In this document: positions 1 to 64,000 of the stretch, in pieces
How the letters are laid out: each line of letters opens with the position of its first letter
Numbering within the stretch: the stretch's first letter is position 1
NCBI GenBank assembly: GCA_963575745.1
Contig: CAUYUJ010015265.1
Span: 61,001 to 125,000, forward strand
DNA length: 64,000 bases
Direction: 5' to 3'
Source: Prorocentrum cordatum
Taxonomy: Eukaryota > Sar > Dinophyceae > Prorocentrales > Prorocentraceae
Translations under genes and position numbers: made by a program
Notes under the pieces: model-generated
Seen by the model: the letters and a program-made list of their open reading frames with translations, nothing else
Told to the model about the DNA's origin: nothing
Database searches by the model: none

Positions 1-772
1 ACATGTGAAGGCAGAGGAGGAGGAGGAGAGTGAGATGAATGAGAGGATGAGCAAACGTATTGCCGCAAATTTTGAGAATGAAACGGAGTGGAGGTGTGAG
101 AATATTGAGCGTCTTGGGATGGAGATCTTGGGAGATAGTAAGACTGTTGTAAACTGGATGTGTGGTGAGTGGCAGATTCGCAACAAGCAGTATGTACGAC
201 TGGTGGGAACACTACAAAATACGGTATCGATGCTGTCTGGATGGGGACTGACCTCACCTGCATCGGGACAGAATCTGTATAAGCATTTCTTTCGTGAGGG
301 TAATGAGCGTGCGGATAAATTGTCGTGGGAGGCCAGAGGTGGCCAAACTATTACTCGCTGGTTTGCATATGATAAGTTCCTCAGTACTCGTAAGACTGCT
401 CTCCGTGGTGCATTCGATGGGGGTGTCAGTAATGAAGGATGTGGAGGTGGGTGGTGGCTTCAGATTGGCGTTGTAGGTAGGGGTTCCAGCGTGCAGGTTG
501 ATTTTCCCATCTCCTCCTCCTCCTCCTCCTCTTCCTCCTGCACCAGCTCGCACAGCTTCCATTGGCACGATGTGGCCGAGGAGGCGATGAGCTTGCCTCC
601 TGGTAGCACGGTAACCTGCTGTGAACTAGCTGCCTGCGCTGCCCTGACGAGAGCTGCTGCTAAGGTGGCGTGCGCTCTGCTACGACCTACCTAAGATGGT
701 GGGGGCTCAGTTGCACTGCTCCGCCGATTCGGATTCGGATTCTAGTGGCGGACCGCAAACCGCAAAAAAACA
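1..772 (+). mobile_element. LINE-A copy 1, 3' end
   Basis: This is the 3' end of a non-LTR retrotransposon whose upstream part lies outside the window. It holds the end of the coding region (to 694), about 75 bases of 3' untranslated sequence, and an A-rich end (GCAAACCGCAAAAAAAC) that joins directly onto the right half of an HP hairpin beginning near 773. The left half of that hairpin is therefore on the other side of the element, outside the window. The same end-to-hairpin junction recurs at 25124 and 32405, which shows that this is the true element end. Confidence 0.8.
2..694 (+). CDS. LINE-A polyprotein C-terminus, permuted RNase H-like domain
   Basis: The frame is open at the left edge. 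Two half-domains are visible. The first has GDS (Asp codon 134-136) followed after 60 residues by FREGNERADKL (Asp codon 314-316), which match the third and fourth acidic residues of RNase H. The second has FDGGVSNEGCGGGWWLQIG (Asp codon 416-418) followed by CELAACAAL (Glu codon 623-625), which match the first and second acidic residues. The normal N-terminal half thus comes last, as in the copies at 22.7 and 30.4 kb. A run of serines (TCC repeats, about 511-540) expands a loop between the last strand and the last helix. Expected role: removal of the RNA strand during reverse transcription. The domain call rests on motifs and spacing only. Confidence 0.7.
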   Translation, partial: HVKAEEEEESEMNERMSKRIAANFENETEWRCENIERLGMEILGDSKTVVNWMCGEWQIRNKQYVRLVGTLQNTVSMLSGWGLTSPASGQNLYKHFFREGNERADKLSWEARGGQTITRWFAYDKFLSTRKTALRGAFDGGVSNEGCGGGWWLQIGVVGRGSSVQVDFPISSSSSSSSSCTSSHSFHWHDVAEEAMSLPPGSTVTCCELAACAALTRAAAKVACALLRPT

Positions 773-2142
773 AAGGTTGACGGTTTACCGCCGGCGCCCA
801 GTTTCACAACTTTTGGTCGGTTGAAAATTTTGTTCTCGAAATTTGAACATTCGTTAGAGCTCTAGTATTTTTTCCCGTGATATTCGATCTTATTCCCGCT
901 CGCCATCTTGATCTCAGCTCGATCGGGTATCTTTTACTGCCAAAAAGCACACTGGCGGGATCGGCCGTTTCGAGTCATCTTGATACGCGTTGTCGGTATT
1001 TTGTACTTAACTCGAGCTGTAGGACAGGTACAGAGCTGATAAGCACAGCTATCGCACTCAGAATCATCAGGCGCTTTCGCCTGTTGAATCCATAGGTCTG
1101 AACTCGGTCTGCTAGCCGAGCTAGGTCCGCAAACCTATTCGTATTATTCGAGTCAACTTGATACACGTTGTCGGTATTCTCTACTTAACTCGAGCTGTAG
1201 GGCAGCTACAGTGCTGGTGAGCACGCCTGTCGCACACAGAATCATCAGGCGCGTTCGTCTGTTGAATCGATAGGTCTGAACTCGGTCTGCTAGCCGAGCT
1301 AGGTCCGCAAACCTATTCGTATTATTCGTGTGAACTTGATACGCGTTGTCGGGATTTTCTACGAACCTCGAACTGTAGGGCAGCTACAATGCTGGTAAGC
1401 ACACCTATCGCACTCAGAATAATCAGGCGCGTTTGCCTGTTGAATCAATAGGTCTGAACTCGGTCTGCTAGACGAGCTAGGTCCGCAAACCTTCGTATTA
1501 TTCGAGTCAACTTGATACGCGTGATGGGTATGTTGTACTTAATTCAGCTACAGCTGGTAAGCACACCTATCGCACTCAGAATCATCAGGCGCGTTCGCCT
1601 CTTGACTCCAGAGGTCTGAACTCGGTCTGCTAGCCGAGCTAGGTCCGCAAACCTATTCGTATATTCAATTCATCTTGACAAACGCTCTCGGTTTTCTGTA
1701 CTTAACTCGAGCTGGGCAAGGGCTACAGTGCTGCGGGTCCTAGAAATCGATTAGCACACATCAGGCGCGTTCGTTGGTCGATTCGAGAGCTCAGAACTTG
1801 GTCTGCTGCTCGAAACAGGTCTGCGAAACTATTATATTATTCGAGTCATCCTGAGAGATGCTGTCGGTTTTCTGCACTTAACTCGGGCTGTAGGGGGGCT
1901 GCAGGGCTGGCAATCACATGAGTCGATTCGCAGACATCAGACGCGTCCGCCTGTCGCATTGAGAGATCTGAACTCGGTCTGATCAGACGCGTCCGCTTGT
2001 CGCATTCAGAGGTCAAAACATATTCACTATGAGTCAGAATGTTGGTAGGTGCTCTTGGTTTTCTCAACTTAAGTCGAGCTTGGAAGCTCTACGAGTTCCC
2101 CGGCGGTAACCAAGGTTGACGGTTTACCGCAGGCGCCCAGTT
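773..2142 (+). repeat. Satellite higher-order unit 1, with terminal HP at 2085-2142
   Basis: The right arm of an HP hairpin (773-802) is followed by a head module (about 803-970, containing TTCCCGCTCGCCATCTTGAT). Monomers of about 176 bp start near 971, 1149, 1327, 1503, 1670 and 1842, with a short piece from 2031. Monomers share CTCGAGCTGTAGG, CAGCTACAG and CTGAACTCGGTCTGCTAGCC. CTGTAG/CTACAG and CTAGC/GCTAG form small inverted repeats inside each monomer. The unit ends in an intact HP. The plus-strand frames through it carry stops and have no coding logic, so I call it non-coding satellite. Confidence 0.85.
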
Positions 2143-2385
2143 TGGGTGGTTTTGCAATTTTTTGTAAGATATTTGACAATTCATTTTAAGAAAGCAGATT
2201 TTTTCGCACTGTTGGGGGTTTTGCGCGTCCGCAGTAAAATTTACCAGTCATAGAAGCAGTATTACTATCGAAACACTTGGAGAACCATCTTCATGTAAAA
2301 ACAAAACCACGATTTTTCGCGTTTTTTCTTTCTCGCCTCAGAAGCTTTCTACTTATGTGTTCCGACGATCGCTGTGCAGAAAAAG
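2143..2385 (+). repeat. M2 module, copy a
   Basis: This is a dispersed module recognised by a block containing GGTGGTTTTGCAA, AGATATTTGACAATTCATTTT and GCAGATTTTTTCGCA, then CACTTGGAGAACCATCTTCATG, ending just before GAGCTCTACGAGG of the next HP. It recurs at 7501, 26718 and 27056, and inverted at 8329. No coding frame is evident. Its constant position beside HP suggests that M2 plus HP is one mobile or amplifying unit (inference). Confidence 0.75.
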
Positions 2386-2442
2386 GAGCTCTACGAGGGT
2401 TCCCGGCGGTAACCAGGTTGGACGGTTTTACCGGGCGGTTCC
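2386..2442 (+). repeat. HP hairpin, variant with extra bases
   Basis: It reads GAGCTCTACGAGGG, then a left arm CCCGGCGGTAACC, loop AGGTTGGACGG and a right arm TTTTACCGGGCGG. Single inserted bases distinguish it from the array copies. It marks the left edge of the GC-rich island. Confidence 0.8.
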
Positions 2443-2735
2443 ATTTTAAGACGAGGGCAGGACACGCGAAACGCGGAGAAGTGCGCTCTTTGCGCGACGA
2501 GACGGCGCCGCCGCGCGAGTGTCTTGCGCTTGGGTTTATTTCGGGTTTTTGGACAACAACAGGTGCGTAAACTGCGCACGTAAGCGCGCCCGGGAAGGAC
2601 AAGATCCTGAGCGCGCGCGGTCCCGGGGGAGGAACCGGCTCTAGGGGGCGAGACCTGGGCGCGCGCGTTCGCGGCCCTGAGCAGGGCGTTAAAAGGCTCC
2701 GAGAGAGGGGAAGGAAGGAAGGAAGGAGCACACGG

Positions 2736-4829
2736 ATGGAGGGGCAGGAGAAGAGAAAAGCGGGAGAGAGAGAGGAAGAGAGCACGGGCAGGGGGGCGGG
2801 CGAGAAGACGGCGGCGGCGACGACGACGACGACGAACCGCCCGCGCCGCCGGCTCGCCAGCCCTGCGCCCCGCCCCGCGCGGCCGCCCCCGGGACCCCCG
2901 CGCGCGCGCGCGGGGGCGGGGGCGCGCCGGGCGGGCGGGCGCGGGCGCTTGGGCGGCCGCGGCGCGCAGACACACGCGCGCCACACACACGCACAGACAC
3001 ACACACACACACACGCGCACGCACGCGCACACACCGGATTGGACGGTCGCCCCCAAGGCGGCCGTCCTTTCCCCCCGGGGACGGCGGTCCTTCCCAATCC
3101 CATGGGAGACCGTCGTCCTCAGCCCTGCCATCCCCTTGGCAGGGTGGCGCTAGGCGCAGGCTCTAGGAGCGCACTTCCCTCCCCGACGGCTGGGTTTTCC
3201 CCCAGCCGGCCCGGGGGTGTGACAGGGAATGAGGTAGTACTTGGTGAACTGCCGGTGAGACTGGGTATCCCCCAGTCTCATTTCAGCCTGGGCGCTAAGC
3301 GCAATTCGAGCCTCCGGGCAGGTAATGTGGGTTTGGGGTTGGGGGCGGCGGGGCCGGGGCCGGGGCCGGGGACCCAGGGGTCGGGCCCGGGGGGCCAGGG
3401 GCCGGGGCCAGGGGCAGGGGCGGGGCCCAGGACGCAGGGGGGTGCGCGCTGGAAGGGGGAAACGCTCGCGAATTTTTCGCGGGCGTTTTCCTGTCCAGCG
3501 CGTGATTCCGAGGGCGGCGTTGATTTCTTTGGAAATCCACGCTGGGAGGGGGAAACGCTCGCGATTTTTTCGCGGGCGTTTTCTTGCCCGGCGCGCGGTT
3601 TTCCGAGTGGCACGGAGGTTTCTGGAAACGGGCGCTCGGATGGGGAAACGCTCGTGAAATTTTCGCGGGCATTTTCCCGTCGGGCGCCCGTTTCCCGGAT
3701 TGGCGCGCCTTTTTCTGGAAAACCGGGTTGTGAGGGGGAAACTGACGCGGATTTTCCGTGCGGGTTTCCCGCTCCGGCGTTTTTATTGGACGATTCGGCC
3801 GACGGCGGTGGCGGCGGCGGCACCATCGGGCCCGGAGGCGTCAAAAATCGTCCCCGGGGCGTCAAAAATCGTTCCGCAGGCGTGCGAAAACGGCCCGCGG
3901 ACGACGGCGAGGAGGGAGAGGAGGAGGACGACGTGGAGAAAATGGGCGACAGAGGCGTCCAAAACGCCTCCCCGGAGGCGTGCAAATGGTTCCGCGGAGG
4001 CGTCGAAAACCGGTTGGGGGGAGATGATTTCTACGAGCGTGTTCTCGCCGGGGAAATTTCCGCGTTCGCTGCTAGCGACGACGAAGGCGACGACGACGTC
4101 TGCCGCTTCCCTGTCCGGGTTTCCGCTATAGCCATGGCTTTGGCCGAGATGGAGGAGGAGGAGGAGGAGGAGGAGGAGGAGGAGGAGAAGGAGGAGGAGG
4201 AGGAGGAGGAGGAGGAGGACGAGGGGGAGGGGGAGGGGGAGGGAGAGGAGGAGGAGGACGAGGAGGAGGAGGAGAAGAAGGCGGAGGAGGAGGAGGAGGA
4301 GGAGGAGGAGGAGGAGAGGGAGGAGGAGGAGGAGGAGGACGAGGGCGCCGACGACGACGACGACGACGACAACGACGGCGACGACCGGGACCGGGACCGG
4401 GACCGGGACCGGGACCGGGACCGGGACCGGGACGCGGTCGGAGACGGGACCTCGGCGGGGAGCGGTCCCGGTTCTCGGAGGCGGTGCGCGGAGCTCCCGG
4501 CGCCGGCCCGGGAGTCGCGCGCATGGGATGACCGGGTGGAGGAGTGTTTGCACGCAGAGCGCGACGTGATCCACGAGGAGGTCGTCGATGATTCCGCGTT
4601 GGAGGCGGCGGAGCGCGAGCAGAAATCGCTCTGGAAAGCGTGCCGCGCGTCGTGCCGGCGGGTTCGGTGTGCGCGGCGGGAGGCGGAGTGGGCGCGGCGG
4701 ACGGAGGCGGCGGCCGAGCGGTGCTGTGGAGGGCTACAGTGTTGCGGGTCACAGGAATCGATTCGCACACATCAGGCGCGTCCGTCGGTCGATCCCAGAG
4801 CTCGGAACTCGGTCTGCTGCTCGAACTAG
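2736..4829 (+). CDS. Putative low-complexity protein, 697 codons (doubtful)
   Basis: A single frame runs from ATG 2736 through the whole GC-rich island and stops inside the satellite at 4829. In order it would encode an Arg/Pro/Ala-rich start with a His-Thr run (CA repeat), four 31-residue repeats with core GETLAxFSRAFS (about residues 240-350), VKNR-type 8-residue repeats, an acidic Glu tract, an Arg-Asp dipeptide run, and a charged helical tail (about residues 605-665, including HAERDVIHEEVVDDSALEA). All internal repeats have periods divisible by three, which keeps the frame open. The last 34 or so codons are satellite, so the natural C-terminus is lost or the frame is spurious. Antisense frames of 235-270 codons overlap. 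No family is recognised. Confidence 0.25.
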   Translation: MEGQEKRKAGEREEESTGRGAGEKTAAATTTTTNRPRRRLASPAPRPARPPPGPPRARAGAGARRAGGRGRLGGRGAQTHARHTHAQTHTHTHAHARAHTGLDGRPQGGRPFPPGTAVLPNPMGDRRPQPCHPLGRVALGAGSRSALPSPTAGFSPSRPGGVTGNEVVLGELPVRLGIPQSHFSLGAKRNSSLRAGNVGLGLGAAGPGPGPGTQGSGPGGQGPGPGAGAGPRTQGGARWKGETLANFSRAFSCPARDSEGGVDFFGNPRWEGETLAIFSRAFSCPARGFPSGTEVSGNGRSDGETLVKFSRAFSRRAPVSRIGAPFSGKPGCEGETDADFPCGFPAPAFLLDDSADGGGGGGTIGPGGVKNRPRGVKNRSAGVRKRPADDGEEGEEEDDVEKMGDRGVQNASPEACKWFRGGVENRLGGDDFYERVLAGEISAFAASDDEGDDDVCRFPVRVSAIAMALAEMEEEEEEEEEEEEKEEEEEEEEEDEGEGEGEGEEEEDEEEEEKKAEEEEEEEEEEEREEEEEEDEGADDDDDDDNDGDDRDRDRDRDRDRDRDRDAVGDGTSAGSGPGSRRRCAELPAPARESRAWDDRVEECLHAERDVIHEEVVDDSALEAAEREQKSLWKACRASCRRVRCARREAEWARRTEAAAERCCGGLQCCGSQESIRTHQARPSVDPRARNSVCCSN
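2967..3033. repeat. CA/CG dinucleotide microsatellite
   Basis: An ACAC-rich tract with interspersed CGCG, giving alternating purine-pyrimidine sequence throughout. Such sequence can adopt left-handed helix form, though nothing here shows that it does. Confidence 0.9.
3451..3790. repeat. 93-bp tandem repeat, four units, each with a palindrome
   Basis: The shared core GGAAACGCTCGCG or its variant starts at 3458, 3551, 3644 and 3737, exactly 93 bp apart each time, although the units have diverged clearly. In units 1 and 2 the core is an imperfect palindrome: GGGAAACGCTCGCGAA faces TTCGCGGGCGTTTTCC. The fourth unit is the most diverged. The exact 93-bp spacing equals 31 codons. Confidence 0.85.
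4148..4345. repeat. GGA/GAG trinucleotide tract
   Basis: A nearly pure purine strand of GAG repeats with scattered GAC, GGG and AAG variants. It encodes a Glu-rich run in the long plus frame. Confidence 0.9.
4381..4434. repeat. GACCGG hexamer array
   Basis: About eight and a half near-perfect copies of GACCGG, preceded by a short GAC run (about 4350-4380). In the plus frame it encodes alternating Arg-Asp. Confidence 0.9.
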
Positions 4830-5170
4830 GTCCGCGAAAGTATTGCATTATTCGAGTCATCCTGAGAGATGCTGTCGGTTTTCTGGACTTAACTCGGGCT
4901 GTAGGGGGGCTGCAGGGCTGGTAATCAGAGGAGTCGATTCGCAGACACCAGACGCGTCCGCCTGTCGCATTCAGAGGTCTGAACTCGGTTTGATACTCGA
5001 ACTGGGTTGCGAAACTGTTTTTTTCGTTAGAGTCATCTTGAAAGGTCCGAAATCGCTTGGGCTGAAAAAGTACTCGTTCTCTGGAGTTTTCTCTACGCTA
5101 TATACTGGCAGGAAGCTCTACGAGTCCCCCGGCGGTAACAAAGGTTGACGGTTTACCGCCGGCGCCCAGT
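4727..5170 (+). repeat. Satellite unit 2 (left-truncated), HP at 5113-5170
   Basis: It resumes inside a monomer at GGGCTACAGTGTTGCGG, followed by monomer starts near 4849 and 5027. Then comes the tail block GAAATCGCTTGGGCTGAAAA, TATACTGGCAGGAAGCTC and an intact HP. The missing head and first monomers were presumably displaced by the GC-rich island. Confidence 0.85.
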
Positions 5171-6538
5171 TATTGCTGGAAGCAAAGAGTAATTCCGGCG
5201 CGCTGGAGAGCTAGTTGGCTCGAAAAAAAAGAACTGAACTTTTCACAGCTTTTGGTCGGTTGAAAATAACTCTTCCCTTAGCAAGTTATTGCTGGAAGCT
5301 TGAGAGTAATTCCGGAGCGCTGGAGAGCTAGTTGGCAAGAAAAATCTCGACGGACCTTATGCTTCTTTTTGGTCGGTTGAAAATTTTGTTCTCGAAATCT
5401 GACCATTCGTTAGAGCTCTAGTATTTTTTCCTGTGATATTCGATCTTATTCCCGCTCGCCATCTTGATCTCAGCTCGATCGGGTACATTTTACTGCGAAA
5501 AAGCGTCCCGGCGGGAACGGCCGTTTCGAGTCATCTTGATACGCGTTGTCGGTATTTTGTTCCTAACTCGAGCTGTAGGGCAGCTACAGAGCTGGTGAGC
5601 ACACCTATCGCGTTCAGAATTATCAGGCGCGTTCGCCCGTTGAATCCAGAGGTCTGAACTCGGTCTGCTAGCCGAGCTAGGTCCGCAAACCTATTCGTAT
5701 TATTCGAGTCGTATTGACAGACGCTCTCGGTTTTCTGTACTTAACTCGAGCTGTACGGCAGCTACAGAGCTGTTAAGCACACCTATCGCATTCAGAATTA
5801 TGAGGCGCGTTCGCCTGTTGAATCGAGAGGTCTGAACTCGGTTTGCTAGCCGAGCTAGGTCCGCAAACCTATTCGTATCATTCGAGTCGTCTTGACAGAC
5901 GCTCTCGATTTTCTGTACTTAACTCGAGCTGTAGGGCAGCTACAGGGCTCAATGTCGCAGACATCGATGGGGAACCATCAGTCGCGTTTGTCTATTGACC
6001 GAGAGCTCTGAACTCGGCCTGCTGCCCGAGCTAGGTGCGAAACTATTCGTATTGTCCGAATCATCTTGAGAAGTGCTCTCAATTTTCTGCACTCAACTCG
6101 TGCTGGGGGATGGCTACAGTGCTGCGGGTCACAGATATCGATTTGCACACATCAGGCGCGTCTGTTGGTCGATTCCAGAGGTCGGAACTCGGTCTGCTGC
6201 TCGAACTAGATCCGCGAAACTATTCTAAAATTCGAGTCGATACTGTCGGTTTTCTGCACTTCACTCGGGCTCTAGGGGAGCTGCAGGGCTGGGAATGTGG
6301 ATTCACAGACATCAGACGCTCCCGCCTGTCGCATTCAGAGGTCTGAACTCGGTTCGACATTCGAACTGGGTTGCGAAACTGTTTGTTTTTTGGTTAGAGT
6401 CATCTTGAGAGGTCTGAAATCGCTTGGGCTGAAAAACTAGTCGTTCTTTGGAGTTTCTATTCACACTATATACTGTGAGGAAGCTCTACGAGTCCCCGGC
6501 GGTAAGAAAGGTTGACGGTTTACCGCCGGCACCCAGTT
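5171..6538 (+). repeat. Satellite unit 3, HP at 6481-6538
   Basis: The head (5171-5526) contains two nested copies of the TTATTGCTGGAAGC and GCGCTGGAGAGCTAGTTGGC block. Six monomers start near 5527, 5705, 5884, 6056, 6231 and 6396. The HP right arm ends CCGCCGGCACCCAG, one base different from most copies. Confidence 0.85.
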
Positions 6539-7500
6539 TTGTTCTTCAAATTTGTCAATTCGTTTGAGCTCTAGTATTTTTTCCCGTCATATTTGATCTT
6601 ATTTCCGCTCGCCATCTTGATCTCAGCTCGATCGGGTGAATATTACTATCGAAAAGCACACTGGCGGGATCGGCCGTTTCGAGTCATCTTGATACGTGCT
6701 GACGGTTTTTTGAACATAACTCGAGCTTTTAGGGCAGCTACAGAGCTGGTAAGCACAGCTAATCGATCCAGAATGCTTAGGCGCCTTGGCCTCTTGAACC
6801 CAGAGGTCTGAACTCGGTTTGGTAGCCGATGTAGGTCCGCCAACCTATTCGTATTAGGCGAGTCATTGTAGCCGACGCTCTCGGTTTTCTGTACTTTTCT
6901 CGAGCTGTAGGGCAGCTACAGAGCTGATAGTCACAGACATCGATTGGGAATCTTTGGGCGCGTTCGTCTCTTGAATCGAGAGCTCTGAACTCGGCCTGCT
7001 GCCCGCGCTAGGTCGGCGAAACTATTCGTATTGTTCGGGTCATCTTGAGGAGTGCTCTCGGTTTTCTGTACTTAACTCGTGCTTGGGGAGAGCTAGAGTG
7101 CTGGTGACATAAATCGATTCAGAGACATCAGCAATGTGCGTCTGTCGAATTCAGAGCTCGGCACTCGGTCTGCTGTTCGAACCAGGTTCGCGAAACTATT
7201 GTATTATTCGAGTCATACTGTCGGTTTTCTCCCTTAACTCGGGCTGTAGGGGAGCTGCAGGGCCAGTCAGAGGAGTCGATTCGCGGACATTTGACGCGTC
7301 CGCCGGTCTGAACTCGGTTTTCATACTCGAGCTGGGTTGGCAAACTGTTGTTTTTTGGCAGTCATCTTGAGAGGTCTGAAATCGCTTGAGCTCAGAAACT
7401 AGTCGTTCTCTAGATTTTCCTTCCATACTTTATACTGTCAGGAAGCTCTACGAGTTCCCCGGCGGTAACCAAGGTTGACGGTTTACCGCCGGCGCCCAGT
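6539..7500 (+). repeat. Satellite unit 4, HP at 7443-7500
   Basis: A short head is followed by five monomers near 6679, 6868, 7037, 7210 and 7360. The last two are shortened. The HP is intact and is followed immediately by an M2 module rather than a satellite head. Confidence 0.85.
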
Positions 7501-7839
7501 TGGTCGACCCGGCCAGAAAGGACAAAGTGATAACTTTTCGGTGGTTTTGCAATTTTTTAAAAGATATTTGACAATGTATTTTGAGAAAGCAGATTTTTCG
7601 CACCTGTAAACGACTATGAGGGCTTCTCTGTCTAAGTGTGAGCTCTGTAGGCGCAGTTTCACTATAAAAACACTTGGCGGAACCATCTTCATGTCGACAC
7701 GAAAAAATTAATTTTTCTTTTTTTTCGAGAAATGCTTTCAGAAGCTCTCTCTTTCGACTCCTAGCACTCTTACGCGTGCTAGGAGCTCTACGAGGTTCCC
7801 GGCGGTGACCAGGTTGACGGTTCACCGCCGACGCCAGTT
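7501..7839 (+). repeat. M2 module, copy b, with HP at 7783-7839
   Basis: M2 begins TTGGTCGACCCGGCCAGAAA and runs through AGATATTTGACAATG and CACTTGGCGGAACCATCTTC to CTTACGCGTGCTAGGAGCTC. Its HP is the TGACC/TTCACC sequence variant (loop CAGGTTGACGG), which differs from array copies and is shared with the M2-linked copies at 27.0 and 27.3 kb. HP variants therefore track the module they travel with. Confidence 0.8.
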
Positions 7840-8277
7840 AGAAGCCGGACGGTGGTGGTGGACCGAAACTGGTGGGTTTCTGCCAGCGCTTCCACAGCGC
7901 TGGTGGTGAGCTTCCCAGAGCTCTCCAGGAAAGATTTCCCGTCCCCAAAGGGTCTCTTCGCACTCCGAGTTTTGGACGCTACCAAGTTGCCAGGAAGCTC
8001 TACGACTCCCCCGGCGGTAAGGAAGATTGACGGTTTACCGCGGGCGCCCAGTAACTCGTAGAGCTTCCCATAGCAAGTTAATGCTGGAAGCTTGAGAGGA
8101 ACTCGTAGAGCTTCCCTTAGCAAGTAATTTCTGGAAGCTTAAGAGTAATTCCGGGGCGCTGGAGAGCTAGTTGGCAAGAAAAATCTCGACGGAGCTTTTG
8201 CTGATTTTTGTTCGGTTGAAAATTTTGTTCTCGAAATTCAAGAATTCGTTTGAGCTCTAGTTCTTCCCATGACTGCA
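7840..8277 (+). repeat. Rearranged junction: HP at 7993-8052 and two head fragments
   Basis: A non-satellite segment (7840-7990, containing TTTCTGCCAGCGCTTCC) leads into an HP. Two successive fragments then follow that start with CTCGTAGAGCTTCCC, which is the reverse complement of the sequence that precedes each HP, so each HP here is bracketed by an outer inverted repeat. A head-type block follows (TTGTTCTCGAAATTCAA), cut off at about 8265. Confidence 0.7.
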
Positions 8278-8650
8278 ACCGGCGGTAAACCGTCAACCTG
8301 GTCACCGCCGGGAACCCCGTAGAGCTCTTTTCTTGCACGGCGATCGTCGGAACACATAGAGTAAGATTCTGGAGCGAGAAACAAAAAAACTCGAAAAATC
8401 ACGTTTTTCTGTTTTTGTTCAACGTCGGTTCCGCCAAGTGATTTGATAGTAATCCTGCACCTATAGACCTGAAAATTTTACTGGCAGACGCGAAATAACC
8501 CACTACAGGTGCGAAAAATCTGCTTTCTCAAAATGAATTGTCAAATATCTTTCAAATATTCGCAAAACCACCCAAAAGTCATCACTTTGTCCTTTCTGGC
8601 CGGGTCGACCGACTAGCTCCACCCTGCGCCGGAATTCCTCTAGCTCTTCG
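8278..8650 (-). repeat. Inverted HP plus M2 module
   Basis: HP is in reverse orientation at 8278-8328 (AACCGGCGGTAAACCGTCAA then CCGCCGGGAACCCCGTAGAG). It is followed by a reverse M2 (8329-8615, ending CACTTTGTCCTTTCTGGCCG) and CTAGCTCCACCCTGCGCCGG. This is the only inverted M2 in the window and shows an inversion or an opposite-strand insertion inside the array. Confidence 0.8.
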
Positions 8651-9687
8651 ATGCCGAAGAGCTCTACGAGGTTTATTTGATCTTATTCCCGCTCGCCATC
8701 TTGATCTCAGCTCGATCGGGTACCTTTTACTGCCAAAAAGCGTCGCGGCGGGATCGGCTGTTTCGAGTCATCTTGTCACGCGGTGACGGTTTTCTCAAGA
8801 TAACTCGAGCTTCAGGACAGCTACAGAGCTGGTAAGCACAGGTAATCGATTCAGAATAATCAGGCGTGTTCGTCTGTTGAATCCAGAGGTCTGAACTCGG
8901 TCTGCTAGCCGAGCTACGTCCGCAGACCTATTCTTATTATTCGAGTCATCTTGTCAGACGCTCTCGGTTTTCTGTATTGAACTCGAGCTACAGGTCAGCT
9001 ACAGAGCTGATGCGTACAGAATCTGATACATAATCATCAGTGGCCGTTGTCTGTTGGATCTAGAGCTCGAAACTATTCGTATTGTTCGAGTCGCCTTCAG
9101 AGATGCTGTCGGTTCTCTGCACTTAACTCGGGCTGTAGGGGGGCTGCATGGCTGGTAATTAATGGAATCGATTCGGAGACATCAGGCGCGTCCGTTTTTC
9201 GAATCCAGAGCTCCGAATTTTGTCTGCTGCCCGAACTAGGTCCGCAAAACTATTCGTATAGTTCGAGTCATCCTGAGAGATGCTGTCGGTTCCCTGCACT
9301 TAACTCGGGCTGTAGGGGGGCTGCAGGGCTGGTAATCACAGGAATCGTTTCAGAGACATCAGACGCGATCGCCTGTCGCATGCAGAGGTCTGAACTCGGT
9401 CTGATACTCGAGCTAGGTTTGCCAAACTATTCGTATTGTTCGAGTCATCTTGAGAGGTGCTGTCGACTTACACGCGTAACTCGGGCTGTAGGAGAGCCAC
9501 AGAGCACGTACAGAAGACAATCCAGAAGCATCGGGGGCGTTCGGCTGTTGCATCCGAGAGGTTTGAGATTGCTTGGGCTGAACAACTATTTTTTTCTGTG
9601 CAATTCTTTCCGACATTATGTGTTGTCAGGAAGCTCTACGAGTCCCCGGCGGTAACAAAGGTTGACGGTTCACCGCCGGCGCCCAGC
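8651..9687 (+). repeat. Satellite unit 5, HP at 9631-9687
   Basis: The head is truncated and starts at TTTATTTGATCTTATTCCCG directly after GAGCTCTACGAGG. Five monomers start near 8766, 8942, 9088, 9266 and 9441. The fifth carries the type-5 signature GCACGTAACTCGGGC in a slightly changed form, then the tail and HP (TTCACC variant). Confidence 0.85.
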
Positions 9688-10764
9688 AATTCCGGGGGCG
9701 CTGGAGAGCTAGTTGGCAAGACAAATCTCGACGGACATTTTGACGACTTTTGCTCGGTTAAAAATTCTGTTCTCGAAATTCAACAATTCGTTAGAGCTCT
9801 AGTATTTTTCCCGTGATATTGGATCATATTCCCGCTCGCCGTCTTGATCTCAGCTCGATCGGGTATCTTTTACTGCCAAAAAGCACTGCGGCGGGATCGC
9901 CCGTTTTGGGTCATCTTGTCACGCGCTGACGGTTTTCTCAAGATAACTCGAGCTTCAGGACAGCTACAGAGCTGGTAAGCACAGCTAATCGATTCAGAAT
10001 GATCAGGCGCGTCCCAGAGGTCTGAACTCGATCTGCTAGCCGAGCTAGGTCCGCAAACCTATTCGTATTATTCGAGTCATCTTGACAGACGCTCTCGGTT
10101 TTCTGTACTCAACTCGAGCTACAGGACAGCTACAGAGCTGATGCGTACAGAATATGACTCAGAATCATCATTGGCCGTTGTCTGTTGAATCCAGAGCTCT
10201 GAAGTCGGTCTGCTGCCCGATCTAGAATTGCCAAACTATTCGTATTGTTCGAGTTATCTTGAGAGATGCTGTCGGTTCTCTGCACTTAACTCGGGCTGTA
10301 GGGGGGCTGCATGGCTGGTAATCAGGGGAATCGATTCGGTGACATCAGGCGCGTCCGCTTGTGGAATTCGGTTTCCTGCACTTAACTCGGGCTGTAGGGG
10401 AGGCTGCAGGGCTGGTAATCACAGGAATCGATTTAAAGACATCAGACGCGTCCCACTATTGCATTCAGAGGTCTGAACTCGGTCTGATACTCGAGCTAGG
10501 TTGCCAAACTAGTCGTATTGTTCGAGTCATCTTGAGAGGTGCTGTCGATTTACGCACGTATCTCGGGCTGTAGGAAAGCTACAGAGCTGGTACAGAAGAC
10601 AATCCAGAAGCATCGGGGGCGTTCGGCTGTCACATCCGGTCTGAAATTGCTTGGGCTGAAAGATTATATTTTCTGTGATTTTTTTTCGACATTATATGTT
10701 GTCAGGAAGCTCTACGAGTCCCCCGGCGGTAACAAAGGTTGACGGTTTACCGCCGGCGCCCAGT
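9688..10764 (+). repeat. Satellite unit 6, HP at 10707-10764
   Basis: The head is followed by monomers near 9905, 10075 and 10249, a fused monomer with an internal deletion near 10360, and a type-5 monomer near 10523. Confidence 0.85.
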
Positions 10765-11675
10765 TTTGGTGACTTTTCTTCACTTGAAGATTATGTTCTC
10801 AAAATCTGAACATTCGTTAGAGCTCTAGTATTTTTTCCCGTGATATTCGATCTTATTCCCGCTCGCCATCTTGATCTCAGCTCGATCGGGTGAATATTAC
10901 TATCGAAAAGCACTGTGGCGGGATCGGCCGTTTCGAGTCATCTTGATACGCGCTGACGGTTTTCTGAAATAACTCGAGCTTTAGGACAGCTACAGAGCTG
11001 GTAAGCACAGCCAATCGATGTAGAATAATTAGGCGCGTTCGCCTGTTGAATCCAGAGGTCCGAGCTAGGTCCGCAAACCTATTCGTATTATTCTAGTCAT
11101 CTTGACAGGAACTCTCGGTTTTCTGTACTTAACTCGAGCTGTAGGACAGCTACAGAGCTGATATTCAAGAAACCGATTCAGAATGATCAGTTGCGTTTGT
11201 CTGTCGATTCCAGAGCTCTGAACTCGGTCTGCTGCCCGATCTAGAATCGCGAAACTATTCGTATTGGTCGAGTCATCTTGAGAAGTGCTCTCGGTTTTCT
11301 TCACTCAACTCGCGCTGTCACAGGAATCGATTTGGAGACATCAGGCGCGTCCGCCTGTCGAATCAAGAGCTCGGAACTCGGCCTGCTGCCCAAATCAGGT
11401 CTGCGAAACTACTGTATTGTTCGAGTCATCCTGAGAGGTGCTGTCGGTTTTCTGCACTTAACTCGGGCTGTAGGGGAGCTGCAGGGCTGGTAATCACAGG
11501 AGTCGATTCGCAGACATCAGACGCGTCCGCCTGTCGCACTCAGAGGTCAACAAATATTCACTATGAGTCGGAATGTTGGTAGGTGCTGTCGGTTTTCTCA
11601 ACTTAAGTCGAGCTAGGAAGCTCTACGAGTCTGCCGGCGGTAACCAAGGTTGACGGTTTACCGCCGGCGCCCAGT
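10765..11675 (+). repeat. Satellite unit 7, HP at 11619-11675
   Basis: It is a short unit. Monomers start near 10936, 11094, 11269 and 11430, with a terminal piece from 11559. The usual tail is replaced by CTCAACTTAAGTCGAGC, the same tail variant as in unit 1. Confidence 0.8.
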
Positions 11676-12966
11676 TTGGACGCTACCAATTCCGGCGCGC
11701 TGAAGATCTAGTACTTTGTAGAGCTCTTTGGCAGCGATGAGCTAGAGAAATAACTCGTAGAGCTTCCCTTAGCAAGTGACTCGTAGAGCTTCCCTAAGCT
11801 ATCAGCTCGAAGCTTAAGAGTAATTCGGACGTACTGGCGGGCTAGTTGGCTCGAAAAATCTCGACGGAACTGTTGGTGACTTTTGCTCAGTTGAAGATTA
11901 TGTGCTCAAAATTTGAACATTCGTTAGAGCCTTAGTATTTTTTCCCGTGATATTCGATCTTATTCCCGCTCGCCATCTTGATCTCAGCTCGATCGGGTGA
12001 ATATTACTATCGAAAAGCACACTGGCGGGATCGGCCGTTTCGAGTCATCTTGATACGCGTTGTCGGTATGTTGGACTTAACTTGAGATAGAGGACAGCTA
12101 CAGAGCTGTTAAGCACAGCTAATCGATTCAGAATGATCAGGCGCGTTCGTCTGTTGCATCCAGAGGTCTGAACTCGGTCTGCTAGCCGAGCTAGGTCCGC
12201 AAACTTATTCGTATCATTCGAGTCATCTTGACAGGCGCTCTCGGTCTTCTGTAATAAACTCGAGCTATATGACAGCTGCAGAGCCGATACTTACAGACAC
12301 CGATTCAGAATCATCAGTCGCGATCGTCTGTTGAATGCAGAGCTCTGAACTCGGTCTGCTGCCCGATCCAGAATCGCGAAATTCTCCGTATTATTCGAGT
12401 CATCTTGAGAGGTGCTGTCGGTTTTCTGTACTTAACTCGGGCTGTAGGGGGCTACAGTGCTGGTAGTCACAGGAATCGATTTGGAGACATCTGGCGCGTC
12501 CGCCTGTCGAATCCAGAGCTCGGAACTCGGCCTGCTGCCCGAAAGAGGCCCGCGAGACTGTTCGTATTGTTCGAGTCATCCTGAGAGGTACTGTCGGTTT
12601 TCTGCGCTTAACTTGGAGTGTAGGGGGGCTGCAGAGCTGGTAATCACAGGAATCGATTCAGAGACATCAGACGCGTCCGCCTGTTGCATTTAGAGGTCTG
12701 AACTCGGTCTGATACTCGAGCTAGGTTTCCCATACTATTCGCATTGTTCGCACGTAATTCGGGCTGTAGGAGAGCTACAGAGCTCGTGCAGAAGACAATC
12801 CAGAAGCATCGGGGGCGTTCGGCTGTTGGATCGAGAGGTCTGAAATCGCTTGGGCTGCAACAACTATTTGTTCTCAGCAATTTTTCTCGACATTATATAT
12901 TGTCAGGAAGCTCTACGAGTCCCCCGGCGGTAACAAAGGTTGACGGTTTACCGCCGGCGCCCAGTT
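11676..12966 (+). repeat. Satellite unit 8, HP at 12909-12966
   Basis: The head is long and contains two CTCGTAGAGCTTCCC fragments (about 11756 and 11786). Monomers start near 12043, 12220, 12395 and 12570, with a shortened type-5 monomer near 12730. Confidence 0.85.
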
Positions 12967-14161
12967 CTTGCTGGAAGCTTAAGATTAATTCCGGGGCGCT
13001 GGAGAGCTAGTTGGCAAGAAAAATCTCGACGGACCTTTTGGTGACTTTTGGTCGGTTCAAAATTTTGTTCTCGGAATTCAACAATTCGTTTGAGCTCTCG
13101 TATTTTTTCCCGTGATATTGATCTTATTCCCGCTCGCCATCTGGATCTCAGCTCGATCGGGAACCTTTTACTGCCAAAAAGCAGGCAGGCGGGATCGGCC
13201 GTTTCAAGTCATCTTGATACGCGATGACGGTTGTCTGAACATAAGTCGAGCTTTAGAACAGCTACAGAGCTGGTAAGCACAGCTAATCCATTCAGAATAA
13301 TCAGGCGCATTCGCCTGTTCAAGCCAGAGTCTGAACTCGGTCTGCTAGCCGAGCTAGGTCCGCAAACCTTTTCGTATTATTCGGGTCATCTTGACAGACG
13401 CTCTCGGTTTTCTGTACTTAACTCGAGCTACAGGACAGCTACAGGGCTGATGCGTACAGAATCTGATTCAGAATCATCAGTGGCCGTTGTCTGTTGAATC
13501 CAGAGCTCTGAACTCGGTCTGCTGCCCGATCTAGAATCGCGAAACTATTCGTATTGCTCGAGTCATCTTGAGAGATGCTGTCGGTTCTCTGCACTTAACT
13601 CGGGCTGTAGGGGGGGCTGCATGGCTGATAATCACTGGAATCGATTCGGAGACATCAGGCGCGTCCGCCTTTCGAATCCAGAGCTCCGAACTCTGTCTGC
13701 TCCCCGAACTAGGTCTGCGAAACTATTCATATTGTTCGAGTCATCCTGAGAGGTGCTGTCGGTTTCCTGCACTTAACTCAGGCTGTAGGGGGGGCTGCAG
13801 GGCTGGTCATTAGAGGCATCGATTCAGAGACATCAGACGCGTCCGCCTGTCGCATGCAGAGGTCTGAACTCGGTCTGATACTCGAGCTAGGCTTGCCAAA
13901 CTATTCGTATTGTTCGAGTCATCTTGAGAGGTGCTGTCGATTCACGCACGTAACTCGGGCTGTAGGAGAGCTACAGAGCTCGCACAGAAGACAATCCAGA
14001 AGCATCGGGGGCGTTCGGCTGTTGCATCCGAGAGGTTTGAAATTGCTTGGGCTGAAAAACTATTTCGTCTGTATATTTTTTTTCGACATTGTATGGTGTC
14101 AGGAAGCTCTACGAGTCCCCCGGCGGTAACAAAGGTTGACGGTTTACCGCCGGCGCCCAGT
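12967..14161 (+). repeat. Satellite unit 9, HP at 14105-14161
   Basis: A canonical unit with a head and five monomers near 13205, 13381, 13558, 13737 and 13914. With the following CTCGTAGAGCTTCC at 14164-14177, the terminal HP forms an extended foldback of about 75 bases beginning at 14103. Confidence 0.9.
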
Positions 14162-15357
14162 AACTCGTAGAGCTTCCCTTAGCAAGTAACTCGTAGAGCT
14201 TCCCTTAGCAAGTTGTTGCTGGGAGCTTAATTGTAATTCCGGGGCGCTGGTGATGACTTTTGGTCGGTTGAAATTTTTGTTCTCGAAATTCAACCATTCG
14301 AGAGCTCTAGTATTTCTTCCCGTGATATTCGATCTTATTCCCGCTCGCCATCTTGATCTCAGCTCGATCGTTACCTTTAACTGCCAAAAAGCACACGGGC
14401 GGGATCGGCCGTTTCGAGTCATCTTGATACGCGGTGACGATTTTCTCAAGATAACTCGAGCTTCAGGACAGTTACAGTGCTGGTAAGCACAGCTAATCGA
14501 TTCAGAATGATCAGGCGCGTACGCCTGTTGAACCCACAGGTCTGAACTCGGTCTGCTAGCCGAGCTAGGTCCGCAAACCTATTCGTATTATTCGAGTCAT
14601 GTTCACAGACGCTCTTGGTTTTCTGTATTTAACTCGAGCTACAGGACAGCTACAGAGCTGATACGAGAATCATCAGTGGCCGTTGTCTGTTGAATCCAGA
14701 GCTCTGAACTCGGTCTGCTGCCCGATCTAGAATCGCGAAACTATTCGTATTGATTGAGTCATCTTGAGAGATGCTGTCGGGTCTCTGCACTTAACTCGGG
14801 CTGTAGAGGGTCTGCATGGCTGGCTATCAATGGAATCGATTCGGGGACATCAGGCGCGTCCGCCTGTCAAATCCAGAGCTCCGAACTCTGTCTGCTGCCC
14901 GAACTAGGTCCGCAAAACTATTCGTATTGTTCGAGTCATCCTGAGAGGTGCTGTCGGTTTCCTGCACTTGACTCGGGCTGTAGGGGGGGCTGCAGGGCTG
15001 GTAATCAGAGAAATCGATTCAGAGACATCAGACGCGTCCGCCTGTCGCATGCAGAGGTCTGAACTCGGTCTGATACTCGAGCTAGGTTTGCCAAACTATT
15101 CGTATTATTCGAGTCATCTCGAGAGGTGCTGTCGATTTACGCACGTAGCTCGGGCTGTAATGGAGAGCTACAGAGCTCGTGCAGAAGATAATCTAGAAGC
15201 ATCGGGGGCGTTCGGCTGTTGCATCCGAGAGGTCTGAAATTGCTTGGGCTGAAAAAAATATTTTTTCTGTGTATTTTTTTCGACATTATATGTTCTCAGG
15301 AAGCTCTACGAGACCCCCGGCGGTAATTAAGGTTGACGGTTTACCGCCGGCGCCCAT
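14162..15357 (+). repeat. Satellite unit 10, HP at 15302-15357
   Basis: It starts with two tandem copies of CTCGTAGAGCTTCCCTTAGC, then the head and five monomers near 14417, 14595, 14756, 14933 and 15108. The HP loop has TAATTAAGG instead of TAACAAAGG. Confidence 0.9.
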
Positions 15358-16542
15358 TGTTGCTGGAAGCTTAAGAGTAATTCCGGGGCGTTGGAGGGCT
15401 AGTTGGCAAGAAGAATAACTCGTAGAGCTTTCCTTAGCTAGTTCCTCGAAGCTTAAGAGTAATTCCGGCGCGCTGGAGAGCTAGTTGGCAAGAAAAATCT
15501 CGACGGACCTTTTGCTGACTTTTGGTCGGTTGAAAATGTTGTCTTCGAAATTTAACCATTCGTTCGAGCTCTAGTATTTTTTCTGACCATATTCGATCTC
15601 ATTTCCGCTTGCCATCTTAATCTCAGCTCGATTGGGTAAATATTTGTACCAAAAAGCGTCGCGGCGGGATCGGCAGTTTCGAGTCATCTTGATACGCGTT
15701 GTCGGTGTTTTGTACTTAACTCGAGCTGTAGGGCAGCTACAGAGCTCATCCTCACAGAAATCGATTGCGAATCATCAGGCGCGTTCGTCTGTTCTATCTA
15801 GAGGTCTGAACTCGGTCTGCTGCCCGAGCTAGGTTCGCGAAACTATTCGTATTATTCAAGCCATCTTGAGAGGTGCTCTCAGTTTTCTGCACTTAACTGG
15901 GGATGTAGGGGGCTACAGGTCTCGTGCTCACAGGAATCGATTCGGAGACATCAGGCGCGTCCGCCTGCCAAATCGAGAGCTCAGGACTCGGTGTGCTGCC
16001 CGAGCTAGGTCCGCAAAACTATTCGTATTCTTCGAGTCATCTTGAGAGGTGCTGTCCGTTTTTGCACTTAACTCGAGCTGTTAGGGGGCTCCAGGGCTGG
16101 TAATCACAGGAGTCGATTCGAAGACATCAGTCGCGTCCGTCTGTCGCATTGAGAGCTCCGAACACGGTCTGCTGCCCGAGCTAGGTGCGCGAAACTATTC
16201 GTATTGTCCGAGTCATCTTCAGAGGTGCTGTCGGTTTGCTGCACTTGACTCGGACTGTAAGGGGGCTGCAGGGCTTCGGAGACATCAGGCGCGTCCGCCT
16301 GTTGCATTGAGAGGTTTGAACTCGGTCTGATACTCGAGCTAGATTCGCGAAACTATTTGTGTTATTCGAGTGATCTAGAGAGGTGCTGTCGATTTTCGCA
16401 CGTAACTCGGGCTGCAGGAGAGCCACGGAGCGCTGAAAAACTATTCCTTGTCTGCAATTCTTTTCGATATTATATATGGTCAGGAAGCTCTACGAGTCCC
16501 CCGGCGGTAAGAAAGGTTGACGGTTTACCGCCGGCGCCCAGT
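15358..16542 (+). repeat. Satellite unit 11, HP at 16485-16542
   Basis: The head contains a variant GACCATATTCGATCTCATTT. Five monomers start near 15680, 15855, 16035, 16208 and 16367. It is near-identical in sequence to unit 13, 2.19 kb downstream. Confidence 0.9.
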
Positions 16543-17687
16543 TCGGGCGCAGGGTGGAGCTAGTAACTCGTAGAGCTTCCCTTAGCATGTTATTACTGGA
16601 AGCTTAAGAGTAATTCCGGGGAGCTGGAGAGCTAGTTGGCAAGAAAAATCTCGATTGACCTTTTGCTGATTTTTGGTCGGTTGAAAATTTTGTTCTCGAA
16701 ATTCAACAATTCGTTAGAGCCCTAGTATTTTTTCCCATGATATTCGATCTTTTTCCCGCTCGCCATCTTGATCTCAGCTCGATCGGGTACCTTTTACTGC
16801 CAAAAAGCAGGCAGGCGGGATCGGCCGTTTCGAGTCATCTTGACACGCGATGACGGTTTTCTGAACATAACTCGAGCTTTAGGGCAGCTACAGAGCTGGT
16901 AAGCACAGCTAATCGATCCAGAATGATCAGGCGCTTTCGATTGTTCAATCCAGAGGTCTGAACTCGGTCTGCTAGCCGAGCTAGGTCCGCAAACCTATTC
17001 GTATTATTCGAGTCATCTTGACATAAGCTCTCGCATGTCTGTACTTAACTCGAGCTATAGGACAGCTACAGAGCTGATACTTACAGAAACCGATTCAGAA
17101 TCATCAGTCGCATTTGTCTGTTGAATCCAGAGCTCTGAACTCGGTGTGCTGCCCGATCTAGAATCGCGAAACTATTCGTATTATTCGAGTCATCTTGAGA
17201 AGTGCTCTCGGTTTTCTGCACTCAACTCGGGCTGGGGGGGCTCCAGTGCTGTTGGTCACAGGAATCGATTTGAAGACATCAGGCGCGCCCGTCTGTCGAA
17301 TCTAGAGCTCGGAACTCGGTCTGCTGCCCGAACTAGGTCCGTGAAACCATTGTATTGTTCGAGTCATCCTGTGAGGTGCTGTCGGTTTTCTGCACTGAAC
17401 TCGGGCTGTAGGGGGGCAGCAGGGCTGGTAATCACAGGAGTCGATTCGCAGACATCAGACGCGTCCGCCTGTCGCATTCAGAGGTCTGAACTCGGCTTGA
17501 TACTCGAGCTGGGTTGCCAAACTATTCGTTTTGTTCGAGTTATCTTGAGAGCTGCTGGGGGTGTCTGAAATCGCTTGGGCTGAAAAACTATTCGTTCTCT
17601 ACATTTTTTCAACGTTATATATTGTCAGGAAGCTCTACGAGTCCCCCGGCGGTAAGGAAGGTTGACGGTTTACCGCCGGCGCCCAGT
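16543..17687 (+). repeat. Satellite unit 12, HP at 17630-17687
   Basis: The head begins GGGCGCAGGGTGGAGCTAGT, then CTCGTAGAGCTTCCC. Five monomers start near 16831, 17008, 17184, 17357 and 17536. The HP loop carries TAAGGAAGG. Confidence 0.9.
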
Positions 17688-18732
17688 CTCGACGGACCTT
17701 TTGCTGACTTTTGGTCGGTTGAAAATTTTGTCTTCGAAATTCAACCATTCGTTTGAGCTCTAGTATTTTTTCTGACCATATTCGATCTCATTTCCGCTTG
17801 CCATCTTAATTTCAGCTCGATCGGGTAAATATTTTTACAAAAAAGCGTCGCGGCGGGATCGGCAGTTTCGAGTCATCTTGATACGCGTTGTCGGTATTTT
17901 GTACTTAACTCGAGCTGTAGGGCAGCTACAGAGCTCATTCTCACAGAAATCGATTGCGAATCATCAGGCGCGTTCGTCTGTTCTATCTAGAGGTCTGAAC
18001 TCGGTCTGCTGCCCGAGCTAGGTTCGCGAAACTATTCGTATTATTCGAGCCATCTTGAGAGGTGCTCTCAGTTTTCTGCACTTAACTGGGGCTGTAGGGG
18101 GGCTACAGGACTCGTACTCACAGGAATCGATTCGGAGACATCAGGCGCGTCCGCCTGCCAAATCGAGAGCTCAGAACTCGGTGTGCTGCCCGAGCTAGGT
18201 CCGCAAAACTATTCGTATTCTTCGAGTCATCTTGAGAGGTGCTGTCCGTTTTTGCACTTAACTCGAGCTGTTAGGGGGCTCCAGGGCTGGTAATCACAGG
18301 AATCGATTCGGAGACATTAGTCGCGTCCGTCTGTCGCATTGAGAGCTCTGAACTCGGTCTGCTGCCCGAGCTAGGTCCGCGAAACTATTCGTATTGTTCG
18401 AGTCATCTTCAGAGGTGCTGTCGGTTTTCTGCACTTGACTCGGACTGTAAGGGGGCTGCAGGGCTTCGGAGACATCAGGCGCGTCCGCCTGTTGCATTGA
18501 GAGGTCTGAACTCGGTCTGATACTCGAGCTAGATTCGCGAAACTATTTGTGTTATTCGAGTGATCTAGAGAGGTGCTGTCGATTTTCGCACGTAACTCGG
18601 GCTGCAGGAGAGCCACGGAGCGCTGAAAAACTATTCCTTGTCTGCAATTCTTTTCGATATTCTATATGGTCAGGAAGCTCTGCGAGTCCCCCGGCGGTAA
18701 GAAAGGTTGACGGTTTACCGCCGGCGCCCAGT
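17688..18732 (+). repeat. Satellite unit 13, HP at 18675-18732
   Basis: This is the duplicate of unit 11, with five monomers near 17871, 18047, 18225, 18400 and 18558. The HP flank has CTCTGCGAG instead of CTCTACGAG. Confidence 0.9.
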
Positions 18733-19876
18733 TCGGGCGCAGGGTGGAGCTAGTAACTCGTAGAGCTTCCCTTAGCAAGTTATTGCTGGAAGCTTAAGAG
18801 TAATTCCGGGGAGCTGGAGAGCTAGTTGGCAAGAAAAATCTCGACGGACCTTATGCTGCTTTTTGGTCGGTTGAAAATTTTGTTCTCGAAATTCAACAAT
18901 TCGTTAGAGCCCTCAGTATTTTTCCCATGATATTCGATCTTATCCCCGCTCGTCATCTTGATCTCAGCTCGATCGGGTACTTTTTATTGCCAAAAAGCAG
19001 GCAGGCGGGATCGGCCGTTTCAAGTCATCTTGACACGCGATGACGGTTTTCTGAACATAACTCGAGCTTTAGGACAGCTACAGAGCTGGTAAGCACAGCT
19101 AATCGATCCAGAATGATCAGGCGCGTTCGATTGTTCAATCCAGAGGTCTGAACTCGGTCTGCTAGCCGAGCTAGGTCCGCAAACCTATTCGTATTATTCG
19201 AGTCATCTTGACATAAGCTCTCGCATGTCTGTACTTAACTCGAGCTATAGGACAGCTACAGAGCTGATACTTACAGAAGCCGATTCAGAATCATCAGTCG
19301 CATTTGTCGGTTGAATCCAGAGCTCTGAACTCGGTCTGCTGCCCGATCTAGAATCGTGAAACTATTCGTATTATTCGAGTCATCTTGAGAAGTGCTCTCG
19401 GTTTTCTGCACTCAACTCGGGCTGGGGGGGCTCCAGTGCTGTTGGTCACAGGAATCGATTTGAAGACATCAGGCGCGTCCGTCCGTCGAATCGAGAGCTC
19501 GGAACTCGGTCTGCTGCCCGAACTAGGTCCGTGAAACTATTGTATTGTTCGAGTCATCCTGAGAGGTGCTGTCGGTTTTCTGCACTTAACTCGGGCTGTA
19601 GGGGGGCTGCAGGGCTGGTAATCACAGGAGTCGATTCGCAGACATCAGACGCGTCCGCCTGTCGCATTCAGAGGTCTGAACTTGGCTTGATACTCGAGCT
19701 GGGTTGCCAAACTATTCGTTTTGTTCGAGTTGTCTTGAGAGCTGCTGGGGGGGTCTGAAATCGCTTGGGCTGAAAAACTATTCGTTCTCTATATTTTTCA
19801 ACATTATATATTGTCAGGAAGCTCTACGAGTCCCCCGGCGGTAAGGAAGGTTGACGGTTTACCGCCGGCGCCCAGT
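18733..19876 (+). repeat. Satellite unit 14, HP at 19819-19876
   Basis: This is the duplicate of unit 12. Monomer starts at 19022, 19200, 19377, 19551 and 19727 give spacings of 178, 177, 174 and 176 bp, which is the basis for the monomer length quoted here. Confidence 0.9.
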
Positions 19877-20083
19877 CTCGACGGACCTTTTGCTGACTTT
19901 TGGTCGGTTGAAAATTTCGTTCTCGAAATTCAACCGTTCGACTGTTGCATCGAGAGGTCTGAAATCGCTTGGGCTGAAAAACTACTCGTTCTCTGCAATT
20001 TTTTTCGACATTATATATTGTCAGGAAGCTCTACGAGTCCCCTGGCGGTAAGAAAGGTTGACGGTTTACCGCCGGCGCCCAGT
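19877..20083 (+). repeat. Collapsed satellite unit, HP at 20027-20083
   Basis: Head start and tail are fused with all monomers missing: TTGGTCGGTTGAAAATTTCG joins CGACTGTTGCATCGAGAGG. It is most simply a recombination deletion within a unit. Confidence 0.85.
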
Positions 20084-21154
20084 TTCGTTCTCGAAATTCA
20101 ACCGTTCGTTAGAGCTCTAGTATTTTTTCCCGTGATATTCGATCTTATTCCCGCTCGCCGTCTGAATCTCAGCTCGATCGGGTAGCTTTTACTCGGGTGG
20201 GATCGGCTGTTCCGAGTCATGTTGATACGCGCTGTCAGTTTGTTGGACTCAACTCGAGGTACAGGACAGCTACAAAGCTGGTAAGCACACCTCATCGATT
20301 CAGAATGATCAGGCGCGTTTGTCTGTTGCATCTAGAGGTCGGAACTCGGTCTGCTAGCCGGGCTAGGTCCGCAAACCTATTCGTATTATTCGAGTCATCT
20401 TGACAGACGCTCTCGGTTTTCTGTACTAAACTCGAGCTATAGGACAGCTACAGAGCTGATGCTTACAGAAACCGATTCAGAATCATCAGTCGTGTTTGTC
20501 GGTTGAATGGAGAGCTCTAAACTCGGTCTGCTGCCCGATCTAGAATCGCGAAACTATTCGTATGGTTCGAGTCATCTTGAGAGGTGCTCTCGGTTTTCTG
20601 TTCTCAACTCTGGCTGTAGGGGGCTACAGTGCTGGTGGTCACATGCATCGATTTGAAGACATCAGGCGCGTCCGCAGCTCGGGCTCGGTCTGCTGTGCGA
20701 ACTAGGTTCGCGAAACTATTCGTATGTTTCGAGTCATTATGAAGAGGTGCTCTCGGCTTTTCTGCACTTAACTCGGGCTGTAGGGGGGCTGCAGGGCTGG
20801 AAATCACAGGACTCGATTCGGAGACATCAGACGCGTCCGCCTGTCGCATTCACAGACTGAACTCGGTCTGACACTCGAGCTGGGTTTGCCAAAATATTCG
20901 TATTGTTCGAGTCATCTTGAGAGGTGCTGTCGATTTACGCACGTAACTCGGGCTGTAGAAGAGCTACAGAGCTCGTACAGAAGACAATCCAGAAGCATCA
21001 GGGGCGTTGGGCTGTTGCATCGAGAGGTCTGAAATCGCTTGGGCTGAAAAACTATTCATTATCTGCAATTTTTTGTCGACATTATATATTGTCAGGAAGC
21101 TCTACGAGTCTCCCGGCGGTAAGAAAGGTTGACGGTTTACCGCCGGCGCCCAGT
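20084..21154 (+). repeat. Satellite unit 15, HP at 21097-21154
   Basis: A short head is followed by five monomers near 20214, 20393, 20568, 20732 and 20906. Monomer types follow the same order as elsewhere. Confidence 0.9.
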
Positions 21155-22459
21155 TCCGGCGCGGGGTGGAGCTAGTTGGTCGACCCGGCCCGGGCGGACA
21201 AATTTATGACTTTTGGTCGGTTTTGCGAAAATTTAAAAGATATAACTCGTAGAGCTTCCCTTAGCATGTTGTTGCTGGAAGCTTAAGAGTAATTCCGGGG
21301 CGCTGGAGAGCTAGTTGGCAAGAAAAATCTCGACGGACCTTTTGCTGACTTTTGGTCGGTTGAAAATTTTGTTCTCGAAATTCAACAATTCGTTAGAGCT
21401 CTAGTATTTTTTCCCATGATATTCAATCTTATTCCCGCTCGCCATCTTAATCTCAGCTCGATCGGGTACCTTTTACCGTCAAAAAGCAGGCAGGCGGGAT
21501 CGGCCGTTTCGAGTCATCTTGACACGTGATGACGGTTTTCTGAACATAACTCGAGCTTTAGGGCAGCTGCAGAGCTGGTAAGCACAGCTAATCGATGCAG
21601 AATGATCAGGCGCGTTCGCCTGTTGAATCCAGAGGTCTGAACTCGGTCTGCTAGCCGAGCTGGGTCCGTAAACCTATTCGTAATATTCGAGTCATCTTCA
21701 CAGACGCTCTCGGTTTTCTGTACTTAACTCGAGCTACAGGACAGCTAAATAGCTGATGCGTACACAAACCGAGTCAGAATCATCAGTGGCAGTTGTCTGT
21801 TGAATCCAGAGCTCTGAACTCGGTCTGCTGCCCGATCTAGAATTGCGAAACGATTCGTATTGTTCGAGTCATCTTGAGAAGTGCTCTCGGTTTTCTGCAC
21901 TCAACTCGGGCTGAGGGGACTAGACTGTTGGTGGCCACAGGAATCGGTTTGAAGACATCAGACGCGTCTGCCTGTCGAATCCAGAGCTTGGAACTCGGTC
22001 TGCTGTTCGAACTATGTTCGCGAAACTATGGCATTGTTCGAGTCATCCTGAGAGGTGCTGTCGGTTTTCTGCACTTAACTCGGGCTGTAGGGGGGCTGCA
22101 GGGCTGGTAATCACAGGAGTCGATTCGCAGACATCAGATGCGTCCGCCTGTCGCATTCAGAGGTCTGAACTCAGTTTGATACTCGAGCTGGGTTGCCAAC
22201 CTATTCGTTTTTAGAGTCATCTTGAGGGGTGCTGTCGATTTACGCACGTAACTCGGGCTGTAGGAGACCTACAGAGCTCGTAAAGAAGACAATCCAGAAG
22301 CATCGGGGGGCGTTCGGCTGTTGCATCGAGAGGTGTGAAATCGCTTGGAATGAAAAACTATTCGTTCTCTGCAATTCTTTTCCACATTCTATATTGTCAG
22401 GAAGCTCTACGAGTCCCCCGGCGGTAAGAAAGGTTGACGGTTTACCGCCGGCGCCCAGT
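21155..22459 (+). repeat. Satellite unit 16, HP at 22401-22459
   Basis: The head includes a short M2-like start (TTGGTCGACCCGGCCCGGGC) before CTCGTAGAGCTTCCC. Five monomers start near 21509, 21685, 21866, 22040 and 22215. This is the last typical array unit before the LINE-A insertion. Confidence 0.9.
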
Positions 22460-22670
22460 TCAACCATTTATTTTGAGAAAGCAGATATTTGCGCGTCGCA
22501 GTGGCATTTAAACTCCTCTCTGACAGCAGCTCAGCTCTCCCGATGTATTTTCTAGTTGACTTCCGGGAACTGAGCGAATGTGAACAGCGAAAAAATTAAA
22601 AATAAAGATTTTCGAAAAATCTGTATTTTTCATTCTACTTCGATTCTGAGGACTCTCCCCAGTGTGAGAA
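22460..22670 (+). repeat. M2 module, diverged copy
   Basis: It starts CAACCATTTATTTTGAGAAA and retains GCAGATATTTGCGC, then diverges, ending GAGGACTCTCCCCAGTGTGA just before the HP left arm that received the LINE-A insertion. Confidence 0.6.
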
Positions 22671-22689
22671 GCTCTACGAGGTTCCCGGC

Positions 22690-25124
22690 TCCCGTTCTGT
22701 GTGGTGATCCTGGTCGAACAATTTGTGTCTCGGGCTGGCCTCATGGGACCCCTGGGCATCTACGGCTTCCAGGAGGGACGTAGGACGGTGGAAATTGTGG
22801 GGGCCCTCAAGGCTCTGGCTCAACATGGGGACATCTGGGGAAAGGATCAGACGGTCCATATATTGTTAACGCCGATATCAGACAAGCGTTCGACCATTGC
22901 AGCCTTCAAAATGCCAAGCGAGCTATGTGCCATGCCAATATTCCTGCCTATCTCCAGTATGCTTTGCTTTCACCGCTGGTTTGCACTACGGGGTCGTTAG
23001 TTGTCGAGGGTATGGCCATTCACGACATCAACTGGGACGTCTGTATACGGACGGGCGGCCCTGGGGGGCCTCTTCTCTTTAACCTTATCATATGTGCCAT
23101 GTGGGGACCTATATTTCGGGATTGGGACAGTAGAGGAGTGGGGTATGTGCTGGAGGGCGTCTGTGGTGAGTATGAGCGACGGACAATCGTGAACCACTTT
23201 GTGTGGGCGGACAACTGCTACCTTGTCTCTGCCTCCTCAATTGTGTTGGCTCAGATGATGCCCGATCTAACACTACCACTACATGACTGGGGGATGAGAT
23301 GGAAGGAGAGCAGCCTGTTGTACATGACATGTGGGGAAAATGCGAGAGTGGACGGTGACGGACATATACTTGCCAGCGAGGATTTGTGTATACCTGCGTG
23401 CTCGAGATATCAGGACTTTAGACTTCGACGTGTGTGCAGAATGAAAGTATTGGGTCATGAGATTTTCTCCACCTACCTAGTGCCCGCTCATCCTGATGTG
23501 GAATATCGCATCAAGGAGGCTCGTGCTTGTTTCATTGGACAGTCGGATTTCTTTCGTAACAGAGCGGTAGCTGTTCGTGATAAGTTTTGTCGTTATCAAG
23601 ACAAGGTGCAGAGTATGGCGTTGTATTGTCTAGAGACATGTACTGCTGATACTTCCTCGCTACACATGCTCAATGCCTTCGAGGGATGGTGTTTGTGCCG
23701 TATGTTTCGACGGCCGAGGAGGGAGGAGGAGACTATGGCGGACTGGGACCGACGACGGTACCACGAGGCCAGAGAGCAATTTCGATCTTATGGATTTGCG
23801 AGTTTGGTGCAGCGATTTCTCCGTATGGTGTGGAACTCCGCTAAGGATGCTGCAGATTTCATTTCTATATTGTGTACTGCTTCTCATGAGGAAATATCTT
23901 CGACGCAACGTACGTGGAGAGATCACCACATGACTACGGTTGCATACGGCCCACTGTGGGACAGGCTCAGGACGGATGCGTCTGAGTGCCTGCGGGGTAT
24001 GTTTCACTTCCAGGAGGCTTCGCAGCTAAAAAGGAGACATGTTAGCTCAGGTCGAGCTATTGGCCAGAGATGCTGGCTATTTTCTTTCTGCGAATTCTAC
24101 GGACTCAAATGGTGGGAGTCCTTTGTGCCGACAGATGCTGCGTATGTTCAGTTCTGCGAACACATGTGTACACGGACGATGCTGAGTTATTTTCAGAAAA
24201 GGAAAGGGTACGGTACAACAGGTGGGGCCCTGCAGGAGGTACATATTATCACACAAAACGACCTACACACCTATGGGGCCCAAGAGGGCACTGCGGCTTT
24301 CAACGACAAGCTGGCCAAACGTATTGCGTTACAACATATGAAGGAGGTTGAGTACGACCTCGACTCATTTGGGATCCCTGTGTACATTTCTGGGGACAGT
24401 CTTCTGGTGGTGTCTTGGCTGCAGGGTGTCTGGAGGGTGCTTAATCGTACTTATCAGGATAGGATCAACAGAATGATAAACCAACTTGACAACATGTGTC
24501 AGAGGTTTGGAATTAGGCCTGCCTGTCATGGGAGGGACATTGTCGACCACACATATAGGGAATGGAACACGCGTGCAGATGTACTCACTCATGCGGCCCG
24601 TGTCGGGCCATCAGTGATTCGAGATAGGATAGGGCTTTACGCCCCTCAGTTACAACAGGTGTTTCGCGTTTGTGCCATCAGAGCTGGATTCGATGGTGGT
24701 GTCTCTTGCGACGGCGTGGGGGTCGGGTGCTGGATAGATGTTGGACGGGTTTCGAGGCTCTCAAGGCAGCCACTCAGCCATGAGATTATTTGGACGGAGG
24801 TGTATAGTGCGGCACTCTCGAATGATCCAACTTCAACAGTGACTGATGCCGAGATCTCGGCCGTTGAGCATACGATGATAATCTTGCCGCGGGTTGTAAA
24901 AGCGTATTTCGGACAGGATATGATGTGATTTTGATTGTGCTCACTCACGCCATGCCTTTGTTTGTCGTGTGTGTGTGCTTGACCTCTCATCCTCCTAATA
25001 AGAGTTGGCTTTCGCCTCTGATCGTTTGGATCGGTGAGGCTTCCGCCTACTCCCGATGCGCCCGCTCCTTGCTTCCGACCAGGCTGGAAAGCCTGCACAG
25101 TCGACCGCAAAGTCCGCAAAAACT
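22690..25124 (+). mobile_element. LINE-A copy 2 (5'-truncated)
   Basis: A non-LTR retrotransposon copy of about 2.4 kb with no terminal repeats. It starts inside the reverse-transcriptase region, continues through the permuted RNase H domain, has about 195 bases of 3' untranslated sequence, and ends GACCGCAAAGTCCGCAAAAACT against the HP right arm. Its 5' truncation is typical of target-primed reverse transcription. Confidence 0.85.
22701..24928 (+). CDS. LINE-A reverse transcriptase and permuted RNase H (one frameshift)
   Basis: The first 160 bases read in one frame (GFQEGRRTVEIV) and switch near 22860 to the long frame ending at 24928. In the long frame the reverse-transcriptase landmarks are NADIRQAFDHC (first catalytic Asp, about 22874), GGPGGPLLFNL (about 23063) and VWADNCYLV (about 23200), where the usual second Asp of the xDD box is Asn. 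A connecting region with ALYCLETCT follows. The C-terminal domain has GDS (Asp codon 24395), REWNTRADVLTH (Asp 24578), FDGGVSCDGVGVGCW (Asp 24692) and AEISAVE (Glu 24851). The Asp-Asp spacing of 61 residues is close to the 64 between D70 and D134 of E. coli RNase HI. The first ATG in the long frame, at 22925, lies after the first catalytic Asp, so it is not the true start. Confidence 0.8.
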
Positions 25125-25152
25125 AGGTTGACGGTTCACCGCTGGCGCCAGT

Positions 25153-26395
25153 TGGCAAGAAAAATCTCGGCGGACTGTTTTTTCGACATTTGCTCGGTTG
25201 AAGAATATGTTTTCGAAATTCAACAATTCGTTTGAGAGCTCTACGAGGGCCCCGGCGGTAACCTGGTTGACGGTTTACCGCCGGTTCCCAATATGTTCTC
25301 GAAATTCAACAATTCGTTTGAGTTTTAATCTTTTTCCCCGTGATATTCAATATTATTCCCGCTCGCCGTCTCAATCTCAGCTCGATCGGGTACCTACTAC
25401 TGCCAGAATAGATGTGGGGGGGATCGGCCGTTTCGAGTCGTCTTGACAGGTGCTGTCGGTTTTCTGTCTCCACTCGAGCTGTAGGGAAGCTACAGAGCTG
25501 GTACGTACGCGTAATCGATTCAGAATCATCGGGCGCGTTCGTCTGAAGCATCTAGAGGTCTGAACTCGGTCTGCTACTCGTGCTAGATCCGCGAAGCTAT
25601 TCGTATTATTCGAGTTCTCTCGGCAGGTGCTGTCGGTTTTTGTATTCAACTCGAGCTGTAGGGAAGCTACAGAGCTGGTACCCACACGTAATCGATTCAG
25701 AATCATCGGGCTTTCGTCTGAAGCATTCAGAAATCTGAACTCGGTCTGCTACTCGAGCCAGGTCCGCAAAACTTTTCGTATTTGACAGTTTTTTTTCTCG
25801 AAATGGTGGTGAATTCCTTCACTTAACTCGAGCTGAAGATGAGCTGGAGAGCTCTTCGGCACAGAAATCGGAAGAAAATCATCGGGCGCGCTATTCTGAA
25901 GTATCTAGATTGGCTTGGGCCTGTTATGAGCTGACGCCGAACAACTAGTCATGTTCCGCCTTGTTTCTGGTGATGCAATTGGTTTTCTTGACTGAAATCG
26001 AGGTGCAGATGAGCTTCGGAGCTCTTAGGCATAGCAATGGGAAGAGAATCGTCGTACGCGCTATTTGAAAGTATCTAGGCACCCGAGCTCAGTCTGCTAT
26101 TAGCGCTAGGGCTGAACACCTATTCGTTCTCTGCTACTGTCTTGGAAACGGATTGTCTTTCTTGGTTTTACTCGTGCTGCAGATGAGCTACAAAGCTGTT
26201 CAGCACAGCAATGGGGAGGGAATCGACAGCGGTGCTAGTCAAATGTATCTAGACGCCTAAGATCAGTCTGCTATCAGCGCTCGGGCTGAAAAACTATTCC
26301 TTCCCTGCTAATTATTTGAAGATAGTATATGGCAAGAAAGCTCTACGAGTCTCCCCGCGGTAACCAAGGTTGACGGTTTACCGCCGGCGCCCAGT
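25153..26395 (+). repeat. Satellite, mixed family A and B monomers; HP at 25236-25290 and 26339-26395
   Basis: A short head and an HP (variant ending GGTTCCCA) are followed by a second head and monomers near 25437, 25614, 25790, 25965 and 26140. From 25790 onward the monomers belong to a diverged subfamily B, recognised by CAGATGAGCT and AGTATCTAGA, of similar length. The second HP has CTCCCCGCGG, so its left arm is imperfect. Confidence 0.8.
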
Positions 26396-26717
26396 TCGGC
26401 GGACCTAGCTCAGACTTGGTAGCGTCCAAAACCCCATGTGCATACAGGCAACTCTGGAAAGCTTTCTTGGCGAGCTCTGGGAAGCTTTCCTGAAGCGTTT
26501 CTCAAGCGCTGCCAGGCACGCTTCCACGCGTGCCTGCACGCGTGCAAGCACGCGTGAACGCGTGCCGGAACTGCTCCCGGACCGGCTCTTCTATGTACCT
26601 CGTAGAGCTCTTCGGCATCGATGAGCTAGAGGAATTCCGGCGCGGGGTGGAGCTAGTACCTCGTAGAGCTCTTCGGCATCGATGAGCCAGAGGAAGTCCG
26701 GCGCGGGGTGGAGCTAG
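26396..26717 (+). repeat. Spacer with CACGCGTG cluster and 61-bp duplication
   Basis: Two structures stand out. Three CACGCGTG palindromes and one ACGCGT lie within 26526-26566. A block starting ACCTCGTAGAGCTCTTCGGC at 26597 is repeated in tandem at 26658 with few changes. GCTTTC and CTGGAAAGC/GCTTTCC short inverted repeats occur before them. No coding frame of note. Confidence 0.7.
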
Positions 26718-27055
26718 TTGGTCGACCCGGCCAGAAAGGACAAAGTGATGACTTTTGGGTGGTTTTGCAGATATTTAAAAGATATTTGACAATTCATTTT
26801 GAGAAAGCAGATTTTTCGCACCATTGAACGGATATGAGGACCTCTGCGTCTTAATATGACCTCTGTAGGCGCCGATTTACTATTAAAACACTTGGAGGAA
26901 CCAACTTCATCTCGACATGAAAAAAATCAATGTTCAATTTTTCGAGGAATGCCCTCCAGAAGCTCTCTCTTGCGACTCTGAGCACTCTCACGCGTCGAAG
27001 GAGCTTTACGAGGTTCCCAGCGGTGACCAGGTTGACGGTTCACCGCCGGCGCCAG
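26718..27055 (+). repeat. M2 module, copy e, with HP at 27001-27055
   Basis: A full M2 starting TTGGTCGACCCGGCCAGAAA, with AGATATTTGACAATTCATTT and CACTTGGAGGAACCAACTTC. The HP flank is GAGCTTTACGAGG and its left arm has CCCAGCGGTGACC. Confidence 0.85.
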
Positions 27056-27445
27056 TTGGTCGACCCGGCCAGAAAGGACCAAGTGTTAACTTTTGAGTGG
27101 TTTTGCGAATATTTGAAAGATATTTGACCATTTGTTTTGAGGAAGCAGATTTTTCGCACCTTCAAACGAATATGAGGGCCTCTCCGTCTTAATATGAGCT
27201 CTGTAGGCGCACGTTTACTACCAAAACACTTGGGGGAACCAACTTTGTGTCGACATGAAAAAAATGAATCTTCAATTTTTCGAGAAATGCCTCCAGAAGC
27301 TCTAACTTTCGACTCTGAGCACTCTCACGCGTCAAAGGAGCTCTACGAGGTTCCCGGCGGTGACCAGGTTGACCCAGTTGACCCAGCTGAAGCATCGGTC
27401 CGAAAACCCAAAAAACCAGGTTGACGGTTCACCGCCGGCGCCAGT
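27056..27445 (+). repeat. M2 module, copy f, with HP holding a 42-bp retroelement end
   Basis: M2 (27056-27337) leads to the HP left half (27338-27373). After GTGACCAGGTTGAC comes an insert of about 42 bp ending TCGGTCCGAAAACCCAAAAA, and then ACCAGGTTGACGGTTCACCG resumes the target. ACCAGGTTGAC is present on both sides and is an 11-bp target-site duplication. The insert is the extreme 3' end of an element with the same CAAAAA terminus. Confidence 0.75.
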
Positions 27446-27447
27446 CA

Positions 27448-27921
27448 AAATCGGCCCATCCATCTACTTGCGATCCTCCCCAACCTCCGTCCTCTTTTCA
27501 CGATTCAGTTTCTTCCGCTCTACCCGCCCCAATTGTGCCCTTCTTGCCCGAAGGCGACAAGGAGATGGAGGTGGATGAGATGCATAACAATCAATCAGAG
27601 TGCGATGAGGACGCTGATTCGGATGCGGCCTTCCACGCATGGGATAAAATGGCCACCCAGCGAGAGAGGGCAAATTTCTACTTGAAGCAGGCTGCTCTGC
27701 ACCGTCTGTGTGAGGCTTTGCACCGTGATGGGGAGGAGGACGCGGACATCCAGAGATTCTGGGAGCAGCGCCGGTTGGACAAGATAAGGATGCACCGTAT
27801 TGCAGGGTGGTGCTTCGGACATTGGCGGTGCTTGACATTCTACTCAAGTAGTGCTCAACGGTTGACGGAACAATGTTTGCAGAGCCACATTAGGAACCTC
27901 CGTGTAACCTTTAGGCCTTAA
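27448..27921 (+). pseudogene. Type-two element protein, C-terminal 157 codons
   Basis: It corresponds to the last 157 codons of the 583-codon frame at 33.4-35.2 kb, with no indels and a stop at the same place. Differences are scattered substitutions (for example RFWEQRRLDKI for RTCGLCRLDKM). The 5' part was never copied, so there is no start; the apparent upstream frame reads through HP. No conserved domain is recognised. Confidence 0.7.
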
Positions 27922-28304
27922 CTGTGGCCTTACCTGGCGCTTGCGATCGTGATGGATGGAGGATCCAACTTGCTGTTCAAGCTTTCAACTTTAACTTTAA
28001 CTTTGCTTCGCCTGTGTTATACAACGTAAACATGAACTAGTCGGCCTCCACGGTTTCTTCGTTGGAGGACGGTCTGTGGAAGGATTTGCTGCTGATCGGC
28101 TGTTGCCTTGATCAAAGCAGAGAAACGGCATTGTATAGCCGTGGAACACGTTTTGGGTAGCGTCTCAACCAGCTCTTACACCATCCTTTAGCCAGCTCCA
28201 ACACCTTTGCGATTTCACATGTTGTGGATGGATTGCGTTTGTTCTCCTTCTTGTCATCACGTTGCAGTTTTTTCATGTGAACATCGCGGTGTGTAGCATT
28301 CCGA

Positions 28305-28402
28305 TGCCTATGCCATTCTGGCTCGGCAGTGTGATGATAAGAGTTGCTTTCACTCTTTGCTCCTGCATCCTTTTCCGATGCCTATGCCTCCGTGGCTCGG
28401 CA
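28305..28402 (+). other. Two 24-nt stem-loops in the 3' region
   Basis: Copies at 28305-28328 and 28379-28402 each start TGCCTATGCC, have a five- or six-base loop, and end GGCTCGGCA. They are followed by GTGTGATGATAAGAG or GTGTGGTGATAAGAG, so the repeated block is longer than the hairpin. The same structure is at 32106, 32228 and 35459. Confidence 0.75.
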
Positions 28403-28504
28403 GTGTGGTGATAAGAGATGCCTTCTCTAGCTACCCTGTGCTCCGTTTGGGAGTCTTAGGGCTCAGCTGTCACAGCTGTCCGCGCTCTGACTCAAACTCA
28501 AAAA

Positions 28505-30155
28505 CCAAGGTTGATGGTTTGCCGGCTGCCAGTTGGCCCATCCAGCCGGGGCGGAAAATTTGATGACCTGGGATTGGTTTTCGGAAGATTCTGAGATATT
28601 TGGAAACCATTATTCTTGTAACATGGAGTGGGTTGTGCCGCGTTTTCCTGATCAATTATCAGGTCTATAGCTGCGATTTGACTCGTAGAGCTCTTCGCTA
28701 AGAGCGTTCGCGGCGAAGCTAGACGACTAATTCCGGCGCGCTGGGGGGCTAGTTCGCAAAAATAATCTCGACGAGGTGCTGCATAATTTTGCTCGGTTTA
28801 AATTCTATTTCTCGAAATGAGCAGTTCGTTAGAGCTCTAATATTTTTCTCCTCATATTCGATCTTATTCCCGCTCGCCATCTCAATCTCAGCTCGATCGG
28901 GTACCTATTATTATAAAGCGCTCAGGCTGGATCGGCTGTTTCGTGTCATCTTGTCAGGTGCTGTCGATTTTCTGTACTGAACTCGAGCTGTAGGATAGCT
29001 ACAAAGCTGGTAGGCACACCTAATCGATCTAGAATCGTTTGGCGCGTAAATCTGAAGCATCTAGATGTCTGAACTCAGTCTGCTACTAGAGCTAGGTCCG
29101 CGAAGCTATTCCTACTCTACTAGCGTTTGGAGATGATGATGATTCACTTGGCTTAACTCGAGCTGCAGATAAGCTGCAGAGCTGTTCGGCACAGCAATCG
29201 GAAAGACATCATCAGGCGCGCTGGTTCAAAGTATCTAGACGTCTGAACTCGGTCTGCTATCTTGGCTGGGTCAGAAACACGATTCGTACTCTGCAAATTT
29301 TTAAGAGATGATCACGGTTTTCTTGACTTACCTCGAGTTGCATCTGAGCTACAGTGCTGTTTGGCACACTAATCGGAAGGAAATCATCAGGCGCGCTAGC
29401 TTCAAATACCTAGACGCCTCAACTCGGTCTGCTATCAGAGCTGGGTCCGAACAACGATTCGTATTCTGTTAAAATTTGGGATGGTGGTGGATTTCTTGGC
29501 TAAAATGGAGCTGCAGACGAGCTAGAGAACTTTTCGGCGCAGCAATGAGAAGGAAGTCGTAAGACCCGGTAGTCGAAAGTATCTAGACGCCTGAACTTGG
29601 TCTGCTATTTGAGCTGGGTTGGAACAAATATTCGTATTCGATTTTTTTAGAGATGGTGATGGTTTTCTTGATTCAACTCAAGCCGGAGATGAGCTGCGTA
29701 GCTGTTTGTCACATAATTCGAAAGGGAACCATAAGTAGTCTAAAGTATCTAGACACCTGAATCTGATCTGCTATCAGAGCTGGGTCAGAAAAACTATTCG
29801 TATTCTGCTAAATTTGAGACAGATGATCGTAACCTTCTTGACGTAGCTCCAGCTGCAGAAGAGCTACATAGCTGTTCGGCACGGAATCGGAAGGAATTTA
29901 TCATACGCGCTAGTTTCAAGTATCCAGATGCCCGAACTCGTCACGCTTTTAGAGTTCGAACCAGAAAACTATTCGTACTCTTATTAATTCTTCCAGAGAT
30001 GCTTTCTCCTCACTCCTTCTCCTTCTCAACGTTCTCCTCTTATGAGACCGCGCCCTCGCGCGCGCAATGCGAGATTGCCGCGCCCGCTTTGCACGAGGAA
30101 GCTCTACGAGTTCCCAGCGGTAACCAAGATTGACGGTTTACCGCCGGCTCCCAGT
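28505..30155 (+). repeat. Satellite family B block, HP at 30099-30155
   Basis: The HP right arm (28505-28533) is followed by M2-like remnants (GGTTTTCGGAAGATTCTGAG), a head (from about 28680, GACTCGTAGAGCTCTTCGC) and about seven monomers of subfamily B near 28947, 29120, 29300, 29470, 29645, 29815 and 29985. These monomers carry GTATCTAGACGCC. The tail is a different block, CGCGCGCGCAATGCGAGATT, shared with 32.8 kb. The HP left arm is imperfect (CCCAGCGG). Confidence 0.8.
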
Positions 30156-30323
30156 TACTGTTAAAAAGCGTGGAGGAACCATTGGCCGTCGTAATGTATT
30201 TTTCGAAATCATAAAGCATATAGTATATTTTTTGGAGCTGATATTTACTCGAGCTGTCTCGTCGGAATCGAACGTACTTTCGTGATTTTAGAGCTCTACG
30301 AGGGTCCCGGCGGTAACCTGGTT
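30156..30323 (+). repeat. M2-like remnant and HP left half
   Basis: TACTGTTAAAAAGCGTGGAG and AACCATTGGCCGTCG are diverged M2 sequence. The HP left half runs from GAGCTCTACG at 30291 to TAACCTGGTT at about 30323, where LINE-A copy 3 begins. Confidence 0.65.
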
Positions 30324-30358
30324 CGCAGGTCGCCTGTTCCATTGCCCGCTCACAGCCG

Positions 30359-31603
30359 GTGCCCTCTGGAGAGGGAGCTGCCCACGCTCTCAGAGGCGAG
30401 CCACTTGCCGTCTCAAAGGGGAGGAGGGCCTTTCGAGACTCCCGACGTGCGCTTATGATGTGCAATGTTGGCTGGGTCACGGCTCGCGACACAATAACAG
30501 AGGTTCTACGACAACACGGCAACAGGGCCTTATCTAGTTCGGGCAAGCGGCTTCGTGGAGGCCCTGTGTCTGTGGGCGGTCGGTCTTGGCAGTTCCCCTA
30601 CATTCAGTTCTTTGGGGAAAAGTGGTGGGAGTCTGTACGGGGCGATTGGGTTCAGTTCTTGGAGGTATGGAAGCAACTCCTTACACAATACAACAAAACT
30701 AAGGTCTATGATTACTTTGTGGTGTCTTGGAAGGGTTCTCCTAATGGACCTCGAGGCCCCCCTGAGGCTCGAGAGAAGGCCGATACTGAGGCGGTCGACA
30801 TCGCGACCAACCCTCTGCACCCCAAGTACGACCCCAAAGAGTCCGCCAAGCTTGCAATACGTTATGCTATGATCCAGGAACGTGCGACTGTGTGGGATAT
30901 ATCCTCAGAGGGTTTTGCTGCTGAGTTCAAGGGTGACTCATTACTTATCTGCTCCTGGCTACAGGGGAAATGGAGATGTGAGAATCGTGGCTACTGCAAG
31001 AGGACAGCTGCCATGATTGATTGTACCTTTGAGCTCGCTGCGTGTTTCAATCTGAGGCCTGCTGCCTTGGGACGTGAGATATGGAGACATGAATTCAGGG
31101 AGGACAATACACGAGCGGATGAATTGACGCATGAGGCCAGATGTGGCCGCACATTCTACAGAACTCATTGTTATCTATATCCATTCGAAACTTATCTCTT
31201 ACCGTTCGCTATCAGGGGAGGCTTTGATGGCGGGGTTGACCAGCAAGGATCAGGATGTGGTTTCTGGCTTCAGATCGGCTTAATCAATACTCAGTGCAAT
31301 CCCAGTGAGATAGGCATCGCTTCCGCGAGAACCGTGGGCCCCTTCCCTGCTGGGCATGAGTTTGCTGTTTCTAGTGCCGTGCCCCTCGTTTGGAGGGATG
31401 TGGCCGAGGCCGCGTGGCTCCTTGAAGGAGCTACAGTCACAGAATGTGAACTGTCGGCAGCCGAAGCGCTGCTCAGCGCTGCCCGTGTGCTTCTGCGGGA
31501 CCGGTCCTCGCCCAGCTGCACTCAGCTGGGAACGCGAGTCCAAACAAACAAACAAACCTGGTTCGGAGGGAGTTCGGCAGGATGTCAAAACAGTGGACAC
31601 TAA
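30359..31603 (+). CDS. LINE-A polyprotein, C-terminal 414 codons, permuted RNase H
   Basis: The frame is open from the truncation point; the GTG at 30359 is only the first possible start and is not a natural one. GRSWQFPYIQFFGEKWWES matches the corresponding stretch of copy 2 (about 24058-24120). The C-terminal domain has GDSLLICSWLQGKW (Asp codon 30935), REDNTRADELTH (Asp 31118, 61 residues later), GGFDGGVDQQGSGCGFW (Asp 31226) and CELSAAEALL (Glu 31448). All four acidic positions are kept although the copies are far diverged at the protein level, which argues for past selection on this permuted order. The tail from about residue 385 (TQLGTRVQTNKQ) has no match in the other copies. Confidence 0.75.
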   Translation: MPSGEGAAHALRGEPLAVSKGRRAFRDSRRALMMCNVGWVTARDTITEVLRQHGNRALSSSGKRLRGGPVSVGGRSWQFPYIQFFGEKWWESVRGDWVQFLEVWKQLLTQYNKTKVYDYFVVSWKGSPNGPRGPPEAREKADTEAVDIATNPLHPKYDPKESAKLAIRYAMIQERATVWDISSEGFAAEFKGDSLLICSWLQGKWRCENRGYCKRTAAMIDCTFELAACFNLRPAALGREIWRHEFREDNTRADELTHEARCGRTFYRTHCYLYPFETYLLPFAIRGGFDGGVDQQGSGCGFWLQIGLINTQCNPSEIGIASARTVGPFPAGHEFAVSSAVPLVWRDVAEAAWLLEGATVTECELSAAEALLSAARVLLRDRSSPSCTQLGTRVQTNKQTWFGGSSAGCQNSGH

Positions 31604-31660
31604 AGTGACACAAATTGGCGGAGGCGCTTTTCTTTGATCTTTCTGATCGTTACTCATATG

Positions 31661-32066
31661 AATTCATGCAAGCTTTCGACGATGACAAGGAGACGTTCAA
31701 CATTGAGTCATTGATAACTGATAATTGTTAATTCGTTGCATGAGGTCTTACTTTTCCTTGCCTCGAGTGGAGTGCATAATCCAGTGTGTATCCCGCAATT
31801 CATGCAAGTTCGATGACGACAAGAAGACGTTCAACATTGAGTTTTCCATAACTGATCATTGATAATTCATTGCATGAGGTCTTACTTTTCTTTGCCTCGA
31901 GTGGTGTGCAGAATGCATTGTGTTTCCTTCAATTCATGCAAGTTCGAGGATGACAAGAGAACGTTCAACATTGAGTCATTGATAACTGATAATTGATACT
32001 TCATTGCATGAGGTCTTACTTCTCTCTGCCTCGAGTGGAGTGCAGAATTCATTGTGTATCCTGAGA
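31661..32066 (+). repeat. Three tandem repeats of about 135 bp in the LINE-A 3' region
   Basis: AATTCATGCAAG starts at 31661, 31797 and 31931 (spacings 136 and 134). Each unit contains GACGTTCAACATTGAG (ACGTTCAACATTGAG in the third) and TGCATGAGGTCTTACTT. The other LINE-A copies in the window lack this array. Confidence 0.85.
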
Positions 32067-32105
32067 AGACTCGTTTGGAGTGCCGTACTTCCTTTTGTAT
32101 TCGAT

Positions 32106-32251
32106 TGCCTCAGCCACCCTGGCTCGGCAATCTCGGCACTACTGTTCACTTTTCGGCCTCGTTTGGAGAGCTTGACGTTGCGTGACGGGGCCCTTGTTAG
32201 TGGGGCCGCAGGTGTTCGAATCCGACATGCCTGCGCCACGCTGGCTCGGCA
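32106..32251 (+). other. Two 24-nt stem-loops in the LINE-A 3' region
   Basis: At 32106-32129 (TGCCTCAGCC loop ACCCT GGCTCGGCA) and 32228-32251 (TGCCTGCGCC, loop, GGCTCGGCA). The stem is TGCC-x-x-AGCC or close against GGCT-C-GGCA. It is the same element found in the type-two copies, although the surrounding sequence differs. Confidence 0.75.
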
Positions 32252-32405
32252 CGTGTCATTCTAGATGCCTCAGCAGATCCTTGCCCGCGTCCTTGTTTTT
32301 GTGCTCTTGTAAGCTCAACGAGCGTCGCAGTTTTCTTGGCTTCTTGTGAGCCCGCTCGCTGCCCCGTGAGGGCCTGATTAGCGAGACCGCAAACCGCAAA
32401 AAAAA

Positions 32406-32895
32406 CCTTGTTCACGGTTTTTTGCCGGCTCCCAGTTGGCTCACCTGGAGCTGGAGATAAGCTGCAGGGCTGTTCGTCACAGCAATCGGAAGTAATTAAT
32501 CAGAAGCGCTAGTCTTGAGTATCTAGACGCCCGAACTCGGTCTGCTACCAGAGCTGGGTCGGGAAAACTATTCGTACTCTGCTCAATTTTTGGAAGATGA
32601 GGTGCTTTCCTCGAGATGACTCGATCTGATGGCACATCAGTCGAAGGAAATCATCATACGCGCTGTCTCAAGTATCCAGATGCCCGAACTCGTCGCGTTT
32701 CCAGAATTGGAACCCAGAAGTATTCATACTTCTCAAATTTTTTAAGAGATGACTTTCTTGATCTTTCCCCTCCTTCTCCATGTAACTGCACCCTCGCGCG
32801 CGCGGAATACGAGATTGCCGCGCCCGTATTGCACGAGGAAGCTCTACGAGTTCCTGGCGGTAACGAAGGTTGACGATTTACCGCCGGCTCCCAGT
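32406..32895 (+). repeat. HP right half, family B satellite, HP at 32839-32895
   Basis: The right half of the target (TTCACGGTTTTTTGCCGGC) is followed by two or three subfamily B monomers (CTGGAGCTGGAGATAAGCTG; GTATCTAGACGCCCGAACTC). Then comes the CCTCGCGCGCGCGGAATACG tail and an HP with loop AACGAAGGTTGACGA. Confidence 0.8.
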
Positions 32896-33305
32896 TTTAA
32901 ATATTCTGAGAGTTAATCATTCGTTTTGAGAACCAGTATTTGTCTCACGCGTAGTGGGCTATGCCGCGTCTGCCTGTCGGCATCGATGAGCAAGAGGAAT
33001 TCCGGCGCGGGGTGCAGCTAGTTGGCCGACCCGGCCCGGGCGGACAATGTGATGACCTGGGGTCGGTTTTTCGAAGATTCTGAGAGATTGTGAAATTCGT
33101 TTTGAGAACCCGTATTTTTCGCACCTATAGTGGGTTATGCCGCGTCTGCCAGTGGAATTCTCAGGTCCGTAGCTGCAGTATTTCTATGAAAACATTTGAA
33201 GCATCCGACTTTGGATGAGAACCAAACATTCCCCCCCCCCGAGGTTTTCAGCTCACGCTTGAGGAAGCTCCTTGCATGTGTTCCGACCAGCGCCGCGCGA
33301 GAAAA
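32896..33305 (+). repeat. Diverged M2 modules
   Basis: Two partial M2-type stretches are separated by CGGCGCGGGGTGCAGCTAGT and a CGACCCGGCCCGGGCGGACA start. The second shows GATGACCTGGGGTCGGTTTT and CACCTATAGTGGGTTATGCC. A C10 run (about 33231-33240) lies before GAGGTTTTCAGCTCACGC. The segment ends at GCGAGAAAAGAGCTC, the start of an HP flank. Confidence 0.6.
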
Positions 33306-33311
33306 GAGCTC

Positions 33312-33340
33312 TCCGTAGCCATTTTGGCTCAAGGCTCAAG
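33312..33340 (+). other. Dinoflagellate spliced leader plus 7-nt relict
   Basis: Bases 33312-33333 are the 22-nt spliced leader of dinoflagellate mRNAs (T then CCGTAGCCATTTTGGCTC, AAG), matching it at every position. They are followed directly by GCTCAAG at 33334-33340, a repeat of the leader's last seven bases. In dinoflagellates this leader is added to mRNA by trans-splicing and is not normally present at gene loci, so its presence in DNA marks reverse-transcribed mRNA. The tandem relict suggests two rounds of this. Confidence 0.9.
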
Positions 33341-33485
33341 CCGCATCGCGCGGACAGGAGATTTTGCCCCGCCAGATTTCGCTTCCCTCGTACATATCTG
33401 TGTACCCAACGGGTGATCTGCCGGCGTTGGATTGATTTCTCTGTCTGATCAGTTGTTCTTGCGTGCCCCTTCCTTGTGCGGCATC

Positions 33486-35183
33486 ATGACAGCGCAATTT
33501 TGTTCGATTAGTTCTGTTTCGACCAGTTGGAAAAGAAAAACGAGGAGAATCAAACTGGCGATTTGTAGACAAGCTGTATTTGATGTTATGCAGTTTAATG
33601 CTCGTGATCCATATTTTGTGGCTGATCCGAATACCTTCCCCGCGTTTGGCTGGTTTGATAACCTCGATGATTGTGCGCGAAACCCATGCCCGTTTCAGGG
33701 GAACTCGGAGGAGCAGGTCAATATATTGTTGAGTTCCTTATCGGTGCCAGAGCCGAAGACCAGTGAGAAAGACAAGAAATCGGACTTGCATCTGATTGGT
33801 GAAGTTGCTTATGTTGATTCGCATGACCTTTGGTCGCCGGCTGGGTCTGATTATTCGCAGAGACAGGAGAAGGAGGTTTCGTCACATCATGATGTTCCCG
33901 ATTCAAATGTTCCCGCTGTTGACCCAGGTGTTCTAAAAGAGGAGTTGCATGATGAGGAGTTGCAGGATGCGGGGTTGCAGAATGCGGAGTTGCTGAATGA
34001 GCAGTTGCATTATTCTCATCATACATATTATATGGCTTCACGCTCTGAAGTGTGCCACACTTCAGCTTCTGACGCAGACCCGGCTCGCCGTGGAAAGGAT
34101 TGGCAGGGGGATCTTAAGGATTTCAAGGACGAGGAGGAGGAGAATGTTCATGTTGAATATGTGGAGAGTTCTACGACAGTTGCTGCTGAAGAAGCGTCGC
34201 TTGCTTCTCAATCAAATGATGCTGTACTGCACGCATTTCCTTTGGATTATTCTTTGCACTCAGCTCCTTTGGATTATTTTCTGCACTCAGTTCCTGTGGA
34301 TTATTCTCGAGTGCAAAGGGAAGGTGGAGGCCCCGAGGCGCTGCCGTTGGCATCCTCGAAAACCCACGGAGAGTGCGAAGTTGACCAGCGTAAAGATAAC
34401 TGTGCCTCTTCTTCCCGGCTCTGTTCAGATGAGTTGCAGAGTAATCGATCTAAGTGTCAGGCTGCCAGGGACTGGGCCCGTGCCAATGACGATGCAGTTG
34501 CTCTTTGGCGGGAATTCGAACGGCTCCCGAAAGATGAGTTTCGGATCGAGGCGCTCAGGGCATACAAACTTCGAATGGGAATTGAGAGTCCCGAGGAGGC
34601 GCCGACTCCTGAGGAGGATGCTGGCCGTGGGAAAGGCCAGAGGCACCGCAGAAACAGGAGGCGGGCAAGGGCGAAGGCTCAGGCAGTTCTAATTGGCTCT
34701 TCTATGCCAAAGTCGGCCCATCAATCTACTTGCGATCCTCCCCAACCTCCGTCCTCTTTTCACGATTCAGTTTCTTCCGCTCTACCCGCCCCAATTGTGC
34801 CCTTGTTGCCCGAAGGCGACAAGGAGACGGAGGTGGATGAGTTGCATAACTATCAATCAGAGTGCGATGAGGACGCTGATTCGGATGCAGCCTCCCACGC
34901 ATGGGATAGAATGGCCACCCAGCGAGTGAGGGCAAATTTTTACTTGAAGCAGGCTGCTCTGCAACGTTTCTGTGAGGCTTTGCGCCGTGATGGGGAGGAG
35001 GACGCGGACATCCAGAGAACCTGTGGGCTGTGTCGGTTGGACAAGATGAGGATGCACCGTATTGCAGGGTGGTGCTTCGGACATTGGCGGTGCTTGACAT
35101 TCTACTCAAGTGTTGCTCAACGGTTGATGGAACAACGCTTGCAGAGCCACATTAGGAACCTCTGTGTAACCTTTTGGCCTTAA
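33486..35183 (+). CDS. Type-two element protein of unknown function
   Basis: The frame is open from 33432; the first ATG is 33486, giving 565 codons and a leader-to-ATG distance of about 150 bases. No domain is recognised. Visible parts: a start with aromatic residues (MTAQFCSISSVSTSW); an acidic middle; a run of near-repeats EELHDEELQDAGLQNAELL; three 9-residue repeats around LDYSLHSAP (27-bp DNA repeats at 34239-34319); a basic stretch KGQRHRRNRRRARAKAQ (about 34641-34690); and a C-terminal 155-residue region with CGLCRLDKM and HRIAGWCFGHWRC, which is also preserved in the copy at 27.4 kb. The basic stretch suggests nucleic-acid binding, as for ORF1 proteins of LINEs (inference). Confidence 0.65.
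   Translation: MTAQFCSISSVSTSWKRKTRRIKLAICRQAVFDVMQFNARDPYFVADPNTFPAFGWFDNLDDCARNPCPFQGNSEEQVNILLSSLSVPEPKTSEKDKKSDLHLIGEVAYVDSHDLWSPAGSDYSQRQEKEVSSHHDVPDSNVPAVDPGVLKEELHDEELQDAGLQNAELLNEQLHYSHHTYYMASRSEVCHTSASDADPARRGKDWQGDLKDFKDEEEENVHVEYVESSTTVAAEEASLASQSNDAVLHAFPLDYSLHSAPLDYFLHSVPVDYSRVQREGGGPEALPLASSKTHGECEVDQRKDNCASSSRLCSDELQSNRSKCQAARDWARANDDAVALWREFERLPKDEFRIEALRAYKLRMGIESPEEAPTPEEDAGRGKGQRHRRNRRRARAKAQAVLIGSSMPKSAHQSTCDPPQPPSSFHDSVSSALPAPIVPLLPEGDKETEVDELHNYQSECDEDADSDAASHAWDRMATQRVRANFYLKQAALQRFCEALRRDGEEDADIQRTCGLCRLDKMRMHRIAGWCFGHWRCLTFYSSVAQRLMEQRLQSHIRNLCVTFWP
34239..34319 (+). repeat. 27-bp in-frame repeat, three units
   Basis: Three adjoining 27-bp units start CCTTTGGATTATTCTTTGCA, CCTTTGGATTATTTTCTGCA and CCTGTGGATTATTCTCGAGT. 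They encode nine-residue repeats with the core P-L/V-D-Y. Confidence 0.85.
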
Positions 35184-35458
35184 CTGTGGCCTTAACTGGC
35201 GCCTGGCGCTGGATATACAACGTAAACATGAACTAGTCGGCCTCCACGGTTTCTTCGTTGGAGGGCGGTCTGTGGAAGTATATGCTGCTGATCGGCTGTT
35301 GCTTTGACCAATGCAGTAAAACGGCATTGTATGGCCGTGGAACACGTTTTGGGTAGCGTTTCAACCAGCTCTTACACCATTCTCTAACCTGTTCCAACGC
35401 CTTTGCATTCTCACATGTTGTGCTGCATCCTTTTCCTTGTTCCTGCATCCTATTCCGA

Positions 35459-35482
35459 TGCCTATGCCTCAGTGGCTCGGCA
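35459..35482 (+). other. 24-nt stem-loop in the type-two 3' region
   Basis: TGCCTATGCC, loop, GGCTCGGCA, followed by GTGTGATGATAAGAG. This is the same structure as at 28305, 28379, 32106 and 32228. It lies about 100 bases before the element's 3' end. Confidence 0.75.
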
Positions 35483-35584
35483 GTGTGATGATAAGAGGTG
35501 CCTTCTCTAGCTACCCTGTGCTCCGTTTGGGAGTCTTAGGGCTCAGCTGTCACAGCTGTCCGCGCCCTGACTCAAACTCAAAAA

Positions 35585-36399
35585 CCTGGTTGACGGTTTA
35601 CCGCCGGCTCCCAGTGCCGCGTCTGCCCGCCGAATCCTCAGGTCCGTAGTTGCAATATTATTGTCAAAAGACATGGAGAAACCGTCTCTGTATAAACCGA
35701 AAAATGTATTTTGCAAGTTTTCGCGCTGAGTCCGGAGGTGTCCTCCTGGCAATCTGAGCTCTACGTGGGTCCCGGCGGCAACCTGGTTGACGGTTCACCG
35801 CCGGCTCCCAGTTAAAGTCGGCTGGGTAAATATTGTGAGGGATTTGTCAGTTCGTGTTGACCATCCGTTCCGCACTTGTATTGGGTTAGGCCGCGTCTGC
35901 CTGTGAAATTCTCAGGTGCGTAGCTGCAGTGTGGCTATTCACTTGGCGGGGCCGTCGGTCGTCTGAATGCATTTTTCAAGATAAACATGGTTTCGCGAAT
36001 TTAGCTTATCAAGCAAGAAGCGATCCTGACATCTCTGATTTGCATTTGGATTCAGCAGATGATTTCGCGCTTGCTGGTTAAATTCTCAGGTTTGTAGCTA
36101 CAGTGTTACTATCAAATTATTGGAGGAACCGTCGCCGTCGGGATGCAATATTTCAAATACTGGAAACATCAATCTGAATCGGCAGAAGCTTGTCATACGA
36201 GGTGTATCAGGAGATATTCTTGAACTCCGTCATACATGTGCATGGAGTTGTGTGCGTGATAGCTGTTCCCTGTACTAAACTCGAGCAGGTCGAGAAACAT
36301 AATTATTCGCACCTGTAGTGCGTCCGCCAGTGAATTTCTCAGGCCCCTAGTTACAGTATAACTACCAAAAGACCTAGGGAAACAAACTTCGTATCATAC

Positions 36400-36401
<2 letters not shown>
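35585..36401 (+). repeat. HP right half, HP at 35756-35813, and diverged M2 series
   Basis: The target right arm is followed by three or more worn M2-like repeats recognised by CCGCGTCTGCC, TCTCAGG, GTAGCTGCAGT and GGAAACC/GGAGGAACC. An HP with flank GAGCTCTACGTGGG lies between the first and the next. A possible family B remnant (ACTAAACTCGAGC) is near 36275. No coding signal. Confidence 0.6.
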
Positions 36402-36440
<39 letters not shown>

Positions 36441-36447
36441 GTAGTTG

Positions 36448-36482
<35 letters not shown>
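36402..36482. repeat. AT dinucleotide microsatellite
   Basis: Two runs of TA repeats are separated by GTATATGTAGTTGTATGTA. The tract is nearly self-complementary and could extrude as a cruciform. Confidence 0.95.
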
Positions 36483-36484
<2 letters not shown>

Positions 36485-36552
36485 TGCGAGTTTTCAAGCC
36501 AACACTCGAGGAAGCGTTCTTCCCGGAATCTGAGCCCTAATTCGCGTGTCCA

Positions 36553-36604
36553 AAGCTCTACGATGGTCCTGGCGGTTACCTGGTTCACGGTTTACCGCCA
36601 GATT
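36553..36604 (+). repeat. HP hairpin, last plus-strand copy
   Basis: Flank AAGCTCTACGATGG, left arm TGGCGGTTACC, loop TGGTTCACGG, right arm TTTACCGCCA. Changes on the two arms compensate (CTGGCGG facing CCGCCAG), so the stem is kept although the sequence differs from other copies. Confidence 0.8.
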
Positions 36605-37390
36605 CTGTAATTAAGCATTCTGGCTTTTCTAGCTTCTCATGCGCCCCTTCCCAGCAACCGACACACTCGTGTTCCGCGTTCCCTTTCACTGCCCGGGTGT
36701 TCTCGAAGATCCCAAGGTGCCGCCTCGAGCCTGGCGCTAAAACTTTCTGATCTGCATTCTTAGCCCGATCCCATTCTATCGTCCATGTCCAAGTCTCATG
36801 TGGAAAAGACGTTAGCAGACAATTATTTCACTGTTCTGCCGTGTCCCCAATCGCCCATACATACGTGAAAGGCGGTCTCACCTCACATTAGTAGAAACTT
36901 TCGATAGCGCTCGCCATCCTGAATGCGCGACACCTGCGTCGCTGTGCGGGCGCTTCTTTCAATGCGAGCCCGAATCGCACTTGTGGAAATCTGTTCAAAC
37001 TCTGGTGACGCCACCCATGCAGTGATACTTGCCCGTTGATCCCACAACTTCTGGGATGGGGTTCCTGGCTGGAACAGAATGCGCAGCCGTCTGAATCCGA
37101 AGGCTTTGCTCGAGTTCTCCCTATCAGATGCCTCCTGACGAATCGAACTGTCAACCTCCGTCTCTCTTTTGCTTCAGCTTTCTGCATAAGTGATGATACT
37201 CTCTGGCTGGTGGGTCCAGCTTCTTTGGACTATCCCGATAGTTGGAGATGCGGCGACCATTGGCGTTTCTGGAACGCTGCGCAGACAACTTGCCGAGCAC
37301 TTAGCTGATGCCTCTGAATCTGCTACACATGGGGCGCGGTTCGCCTGCATGTCTCTTCCCTGCCTCGACAACGCTGCTAGCCTCTCCACA
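36605..37390. other. No recognised gene
   Basis: Base composition is mixed and open frames are short on both strands (up to about 99 codons). A short polypyrimidine stretch and several TCTG-rich patches occur. I see no domain, repeat or RNA gene. Confidence 0.5.
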
Positions 37391-37446
37391 ACTGGGAGCC
37401 GACGGTAAACCGTCAACCAGATTACCGCCGGGACCCTCGTAGAGCA
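37391..37446 (-). repeat. Inverted HP hairpin, rightmost copy
   Basis: It reads CTGGGAGCCGACGGTAAACC, then GTCAACCAGATTACCGCCGG, then GACCCTCGTAGAGC: a complete HP in reverse. No HP was found to the right of this point. Confidence 0.85.
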
Positions 37447-38399
37447 ACTGCTCCCGAGTGCCAATTTGTTTCACCTCGCTTCTAACGTGCTGGATGTTCC
37501 AAGACACTGCATGTAATCGTACTTGGATGGTCTTGTTCGTTTGTTTCCGCCTCCAGAGAGCTGCTCCATCGGATTCTTCTTTTCGACTTATTCTTCGTCA
37601 GAGTCCTCTGCGCTGTTGAGATCCTCTTTTCGAGATCTACCTGGCGTGCGTCTCTCCTTCCTGGCCGTGGCCTCCTCAGCTGAAGCACTGCCCTGTCCTG
37701 CCATCTCTGCTTCGATGATGCAACCTCAAGATATAATCTCGAAAGTACAGTATCGAACAATATCAGGAAGCAATATAAAGAGCACAGCATCGAACAAGGT
37801 CAAAGCAGACGAATGCCGCGCAATCTGAAGATATACTGCAGCTTGGATTCACGCCAATCACGTTACACAAAGCTTTCTATATAGCATCACAAGACAACCG
37901 GGAAATTCACAACCAAAAGAAAATGTGCTGCAAGTGGTGCTACACAAGAAAGGCAGCGTCTCAACACCGCGCGTCATGCGAATAGCAAAACACAACAACT
38001 CTCGGCAAAATGCCGCTCGAGGTGACCCCGGACGACGGCGCTCAGCCTCCAGATCCCGATGGTGGAGGAGACCCTGTTTTTTTGCGCTTTTGCGGGCAGC
38101 GTCACCACGTCCGACGTGGCTACCCGAGACGCACGAGCACTTGCCTGGCCTCTTGGAGGCTTTTTAAAGCAGAGAGTTCAGCGTCGGATATCGTACAGTC
38201 GGGAGGCAGAACGAGGGCAGCCTCGCACGCGCCTCCCCAAACGAGAGAGTCACGCTCTGCGGAAAAGCTTGCACACAGGGGTGTGTTAGGATAGTTAAAG
38301 AGGGGGTGCGCAGAGGAGGGAGTCAGAGCAGCCTAGATAATATCCGATGCCAACACCATGCTTGTCAACGCCTCCGTCGTGCTGTCCTCAGAGGGCGAC
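37447..38399. other. No recognised gene
   Basis: Frames of up to about 100 codons overlap on both strands without family resemblance. If the LINE-C fragment extends toward its 3' end, its remains should lie here, but I cannot identify them. Confidence 0.5.
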
Positions 38400-39220
38400 A
38401 TTGAAGCAATGTTTCTCTAACGGGCGACGATTGCGCGCAAATTCCACCCCGGATGTCGCCGCAGATCCCACGGCTGTGACTGCGGCTTCCTGCCGCCGAC
38501 AATCTTCAACAGAGAACTTCCCTCGAAGGCGTGCACTCTGTGAATCGACTCCTTATCCCCCGTACAACTTTCAGCATTATAGAGGAGAGTGGCTTGTATC
38601 ACACTGCAGAAACGCTTGAAACGCTTGATCAGGGGAACGCTGTGCTCTCTAAAATACCTTCATACCTGAGTTGACCATGAAAGGCCTTTCTCGCCGCCGG
38701 CAATCGGTTCTCAACATCTGTATGTCGGTTCGAATGGCACTCGACAGAAACCGAACTACCCATAACAGTCAACCCATATTGACTTTCCTGAAAGGTACAT
38801 CGTCTCCATCAAGTCGTAAATACAGCAGGGGATGCAGCGCCGAAGCCGATCACCTCGAGAGATTCCTTCTTCCAACTGAAACCCCATGCTTGAAAGCGTT
38901 GAGTCAAGCCTACGATTTGCCTCTGGAGCAGATCTGGGTCCGAGCCGAGAATATCAACGTTGTCAGCATAGATCATGTGATTTATCAGTGGCTGTTTTGT
39001 CGTGCGGTTTGGGTCGTCCGCGCCGGAGCGTGAGCGCGCGATGCGCGCGCGTGGTTCGGGTTGAAATATGATGCGAAGATCCTGCCGCAGCTGCTTTTGC
39101 AACCTTATGTCGCGATCTTAGACCCCTGAAGTTTCGCGTTGAATGGTTGCAGTTCTGATCCCGTTCTAGTATTTCAACCAGAGGCTGTCTGATCCAAACG
39201 GTTTTCAATCCTTCAATCAT
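38400..39220 (-). pseudogene. LINE-C reverse-transcriptase fragment
   Basis: On the minus strand, LINHMIYADNVDIL (codons about 39000-38955) followed by FQAWGFSWKKESLEVIGFG is the catalytic box and the following motif of a LINE-type reverse transcriptase. As in LINE-A, the second Asp of the xDD box is Asn. Further along the same strand (38602-38417), in a separate frame, LLYNAESCTGDKESIHRVHAFEG corresponds to the connecting region found in LINE-A (ALYCLETCTADTSSLHMLNAFEG). Frames are broken between the two parts. The upstream motifs with the first catalytic Asp are not visible. Confidence 0.65.
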
Positions 39221-40822
39221 GTTCGATCCGAGCAGGCCCTGCCTGGCATGAGCAACGGTCGCTTATTCGGGTTCAACGTGAGCAGACGCTGTGGTTGGAT
39301 GGTGTTGTACTTTTGGAGAGTGTCGGAACTAATCGTTGTGACATCGTAAATGGTGTGTTCGAATTAGCGAGCTCTAGGCGGCTCTGCTGCTTTGGAGTAT
39401 CAGAGGCTGACAGCTCAAGGGTGGCTTGTGCTCGTGGCCAGAATTTGCCTTTACACGCTGATTTGGTGATAGTGTAGGCAGAATGGGGAAATGCGTAATC
39501 AGGCAGGCTATCAATTCGGGTCGGTCGTGCCCGCAGGGAGATATTGAGGGGGGTAGGAAGGGGCACTATATCGCGGTCGACAGTGCAGGCGTATTCTCTT
39601 CCAGGTGGCATCGGGGCCTCATCAGGCTACCTGGTCCGCAACGCCCGCGACGAAGTCGAAGACGTTCGCTGTGTTCCCCGGCAATGAGCGCCCAATCGCT
39701 CCAGGTAGAGCCATGCAACCTGCCCGAAAAGACTTTTCTGCGCTTGCCACAATGGCATGCCACTGTAGGCGCTTCTCGTTGCCAGAATCCTCGGTCCCTT
39801 CAGGGCTTCGCAGAAGGGTCAGCAACTTCCAGCTGAAGTGCCCCGAGTCGGGAATTTTGACGACGAGCAGTGCCAGGAGCAATTTGAAAAACGCCCCGTG
39901 CTCGACGATCTGCGCTGACCCTTCTGCAGGAATCCATGAAAATGCACTGGCTGTTGCCGAGCAGGAGAAGGGCAGGTGCATGACCAACCCAGCGTGAATG
40001 CTAGCGCGACAAGGGACAGCGAACCATCACATCCGTCCAACACTGGCATAGCGCATTAGGTAGCTGTCCAAATCACCGTCGTTGCCTCTGGTCGGGCTGG
40101 CGCCTCGGGATCACATTGTGCGCGCGCCGTAACCATGACATGGGTGCGAGACACTTGAGAGAGGCAGGAGGTGGGATGGGGGATGGAAGAAGGAGGCAGA
40201 CTAGGACGGGCGGGAAAGGACGAGAGCAAACCCATATTTTATCAGCGATGCTGCAATCCACTTCCGCCCCAAGTCCCCTATGCCGTATCCCCTATCCCCA
40301 AGTCGCCTGAACCTCCTGACTGCCAAACCAGCACCCTCTGTGTTTGCCCCAGGCGGGCTCCTCGTTCTGATGAGGAGCTCCCTTGCGTCCTCCTATCAAG
40401 CAGTAAGGCATGCGACTAGGTGTCATCATATAGCTCAAAGCGGCGTCCAGCCAAATTCCCCATATGCTGAAGGACTGCCCCTCCTCTTGCGTGGGGGCGA
40501 GAGTTCTTTTTTGATTTCCCCCCTCCCTTCTATGCTTCATTTTGTCGCAGTTCCCAACAACATCACAAACGGTGGAGAAGTCTCAGGCACAACGTCCGGC
40601 CCGCGCCATTTTCACGCATGGGGGTTCGGCAGGGGGGGTGATGCGGAAGGCAATGGGGTGGGTGCGGAGGAAGAGGCATGGGCGGGGGAGGGGTGGCGAA
40701 GGGGGGGGGGAGGAGGAGGAGGGGGGCGAGCTCTGGAGGGGCTGTGGCCTAGATGCTCCGTCAGGCCCCGCGTGCAGGGGCCTGGGGGTCTCGGCGCGGC
40801 CAGCGCCGCCTCCAGGTCAAGC
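39221..40822. other. No recognised gene; possible LINE-B 5' region
   Basis: Frames of 60-130 codons lie on both strands. One minus frame (39987-39622, 121 codons) reads more protein-like than the rest but matches nothing I know. From about 40600 the DNA turns strongly G-rich and leads into LINE-B. Confidence 0.45.
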
Positions 40823-41383
40823 ATGCCCCGCTGGCTCCAGGAGGAGGCCGATGGCGACATCCTCTTCATCCAGGAGACGGGGGTCGCGCCAGGCGCCAGG
40901 GTGGGGGTCGAGCAGGCCTGCCGTCGCGGGGGCTGGTGGGCTCCTTTCACGGAAGCCAGGCGCACAGAGCGCGGAGGGTTGTCCTGTGGCGTGGGCGTCG
41001 CCTGCCGCGAGCATCTGGGCATCGGCTGGCCGCTTGCTGGCCCGCCGCTGCCAGCTGACCACATGGTAGCCCTCTGGATCAGCGCTGTGGTGCCAGGCGG
41101 CTTCCTCGCGGTCTCGCTCTACCTTGTGTCGGGCAGGAGGCTGGGCCCTGGGGTCAAGGTGCTACTGGCGCAGCTTGGCAAGTACCTCGAGGCGGTGCGG
41201 GTCCCGTATTGTCGGTGGCGACTGGAACTGCGCGTCGCAAGAGTTGGAGGCGTGGGGCTGGCCAGAACGCGTCTCGGGCTTCGTGTCCAGCTCGGGCGCG
41301 TCTACCTGCAGAGTGGGAGGCGGCGCGGAGATGGACTTCTTCGTGGCGGCAGGCGGCCTTGGAGCTTCGGTTCGGGGGGTTGA
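40823..41383 (+). pseudogene. LINE-B AP-type endonuclease (frameshifted)
   Basis: MPRWLQEEADGDILFIQETG contains the catalytic Glu (codon 40874) of exonuclease-endonuclease-phosphatase proteins. GGLSCGVGVACREHLG and ALWISAVVPGGFLAVSLYLV follow as core strands. Near 41200 the frame changes: VGGDWNCAS (Asp codon 41220) and EMDFFVAAGGL (Asp 41334) are in the frame that ends at 41657. It would nick target DNA to prime reverse transcription. Confidence 0.7.
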
Positions 41384-43270
41384 GCGCTTGGACAGCCTCC
41401 CGAACCCGCGCTACTCCGTGAGACCGCAGCTGGATGGTGCCAGGGTGCAGGAGAAAGCGCTTTACCACAGGGCGCCCCGCGCCTACCCAGCTGAGAGGCC
41501 AGTTGGGCCACGGCGAGCGCCGCCCTGCTGGGGGGGTCTACTGCAGGACTTGGTCGAAGCGATCGGGGCCAAGGCGCAGACCTCGGCAGGCCGAGAGCCT
41601 AAGGCGCACGTCGGGGAGCGTGCCCACTCAATCGTGGGACCGCCGACTGGTGGATGAGCCCTGGCGTTTGAGGCCCGCCCTCTGAGGCCCCCGACGGGGG
41701 GGTGGTCGTTGCCCTCAGAGTCGTTGCGGGGAGCTGCCTCGGGGCGCGTTGGAGATAATCTGCCCGCCGTGCCGCTGGAGGGCGTGCTGGAGAATGACTT
41801 CGGCGACCCGCGCCCTGGAAGCCGCGACGGGCCGAAGGTGCATGTCGTGTGTCAGGTGACCCGTGAGGGGGGCCTTTCCGCGGGGTGCGCTGAAGGGAAG
41901 TTGGCAGTTGCTTCTGGGAGCGCGCTCACCCCTCCAGAGAAGGTCGAGACGCCGCCCCAGTCGCAACACCGCGCAGGACCCGGGTCAGGCTGTCCTGGGG
42001 CTGGCACCCACGGGGCAGCATCTTGGGGTGGGGATTCGCTGGATGGGGGGGGGAGCACGGCCACGCGTGCTACGACGTCCTTTCCAGCTGCCCTTTGGTG
42101 TTGGGGCCTGCCTACGCGCCGCCGATGGGCGGCGAGGCCTCGATCAGGGCGCTGTGGGACGACTTAGACGAGAGGGCTGGAGAGCAGTTGTGACTGGCCT
42201 ACACGGAGAAGTCACCGTGGACGCGCAGGTTGTCGGTGTTGAGCCGGTGTTGATGGGCCGGGCTGGGGGTTCCTCCGCCCCGTCTGCGGGCGTCAGCCCA
42301 AAGGGCGGACAGGCCGAGAGGCCGCTCGGGCAGCTTGGCCGTGGGGGCCTTCCCGAGGTCCATTCCGATGGGTGTAGCCTTCATGTTAAATTGGGTGATG
42401 CCGTGGCCACGTTTGCGGAGGAGACGGGCGCGAGAGGCAGGGACTGCGACCGATGTGGAGGAGGTCGTGGGGAAGCAGGGTCCCTGGGCTTGGCCTCGGC
42501 GGGGTGGGCCAGATACTCGTGTCCAACAGCCGCATGGAGCTGCCGAGCGTCCTGATGGCCATGCTTGGGAAGGATTTGGCACCGCCACTCTGGGCGAGCT
42601 TTACGAGCGCGTCGCAGGCTTGCTAGATGAGGGCATCGCTGGTGTCCTCGATTGGCAGGGGTGGGAGGAGCAAGCTCAGCGCGGAGGGCGTGGCGCGCAG
42701 CCTAACTTCGTGGAGCATGAGATCAGCTTCGCGCGGCGGGGGGCATATGCCAGGGGGTGTCCGCAGGTGCAGGTCTGGCGAAGTGTTACCACAACGTGCT
42801 GGGAGCTGCTGGCCAGCAGGGGTAGGTTGAGGATGCCGCATCTCATTCCGCGCGAGCTCACCGCCCAGGCCGTGCTGCAAGCGGAGCTAGGGGGGCTGGC
42901 TAGCTAGGACCTAGTGGGGGACATCGGCCTCGAGGCGACACAGAAGGCGCTACAGCAGAAGGACCTGGCGCAGCAGCTCCGCTCGGTCGGGGCCTGACCT
43001 TCGGCGAGCTCCAGGCGCTGGAGGGCTACGCGCGCCAGGCGGCCCAGGCCTTCGACCAGAAGGCAGCCGAAGCCCGCGTCGAGGCCTGGCGGGAGTGGGC
43101 GCAGGCGGCCGTTCGAGATGGTGATGGAGCAGCGTGGGGCTTCTGCCGAGCCCCCATGGCCCGGGCGGCTGGCCGGGTAGCCGCGGGCCAACCTGCCAGC
43201 ATAGCGGGCACGCTGCAGGGGATCACAGAGGAGTACCAGCAGGTGCGGTGCCACGGCGCGGAGGATTTCG

Positions 43271-44965
43271 ATGTCGAGCAGATGCTGCCTGAGGGTGTGC
43301 TGGAGTAGGCGCCGCGGCCACCAGCGCCGCGGGACATCCTGGGCGCCGCGCGGTCCTTCAAGAAGAGCGCTGCGGTGGGGGATCGACAGCCACAGGCCGC
43401 CCGACTTAAGCTGGCTCTCCGATGACAGCATCCTGGCGCCGTGCCTGCATCTCGTCGAGGCGGGTGCCCGGTTCGCCGCGCAGATCGCGGAGGTTTTTAT
43501 TTTTCTGGCCAAGCCTGGCGGTGGCTGGAGACCGATCGGGTTCATCGCGTCGCTGGTCAGGCTGCTGGGCAAGGTGCGACGCCAGGAGGCGAAGCGTTGG
43601 GGGAAGGCGACGGACTGGGGCTACTTCTTTGGCGGTACGGGGAAGTCCTGCGGGGATGCGGTGTGGCTCCAGAGCTTCGATGCGGACCGGTCCAAGGCCC
43701 TGGGGTTGGTCTCCATCTCTGGGTTGCTCGACCTCAGCAATGCGTGCGAGAGGGTCGCGCACCGCCAGATGGTTCGCGCGGCAAGCAGGGAGGGCCTCCC
43801 GCTGAGGAGGATCACGATCCTGCTCCAGCTCTACGGGGGCAAGCGGAGGCTGTGCTTGGACCGCTGGAAGACGGAGGCGTTCCAGGTAGCCCTACAACGT
43901 TTGGCAGGGTGCTCCTTCGCGACCACGCTCCTGCGGGTCGTCCTCATCCAGGTGCTCGGCGCGATGCTGAAGGCCTGGCAGTCGGTGAAGGCCTACGCGG
44001 TGGTGGGCGACATCGCACTGGCGGTCCACGCTAAGAGGGCGCAGGCTGAACACATATTGGTCGGGGCCACGCACGTGCGGTGCCAGAGCCTGGGGGGCAT
44101 CGGCTTCAAGATCTCGGCGACCGAGGTCCAGATCCTCAGCTCTGATTGGGAGGTTGCTTGTCGCGTGGAGGACGGGCTCAAGCGCTGGCAGTTGAGGCGC
44201 GTGAGGGCCGCGAAGAACATGGGTGTGGACTTCGTGATGTCCAAGGGGGCGTCTTGGCGGGTGCTGCGCCAGAGGGTCAACCGTCTCAGGCGGCGAGCAG
44301 GACGCTACATGGCCTTGCGAAAGGCAGGGGCCAAGAGGCTCTCCCAGGTGTCCAGGACGGGCGGTCAGGCCTCGATTTGGCACGGCGCCAGGTTCAGTGG
44401 GGTACCTCCGCGGGCGCTGCAGCGTGCTCGCTCGGTGAACTGGAAGGCCCTGACGGGCGATATAGGCAGCATGTCTCGGACGGTGCTGTTCGCGCTGCAG
44501 GAAGGCCGAGCCTGGAAGCATGACCCCGCGTACGCCGCGCAAGAGCTTCCCTTCGGAGCGCGGGCGAAGGCCGCCTTCCTGGGGCACAGGCCCGCGGCGG
44601 CTTTCAAGAAGGTGCTGGAGGTGAAGCCCGACAGCTGTGGCGACGTCGCGGGTCCAGCGGGGGCAGTCTGCCTCTCGCTGGAGCGCCGTGGCCGGGCTTT
44701 GGGGGGGCGAGCGGGGCCGCGTCATGGACCCGCAGTTCCTCGGCCCGCACGTGACTGCCAGCTTGGTGGAGGCTGGGGTCTACCGCTACCTGGTGAGGCA
44801 GGTGGCAACGCACGAGGGTTTCGAGCAGCTGGAAGGGAGGGCGCCCGACCAGGAGCCTCTCCGTGCCGCGCTGGCGGGGCTTCGCCGCGGCGGCAAGCAG
44901 TTGGAGGCAGAGCTGCTGGAGGCCCACGTCGCAGGGGGGCTCGTAACGCAGAGCGACCTCGATGA
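43271..44965 (+). pseudogene. LINE-B reverse transcriptase
   Basis: The open frame contains FLAKPGGGWRPIGFI (about 43500), DLSNACERVAHRQM (about 43732, with the first catalytic Asp), AGCSFATTLL (about 43912) and VVGDIALAV (about 44003). The usual xDD box reads GD, so one catalytic Asp is lost. A conserved thumb region follows with VDFVMSKGASWRVLRQR. After about 44610 the frame is no longer the coding one, and the true continuation (GPHVTASLVEAGVYRYLVRQ) is in the frame ending at 44969. Confidence 0.7.
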
Positions 44966-44969
44966 ATAA

Positions 44970-45787
44970 CGGGCGGCGCTCAGCCCGCTTTGCCAGTGGT
45001 GCGAGGGGGCGACGGGCACGGCGCACCACCGCCTCCTCACTTGTTCCGCGATCGTGACGTGGGCGACCGGGCTGGGGTTCCAGAACGTGGCGGTCGCTGG
45101 GAGAAGAGCGCCAGAGAACGACCTCGGGATGGCACGTGGCCTCATCAACTAGGGGATCGACCAGGCGCCGCCGCCCAGCGTGGACCAGAACTGCCACAGG
45201 GCTGGGCTGGCGCACCACGTGTGCTTCAGTGGCGTGATATGCATCGACGGCTCGGCGATGTGTCCCGAGTTGCCCAGGCTCACTCGCGTGAGGTGGTCGG
45301 CCGTGATGGTGGACGGTGTCGGCTCGGTCCTCGGCGGCATGTGCTGTTGCGCGCCTGGGTGGGTCCAGGTGAGTGGCTGCGCCGAGCTGTGCGCCCTGAA
45401 CCGAGTGCCGCTGGAGGTGAGTGTCGAGCCATTGGCCATCTACACGGACTGCAAAGGGGCCAGGGGCGACTTCGTGAGAGGGCCTTCCATTGCTGCGGGC
45501 ACGAGTGCAAGTGCGCTGACCTGTGGAAGCTAGTGTTCCGCCAGGCCGATGAGCTCAGGGCCGAGTGCGTTGACCTGCGATGGGTGAAGGCTCAGGCCAG
45601 CTGGGCCGGTGCGAGTCGCCGCGGGACCTCCCTGCAGGCCTTCGCAGGGAACCGCGATGCGAACGCGAGGGCGCGGCTGTGCGCGAGGCTCCACCCAGGC
45701 CAGCCGCTGCTCGCGGAGTTCGAGAGCCGCTGGAGTGAAGCCGCATCGCAGGCCGTTGCCTGGTGCAGCCACCATTGGGGGTCCTGA
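44970..45787 (+). pseudogene. LINE-B CCHC knuckle and RNase H in normal order
   Basis: LCQWCEGATGTAHHRLLTC gives C-x2-C-x8-H-x4-C. RNase H follows in the standard order: CIDGS (Asp codon 45246), CAELCAL (Glu 45384), YTDCKG (Asp 45447). After a frame change come VDLRWVKAQASW and GNRDANARA, where the fourth acidic position is Asn. The spacings of 46 and 21 residues fit the usual fold. This copy is a useful contrast to the reversed order in LINE-A. Confidence 0.7.
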
Positions 45788-46039
45788 AAAGGACGGCTGC
45801 TCTAGTGTGGCCTGACAGAGGTGCCCTACCTGGTCCTCGGGCTCAGGATCCAGAAGCGCTCCTCTTGGTTCGGCCCGACATGGGCCACCAGATGTGTGGG
45901 CTCGGTCGAGCTTGGGGCTGTTCCGTCTGCGGGGTCCGACTTGCTTCGGGGGCCAGGGTCGTTTCAAAGATATGCCCAGGACTCCCCAGGTTGTTTGCCC
46001 AGTCCCGCCCATCCCATAAGCTGTGGGTGATTCGGGGCG

Positions 46040-46235
46040 GGTGCGACGGGCCTGGAAAAGGGGTCCTATGGGATGGGGGGGGGGACGCGATAGTTTTCTG
46101 CAGGACGTGCGGGGCCTATGGGCGACGACAGGCCCATCTCCTAACGGACTGTTGTGCTCCCCTGGCCAGGAAAAGCCGCGGCTAGGCTCGCGCGCAAGGC
46201 CCTCGACGGGCTCCGAGGGGGACGTTAGCACCAGA
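46040..46235 (+). pseudogene. LINE-B C-terminal zinc finger
   Basis: VFCRTCGAYGRRQAHLLTDC gives C-x2-C-G and a later Cys, followed after one stop by ARKALDGLRGG. Similar C-terminal CxxCG segments end many dinoflagellate LINE proteins (recalled, not checked). Confidence 0.5.
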
Positions 46236-46433
46236 GTGGTATCTACTGGGGCTCCCCTTTCCCACTGTCTGAGGCGGCGTTGGCGGTCTAAACCCCAGGG
46301 ACTCTCGCCCGCGCCAGGTCGTTCTTTTTCTCGTAGCGGGCCTTGGGTTTTCTCCTGGAGCGTTTTCGATCTCTATGTCAGGGAAGTGGCTGGTTTGCGG
46401 AACGGACCGCCCCTTTTCAGGAACTAAAAGAAT

Positions 46434-46618
46434 TAGAGGAGGAAGAGGAGGAGGAGGAGGAGGAGGAGGAGGAGGAGGAGGAGGAGGAGGAGGAGCAGGA
46501 GGAGGAACATAAGGAGTAAACGGATGAGGAAGAGCAGGAGGAGGAGGGGGAGGAGGAGGAGGAGGAGGAGGAGGAGGAGGAGGAGGAGGAGGAGGAGGAG
46601 GAGAGCAGGAAAAGGAGG
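46434..46618. repeat. GGA/GAG trinucleotide tract
   Basis: Two runs of GAG repeats are separated by ACATAAGGAGTAAACGGATG. This is a purine-rich strand. Confidence 0.95.
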
Positions 46619-48480
46619 GACAGGCTGCACATAATGATGCTGCACCATGATCTAATGTTCAGTGCTGCTGCGCAATGCTGCTGTGTCATGGGATGCTAGG
46701 TGGTACTAAGCTATGTCTTGCTGTGCTGTAGTGTGCCTTGAATCGCGTAGCACCCTACTGCTGGGCACATGTATACTTTCAGCAGGGGTGATGCTCGTTG
46801 ATGAGGTCGCGCCAGGTTCATGGTTTAGCTTGGGCAGAATTCCTTATGCGCTCATTCTTCGATCCGTGGCTTAGGTATGTTATGACGCTTCGTCCGCATT
46901 GGCGATGGCTTTGTCCACTCGGGTCAGTGGCATGCGGCTGAGCGAGTGAGGCTGCAAGTTGTGTGAGCATCCGAACCAGGTTGCTTGAGCTTATCTTCGT
47001 CAGATTTCGCATACTTCGTTTGTTTGTTCGAGCTTAAATCTGTAGGACAACCTCTTGATTCAGTAACGACTTAGCGGTTGCGCATGCGCGTGCAATCCGT
47101 AAACACCAAGCACGGTCCAACATTCACAAACGGCAGTTCAGGTAATTTCGTTGTTTGTTTTACTGTCAGTCGATCTCTTTCTGGCAGCCTGTGAACCTGT
47201 ATCTTGCTTTTGAATTCTGTGCTTCTCGATTACGGTATGTTTTTTTCATCGTTTTCGATTTTGGCTTACATGGGTTCCCGTGTCTGCAGGGCTGTGTTCG
47301 CCACGAAATCGTTGTCAAATCGCACCCCGGGGGAGATCCAGAGGGTAATTACGTGGGTATCCATTTGTTGTTCGTGTCCATGTCAGCCCTGGCATCTGTC
47401 TTGGCCTCCATCTCGGCATCTGTTTTCTGTGCTAGTCTGTATGGTCGTCTCCGTCCGAGTCCCAGTTTCTTTCTCAGTCAGTGTTTCTGCTGGTCAGTGT
47501 TTCTCTCCTGGTTTGGTCAAGTTCTGTGTTTTTCTTGTCTTGTCCTTTCCTGTCCGTCGGTCTGTGTCGGAGGGTCGTGGCAGCACATTTGGCCTATGCT
47601 GGATGTCATGACCATTTGCCTGTGGTGTCTTGATGGCGACTAAGTGTGTGTGCGCGTGTGTGTGCGTGTGTGGTCGCTGCCCACACAGAAAGCTTAGACT
47701 TTCTGCAGGCGCCGCTTATAAGCATGGTCGGAGATGGTCGTCACGTTGGCCGGAGAAGAGGCGGGGCCCGCAGGCGGGAGTCATGGGGTGTGAGGCGAGG
47801 TTCATGCCCAGGGGGGGGGCCCTCAGAACGTGTCTAGGGCTCCCGCAGGCTGCCAGCCATCGGGACCGCTGGGGCATGACGGGATGCGCGCGCCGCCCGC
47901 TCTGCGCGCGGTCTCTCTGGAACAGGATGCATGGAACGGACCGCTGAGCACGAGACGTGCGCGCGCGCCCACCCGGCTGTATGTCCTGAGGGGTTCGGCA
48001 GAAGCTGCCCTGCCCATCGTTTCACAGCCTGGCTCGTCCGCGGTCCTTCCACAGATCCTCCGACACGTTTTTTTCAATGCGCGGCCCCGATGGCCCCGCC
48101 CCTTCCACAGGGGGTAGTTGCGCGTCCCCGATCCATGTCTGGCTGTCAGGGGGCACGGTGACGGGCCCCAGAGGCCAATATTCGCAGACGATCCCCCAAT
48201 CCCCGAGTTCCGCCCGAAAAGTTTGGCCGGTCAGGAGAAGGGGGAAATCTTGGGATACACTCCAAGGGGGCTATTCGGACACACCGCTCTCGAGGATGGA
48301 GGCCCACCCATCGTATATCCCAGGGTTGGGCCCCTAATTTCTGGTCCATTCGAAACCCCACGAAGCCTGGGATAGAGGTCGTCATATCCCGCGACAGAAA
48401 CACATCGTCGGTGATCCAGGTTTTTGGGCAGCCCCTTTTTCAGCAGCCGCTCTTGAGCGGGGGACTCGACTGGACCTCCC
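46619..48480. other. No recognised gene
   Basis: 46.6-47.6 kb is moderately AT-rich with T-rich patches and one 162-codon frame of hydrophobic, unconvincing composition (47155-47643). A TG/CG alternating patch lies at about 47643-47680. From 47.7 kb the DNA is GC-rich with overlapping frames on both strands. No domain seen. Confidence 0.5.
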
Positions 48481-48520
48481 AGCTGGGGTCAGAGCAGATG
48501 GGGTCGGAGACTCGCGCAGC

Positions 48521-48540
48521 ATCGCCGATGCATCGGCGAT
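48521..48540. repeat. Perfect 20-bp palindrome
   Basis: ATCGCCGATGCATCGGCGAT equals its own reverse complement. Confidence 0.9.
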
Positions 48541-48640
48541 ACTGCTCGATGTGGATCCAGACTTCCTTCATGCTGGTTGTGCCGATGCTCGGACCCCGCA
48601 TCTGCTCGGACCCCGTCTAGGAGGCCTCTGTCGAAGGCCT

Positions 48641-48660
48641 CGCGCTGGCGCGCCAGCGCG
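48641..48660. repeat. Perfect 20-bp palindrome
   Basis: CGCGCTGGCGCGCCAGCGCG equals its own reverse complement. A 16-bp perfect palindrome, GCCGCGGCGCCGCGGC, follows at 48681-48696. Confidence 0.9.
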
Positions 48661-48699
48661 CCCGCCGGCGCCTTCCCCGGGCCGCGGCGCCGCGGCGCA

Positions 48700-49288
48700 T
48701 GAGCTTCTCCGCCAGGGACGAGCTCCTGCGGCGCGCCCTCCCCGGCCACGTTTACAGCGCGGGGGCGGAGAGCCCCACGGGGCCCGCCAGATCTCCCGGG
48801 TCCCGAGGGGGCTCCCGAGGTCGGGCGTTGCACAATGGGGGGGGCGATGAAATATGGGCGGGGTGGAGAGAAGTGCGTCCGTTGTGCCCAGGAAGGGCTG
48901 GAATGGGGCTCCCTGGGGCCCCAAGGGGCGCGAAAGATGCAGGTTTCCCCCCCCGCCCCCTGCCGCATTGATCGCCCCCTCAGTAGTCAACGCCCGACGA
49001 GGGGGAAACGGGTTCGTCCGCAGCGGCGCCGACTGGGTGCAGTCTGACATACCGCTGCGCGTAGAGGTGCTGGAACACCTCTTCGAGGAGCCCGACCCTT
49101 CTGGCGCCGCGTGCCAGCGGCCCGTGCGTGTCTGGTGCCTCTCTGCTCCTCCTCACGATGTTGCTGTTGCTATTGCTGTTGAGGTCGTTGATCCTGTGCT
49201 TCATTCTGTATCTATCAGGCTGCCAGTCAGTCGATACCGTACGTATGTGTACCCCTCTACGTCTCTCTTTCTGCATCTCCGCTTTCTC
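48700..49288. other. GC-rich, no recognised gene
   Basis: Frames of about 150-235 codons overlap on both strands. The plus frame from 48854 passes through VQSDIPLRVEVLEHLFEEPD (about 49040-49100), which reads like real protein, but I cannot name it. Confidence 0.4.
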
Positions 49289-49560
49289 AGTCTCTCGGTT
49301 TGCGTGTGTGTGTGTGTGTGTGCCTGTCAGTCTGTCTGCCTGCCTGCCTGTCTCTCTCACTACATATGTATCAACCTCATGGTCTACCACTTTTTTTGGT
49401 TTCTCTCTCTTTCTTTCTCTTTCCATCGCTATTATTGTCTCTCTGTTCCTCTGTCTTTCTCTCTGCTCTCCCTCCCTCGTTTTTTTTGTGTTGTGTTTGT
49501 TGTTGTTTGTTTGTTTGTGTGTGTGTGTTTATGTTTGCCTCCCTCTCTCTCTTTCTCCTA
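49289..49560. repeat. Polypyrimidine and TG microsatellite region
   Basis: TG repeats (about 49303-49322), GTCTGCCTGCCTGCCTG, CTTT/CTCT runs, GTTTGTTTGT and a second TG run (about 49515-49528). It holds several unrelated simple repeats in tandem. Confidence 0.85.
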
Positions 49561-49855
49561 ACTTGAATCTATAGGTATTGTCCTATTTCTGTACAGCATT
49601 TGGTGTATCCTTTCACTGTGCCCGCTGACTGTGGTCATTTTGGCTTAGGCGTTTGGCCGTTTTCGAACCACGCTTCTGCGCAGATGCTGGTCGTTGGGTC
49701 GTGCGCCTTCGTCGCCGCGCGGCGGCGGGTCAGCAAGGTGCTAATAAGTACGATGTCTTCGGCCTGCGCGTTACGCTGCAGGCAGAGGGTGCCGAGTTCG
49801 GAGGGACCCGCGTGCAGGTGGCGGAGGCCGCGAGGAGGAGGCGCGGCAGCTGCTG

Positions 49856-51640
49856 ATGTCGTTCGTGGATCGGGCCGTGGCCGAGAAACCCGTGCAGAAA
49901 CGTCTTGAGTGCGTGCCACGGCTGCCCCGAGCGGGCCATGCGGGAGGACGCCGCGGCGTGCCCCGACTAACGGGCGACCGAAGCATGTCCGAGGCCCCAC
50001 CGCCGCCGGAAGCCCGTGCGATGGCGCGGATGAGCTTTGCGCGGAGGCGCCGCCCGTCCGCGGAGGCGAGACGCAACGGGCAGGACGTGCAGGAGTGGGC
50101 TCGGTGGAAGATCGTGCTGTTCGAGGAGATGGGAGCGACCTCCCTTGAGACGGCGCAGGCTTACATGGGCCCGGAGCGGGCGAAGGACGGCATCGCGGGC
50201 CGCGCGCGTATTAACATGGCGAGGTCGTACGTGCGGGCCATGCGGACGAGGCGCACGTGGTTCTTGCGCGGTCACGGGGTCCCGTGGCCCGTGACGACCG
50301 TGCTTTCCATCGTCTGCGTGCGTGCCCAGGCGGCCGAGCCGTATGGGCCGACGGTGTCCAACCAGAACCTGCGTGCTCTTGGTGTGGACGGAGCGGGTCG
50401 CAGGTGTCGATGCGATCGACGGGCTATCCGCTCGGCCGGAGGCGCAGCATGTCGTCGCGAACATGCAGATGTTCGTCGGCGTGGGCAAGGGCCCGACGAC
50501 GAGGGCAGCGTGTTTCCCTGCCGCGTTCATCGGGGCCCTGGAGTGGCTGGTCCTGGACGACGGCTTTGCGCAGTAATTACCTGCGTGGGGTGGTGTGGTT
50601 TCGCCTTGTCGAGGTGTGGGCGGTGCTGCGCTGCGACGACCGCGGTGGGCTTCCGCCGCAGCGCCTCGTTTTCGTGGGCGGAGGAGTGGTGGCCACGCTG
50701 GGGCGTGCGAGGAAGACTCGCTGAGTGGGCGCAAGATGCCAGAAGGGGCCGCTCGTGGTATCCCGCATGTGCATCATGCTGGGCCCATTGTGGACCCAGA
50801 CGAGCTCCGATCTGTGACGGGAGATTTCGAATCTCGAGAGGGGCTACTTCCTGCCGAGGTGCGACGACGTGGGGCTGGTGATCCCCGCAAGCCCGCCGTG
50901 TACGCCGAGGCGCGGCAGCGGGTCAGCCAGCGGCGTGCGCGTGGGGGCGGGGTCGAGCTTTTCGTCTCCCAGGAGGTGTCGGGATTCTGGACAGAGCACC
51001 CGGATCGGGCGAGGATCCCGGTCGGCCATGGCGGGCGACCGCGACTGCCTGGGCAGGTTGTGGCCGGAGGGGGCGGGCGCCAGGGCGAGGGCGCGCGGCG
51101 CAGTCGTGACCGGGCTCCAGCGGCAGTTCGCAGATGTTTCTTTCAGGGGGGCGGGGCCATCCGGGGCCCGGCGAATTTGCCAGTGCTAGGGGGGAACGTC
51201 GTGGTGCCGAAAGTTGCGACCGTGGCGGGCGAGACTTGCGCGGCCCTTGAGGTGCGCTGGTTGGTTGGCGTCGGCACCCTTGGACAGCGAAGGCGGGCCG
51301 CGCGGGGCAGCGACCCCGGAGGCCGCCGCTTAGGAGGGGATAGCGGATGGCGCCGCGCCGCCAGCGGGGGCGGCGACGCCCCCGCGACGAGCGTCGTGGG
51401 CGGAGCGCGGACGTGGGCGCGCTGGCGAGGGCAGCTGGGCGACCGTCCAGACCGGCGGCGGAGAGGAACAGCCCCCTCTCGAGAGGGCGCCGAGGAGGTC
51501 GGTAGCTACCTCGTCGCGTGCACGAAGACGCGCGAGGTGGCCAGGCCCCGTGAGGTCGGGGGCTGTGGCTGGGCGAACGGCAGGTCGCAGCTGAGCTGGA
51601 CTTACTTCGACGATGTGCCAGACCTGAAGGAATAGGGTTT
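49856..51640 (+). pseudogene. Possible tyrosine-recombinase element remnant
   Basis: Stretches in different frames resemble a protein family I associate with dinoflagellate transposons: VVWFRLVEVWAVLRCDD followed by RGGLPPQRL (about 50590-50665), LGRARKT (about 50700), FWTEHPDRARIP (about 50985-51019) and CLGRLWPEG (about 51046-51072). In intact tyrosine recombinases an LR-x2-D stretch and an L-x-x-x-KT stretch occupy similar places. The catalytic Arg-His-Arg-Tyr set cannot be assigned because frames are broken repeatedly. The upstream frame from 49856 (MSFVDRAVAEKPVQKRLECV) may be its N-terminal part. This identification is from memory of the family and is tentative. Confidence 0.35.
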
Positions 51641-52068
51641 TGTCTGCAATATGTGCTGGCGCTTGTGGCGAAGGCTCAGGCAGCTCGTCCAGCCCCGCCA
51701 GCTCTGACGGGTCGTAGGGGGCCGTCCCTGGGAAGGCCGCAGCGGTGGGGGCGCCGGCAGCGGCGGGGCCCCGCGTGACCCGTCGGGACGGGGGCCCTGC
51801 CACTCGGGCACGAGCGGGTCGAAGGCCGCGCCCGCGTGCTGACGGCGAGGCCGCCGCGGCGCGACTTGGGGGGATTGGCGCACGCACTGAGTGACTGGAG
51901 ACAGTCCAGACTCGGCGGGGGTGGGCCGCGCTCAAGTGGGACCCTCCGCGCGCCCGCGGTATTTGCACCGGGCCCGCGTCGATGTGTGGGCCCCCCTGCG
52001 TCGACGACGTCCGCCCCGCCCGCGGGCCCTGGCCCGCCGCGGGCGGGGCGGGGCCATGGCGGTAGTGG
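51641..52068. other. GC-rich spacer, no recognised gene
   Basis: Long minus-strand frames across it are Pro/Arg/Ala-rich and follow from composition. I see no motif. Confidence 0.4.
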
Positions 52069-52746
52069 ATGTCGCGGGGCGGGGGGGGGTGTCTTATGGC
52101 GGACGGGCAGAGCTTCGGGGCCGCGTTGCGCGTCGCCATCGCTCGGCCGAGCTGGGGGAACTGTTGCTTTGCCCGCAACCGTCCCGCAACCGTTCGGCTC
52201 GAACGGTCTGGGCTGAGGCCCGCGTGGTCTCCGGTGCAGTCCGGGTTGGCTCTCGGCGTCGCCTGCGCGACCCGTTGCGGGGAACGGCTCGCCTGCGTGC
52301 CGCCGATGGCGTTCGCGCAGGATGAGCAGGATGCTGAGTTCAAACTGCCGAGCTCGAGCCTGCGCGTCCTCCTCGGGAGTGAGGGCGTTCCGCGGATCTT
52401 GCGGGCGCTGCTGCTGTGCTCCTTCGGAGTGGCGAGCATGGGGGGGCTCGCCAATGTGATGGCCTCGGGCGAAAACGTTAGTGCGTTTGCCGAGGGCGCG
52501 CTCGAACTGGGCGCGGAGGCCGCGGTCGAGCCCCTTGCGATGGTGGCCCCGCTGGCGCGCGCGTGGCAGGCGGCCCGCGCCCGGGTCGAGCAGCGGCGGG
52601 GGATGCAGGGCGAGGCCGGCTCGCTCCAGGGAGTCAGGCCACTGGGAGTAACCGATCACCAGGCGGTGCGGCTGCACGTTGAGGAGGCAGTCTGGAGTTC
52701 GAGGAGAGCCAGATGCCGGCGCATGTCTACCTCGAGATCAGGCAGC
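52069..52746 (+). pseudogene. Conserved-looking retroelement-associated frame
   Basis: The frame contains LRALLLCSFGVASMGGLANVM, AFAEGALELGAEAAVEPLAM, VAPLARAWQAARARVEQRR and LGVTDHQAVRLHVEEAVWSS, a helical, Ala-rich segment that reads as real protein. I recall similar sequence upstream of reverse transcriptases in dinoflagellate proteins but cannot name a domain. Near 52710 the reading moves to another frame (MPAHVYLEIRQR) and then runs into the GA microsatellite. Confidence 0.4.
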
Positions 52747-52747
<1 letters not shown>

Positions 52748-52841
<94 letters not shown>

Positions 52842-52844
52842 GAA
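52748..52844. repeat. GA dinucleotide microsatellite
   Basis: About 48 GA units with a single GG interruption near 52831. It lies directly after the coding-like segment, so an expansion may have broken that frame. Confidence 0.95.
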
Positions 52845-53118
52845 CAACAGGACGTCTGGGGAGGCTGGAATGGCCCACTCCTGGTCGTAAGAAACGATCC
52901 CGTCAGGGGTCAAGCCATCAGTCGAGTGGGGAACCGCGACGTTCAGATACAATGCGGCGAGGCGCGACATTCACTCTATATTGGAGCTTTGATAGCCAGA
53001 GAGATCGGATCCGACAACGCTGGTCTACGGACAGTTTGGACGTTCGTGGCCAGTTTTCCTGCGGGGAGACCTTCTATGACATTTTGGCTATGTCCTGACC
53101 AATAAGGGGACGCTTCAG

Positions 53119-54092
53119 ATGACAAGTGCAAGCCGACTATCTCCTAGGGTACATCTGGCTCTACAATACCTTATCAGAAACTTCTGCCGCATCGAGTGCG
53201 TAGTTTCGGTTGGGTTAGCCAAGAGTATGCACGAGCTACCTCTGGTGGCGGTTTACGCTGACAGTTGCACACTGGTCCACTACGACAGCGATGTGAACTC
53301 AGGATTTCACTATTATGAAGTAGAAGGCACCGCTCTTAACACTCACGATATAACTGGATCAGCACATTCAAGAATCATCCAGTGCCTGAAGACCACCAAA
53401 CCTCAATCGGGCTTCGACCAGGATATGACAAAGTTTGAGGAATTGGCGGATATACCGACACAGGACGGAACCGCAAGAGAAGCCCCATAAGCCGAATCAC
53501 CACAGGAGGATGGACGGCTTCCCACGATATATGAGGAATCGAATGCTGACCTCGAGGCGCATATTATGGAAGTGTGGTATACAGAACTACACGATGACAT
53601 GGAACTACTGGGGGCCACTCCACTAGAGGACCCTTTCACAGTACCCACACAGGATTCCAGACAACAGTGTGCTGATCACTGTAGCTGAAGAACAGCGGGG
53701 ACACATGCCCAAGTGGGGGCACCCACTCTACTCCGACATCGAGGAGACGTACCATGTCCCACTGTGCTCCACGGTCGACTTGCAGTTACCGACTGGACTC
53801 AGACGAAAACGGTCAATATGTAGAACTCTGCTTTACGGCAGAAATGTCAAAGGTAGTCTTGTCCGAACAACAGTTCAGGATATTCGATGCCGACCGTGTT
53901 GCCACCATGCGAGTATATATTGCCGCCGCTGCAAAGCGAGCTGCGGTTGTCAAGGAAGAGGACCTCCTCGCGAAGGCTGACGTCCAGGCGGATCCCGAAA
54001 GAGTAACGAAAGCCCTATACACTGAAGTCAAGACATGGTTTGACGACAAGTTCTTCAGAATGCAAGATATACTAAAGCGTCAAACATCATGA
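53119..54092 (+). pseudogene. Copia linker region between integrase and RT
   Basis: The first frame (53119-53490) stops early at TAA, but continues in frame with EESNADLEAHIMEVWYTEL. A frame change near 53670 gives EEQRGHMPKWGHPLYSDIEE, and another near 53754 gives CFTAEMSKVVLSEQQFRIFD and KALYTEVKTWFDDKFFRMQD. This is the stretch before the RT fingers in dinoflagellate copia elements. Confidence 0.6.
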
Positions 54093-54101
54093 CTTCGATG
54101 T

Positions 54102-55508
54102 GTGTGCACATGGAAGTTTGTGAAGAACAAACAGGGCGAGATGGAACGTGCCATCAGATTTCGCCTGGTGCTTCAAGGCTTCATGGACCTTGAAGCCTTC
54201 GACGTGGAAACCTTCTCAGGTACAGCGCGGTGGTCAAGCCAGAGACCGCTCGCGAGCGCGACAGCGTGCAAGCCGCAAGGGGTCATTGCTTCCCTCGTCA
54301 TCAACATGGCCTTCCTGGAAGGGTTGACCTGCCAGGTAGTTGCTGAGGCAACTGGTGAGAAAGAACGTGTGGTGTGCTTAACTCTGCCGCCTGGATCGGC
54401 TACGGTGCTTCGAACTCTCCCAGGATTCGAGCGCTACGACGAGCCGAAGCACTGCTTGCAGTGCCTCGAGCCAGGTGCTGGCACCAAGGGCGCACCTCGA
54501 GCTTTCTCATTGAAGGCCAGAAGGACCACGCGAGGTTTCGGTTTCAGACCCACGTCTTACGACGAGGAGTTTGAGACGAGCAGCAACCTGCTCGCGGCCA
54601 AACATGTTGATGACATCAATATGGCCGGTACAGAGGACACCATTGACAAGTGCGTCAAATGCGTAGAAGACACTTTTGGTAAGTGTAAACTCAACAAGCA
54701 CACATGCGCCAATTGTGCTGTGAGATATACCGAGGATGAGGGCGGCAGTGTTACGTTGGACCAAGACGAATGCATCAAACAGCTCCGTCCTCTACAACAT
54801 CCTGAACTTTCGGGCGCCGGCGCTGACGCCCAAGCATCCAAGATGGTTGCAGACGCGTTCGTCAGCCTCAGAGGCGCAGTGGCGCATGCATTCATCACCC
54901 AGGTGTGGTTGATGGTATATGCTGTCTCTCTACAACGTGCCCAAGAACCGACCAACATACAAGTGCGACGACCGAACGCGACTACTAGGAAACTGCAGGC
55001 CTGCCCTAAGAAGATCGTCTACCGAGCGATGACTCCCACGGGCGAAGTTGACCTGCACAGCGGCTCAGGTTATCGACACCTGAGTGGAGATGCCGATGTC
55101 GAAGTCAAAGGCTATGGTATTCGCGGGGCAAGCCTGCTACGGCGCGGAAGCACACCATCCAGCAAACCTGTCGTTCACATGATCGATGCGTGCTGCAAGT
55201 CTCACCGCTTGCAGGTCCGCTCGAGCTAGTCAGCAGGGGCACTAGGAGCAGCCCACAACATGGAGGACTGCTATCCCACGATCGTGACTCTGCGCGAGCT
55301 CCACGCAGGGCCGTTAACTCCCACTCAGTTGAAAGACATACTTGAGTTGTGTGGCCTGAGCATCAAGGTCACTTTGACCATAGATGTTGAGTCTGTTTTG
55401 AAGTCCTTGTCAAGCAAAGACTTGAAACCGACTGAATGTACCATTTTAGGACACATCAGCTGGGTACGACAGATGATGGAGCGAGGAAGCGTGCACATTA
55501 TTCGATAG
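54102..55508 (+). pseudogene. Copia reverse transcriptase and RNase H
   Basis: WKFVKNKQGEMERAIRFRLV and LQGFMDLEAFDVETFSGTAR are hallmark copia RT sequence. AKHVDDINMAG (Asp codons 54609 and 54612) is the catalytic box, with His in place of the usual Tyr. LRGAVAHAFITQVWLMVYAV follows. The RNase H part has DLHSGSGYRHLSGD, where I expect Asp rather than Gly. The frame is interrupted by TAG at 55227 (after RLQVRSS) and at 55506 (before CDTRDMTADGHTKGSIDREM), both in the same frame, so these are point nonsense changes. The coding trace ends near 55665. Confidence 0.8.
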
Positions 55509-55665
55509 TGTGACACCCGCGATATGACAGCGGACGGTCACACCAAGGGGAGCATCGACAGAGAAATGCTCCTACAGGTCATGAGAGGTACGCAATCCTT
55601 CAAACATGATTTAAAGCTTCACGCTCTTCATCGGGCTGGCCAGACATCACGGTCTGCAGCCGCCT

Positions 55666-56079
55666 GAGGAGTACTCGTATGCACAGTAAGGTGCAGGCGA
55701 GGCAACTTGCGCGCGGGTCCGCCTTCCTTATGGCCCCGCCCTTTTGCTGCCCCTTTTGTACATAGTCGTTGCTGTACCTGCTGTATAGAAGCGGCGGGCT
55801 CACGCTTCGCCACCCTCCCACCCCGACTCTAAAGTGAGGTGGGATACAGGCGCGAGGTAACGAGCGTGTGTCCGCGGCCGTTTGGGCTCAAGCGGCCGGC
55901 CGCCCAGATCTGACTACACCTCAGTGCGAGGTGTACTATCTGCCATCGGAACCAACACTGCTTGAGATGGCTCGCTTCCTGCTACTAGGACTATCGTTAC
56001 TACGGTACAACAAAGCTGGAGCTTGGCTTCGCCTAGGGCGAAGCTGCTGGTTGGGCCTCCCAAGCCCTTTCAAACTGAG
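55666..56079. other. Copia 3' flank, no recognised gene
   Basis: It holds GTGCAGGCGAGGCAACTTGC, a short palindrome GCTTCGCCTAGGGCGAAGC (56026-56044) and a 91-codon frame (55868) that runs into the GGA tract. The start of that frame (CEVYYLPSEPTLLEMARFLL) reads like protein, but I cannot name it. Confidence 0.4.
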
Positions 56080-56715
56080 GAGGAGGAGGAGGAGGTGGCG
56101 GCGGCGGTGGAGAAGGAGGAGGAGGAGGAATACTGACGAGTGAGGAGTGAGGAATGAGGAGTGAGGAGTGCGGAGTGAGGAGTGAGGAGTGAGGAAGGAG
56201 TGGGGAGTGAGAAGTGGGGGGTGAGGGGTGAGGGGTGAGGGGTGAGGTGTGAGGAGTGCGTAGGTGCGGAGTGAGGACTGAGGAGTGAGGGTGCGGAGTG
56301 CGGAGGAGGAGGAGGAGGAGGAAGAGGAGGAGGAGGAGGAGGAGGAGGAAGAGAAAGAGGAGGGCGGAGGAGGAGGCGGAGGAGGAGGGCGGAGGGCGGA
56401 GGGCGGAGGAGGAGGGAGGATGGAGGGGGAGGGGAGGAGGGAGGCGGAGGGAGGAGGGAGGAGGGAGGAGGGAGGGGGGAGGGAGGGAGGGAGGGAGGCA
56501 CGGAGGGAGGGGAGGATGGATGGATGGATGGAGGAGGAGGAGGAGGAGGAGGAGGAGGAGGAGGAGGAGAGGAGGAGGAGGAGGAGGAGGAGGAGGAGGA
56601 GGAGGAGGAGGAGGAGGAGGAGGAGGAGGAGGAGGAGGAGGAGGAGGAGGAGGGGGAGAGGAGGAGGAGGAGGAGGAGGAGGAGGAGGAGGAAGAGGAGG
56701 ACGAAGAAGAGGATG
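56080..56715. repeat. GGA/GAG repeat tract with a GAGGAGTGA section
   Basis: GAG runs flank a degenerate section (about 56135-56300) of GAGGAGTGAGGAGTG and GGTGAGGGGTGAG repeats, then GGCGGAGGGC and GGAGGGAG sections, then about 190 bases of nearly pure GAG. The top strand is almost entirely purine. Confidence 0.95.
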
Positions 56716-57872
56716 AATAAGAAGAAAAACAAGACGAATGATAATAATAAACATACGCATACTAAGCATAATACCAGCAATAAGAATCATAAGAAGAAAC
56801 AACATCATAATAACATTACTGTTCAGAAGAATAGGCATATAATATTGATAAGACGAAGGCGACGACGGCGAATAATAAGACGACTAAGAATAATAGTAAG
56901 ACGAATACGAAGCATATTTATAATAATCATAATAATAGTATTAATATTAACAAAAGTAATGCTCATTACCATGGTAATAAGAATAATAAGGATAGCACTA
57001 ATGATAATAAGAAGAAGACTACGCATAATGCTGATATGCATTAGAAGATTAATGCGAATAATACGAGTAATGAGAAGAATACAAAGACGAATAATCATAC
57101 TAATAAGAAGAATAAAGTATTACAACTAATCGTACTACTAAGAATAGTGATGAGAGTGCTCATAATACTACGAATAAGGCGAAGAAGAAGACGCAGCAAA
57201 CGAAGAACACTAAGAATACTATTACGACGAATAATGATAGTGATAAGGCGAATACTAAGAATACTCATAATACTAGTAGGAAGAATACCAATAATAGTAC
57301 GAAGAAGAATACGAATAAACATATTATGACGAATATGAAGAATAATACGTATAATACTAATTATAAGAATAATAAGAAGACGAATAATATCCATGGGAAT
57401 AAGAATAGTAAAAAATAAAGACGAATAATAGTACGAATAAGGAATAACAATACTAATAATAATAAATCGAGTAATACTACGAATAATAAAACTAATACTA
57501 AAAATACTTGTACTATTACTTATACTAATAGTTAAGTAATTATTAATACTTATAGTACTATTAAGACGAATACAACGAATAAAACGAAAACTAATAATAA
57601 GAAGACGACTCGTAGTAATCATAATAATAGTAATAATAATAACAATAGTATTACTACTAACAGTAATAATAAGAAGAAGAAATCTAAGAAGAATACACAT
57701 AATAATGATAAGACTAAGAAGAATAAGAAGAATAATAATAAGAAGAAGGATACTAACACGAATCATAATACTAATAATAATAGTACTACTAATAGTAATA
57801 GTAATACTAATAGTAATAATAATACTGATACTAATAATACTAATACTAATAATACTACTAATACTAATACTA

Positions 57873-57905
<33 letters not shown>

Positions 57906-57945
57906 ATCATAATAATAATAATAATCATAATAATAAGAAGAATAA
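56716..57945. repeat. Degenerate AT-rich trinucleotide tract (AAT/AAG/ACT/ACG type)
   Basis: About 1.2 kb in which nearly every triplet fits A-N-N with second base A, C or G and third base T or G, such as AAT, AAG, ACT, ACG, AGT. The triplet phase drifts only at a few points. The transition from the preceding GAG tract is gradual (GAA, GAC, GAT, then AAT). On the minus strand it reads as an Ile/Ser-rich 322-codon frame (58063-57095) that I regard as a by-product. Confidence 0.9.
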
Positions 57946-58056
57946 TACGAGGAGGAGGAGTAGGAGGAGGAGGAGGAGGAGGAGGAGGAAGAGGAGCAGG
58001 AGGAGCAGGAGGAGGAGGAGGAGGAGGAGGAGGAGGCGGAGGAGGAGGAGGAGGAC
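57946..58056. repeat. GGA/GAG repeat tract
   Basis: GAGGAGGAG runs with AGC and GCG variants. It directly follows the AT-rich triplet tract. Confidence 0.9.
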
Positions 58057-58375
58057 GATGCAAGGGTCAGGGAGACGTTCTTTTTAAGGGGAGGAATCGC
58101 AAGTTTGAATCATCACAGGCCGAGTTCCAAAAACCCAGGTCCAGCAAAACTAACCATTATAGCGCGCAGCAGTCCACGAGCGAGGGAGAGGCCGAGGAGT
58201 GCCGAAGGAGCGGCCGCACCTGCAAGGCGCGAAGGGCTCGAGGGCCCGGGCGAGGGGCCCTTCGAGAACGGCTACCGAGAGAGCCCAAAACGAGGGCCGC
58301 CAGTTCAGTGTGCCATGCCATGTCCGTGGCCTTCGTCGTGCCGCTCCCTGGGGGAAGGCGACGCTCGGCAGTGTG
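58057..58375. other. Short GC-rich unique segment
   Basis: About 320 bases of non-repetitive sequence between two triplet tracts. Open on several frames, no motif recognised. Confidence 0.5.
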
Positions 58376-58439
58376 AAGAGGCTGCTGCTGCTGCTGATGA
58401 TGATGATGCTGATGATGATGCTGATGCTGATGCTGATGC

Positions 58440-58478
<39 letters not shown>

Positions 58479-58710
58479 CGATGATGATGATGATGATGAT
58501 GACGATGATGATGGCGATGGCGATGGCGATGACGATGACGATGCTGCTGCTGCTGATTAAGATGATCATGATAATGCTGATGCTGTTGTTGCTGCTGCTG
58601 ATGATGATGCTGATGATGATGATGGTGATGTTGATGTTGATGACGGTGACGATGACGATGATAATGATGCTGATTTTTATGACGAGGCGGATGATGACGA
58701 TGACGGTGAC

Positions 58711-58765
<55 letters not shown>

Positions 58766-59236
58766 CTGATGGCGACGATGCTGATGCTTTTATGATGAAC
58801 GTGTTGATGATGCTGTTGATGATGATGACGACGAATCTGATAAGGCTGATGATGCTGCTGTTGATGATGATGCTGCTGTTGATGATGATGATGATGCTGA
58901 TGATGATGCTGATGATGATGCTGATGGCGACGATGCTGATGCTTCTGATGATGATGCTGACGACGACGATGCTGCTTGTGATGATGATGATGATGCTGAT
59001 GATGATGCAGATGCTGCTGCTGATGATGCTGCTGATGCTGATGATGCTGATGATGGTGGTGGTGATTATGATGAACATGTTGATGATGCTGTTGATGATG
59101 ATGACGATGACGATGACGATGATAATGATGATTTTTATGACGAGGCGGATGATGACGATGACGGTGACGATGATGATGCTGCTGATGCTGATGGCGACGA
59201 TGCTGATGCTTCTGACGATGATGCCGACGACGACGA

Positions 59237-59271
<35 letters not shown>

Positions 59272-59445
59272 ATGGTGGTGATTATGATGAACATGTTGAT
59301 GATGCTGTTGATGATGATGACGACGAATCCGATAAGGCTGATGATGCTGCTGTTGTTGATGATGATGATGATGCTGCTGATAATGATGATGATGGCTGCT
59401 GCTGCTGCTGCTGTTGATGATGATGATGCTGATGCTGATGCTGAT

Positions 59446-59476
<31 letters not shown>

Positions 59477-59492
59477 ATGATGATGCTGCTGC

Positions 59493-59529
<37 letters not shown>

Positions 59530-59545
59530 ACTGAAGATGTTGATG
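58376..59545. repeat. GAT/GCT/GAC trinucleotide tract
   Basis: About 1.17 kb built from GAT with interspersed GCT, GTT, GAC and GGC triplets. A larger block is duplicated: TATGACGAGGCGGATGATGA occurs near 58678 and 59137, and GATGAACATGTTGATGATGC near 59067 and 59287, with GATGAACGTGTTGATGATGC near 58793. The frames read poly-Asp/Ala, poly-Met/Leu, or Ile/Ser on the other strand. Confidence 0.95.
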
Positions 59546-60674
59546 ATGCTGATTCTGATGTTATGTGGACGTGCCCGTTGCAGCGCGTCCGCGGCTGTGT
59601 GTCGTTTGTGTTGAGCACGTCTGCCCTTGGGCTTTCGCGCAGACGGCGCTGGTTATGCCGTTTTTTCCCGCGGGTCTCTCCGTTGGGCCACTCGTAGGAC
59701 CGATGATGCAGTTGAGGTATGCCTTCCTGTCGTGCGGGCCTTCATGTCTCTCCTCGCTGCGGCCTTTGTGTTTAACGCGCCGTCCCCCTCCCCTTCGCCC
59801 CTACCGCTCCAGGCAATTGCGGGCAGTGGGGGGCAGCCTTTCTTTCATGCACAATGCAACTCGGGGCATACCGGATTTGGCTTCGGACAGAGCATGCAAC
59901 AGGAAAAGAGCGATCCGCCTCAGAGGCGTGCCCACTTTGGCGGACACCCACGGCGAAGCCGGAGGGTCGGCACTCGGGTCTGGAGCGCAGATGCTGTGTC
60001 TGCCGCGTCCAGCTCCCTTCTTCTCTGCCGCGGCAAGGCTAGGGCAGGGCGGCGCTCTGGGGGCCTATTTGGGGAGGGACCGCGAGCGCGGCGCGAGGTT
60101 GCCTTGGCCTCGCGCCCCCGTCTCCGCGAGGCAGGGCCCGCGCTGGCGGCGCTGGGCCAGCGCTGCCGGAACCGCTGTCCACAGTGTCTTCCTCGCTCTG
60201 GCCTCTGCTGCTGCTCCCTCCCGCCTCGTCGCTGCCGCTGCTCGGGTTCCCTCTTCACCTCCTCCGCCGCCTCCTCTGCCTTCTCTGGCGCCTCTTTCCC
60301 AGGTGTATCCTCTGGCGCCCGTTCGTCCTCGGCCTACTCGGGCGCTCCTCCCCCTCCCTCCCTCCCTGGGCACCTTCCCCGTCAGCGCCGTCGCACATCT
60401 CTGGCCCCTGGGGCTCAGCGGCGCGGGGAGTGGCGGAGGCGGCGACGGGACTGCCGCTGTTCACGCTGCAGGGCTGCGCAGTAGGTCCGCGGGCGCGTCC
60501 ACGGCCCGCGAAAAAACGAGGCCGCCAAACAATTGCAGCAGCAGGTCCTGCATCCTTGGCTGGATGCAGCCCTTGGCGGCAGCGACGGCGCTGGCCAGGG
60601 CGGCCGCCGCCCCCTGCGTCTATCACGGCCTTCACCTCGGAGGGACGGGCACCAATGAATTTGAGGCCTTGCGC
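59546..60674. other. GC-rich region with a 404-codon frame (doubtful)
   Basis: A plus frame from 59565 to 60779 is open but Pro/Ala/Arg-rich without a recognisable domain, and its last codons lie inside the retroposed fragment at 60.7 kb. Antisense frames also stay open. I do not call a gene. Confidence 0.4.
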
Positions 60675-60806
60675 GAACTCCTCGGTGGAGACCGCGGCCC
60701 CGCGCGCGCCGGGGAATTTAGTCGCGGCCGCAGCCCGACCGTGACCGCCCGCCGTCGGCGCTTTCGCCTGCGGCTGTAAAAAAAAAAAGAACTCCTCGGT
60801 GGAGAC
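60675..60806 (+). mobile_element. Short retroposed fragment with A11 tail and 18-bp target duplication
   Basis: GAACTCCTCGGTGGAGAC at 60675-60692 is repeated perfectly at 60789-60806. Between them are 96 bases of GC-rich sequence ending in eleven A residues (60778-60788). This is the standard mark of L1-like target-primed insertion of a short 5'-truncated RNA copy. The inserted sequence itself is not recognised. Confidence 0.85.
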
Positions 60807-61098
60807 TTCTTCTGCAGGTTCGAGCGCCGCCGCCGTCGGTCCGCACCATGCTCGCGTCAGCGGGCGCGTACCCCATTTTGTGCCTACCCGGCCAGGTCTA
60901 GAAGGCCAGCCGCCTGCAAGCAGCAGCGGTAGTTAGAAAGCCGACTTATTAAGTAGGCGACTGGATTGGCCGTGCCAGCGGTGGCCACCCTGATTTTTTT
61001 GGTTGTCCCCTCTTGCCTCCCCCCCTCGCCTCCCCCCGACCGAGTGCCTGTGGAGGTCTTTGCGCTTGCCCCCACGCTCGCTCGCGTGCCGCGGGCCG
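60807..61098. other. No recognised gene
   Basis: Mixed composition. It includes a CCCCTCGCCTCCCCCC patch and no coding signal. Confidence 0.5.
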
Positions 61099-61563
61099 CA
61101 GAGGGGAGGAGGAGGAGGAAGAGGAGGAGGAGGAGGAAGAGGAGGAGGAGAGGAGGATGAGGAGGAGCAGGAGGAGGAGGAGGAGGAGGAGGAGGAGGAG
61201 GAGGAGAGGAGGAGGGAGGAGGAGGAGGAGGAGGAGGAGGAGGAGGAGGAGGAGGAGGAGAGGAGGAGGGAGGAGGAGGAGGAGGAGGAGGAGGAGGAGG
61301 AGGAGGAGGAGGGAGGAGGAGGAGGAGGAGGAGGAGGAGGAGGAGGAGGAGGAGGAGGAGAGGAGGGGGAGAGGAGGAGGAGGAGGGAGGAGGGGCGGAG
61401 GGAGGAGGAGGGGGAAGGGGAGGAGGAGGAGGAGGAGGAGGGCGGAGGAGGAGGGAGGAGGAGGAGGAGGAGGAGGAGGAGGAGGAGGAGGAGGAGGATG
61501 AGAAGGAGGAGGAGGAGGAGGAGGAGGAGGAGGAGGAGGAGGAGGAGGAGGAGGAGGAGGAGG
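61099..61563. repeat. GGA/GAG trinucleotide tract
   Basis: Nearly pure GAG over about 460 bases, with GGGAGGAGG and GGAGGGGCGG interruptions near 61385-61420. The top strand is purine-rich. Confidence 0.95.
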
Positions 61564-61699
61564 CCAGGGGAGCAGCAGACTCCGCGCCGCTCAGCTGCCG
61601 CCCTCGGCCCGCTCGGCCGCGCCGCCCGCGACGGGCCGCACTGGGCGGGAAGCGAGGCCCTCCGCCGCCAGACCAGGCCTGGCGCCGGGGAGAGGCCTC

Positions 61700-62152
61700 A
61701 GGTAGGTGTCGGACGTCCGGTCCTCGGCCTTCCTCTCGGCCTCCCTGGCCCCGCTCGTCTGGACGCTGGGGAGAAGCATCAGAGGGGTGTCGGACCGCAG
61801 CTCCACGAGCTCCCCCTCGACGGCCTTCAGGGCCTCCTCCCCCGGGACGCCGGGAAGAGGCTCCAGGGGAATGTCGGACGTCCATTCCTTGGTCCGCGCT
61901 TCGACAGCCTGCCCTGCCTCCACCGGGGCGCCGGGGAGAGTTCAGGAAGATGTCGAACGCCCGGTCCACGGACTTCAGCTTGGTCGTTCAAAGCCTCCTG
62001 CATGTGGGCGCCGGGGAGATGCCCAGGTAAATGTCAGGCGCCCCGTCCACGGGCCTCGTCTTGACGGCCTTCAGGGCCTCCTCCGCCAGAACGCTGGGGG
62101 AGTCTTCGAGGAGATGTCGGACGCCCAGTTCGTGGGGATTGCGCCTGCGTGA
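61700..62152. repeat. Minisatellite of about 82 bp, six units
   Basis: The landmark GTGTCGG or ATGTCGG (or close) starts at 61706, 61787, 61871, 61950, 62031 and 62114 (spacings 81, 84, 79, 81, 83). Units also share CGCCGGGGAGAGG and GGCCTTCAGGGCCTCCTCC. On the minus strand one frame reads LPGVPGEEALKAVEGELVEL and related repeats of about 27 residues, broken by frame changes. The minus strand is thus the better candidate if this was ever coding. Confidence 0.8.
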
Positions 62153-63425
62153 TCTCAGCGAGACTGCCTCTGCTGGCTCTGGGCCGCCGACGCTTCGGCC
62201 GCTCTGGTGAGGTGGCTGTGGCAGGGTGTCAGCCGTGCTGGCCCGCGGGGCAGCAGGTGTGGTAGCCCGCCCCAGCCTGCCTTCTTCGCCTGCGCCTTTG
62301 CCGGCTCTACTGTTGCCCAGGGCGTTTTTGGGCACCAGCTTCGGACCCCACGTCTCGCTGGATGGCCTCCGAGCCCGCTGCCGCAGCATGCCCGACTCGC
62401 CCGCGCCCGCGCCACTCCCGGCACTGCCGCCACTGACGTTCGCCTTCTGCTTCGGAGCCCCTGTCTGATAGGATAGTGGCAGTGCGCGCTGGCGCGCTGC
62501 CACAGCGTGCTCTTCACGCCTGCGCCGATCCTGGCACTGCTCCGGAGGACGTTCGTCTCCAACTTTGGATAAGATCATGTCAGTACGCGCTGCCACAGCG
62601 CGCCCTCCTTGCAGGCGCCGGTCCCGGCACTGCAGCTGAGGTTCAAGGTGCGCGTGGCGGCGACGCCTCGGGCGACCCCCGCGCCGATCCCCCGAGGCCC
62701 CTGACCCCAGCACGAGACGTCCCTGCCCTACACGCCCTCCTGTTCTCCAGGGGCCTCAGGCAGTGTGTGGCAGCCGCCACCGTTGGTGCACGCCGCCCTT
62801 CTTGAGGGGCCTCCCACAGCGCGTCTCGGGTGCTTGGGCCGCGCAGGCTGGGCGGCGTTGCCTACAAGGAGTTCGGGCCCTGGCTTGCCTTCCTCGCCGG
62901 CGGACCCAGTAGTACGGCCGAGGACTGTTGGCGCCAGCTTCGGACCGCGCGTCCCGCAGGGAAGCGCCTGAGCGCGCCGCCACCGCGTTCCCTGCGCCGA
63001 TTCCCCGATGCCCTCCAGAAAAAGCCAGAGACATCGCCCTGTGACGAGGGAAGGAGGGGGGGAGCAGACAGGGAGCAAAAGGGGAAGGAGGAGAAGCAGC
63101 AGCAAAAGCAGCGCGAGCGGGCAGGCAGCCGGCAACTGGCCCGCCTGCGCCCCAGGTTGCGCGGGGCGCACGCCCCGGCCCAGCCTGACAGCGCCTGGGC
63201 CGCCGCCCTGGCGATGCCTTCCGCCATGGCGCCCATGAGCTCCGCGAGCGCGGCGTCGCCCAGGCGGGCCACGGCGGCCGCGACGCCGCTGGCGAGCTTG
63301 ACGCCTGCTGGGGCTCCCAGCAGGCGCGCGGTGGCCTCCTGGCTGCGGGGCGGTCCAAGCCCGCCGGGGCCAGCACCATGGCCTCCTGGTGCCAGCGCGG
63401 GTGGCCGGCCTCCGGTACGATCGCG
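62153..63425. other. GC-rich region with irregular repeats
   Basis: A partial repeat around CGCTGCCACAGCG (about 62377, 62495, 62588) is followed by CCTGCGCC and GGCACTGC. CCAGCTTCGGACC occurs near 62337 and 62935. Otherwise overlapping Ala/Pro/Arg-rich frames occur on both strands. No gene recognised. Confidence 0.5.
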
Positions 63426-63426
63426 C

Positions 63427-63690
63427 TCCTCGACCTCGGCCGGGCCTGGCCCAGGAGGGAGTGGTGCAGGCGCCAACTGCGCCGCCCCCGCCGGCAGCTA
63501 CACCGCCGGCCGCCCCGCGGCCGCCTCGTCGACTTCCGGGCCTGGCCCGGGAGGGAGGGCGCTCACCTCAACCGGGCGCGGGGCCGCGGGAGGCGGGCGT
63601 GGAGCTGCCCCAGCCGCCTCCGCGGCCGTCGCGACCTCCACCGGGCCAGGCCCAGGAGGGAGGGCGCCCGCCTTCACCGGCACCGCCACT
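63427..63690. repeat. Minisatellite of about 100 bp, three units
   Basis: Units start GACCTCGGCCGGGCCTGGCC (63432), GACTTCCGGGCCTGGCCCGG (63531) and GACCTCCACCGGGCCAGGCC (63634), each continuing AGGAGGGAG or GGGAGGGAG. The later part of the unit is Gly/Ala/Pro-codon rich on either strand. Confidence 0.75.
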
Positions 63691-64000
63691 AAAGTCAGTC
63701 GCCCCACGGCCGCAGGAAAATCCGCGCGACTTCCATTTCGTAGCCGCGCGGGGTCGGCGTCGCCGCGCCCTCGACCAGTGGCGCCCCAGGAGGCGGAGAT
63801 TCGAGCCGCCAGGGGGGAGTGGTAGCGCCGCCGCTGCAGGCGCCGCGTCCTCGGCCTGCGCTACGCCTGGCAGGGCGGGGCACCAGCGCTGCTGCCTCCA
63901 GCGCAGTCGATGTCGAACGAGCCGCTGCCCAGGGCGCCACTGGCCAGCGGCCGCACCTCCAAGTTGGCAGCCAGCCTCGGCCCGCCCTCGACCGAGGGAT
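63691..64000. other. No recognised gene
   Basis: GC-rich sequence to the window edge, with no motif seen. Confidence 0.5.

Follow-up and report, generated by a model that had tools for sequence, protein, structure and literature searches.

LINE elements replicate through a reverse transcriptase (RT) that copies the element's own RNA into cDNA at the target site, and an RNase H domain in the LINE protein can remove this RNA, allowing the second strand to be made. Retroviral RTs, integrases, Argonautes and CRISPR nucleases all contain RNase H-like folds, whose structural elements are usually taken to follow a fixed order. A survey of the superfamily published in 2014 gives the order of the core sheet as 32145, its main text contains no word starting with "permut", and the part consulted discusses no permuted member (PMC3985635). 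The L1 LINEs of plants and oomycetes carry an archaea-like RNase H (aRNH) that shares with the domain reported here, as far as the available part of the source goes, a C-terminal position in ORF2 and the residue set D-E-D-R-D with an Arg and not a His (REgNxRAD); a CCHC motif is reported upstream of aRNH, and the Arg variant before the last Asp defines the archaea-like type (PMC5348765). Two RNase H units per RT polyprotein are described, in the accessible parts of two papers, for the dual RNase H/tether domains of retroviruses, Tat, Archon, Chronos and Odin, one of the two units being degenerate, whereas the element presented here has one complete set of RNase H elements, in an order that appears permuted (PMC9040795, PMC5348765). 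Finally, the CIRPIN preprint (2025, PMC12667903), in the part available, presents one circularly permuted RNase H-like pair from AlphaFold DB, its proteins unnamed, and its main text contains none of the terms "reverse transcriptase", "retrotransposon" or "active site". The permutations mentioned in the available parts of PMC3578095, PMC2628886, PMC5408684, PMC4686048 and PMC7824862 concern other things.

The window, i.e. the whole 64 kb stretch of DNA analysed, contains four copies of one LINE-type element, LINE-A, three on the + strand and one on the - strand. Copy 1 (2..694, +) carries the putatively permuted domain and is truncated by the start of the window. Copy 2 is represented by the C-terminal part of ORF2 (22784..24928, +), a stop-to-stop frame without the 5' part in which the RT palm and the thumb region are followed by the candidate permuted RNase H. 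Copy 3 (30317..31603, +) carries the same domain, and copy 4 (38129..38997, -) is decayed: a remnant of RT and thumb is followed by the second RNase H half, the entire first half being missing and the stop lying just past helix A. Identity to copy 2 is 32% for copy 1 and 36% for copy 3, within a range of about 30-36% among the window copies. As the copy 2 frame opens inside the RT domain, no intact LINE-A is shown in the window. RT motifs A to C are legible by eye in copy 2, and Pfam RVT_1 matches its residues 25-173 (E 1.3e-4) at 22.2 bits, below the gathering cut-off of 29.6. RT motif C reads ADN and not the usual ADD in copy 2 (FVWADN, 23198-23215, +) and in copy 4 (MIYADN, 38976-38959, -), and ADN may be a fixed variant of the LINE-A lineage rather than a sign of decay.

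Protein searches yielded 20 distinct relatives (1 of 1361, 10 of 4388 and 17 of 7994 candidates accepted), whereas 26 pattern matches in viral contigs gave no confirmed relative. P0004 comes from the dinoflagellate Prorocentrum cordatum, P0006 is an MMETSP transcript, a group of records belongs to a EukProt set labelled Pyramimonas sp. AAC, P0002 has no listed source, and the others come from JGI and ENA contigs. P0002 and copy 1 share 99% identity, P0003 and copy 2 share 91%, so that independent lineages are fewer than rows. The EukProt records P0011-P0016, P0018 and P0020 match LINE-A at up to 93% identity; Pyramimonas is a green alga, and these records may reflect dinoflagellate contamination of the data set, or transfer.

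The first-pass annotation of this DNA had described three diverged copies in which the motifs run GDS, RADxL, FDGGV..G.G.GxW and ExxAxxA, and had read this order as a natural circular permutation of a LINE RNase H. The order is present in copies 1 to 3 (GDS, RADxL, [FY]DGGV..GxGxGxW, ExxA), and all 12 acidic codons named there encode Asp or Glu: Asp 134, 314, 416 and Glu 623 in copy 1, the codons located below in copy 2, and Asp 30935, 31118, 31226 and Glu 31448 in copy 3. The compound motif was recovered in 0 of 20,000 residue shuffles for each of these copies. Among the 23 sequences (3 from the window and 20 found), all nine that cover the four acids have the permuted order, the remaining 14 being fragments. 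The spacing of 60 or 61 residues from GDS to RAD holds in copies 1-3 and in the six found proteins that span all four positions (P0001-P0005 and P0008), and the full order over the nine sequences is GDS - 60/61 - RAD - 34 to 38 - [FY]DGG - 43 to 74 - E. The canonical type 1 order β1-β2-β3-helix A-β4-β5-helix E was thus not found; the order β4-β5-helix E-β1-β2-β3-helix A points to a permuted variant and not to an ordinary type 1 RNase H. In agreement with the earlier report that no DGS-like strand precedes the GDS, a scan for [DN]G[GSA] upstream found none, nor any normal DGS/AE half, in the sequences where the GDS was located, several of which are short upstream, the sole exception being the artificial stop-to-stop start of the copy 2 frame. 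A second complete RNase H unit is likewise absent from the LINE-A sequences examined, with no DG[GSA] half upstream of the GDS and no room after helix A for a β4-helix E half. The chain ends 21-24 residues past the Glu in 11 of the 14 sequences covering it (for the database proteins, this is where the record ends); copy 3 ends 50 residues past it, and two EukProt fragments 13 and 16 past it. A second element of the window, LINE-B, had been said to keep the usual order; by motif it does (DGS..AEL..YTD, frame 45153-45533), although Pfam does not call the frame RNase H.

The structure of the copy 2 domain was predicted with AlphaFold2. The model is a single globular domain (pTM 0.75) whose elements, modelled with high confidence, follow one another as β4, helices, β5, αE, a linker and β1-β2-β3-αA, so the predicted fold has RNase H elements in permuted order. 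The first-in-order half (β4, helices, β5, helix E; half B) corresponds to 24368..24616 (+, model residues 65-147), the linker from helix E to β1, which the canonical RNase H does not have, to 24617..24661 (+, model residues 148-162), and the second-in-order half (β1, β2, β3, helix A; half A) to 24662..24922 (+) at the chain end, as delimited by the model and by the matches of this half folded alone. The domain starts slightly upstream of the previously given 24380, the modelled first strand occupying 24374-24394. The first-in-order half matches the C-terminal halves of RNases H1 by sequence and mainly C-terminal halves by structure; half A is predicted to fold alone, and its VIA matches are N-terminal halves of RNases H. 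Between them, the two halves thus cover largely complementary portions of solved RNase H structures, which supports the proposed permutation. Structure-match scores for the permuted domain are low, and in Foldseek with half A an RNase H first appears at rank 50 among the 50 matches listed. With the whole model, no full-length RNase H was present among the Foldseek and VIA matches listed; the top matches were PelC (Foldseek) and CinA (VIA). The first match of a whole-model search in BFVD was A0A481ZDV3, a ribonuclease H of 306 aa from Pithovirus LCPAC404 (196 columns, TM 0.21), possibly a tandem or rearranged RNase H. We infer the three-dimensional arrangement of the permuted domain from the model.

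Searched against the PDB, the native sequence profile detected RNase H1 solely through its first-in-order half (3u3g, E 6.7e-4, residues 68-134), and 7 of 12 hits were RNases H or relatives, two of these being named from outside the search itself. Half B has its best matches, by sequence and by profile, in archaeal and bacterial RNases HI (LC11, S. tokodaii); the linear order of the halves is exchanged in LINE-A relative to aRNH and RNase HI, and half A alone has no profile-level similarity to them. The profile search with exchanged halves, which the first-pass annotation had put forward, extended the match back to residue 43 with a best E of 3.2e-4 but placed the Glu three residues off register, and as the native and exchanged alignments differ in rows the improvement is not a controlled gain. 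When the native profile was doubled and compared with a profile of 49 E. coli-like RNases H, the alignment ran across the new junction, placed the Glu in register with E48 and scored 40.4, versus 35.8 for the native profile. Against 70 LC11-like RNases H, the first-in-order half is matched at 96.7% probability, and the doubled profile again spans the junction, here with the Glu offset by three residues. When the columns of half A were shuffled, 4/200, 11/300 and 5/250 trials attained the swapped score. Half A alone was not significant by profile (43/200 and 59/250 shuffles), so its identification owes more to conservation, structure prediction and complementarity than to profiles. No Pfam RNase H or RVT_3 match exceeded the gathering score in the 13 proteins scanned; the best score, 21.0 bits against a cut-off of 21.6, was obtained with P0008 after swapping its halves, the native P0008 giving 19.3. 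That the putatively permuted domain falls below the Pfam cut-off would show why profile searches can miss domains of this kind, and suggests searches of LINE C-termini with exchanged halves.

Conservation was assessed in an alignment of 14 members, 9 of the 23 sequences being left out as near-duplicates or short fragments. Copy 2 has 20 acidic columns, of which five are at least 90% conserved: those of the four predicted catalytic acids and of the Glu of REgNxRAD. The Asp of β4 (GDS, 24395..24397), which the HMMER display aligns with D76 of 3aly, is kept in 9/10 sequences, the single loss being a Tyr in P0004. The Asp of helix E (RAD, 24578..24580) and the Asp of β1 (FDGGV, 24692..24694) are both kept in 13/13, and the Glu of helix A (24851..24853) and that of REgNxRAD in 12/12. 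Hence the acids were not lost across members about 30% identical, apart from the one Asp-to-Tyr change. The His and the Arg of HxxRE are each conserved in 12/12; this Arg (24557..24559; all these codons are on the + strand) carries the archaea-like signature, aligns with PREKNARAD of LC11 and has the same spacing to the last Asp as in LC11. Judged from sequence, the conserved set D-E-D-R-D is that of type 1 RNases H, with Arg as the archaea-like variant.

Given the motif order, its conservation, the predicted fold and the largely complementary matches of the halves, we consider it very likely that LINE-A ORF2 ends in a type 1, archaea-like RNase H that has undergone natural circular permutation. 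The main rival reading turns on a helix upstream of the GDS, [ED]xxAKR[IL]A (24293..24337, +; model residues 40-54), that occupies the sequence place of canonical helix A and has an acid in 9 of the 10 rows covering it, copy 3 being the exception. Its resemblance to helix A ([ED]xxAxxxA) would fit an incomplete canonical first domain, in which this is the real helix A, with β1-β3 missing or not recognised and the terminal DGG half left over as a remnant of a second RNase H. Adding half A raises the score of RNase H profiles, whereas adding the upstream helix leaves the alignment no longer and the score equal to the shuffled mean (37.8 vs 37.8 and 66.2 vs 66.2, with 22/300 and 24/250 shuffles at or above the observed score), and the helix was rejected as a true helix A. 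It is also predicted at low confidence (block pLDDT about 50-64), and a terminal half that keeps its Asp in 13/13 and its Glu in 12/12 sequences is unlike a remnant. We regard an incomplete first domain as highly improbable.

With overall identity down to about 30%, the four carboxylates and the Arg are still retained, which likewise speaks against a permuted RNase H-like domain with a structural tethering role and no nuclease function, like degenerate retroviral connection domains. RNase H-derived tether domains are known in LTR elements, from the available part of PMC9040795, but in dual-RNase H LTR elements the degenerate unit is described, in the part of PMC5348765 consulted, as having lost the catalytic residues; a tether is thus very unlikely, if slightly less so than the incomplete domain. 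Least probable of all is a domain swap in which half A of one ORF2 protein complements half B of another and no permuted monomer exists. Such a swap and an intramolecular permutation are not distinguished by sequence, and half A is predicted to fold by itself, but the chain is modelled as one globular unit and RAD and DGG are separated by just 34-38 residues in sequences covering both.

The permuted RNase H, cut at the loop between αA and β4 and terminal in ORF2, is probably active, as far as its residues indicate. The chain would enter the fold at β4 and continue through β5 and helix E; a new linker of roughly 15-30 residues would carry it to β1, and it would end after helix A, the canonical helix A-β4 junction being no longer present. 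The RT thumb region would lead into β4 instead of β1 and the chain would stop at helix A, which would shift the place in the RNase H fold where the RT is attached. In the folded domain, the three Asp residues (of β1, β4 and helix E) and the Glu of helix A would come together as they do in RNase HI, and the conserved Arg would lie in the general position of E. coli His124. We infer this assembled active site together with activity and a role in retrotransposition: by two-metal-ion catalysis, the domain would remove the RNA from the RNA:DNA hybrid that the neighbouring RT has synthesised, and second-strand synthesis could then proceed.

The origin of the permuted domain can be proposed only tentatively. 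The two RNase H units of known RT polyproteins, as the consulted parts of PMC9040795 and PMC5348765 describe them, make a two-unit intermediate possible. One possible though doubtful scenario is that tandem archaea-like RNase H units in ORF2 lost the first β1-β3/helix A and the last β4-helix E, leaving one active enzyme built from two half-units, kept by selection through a whole dinoflagellate LINE lineage and with its groove re-aimed relative to the RT. The AKRIA helix upstream of the GDS may be a relic of the duplicated unit.

The first-pass annotation had regarded such a permutation as not known to be described. The pair in PMC12667903, like the proposed LINE-A domain, has a circularly permuted RNase H-like fold, so that, from the available part of that preprint, such a permutation is not in itself without precedent. 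Among the matches listed from open-licence literature, screened by title and abstract opening, none concerned a permuted RNase H in a retroelement, and the parts of that literature searched yielded no RT-associated permuted RNase H whose active site is conserved across a lineage. If the interpretation is right, a retroelement can rewire the RNase H fold, preserve its active site and retain the result, and LINE-A would serve as a case in which to test how circular permutations come about, retroelement polyproteins with two RNase H units being already known.

Other features were observed in the window. A Copia-type RT frame (54093-55229) matches RVT_2 with E 1.6e-5, under the gathering score. 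The frames 27391-27921 and 33417-35183 have in common a block of roughly 150 residues (STCDPPQPPSSFHDSV...), which by eye is a duplicated coding-like segment. A long array occupies 769-22343, bounded by LINE-A copies 1 and 2, with further pieces at 25294-25782 and 28787-29465; its units are about 0.9-1.2 kb long and roughly 70-80% alike, with apparent internal subrepeats of roughly 180 bases.
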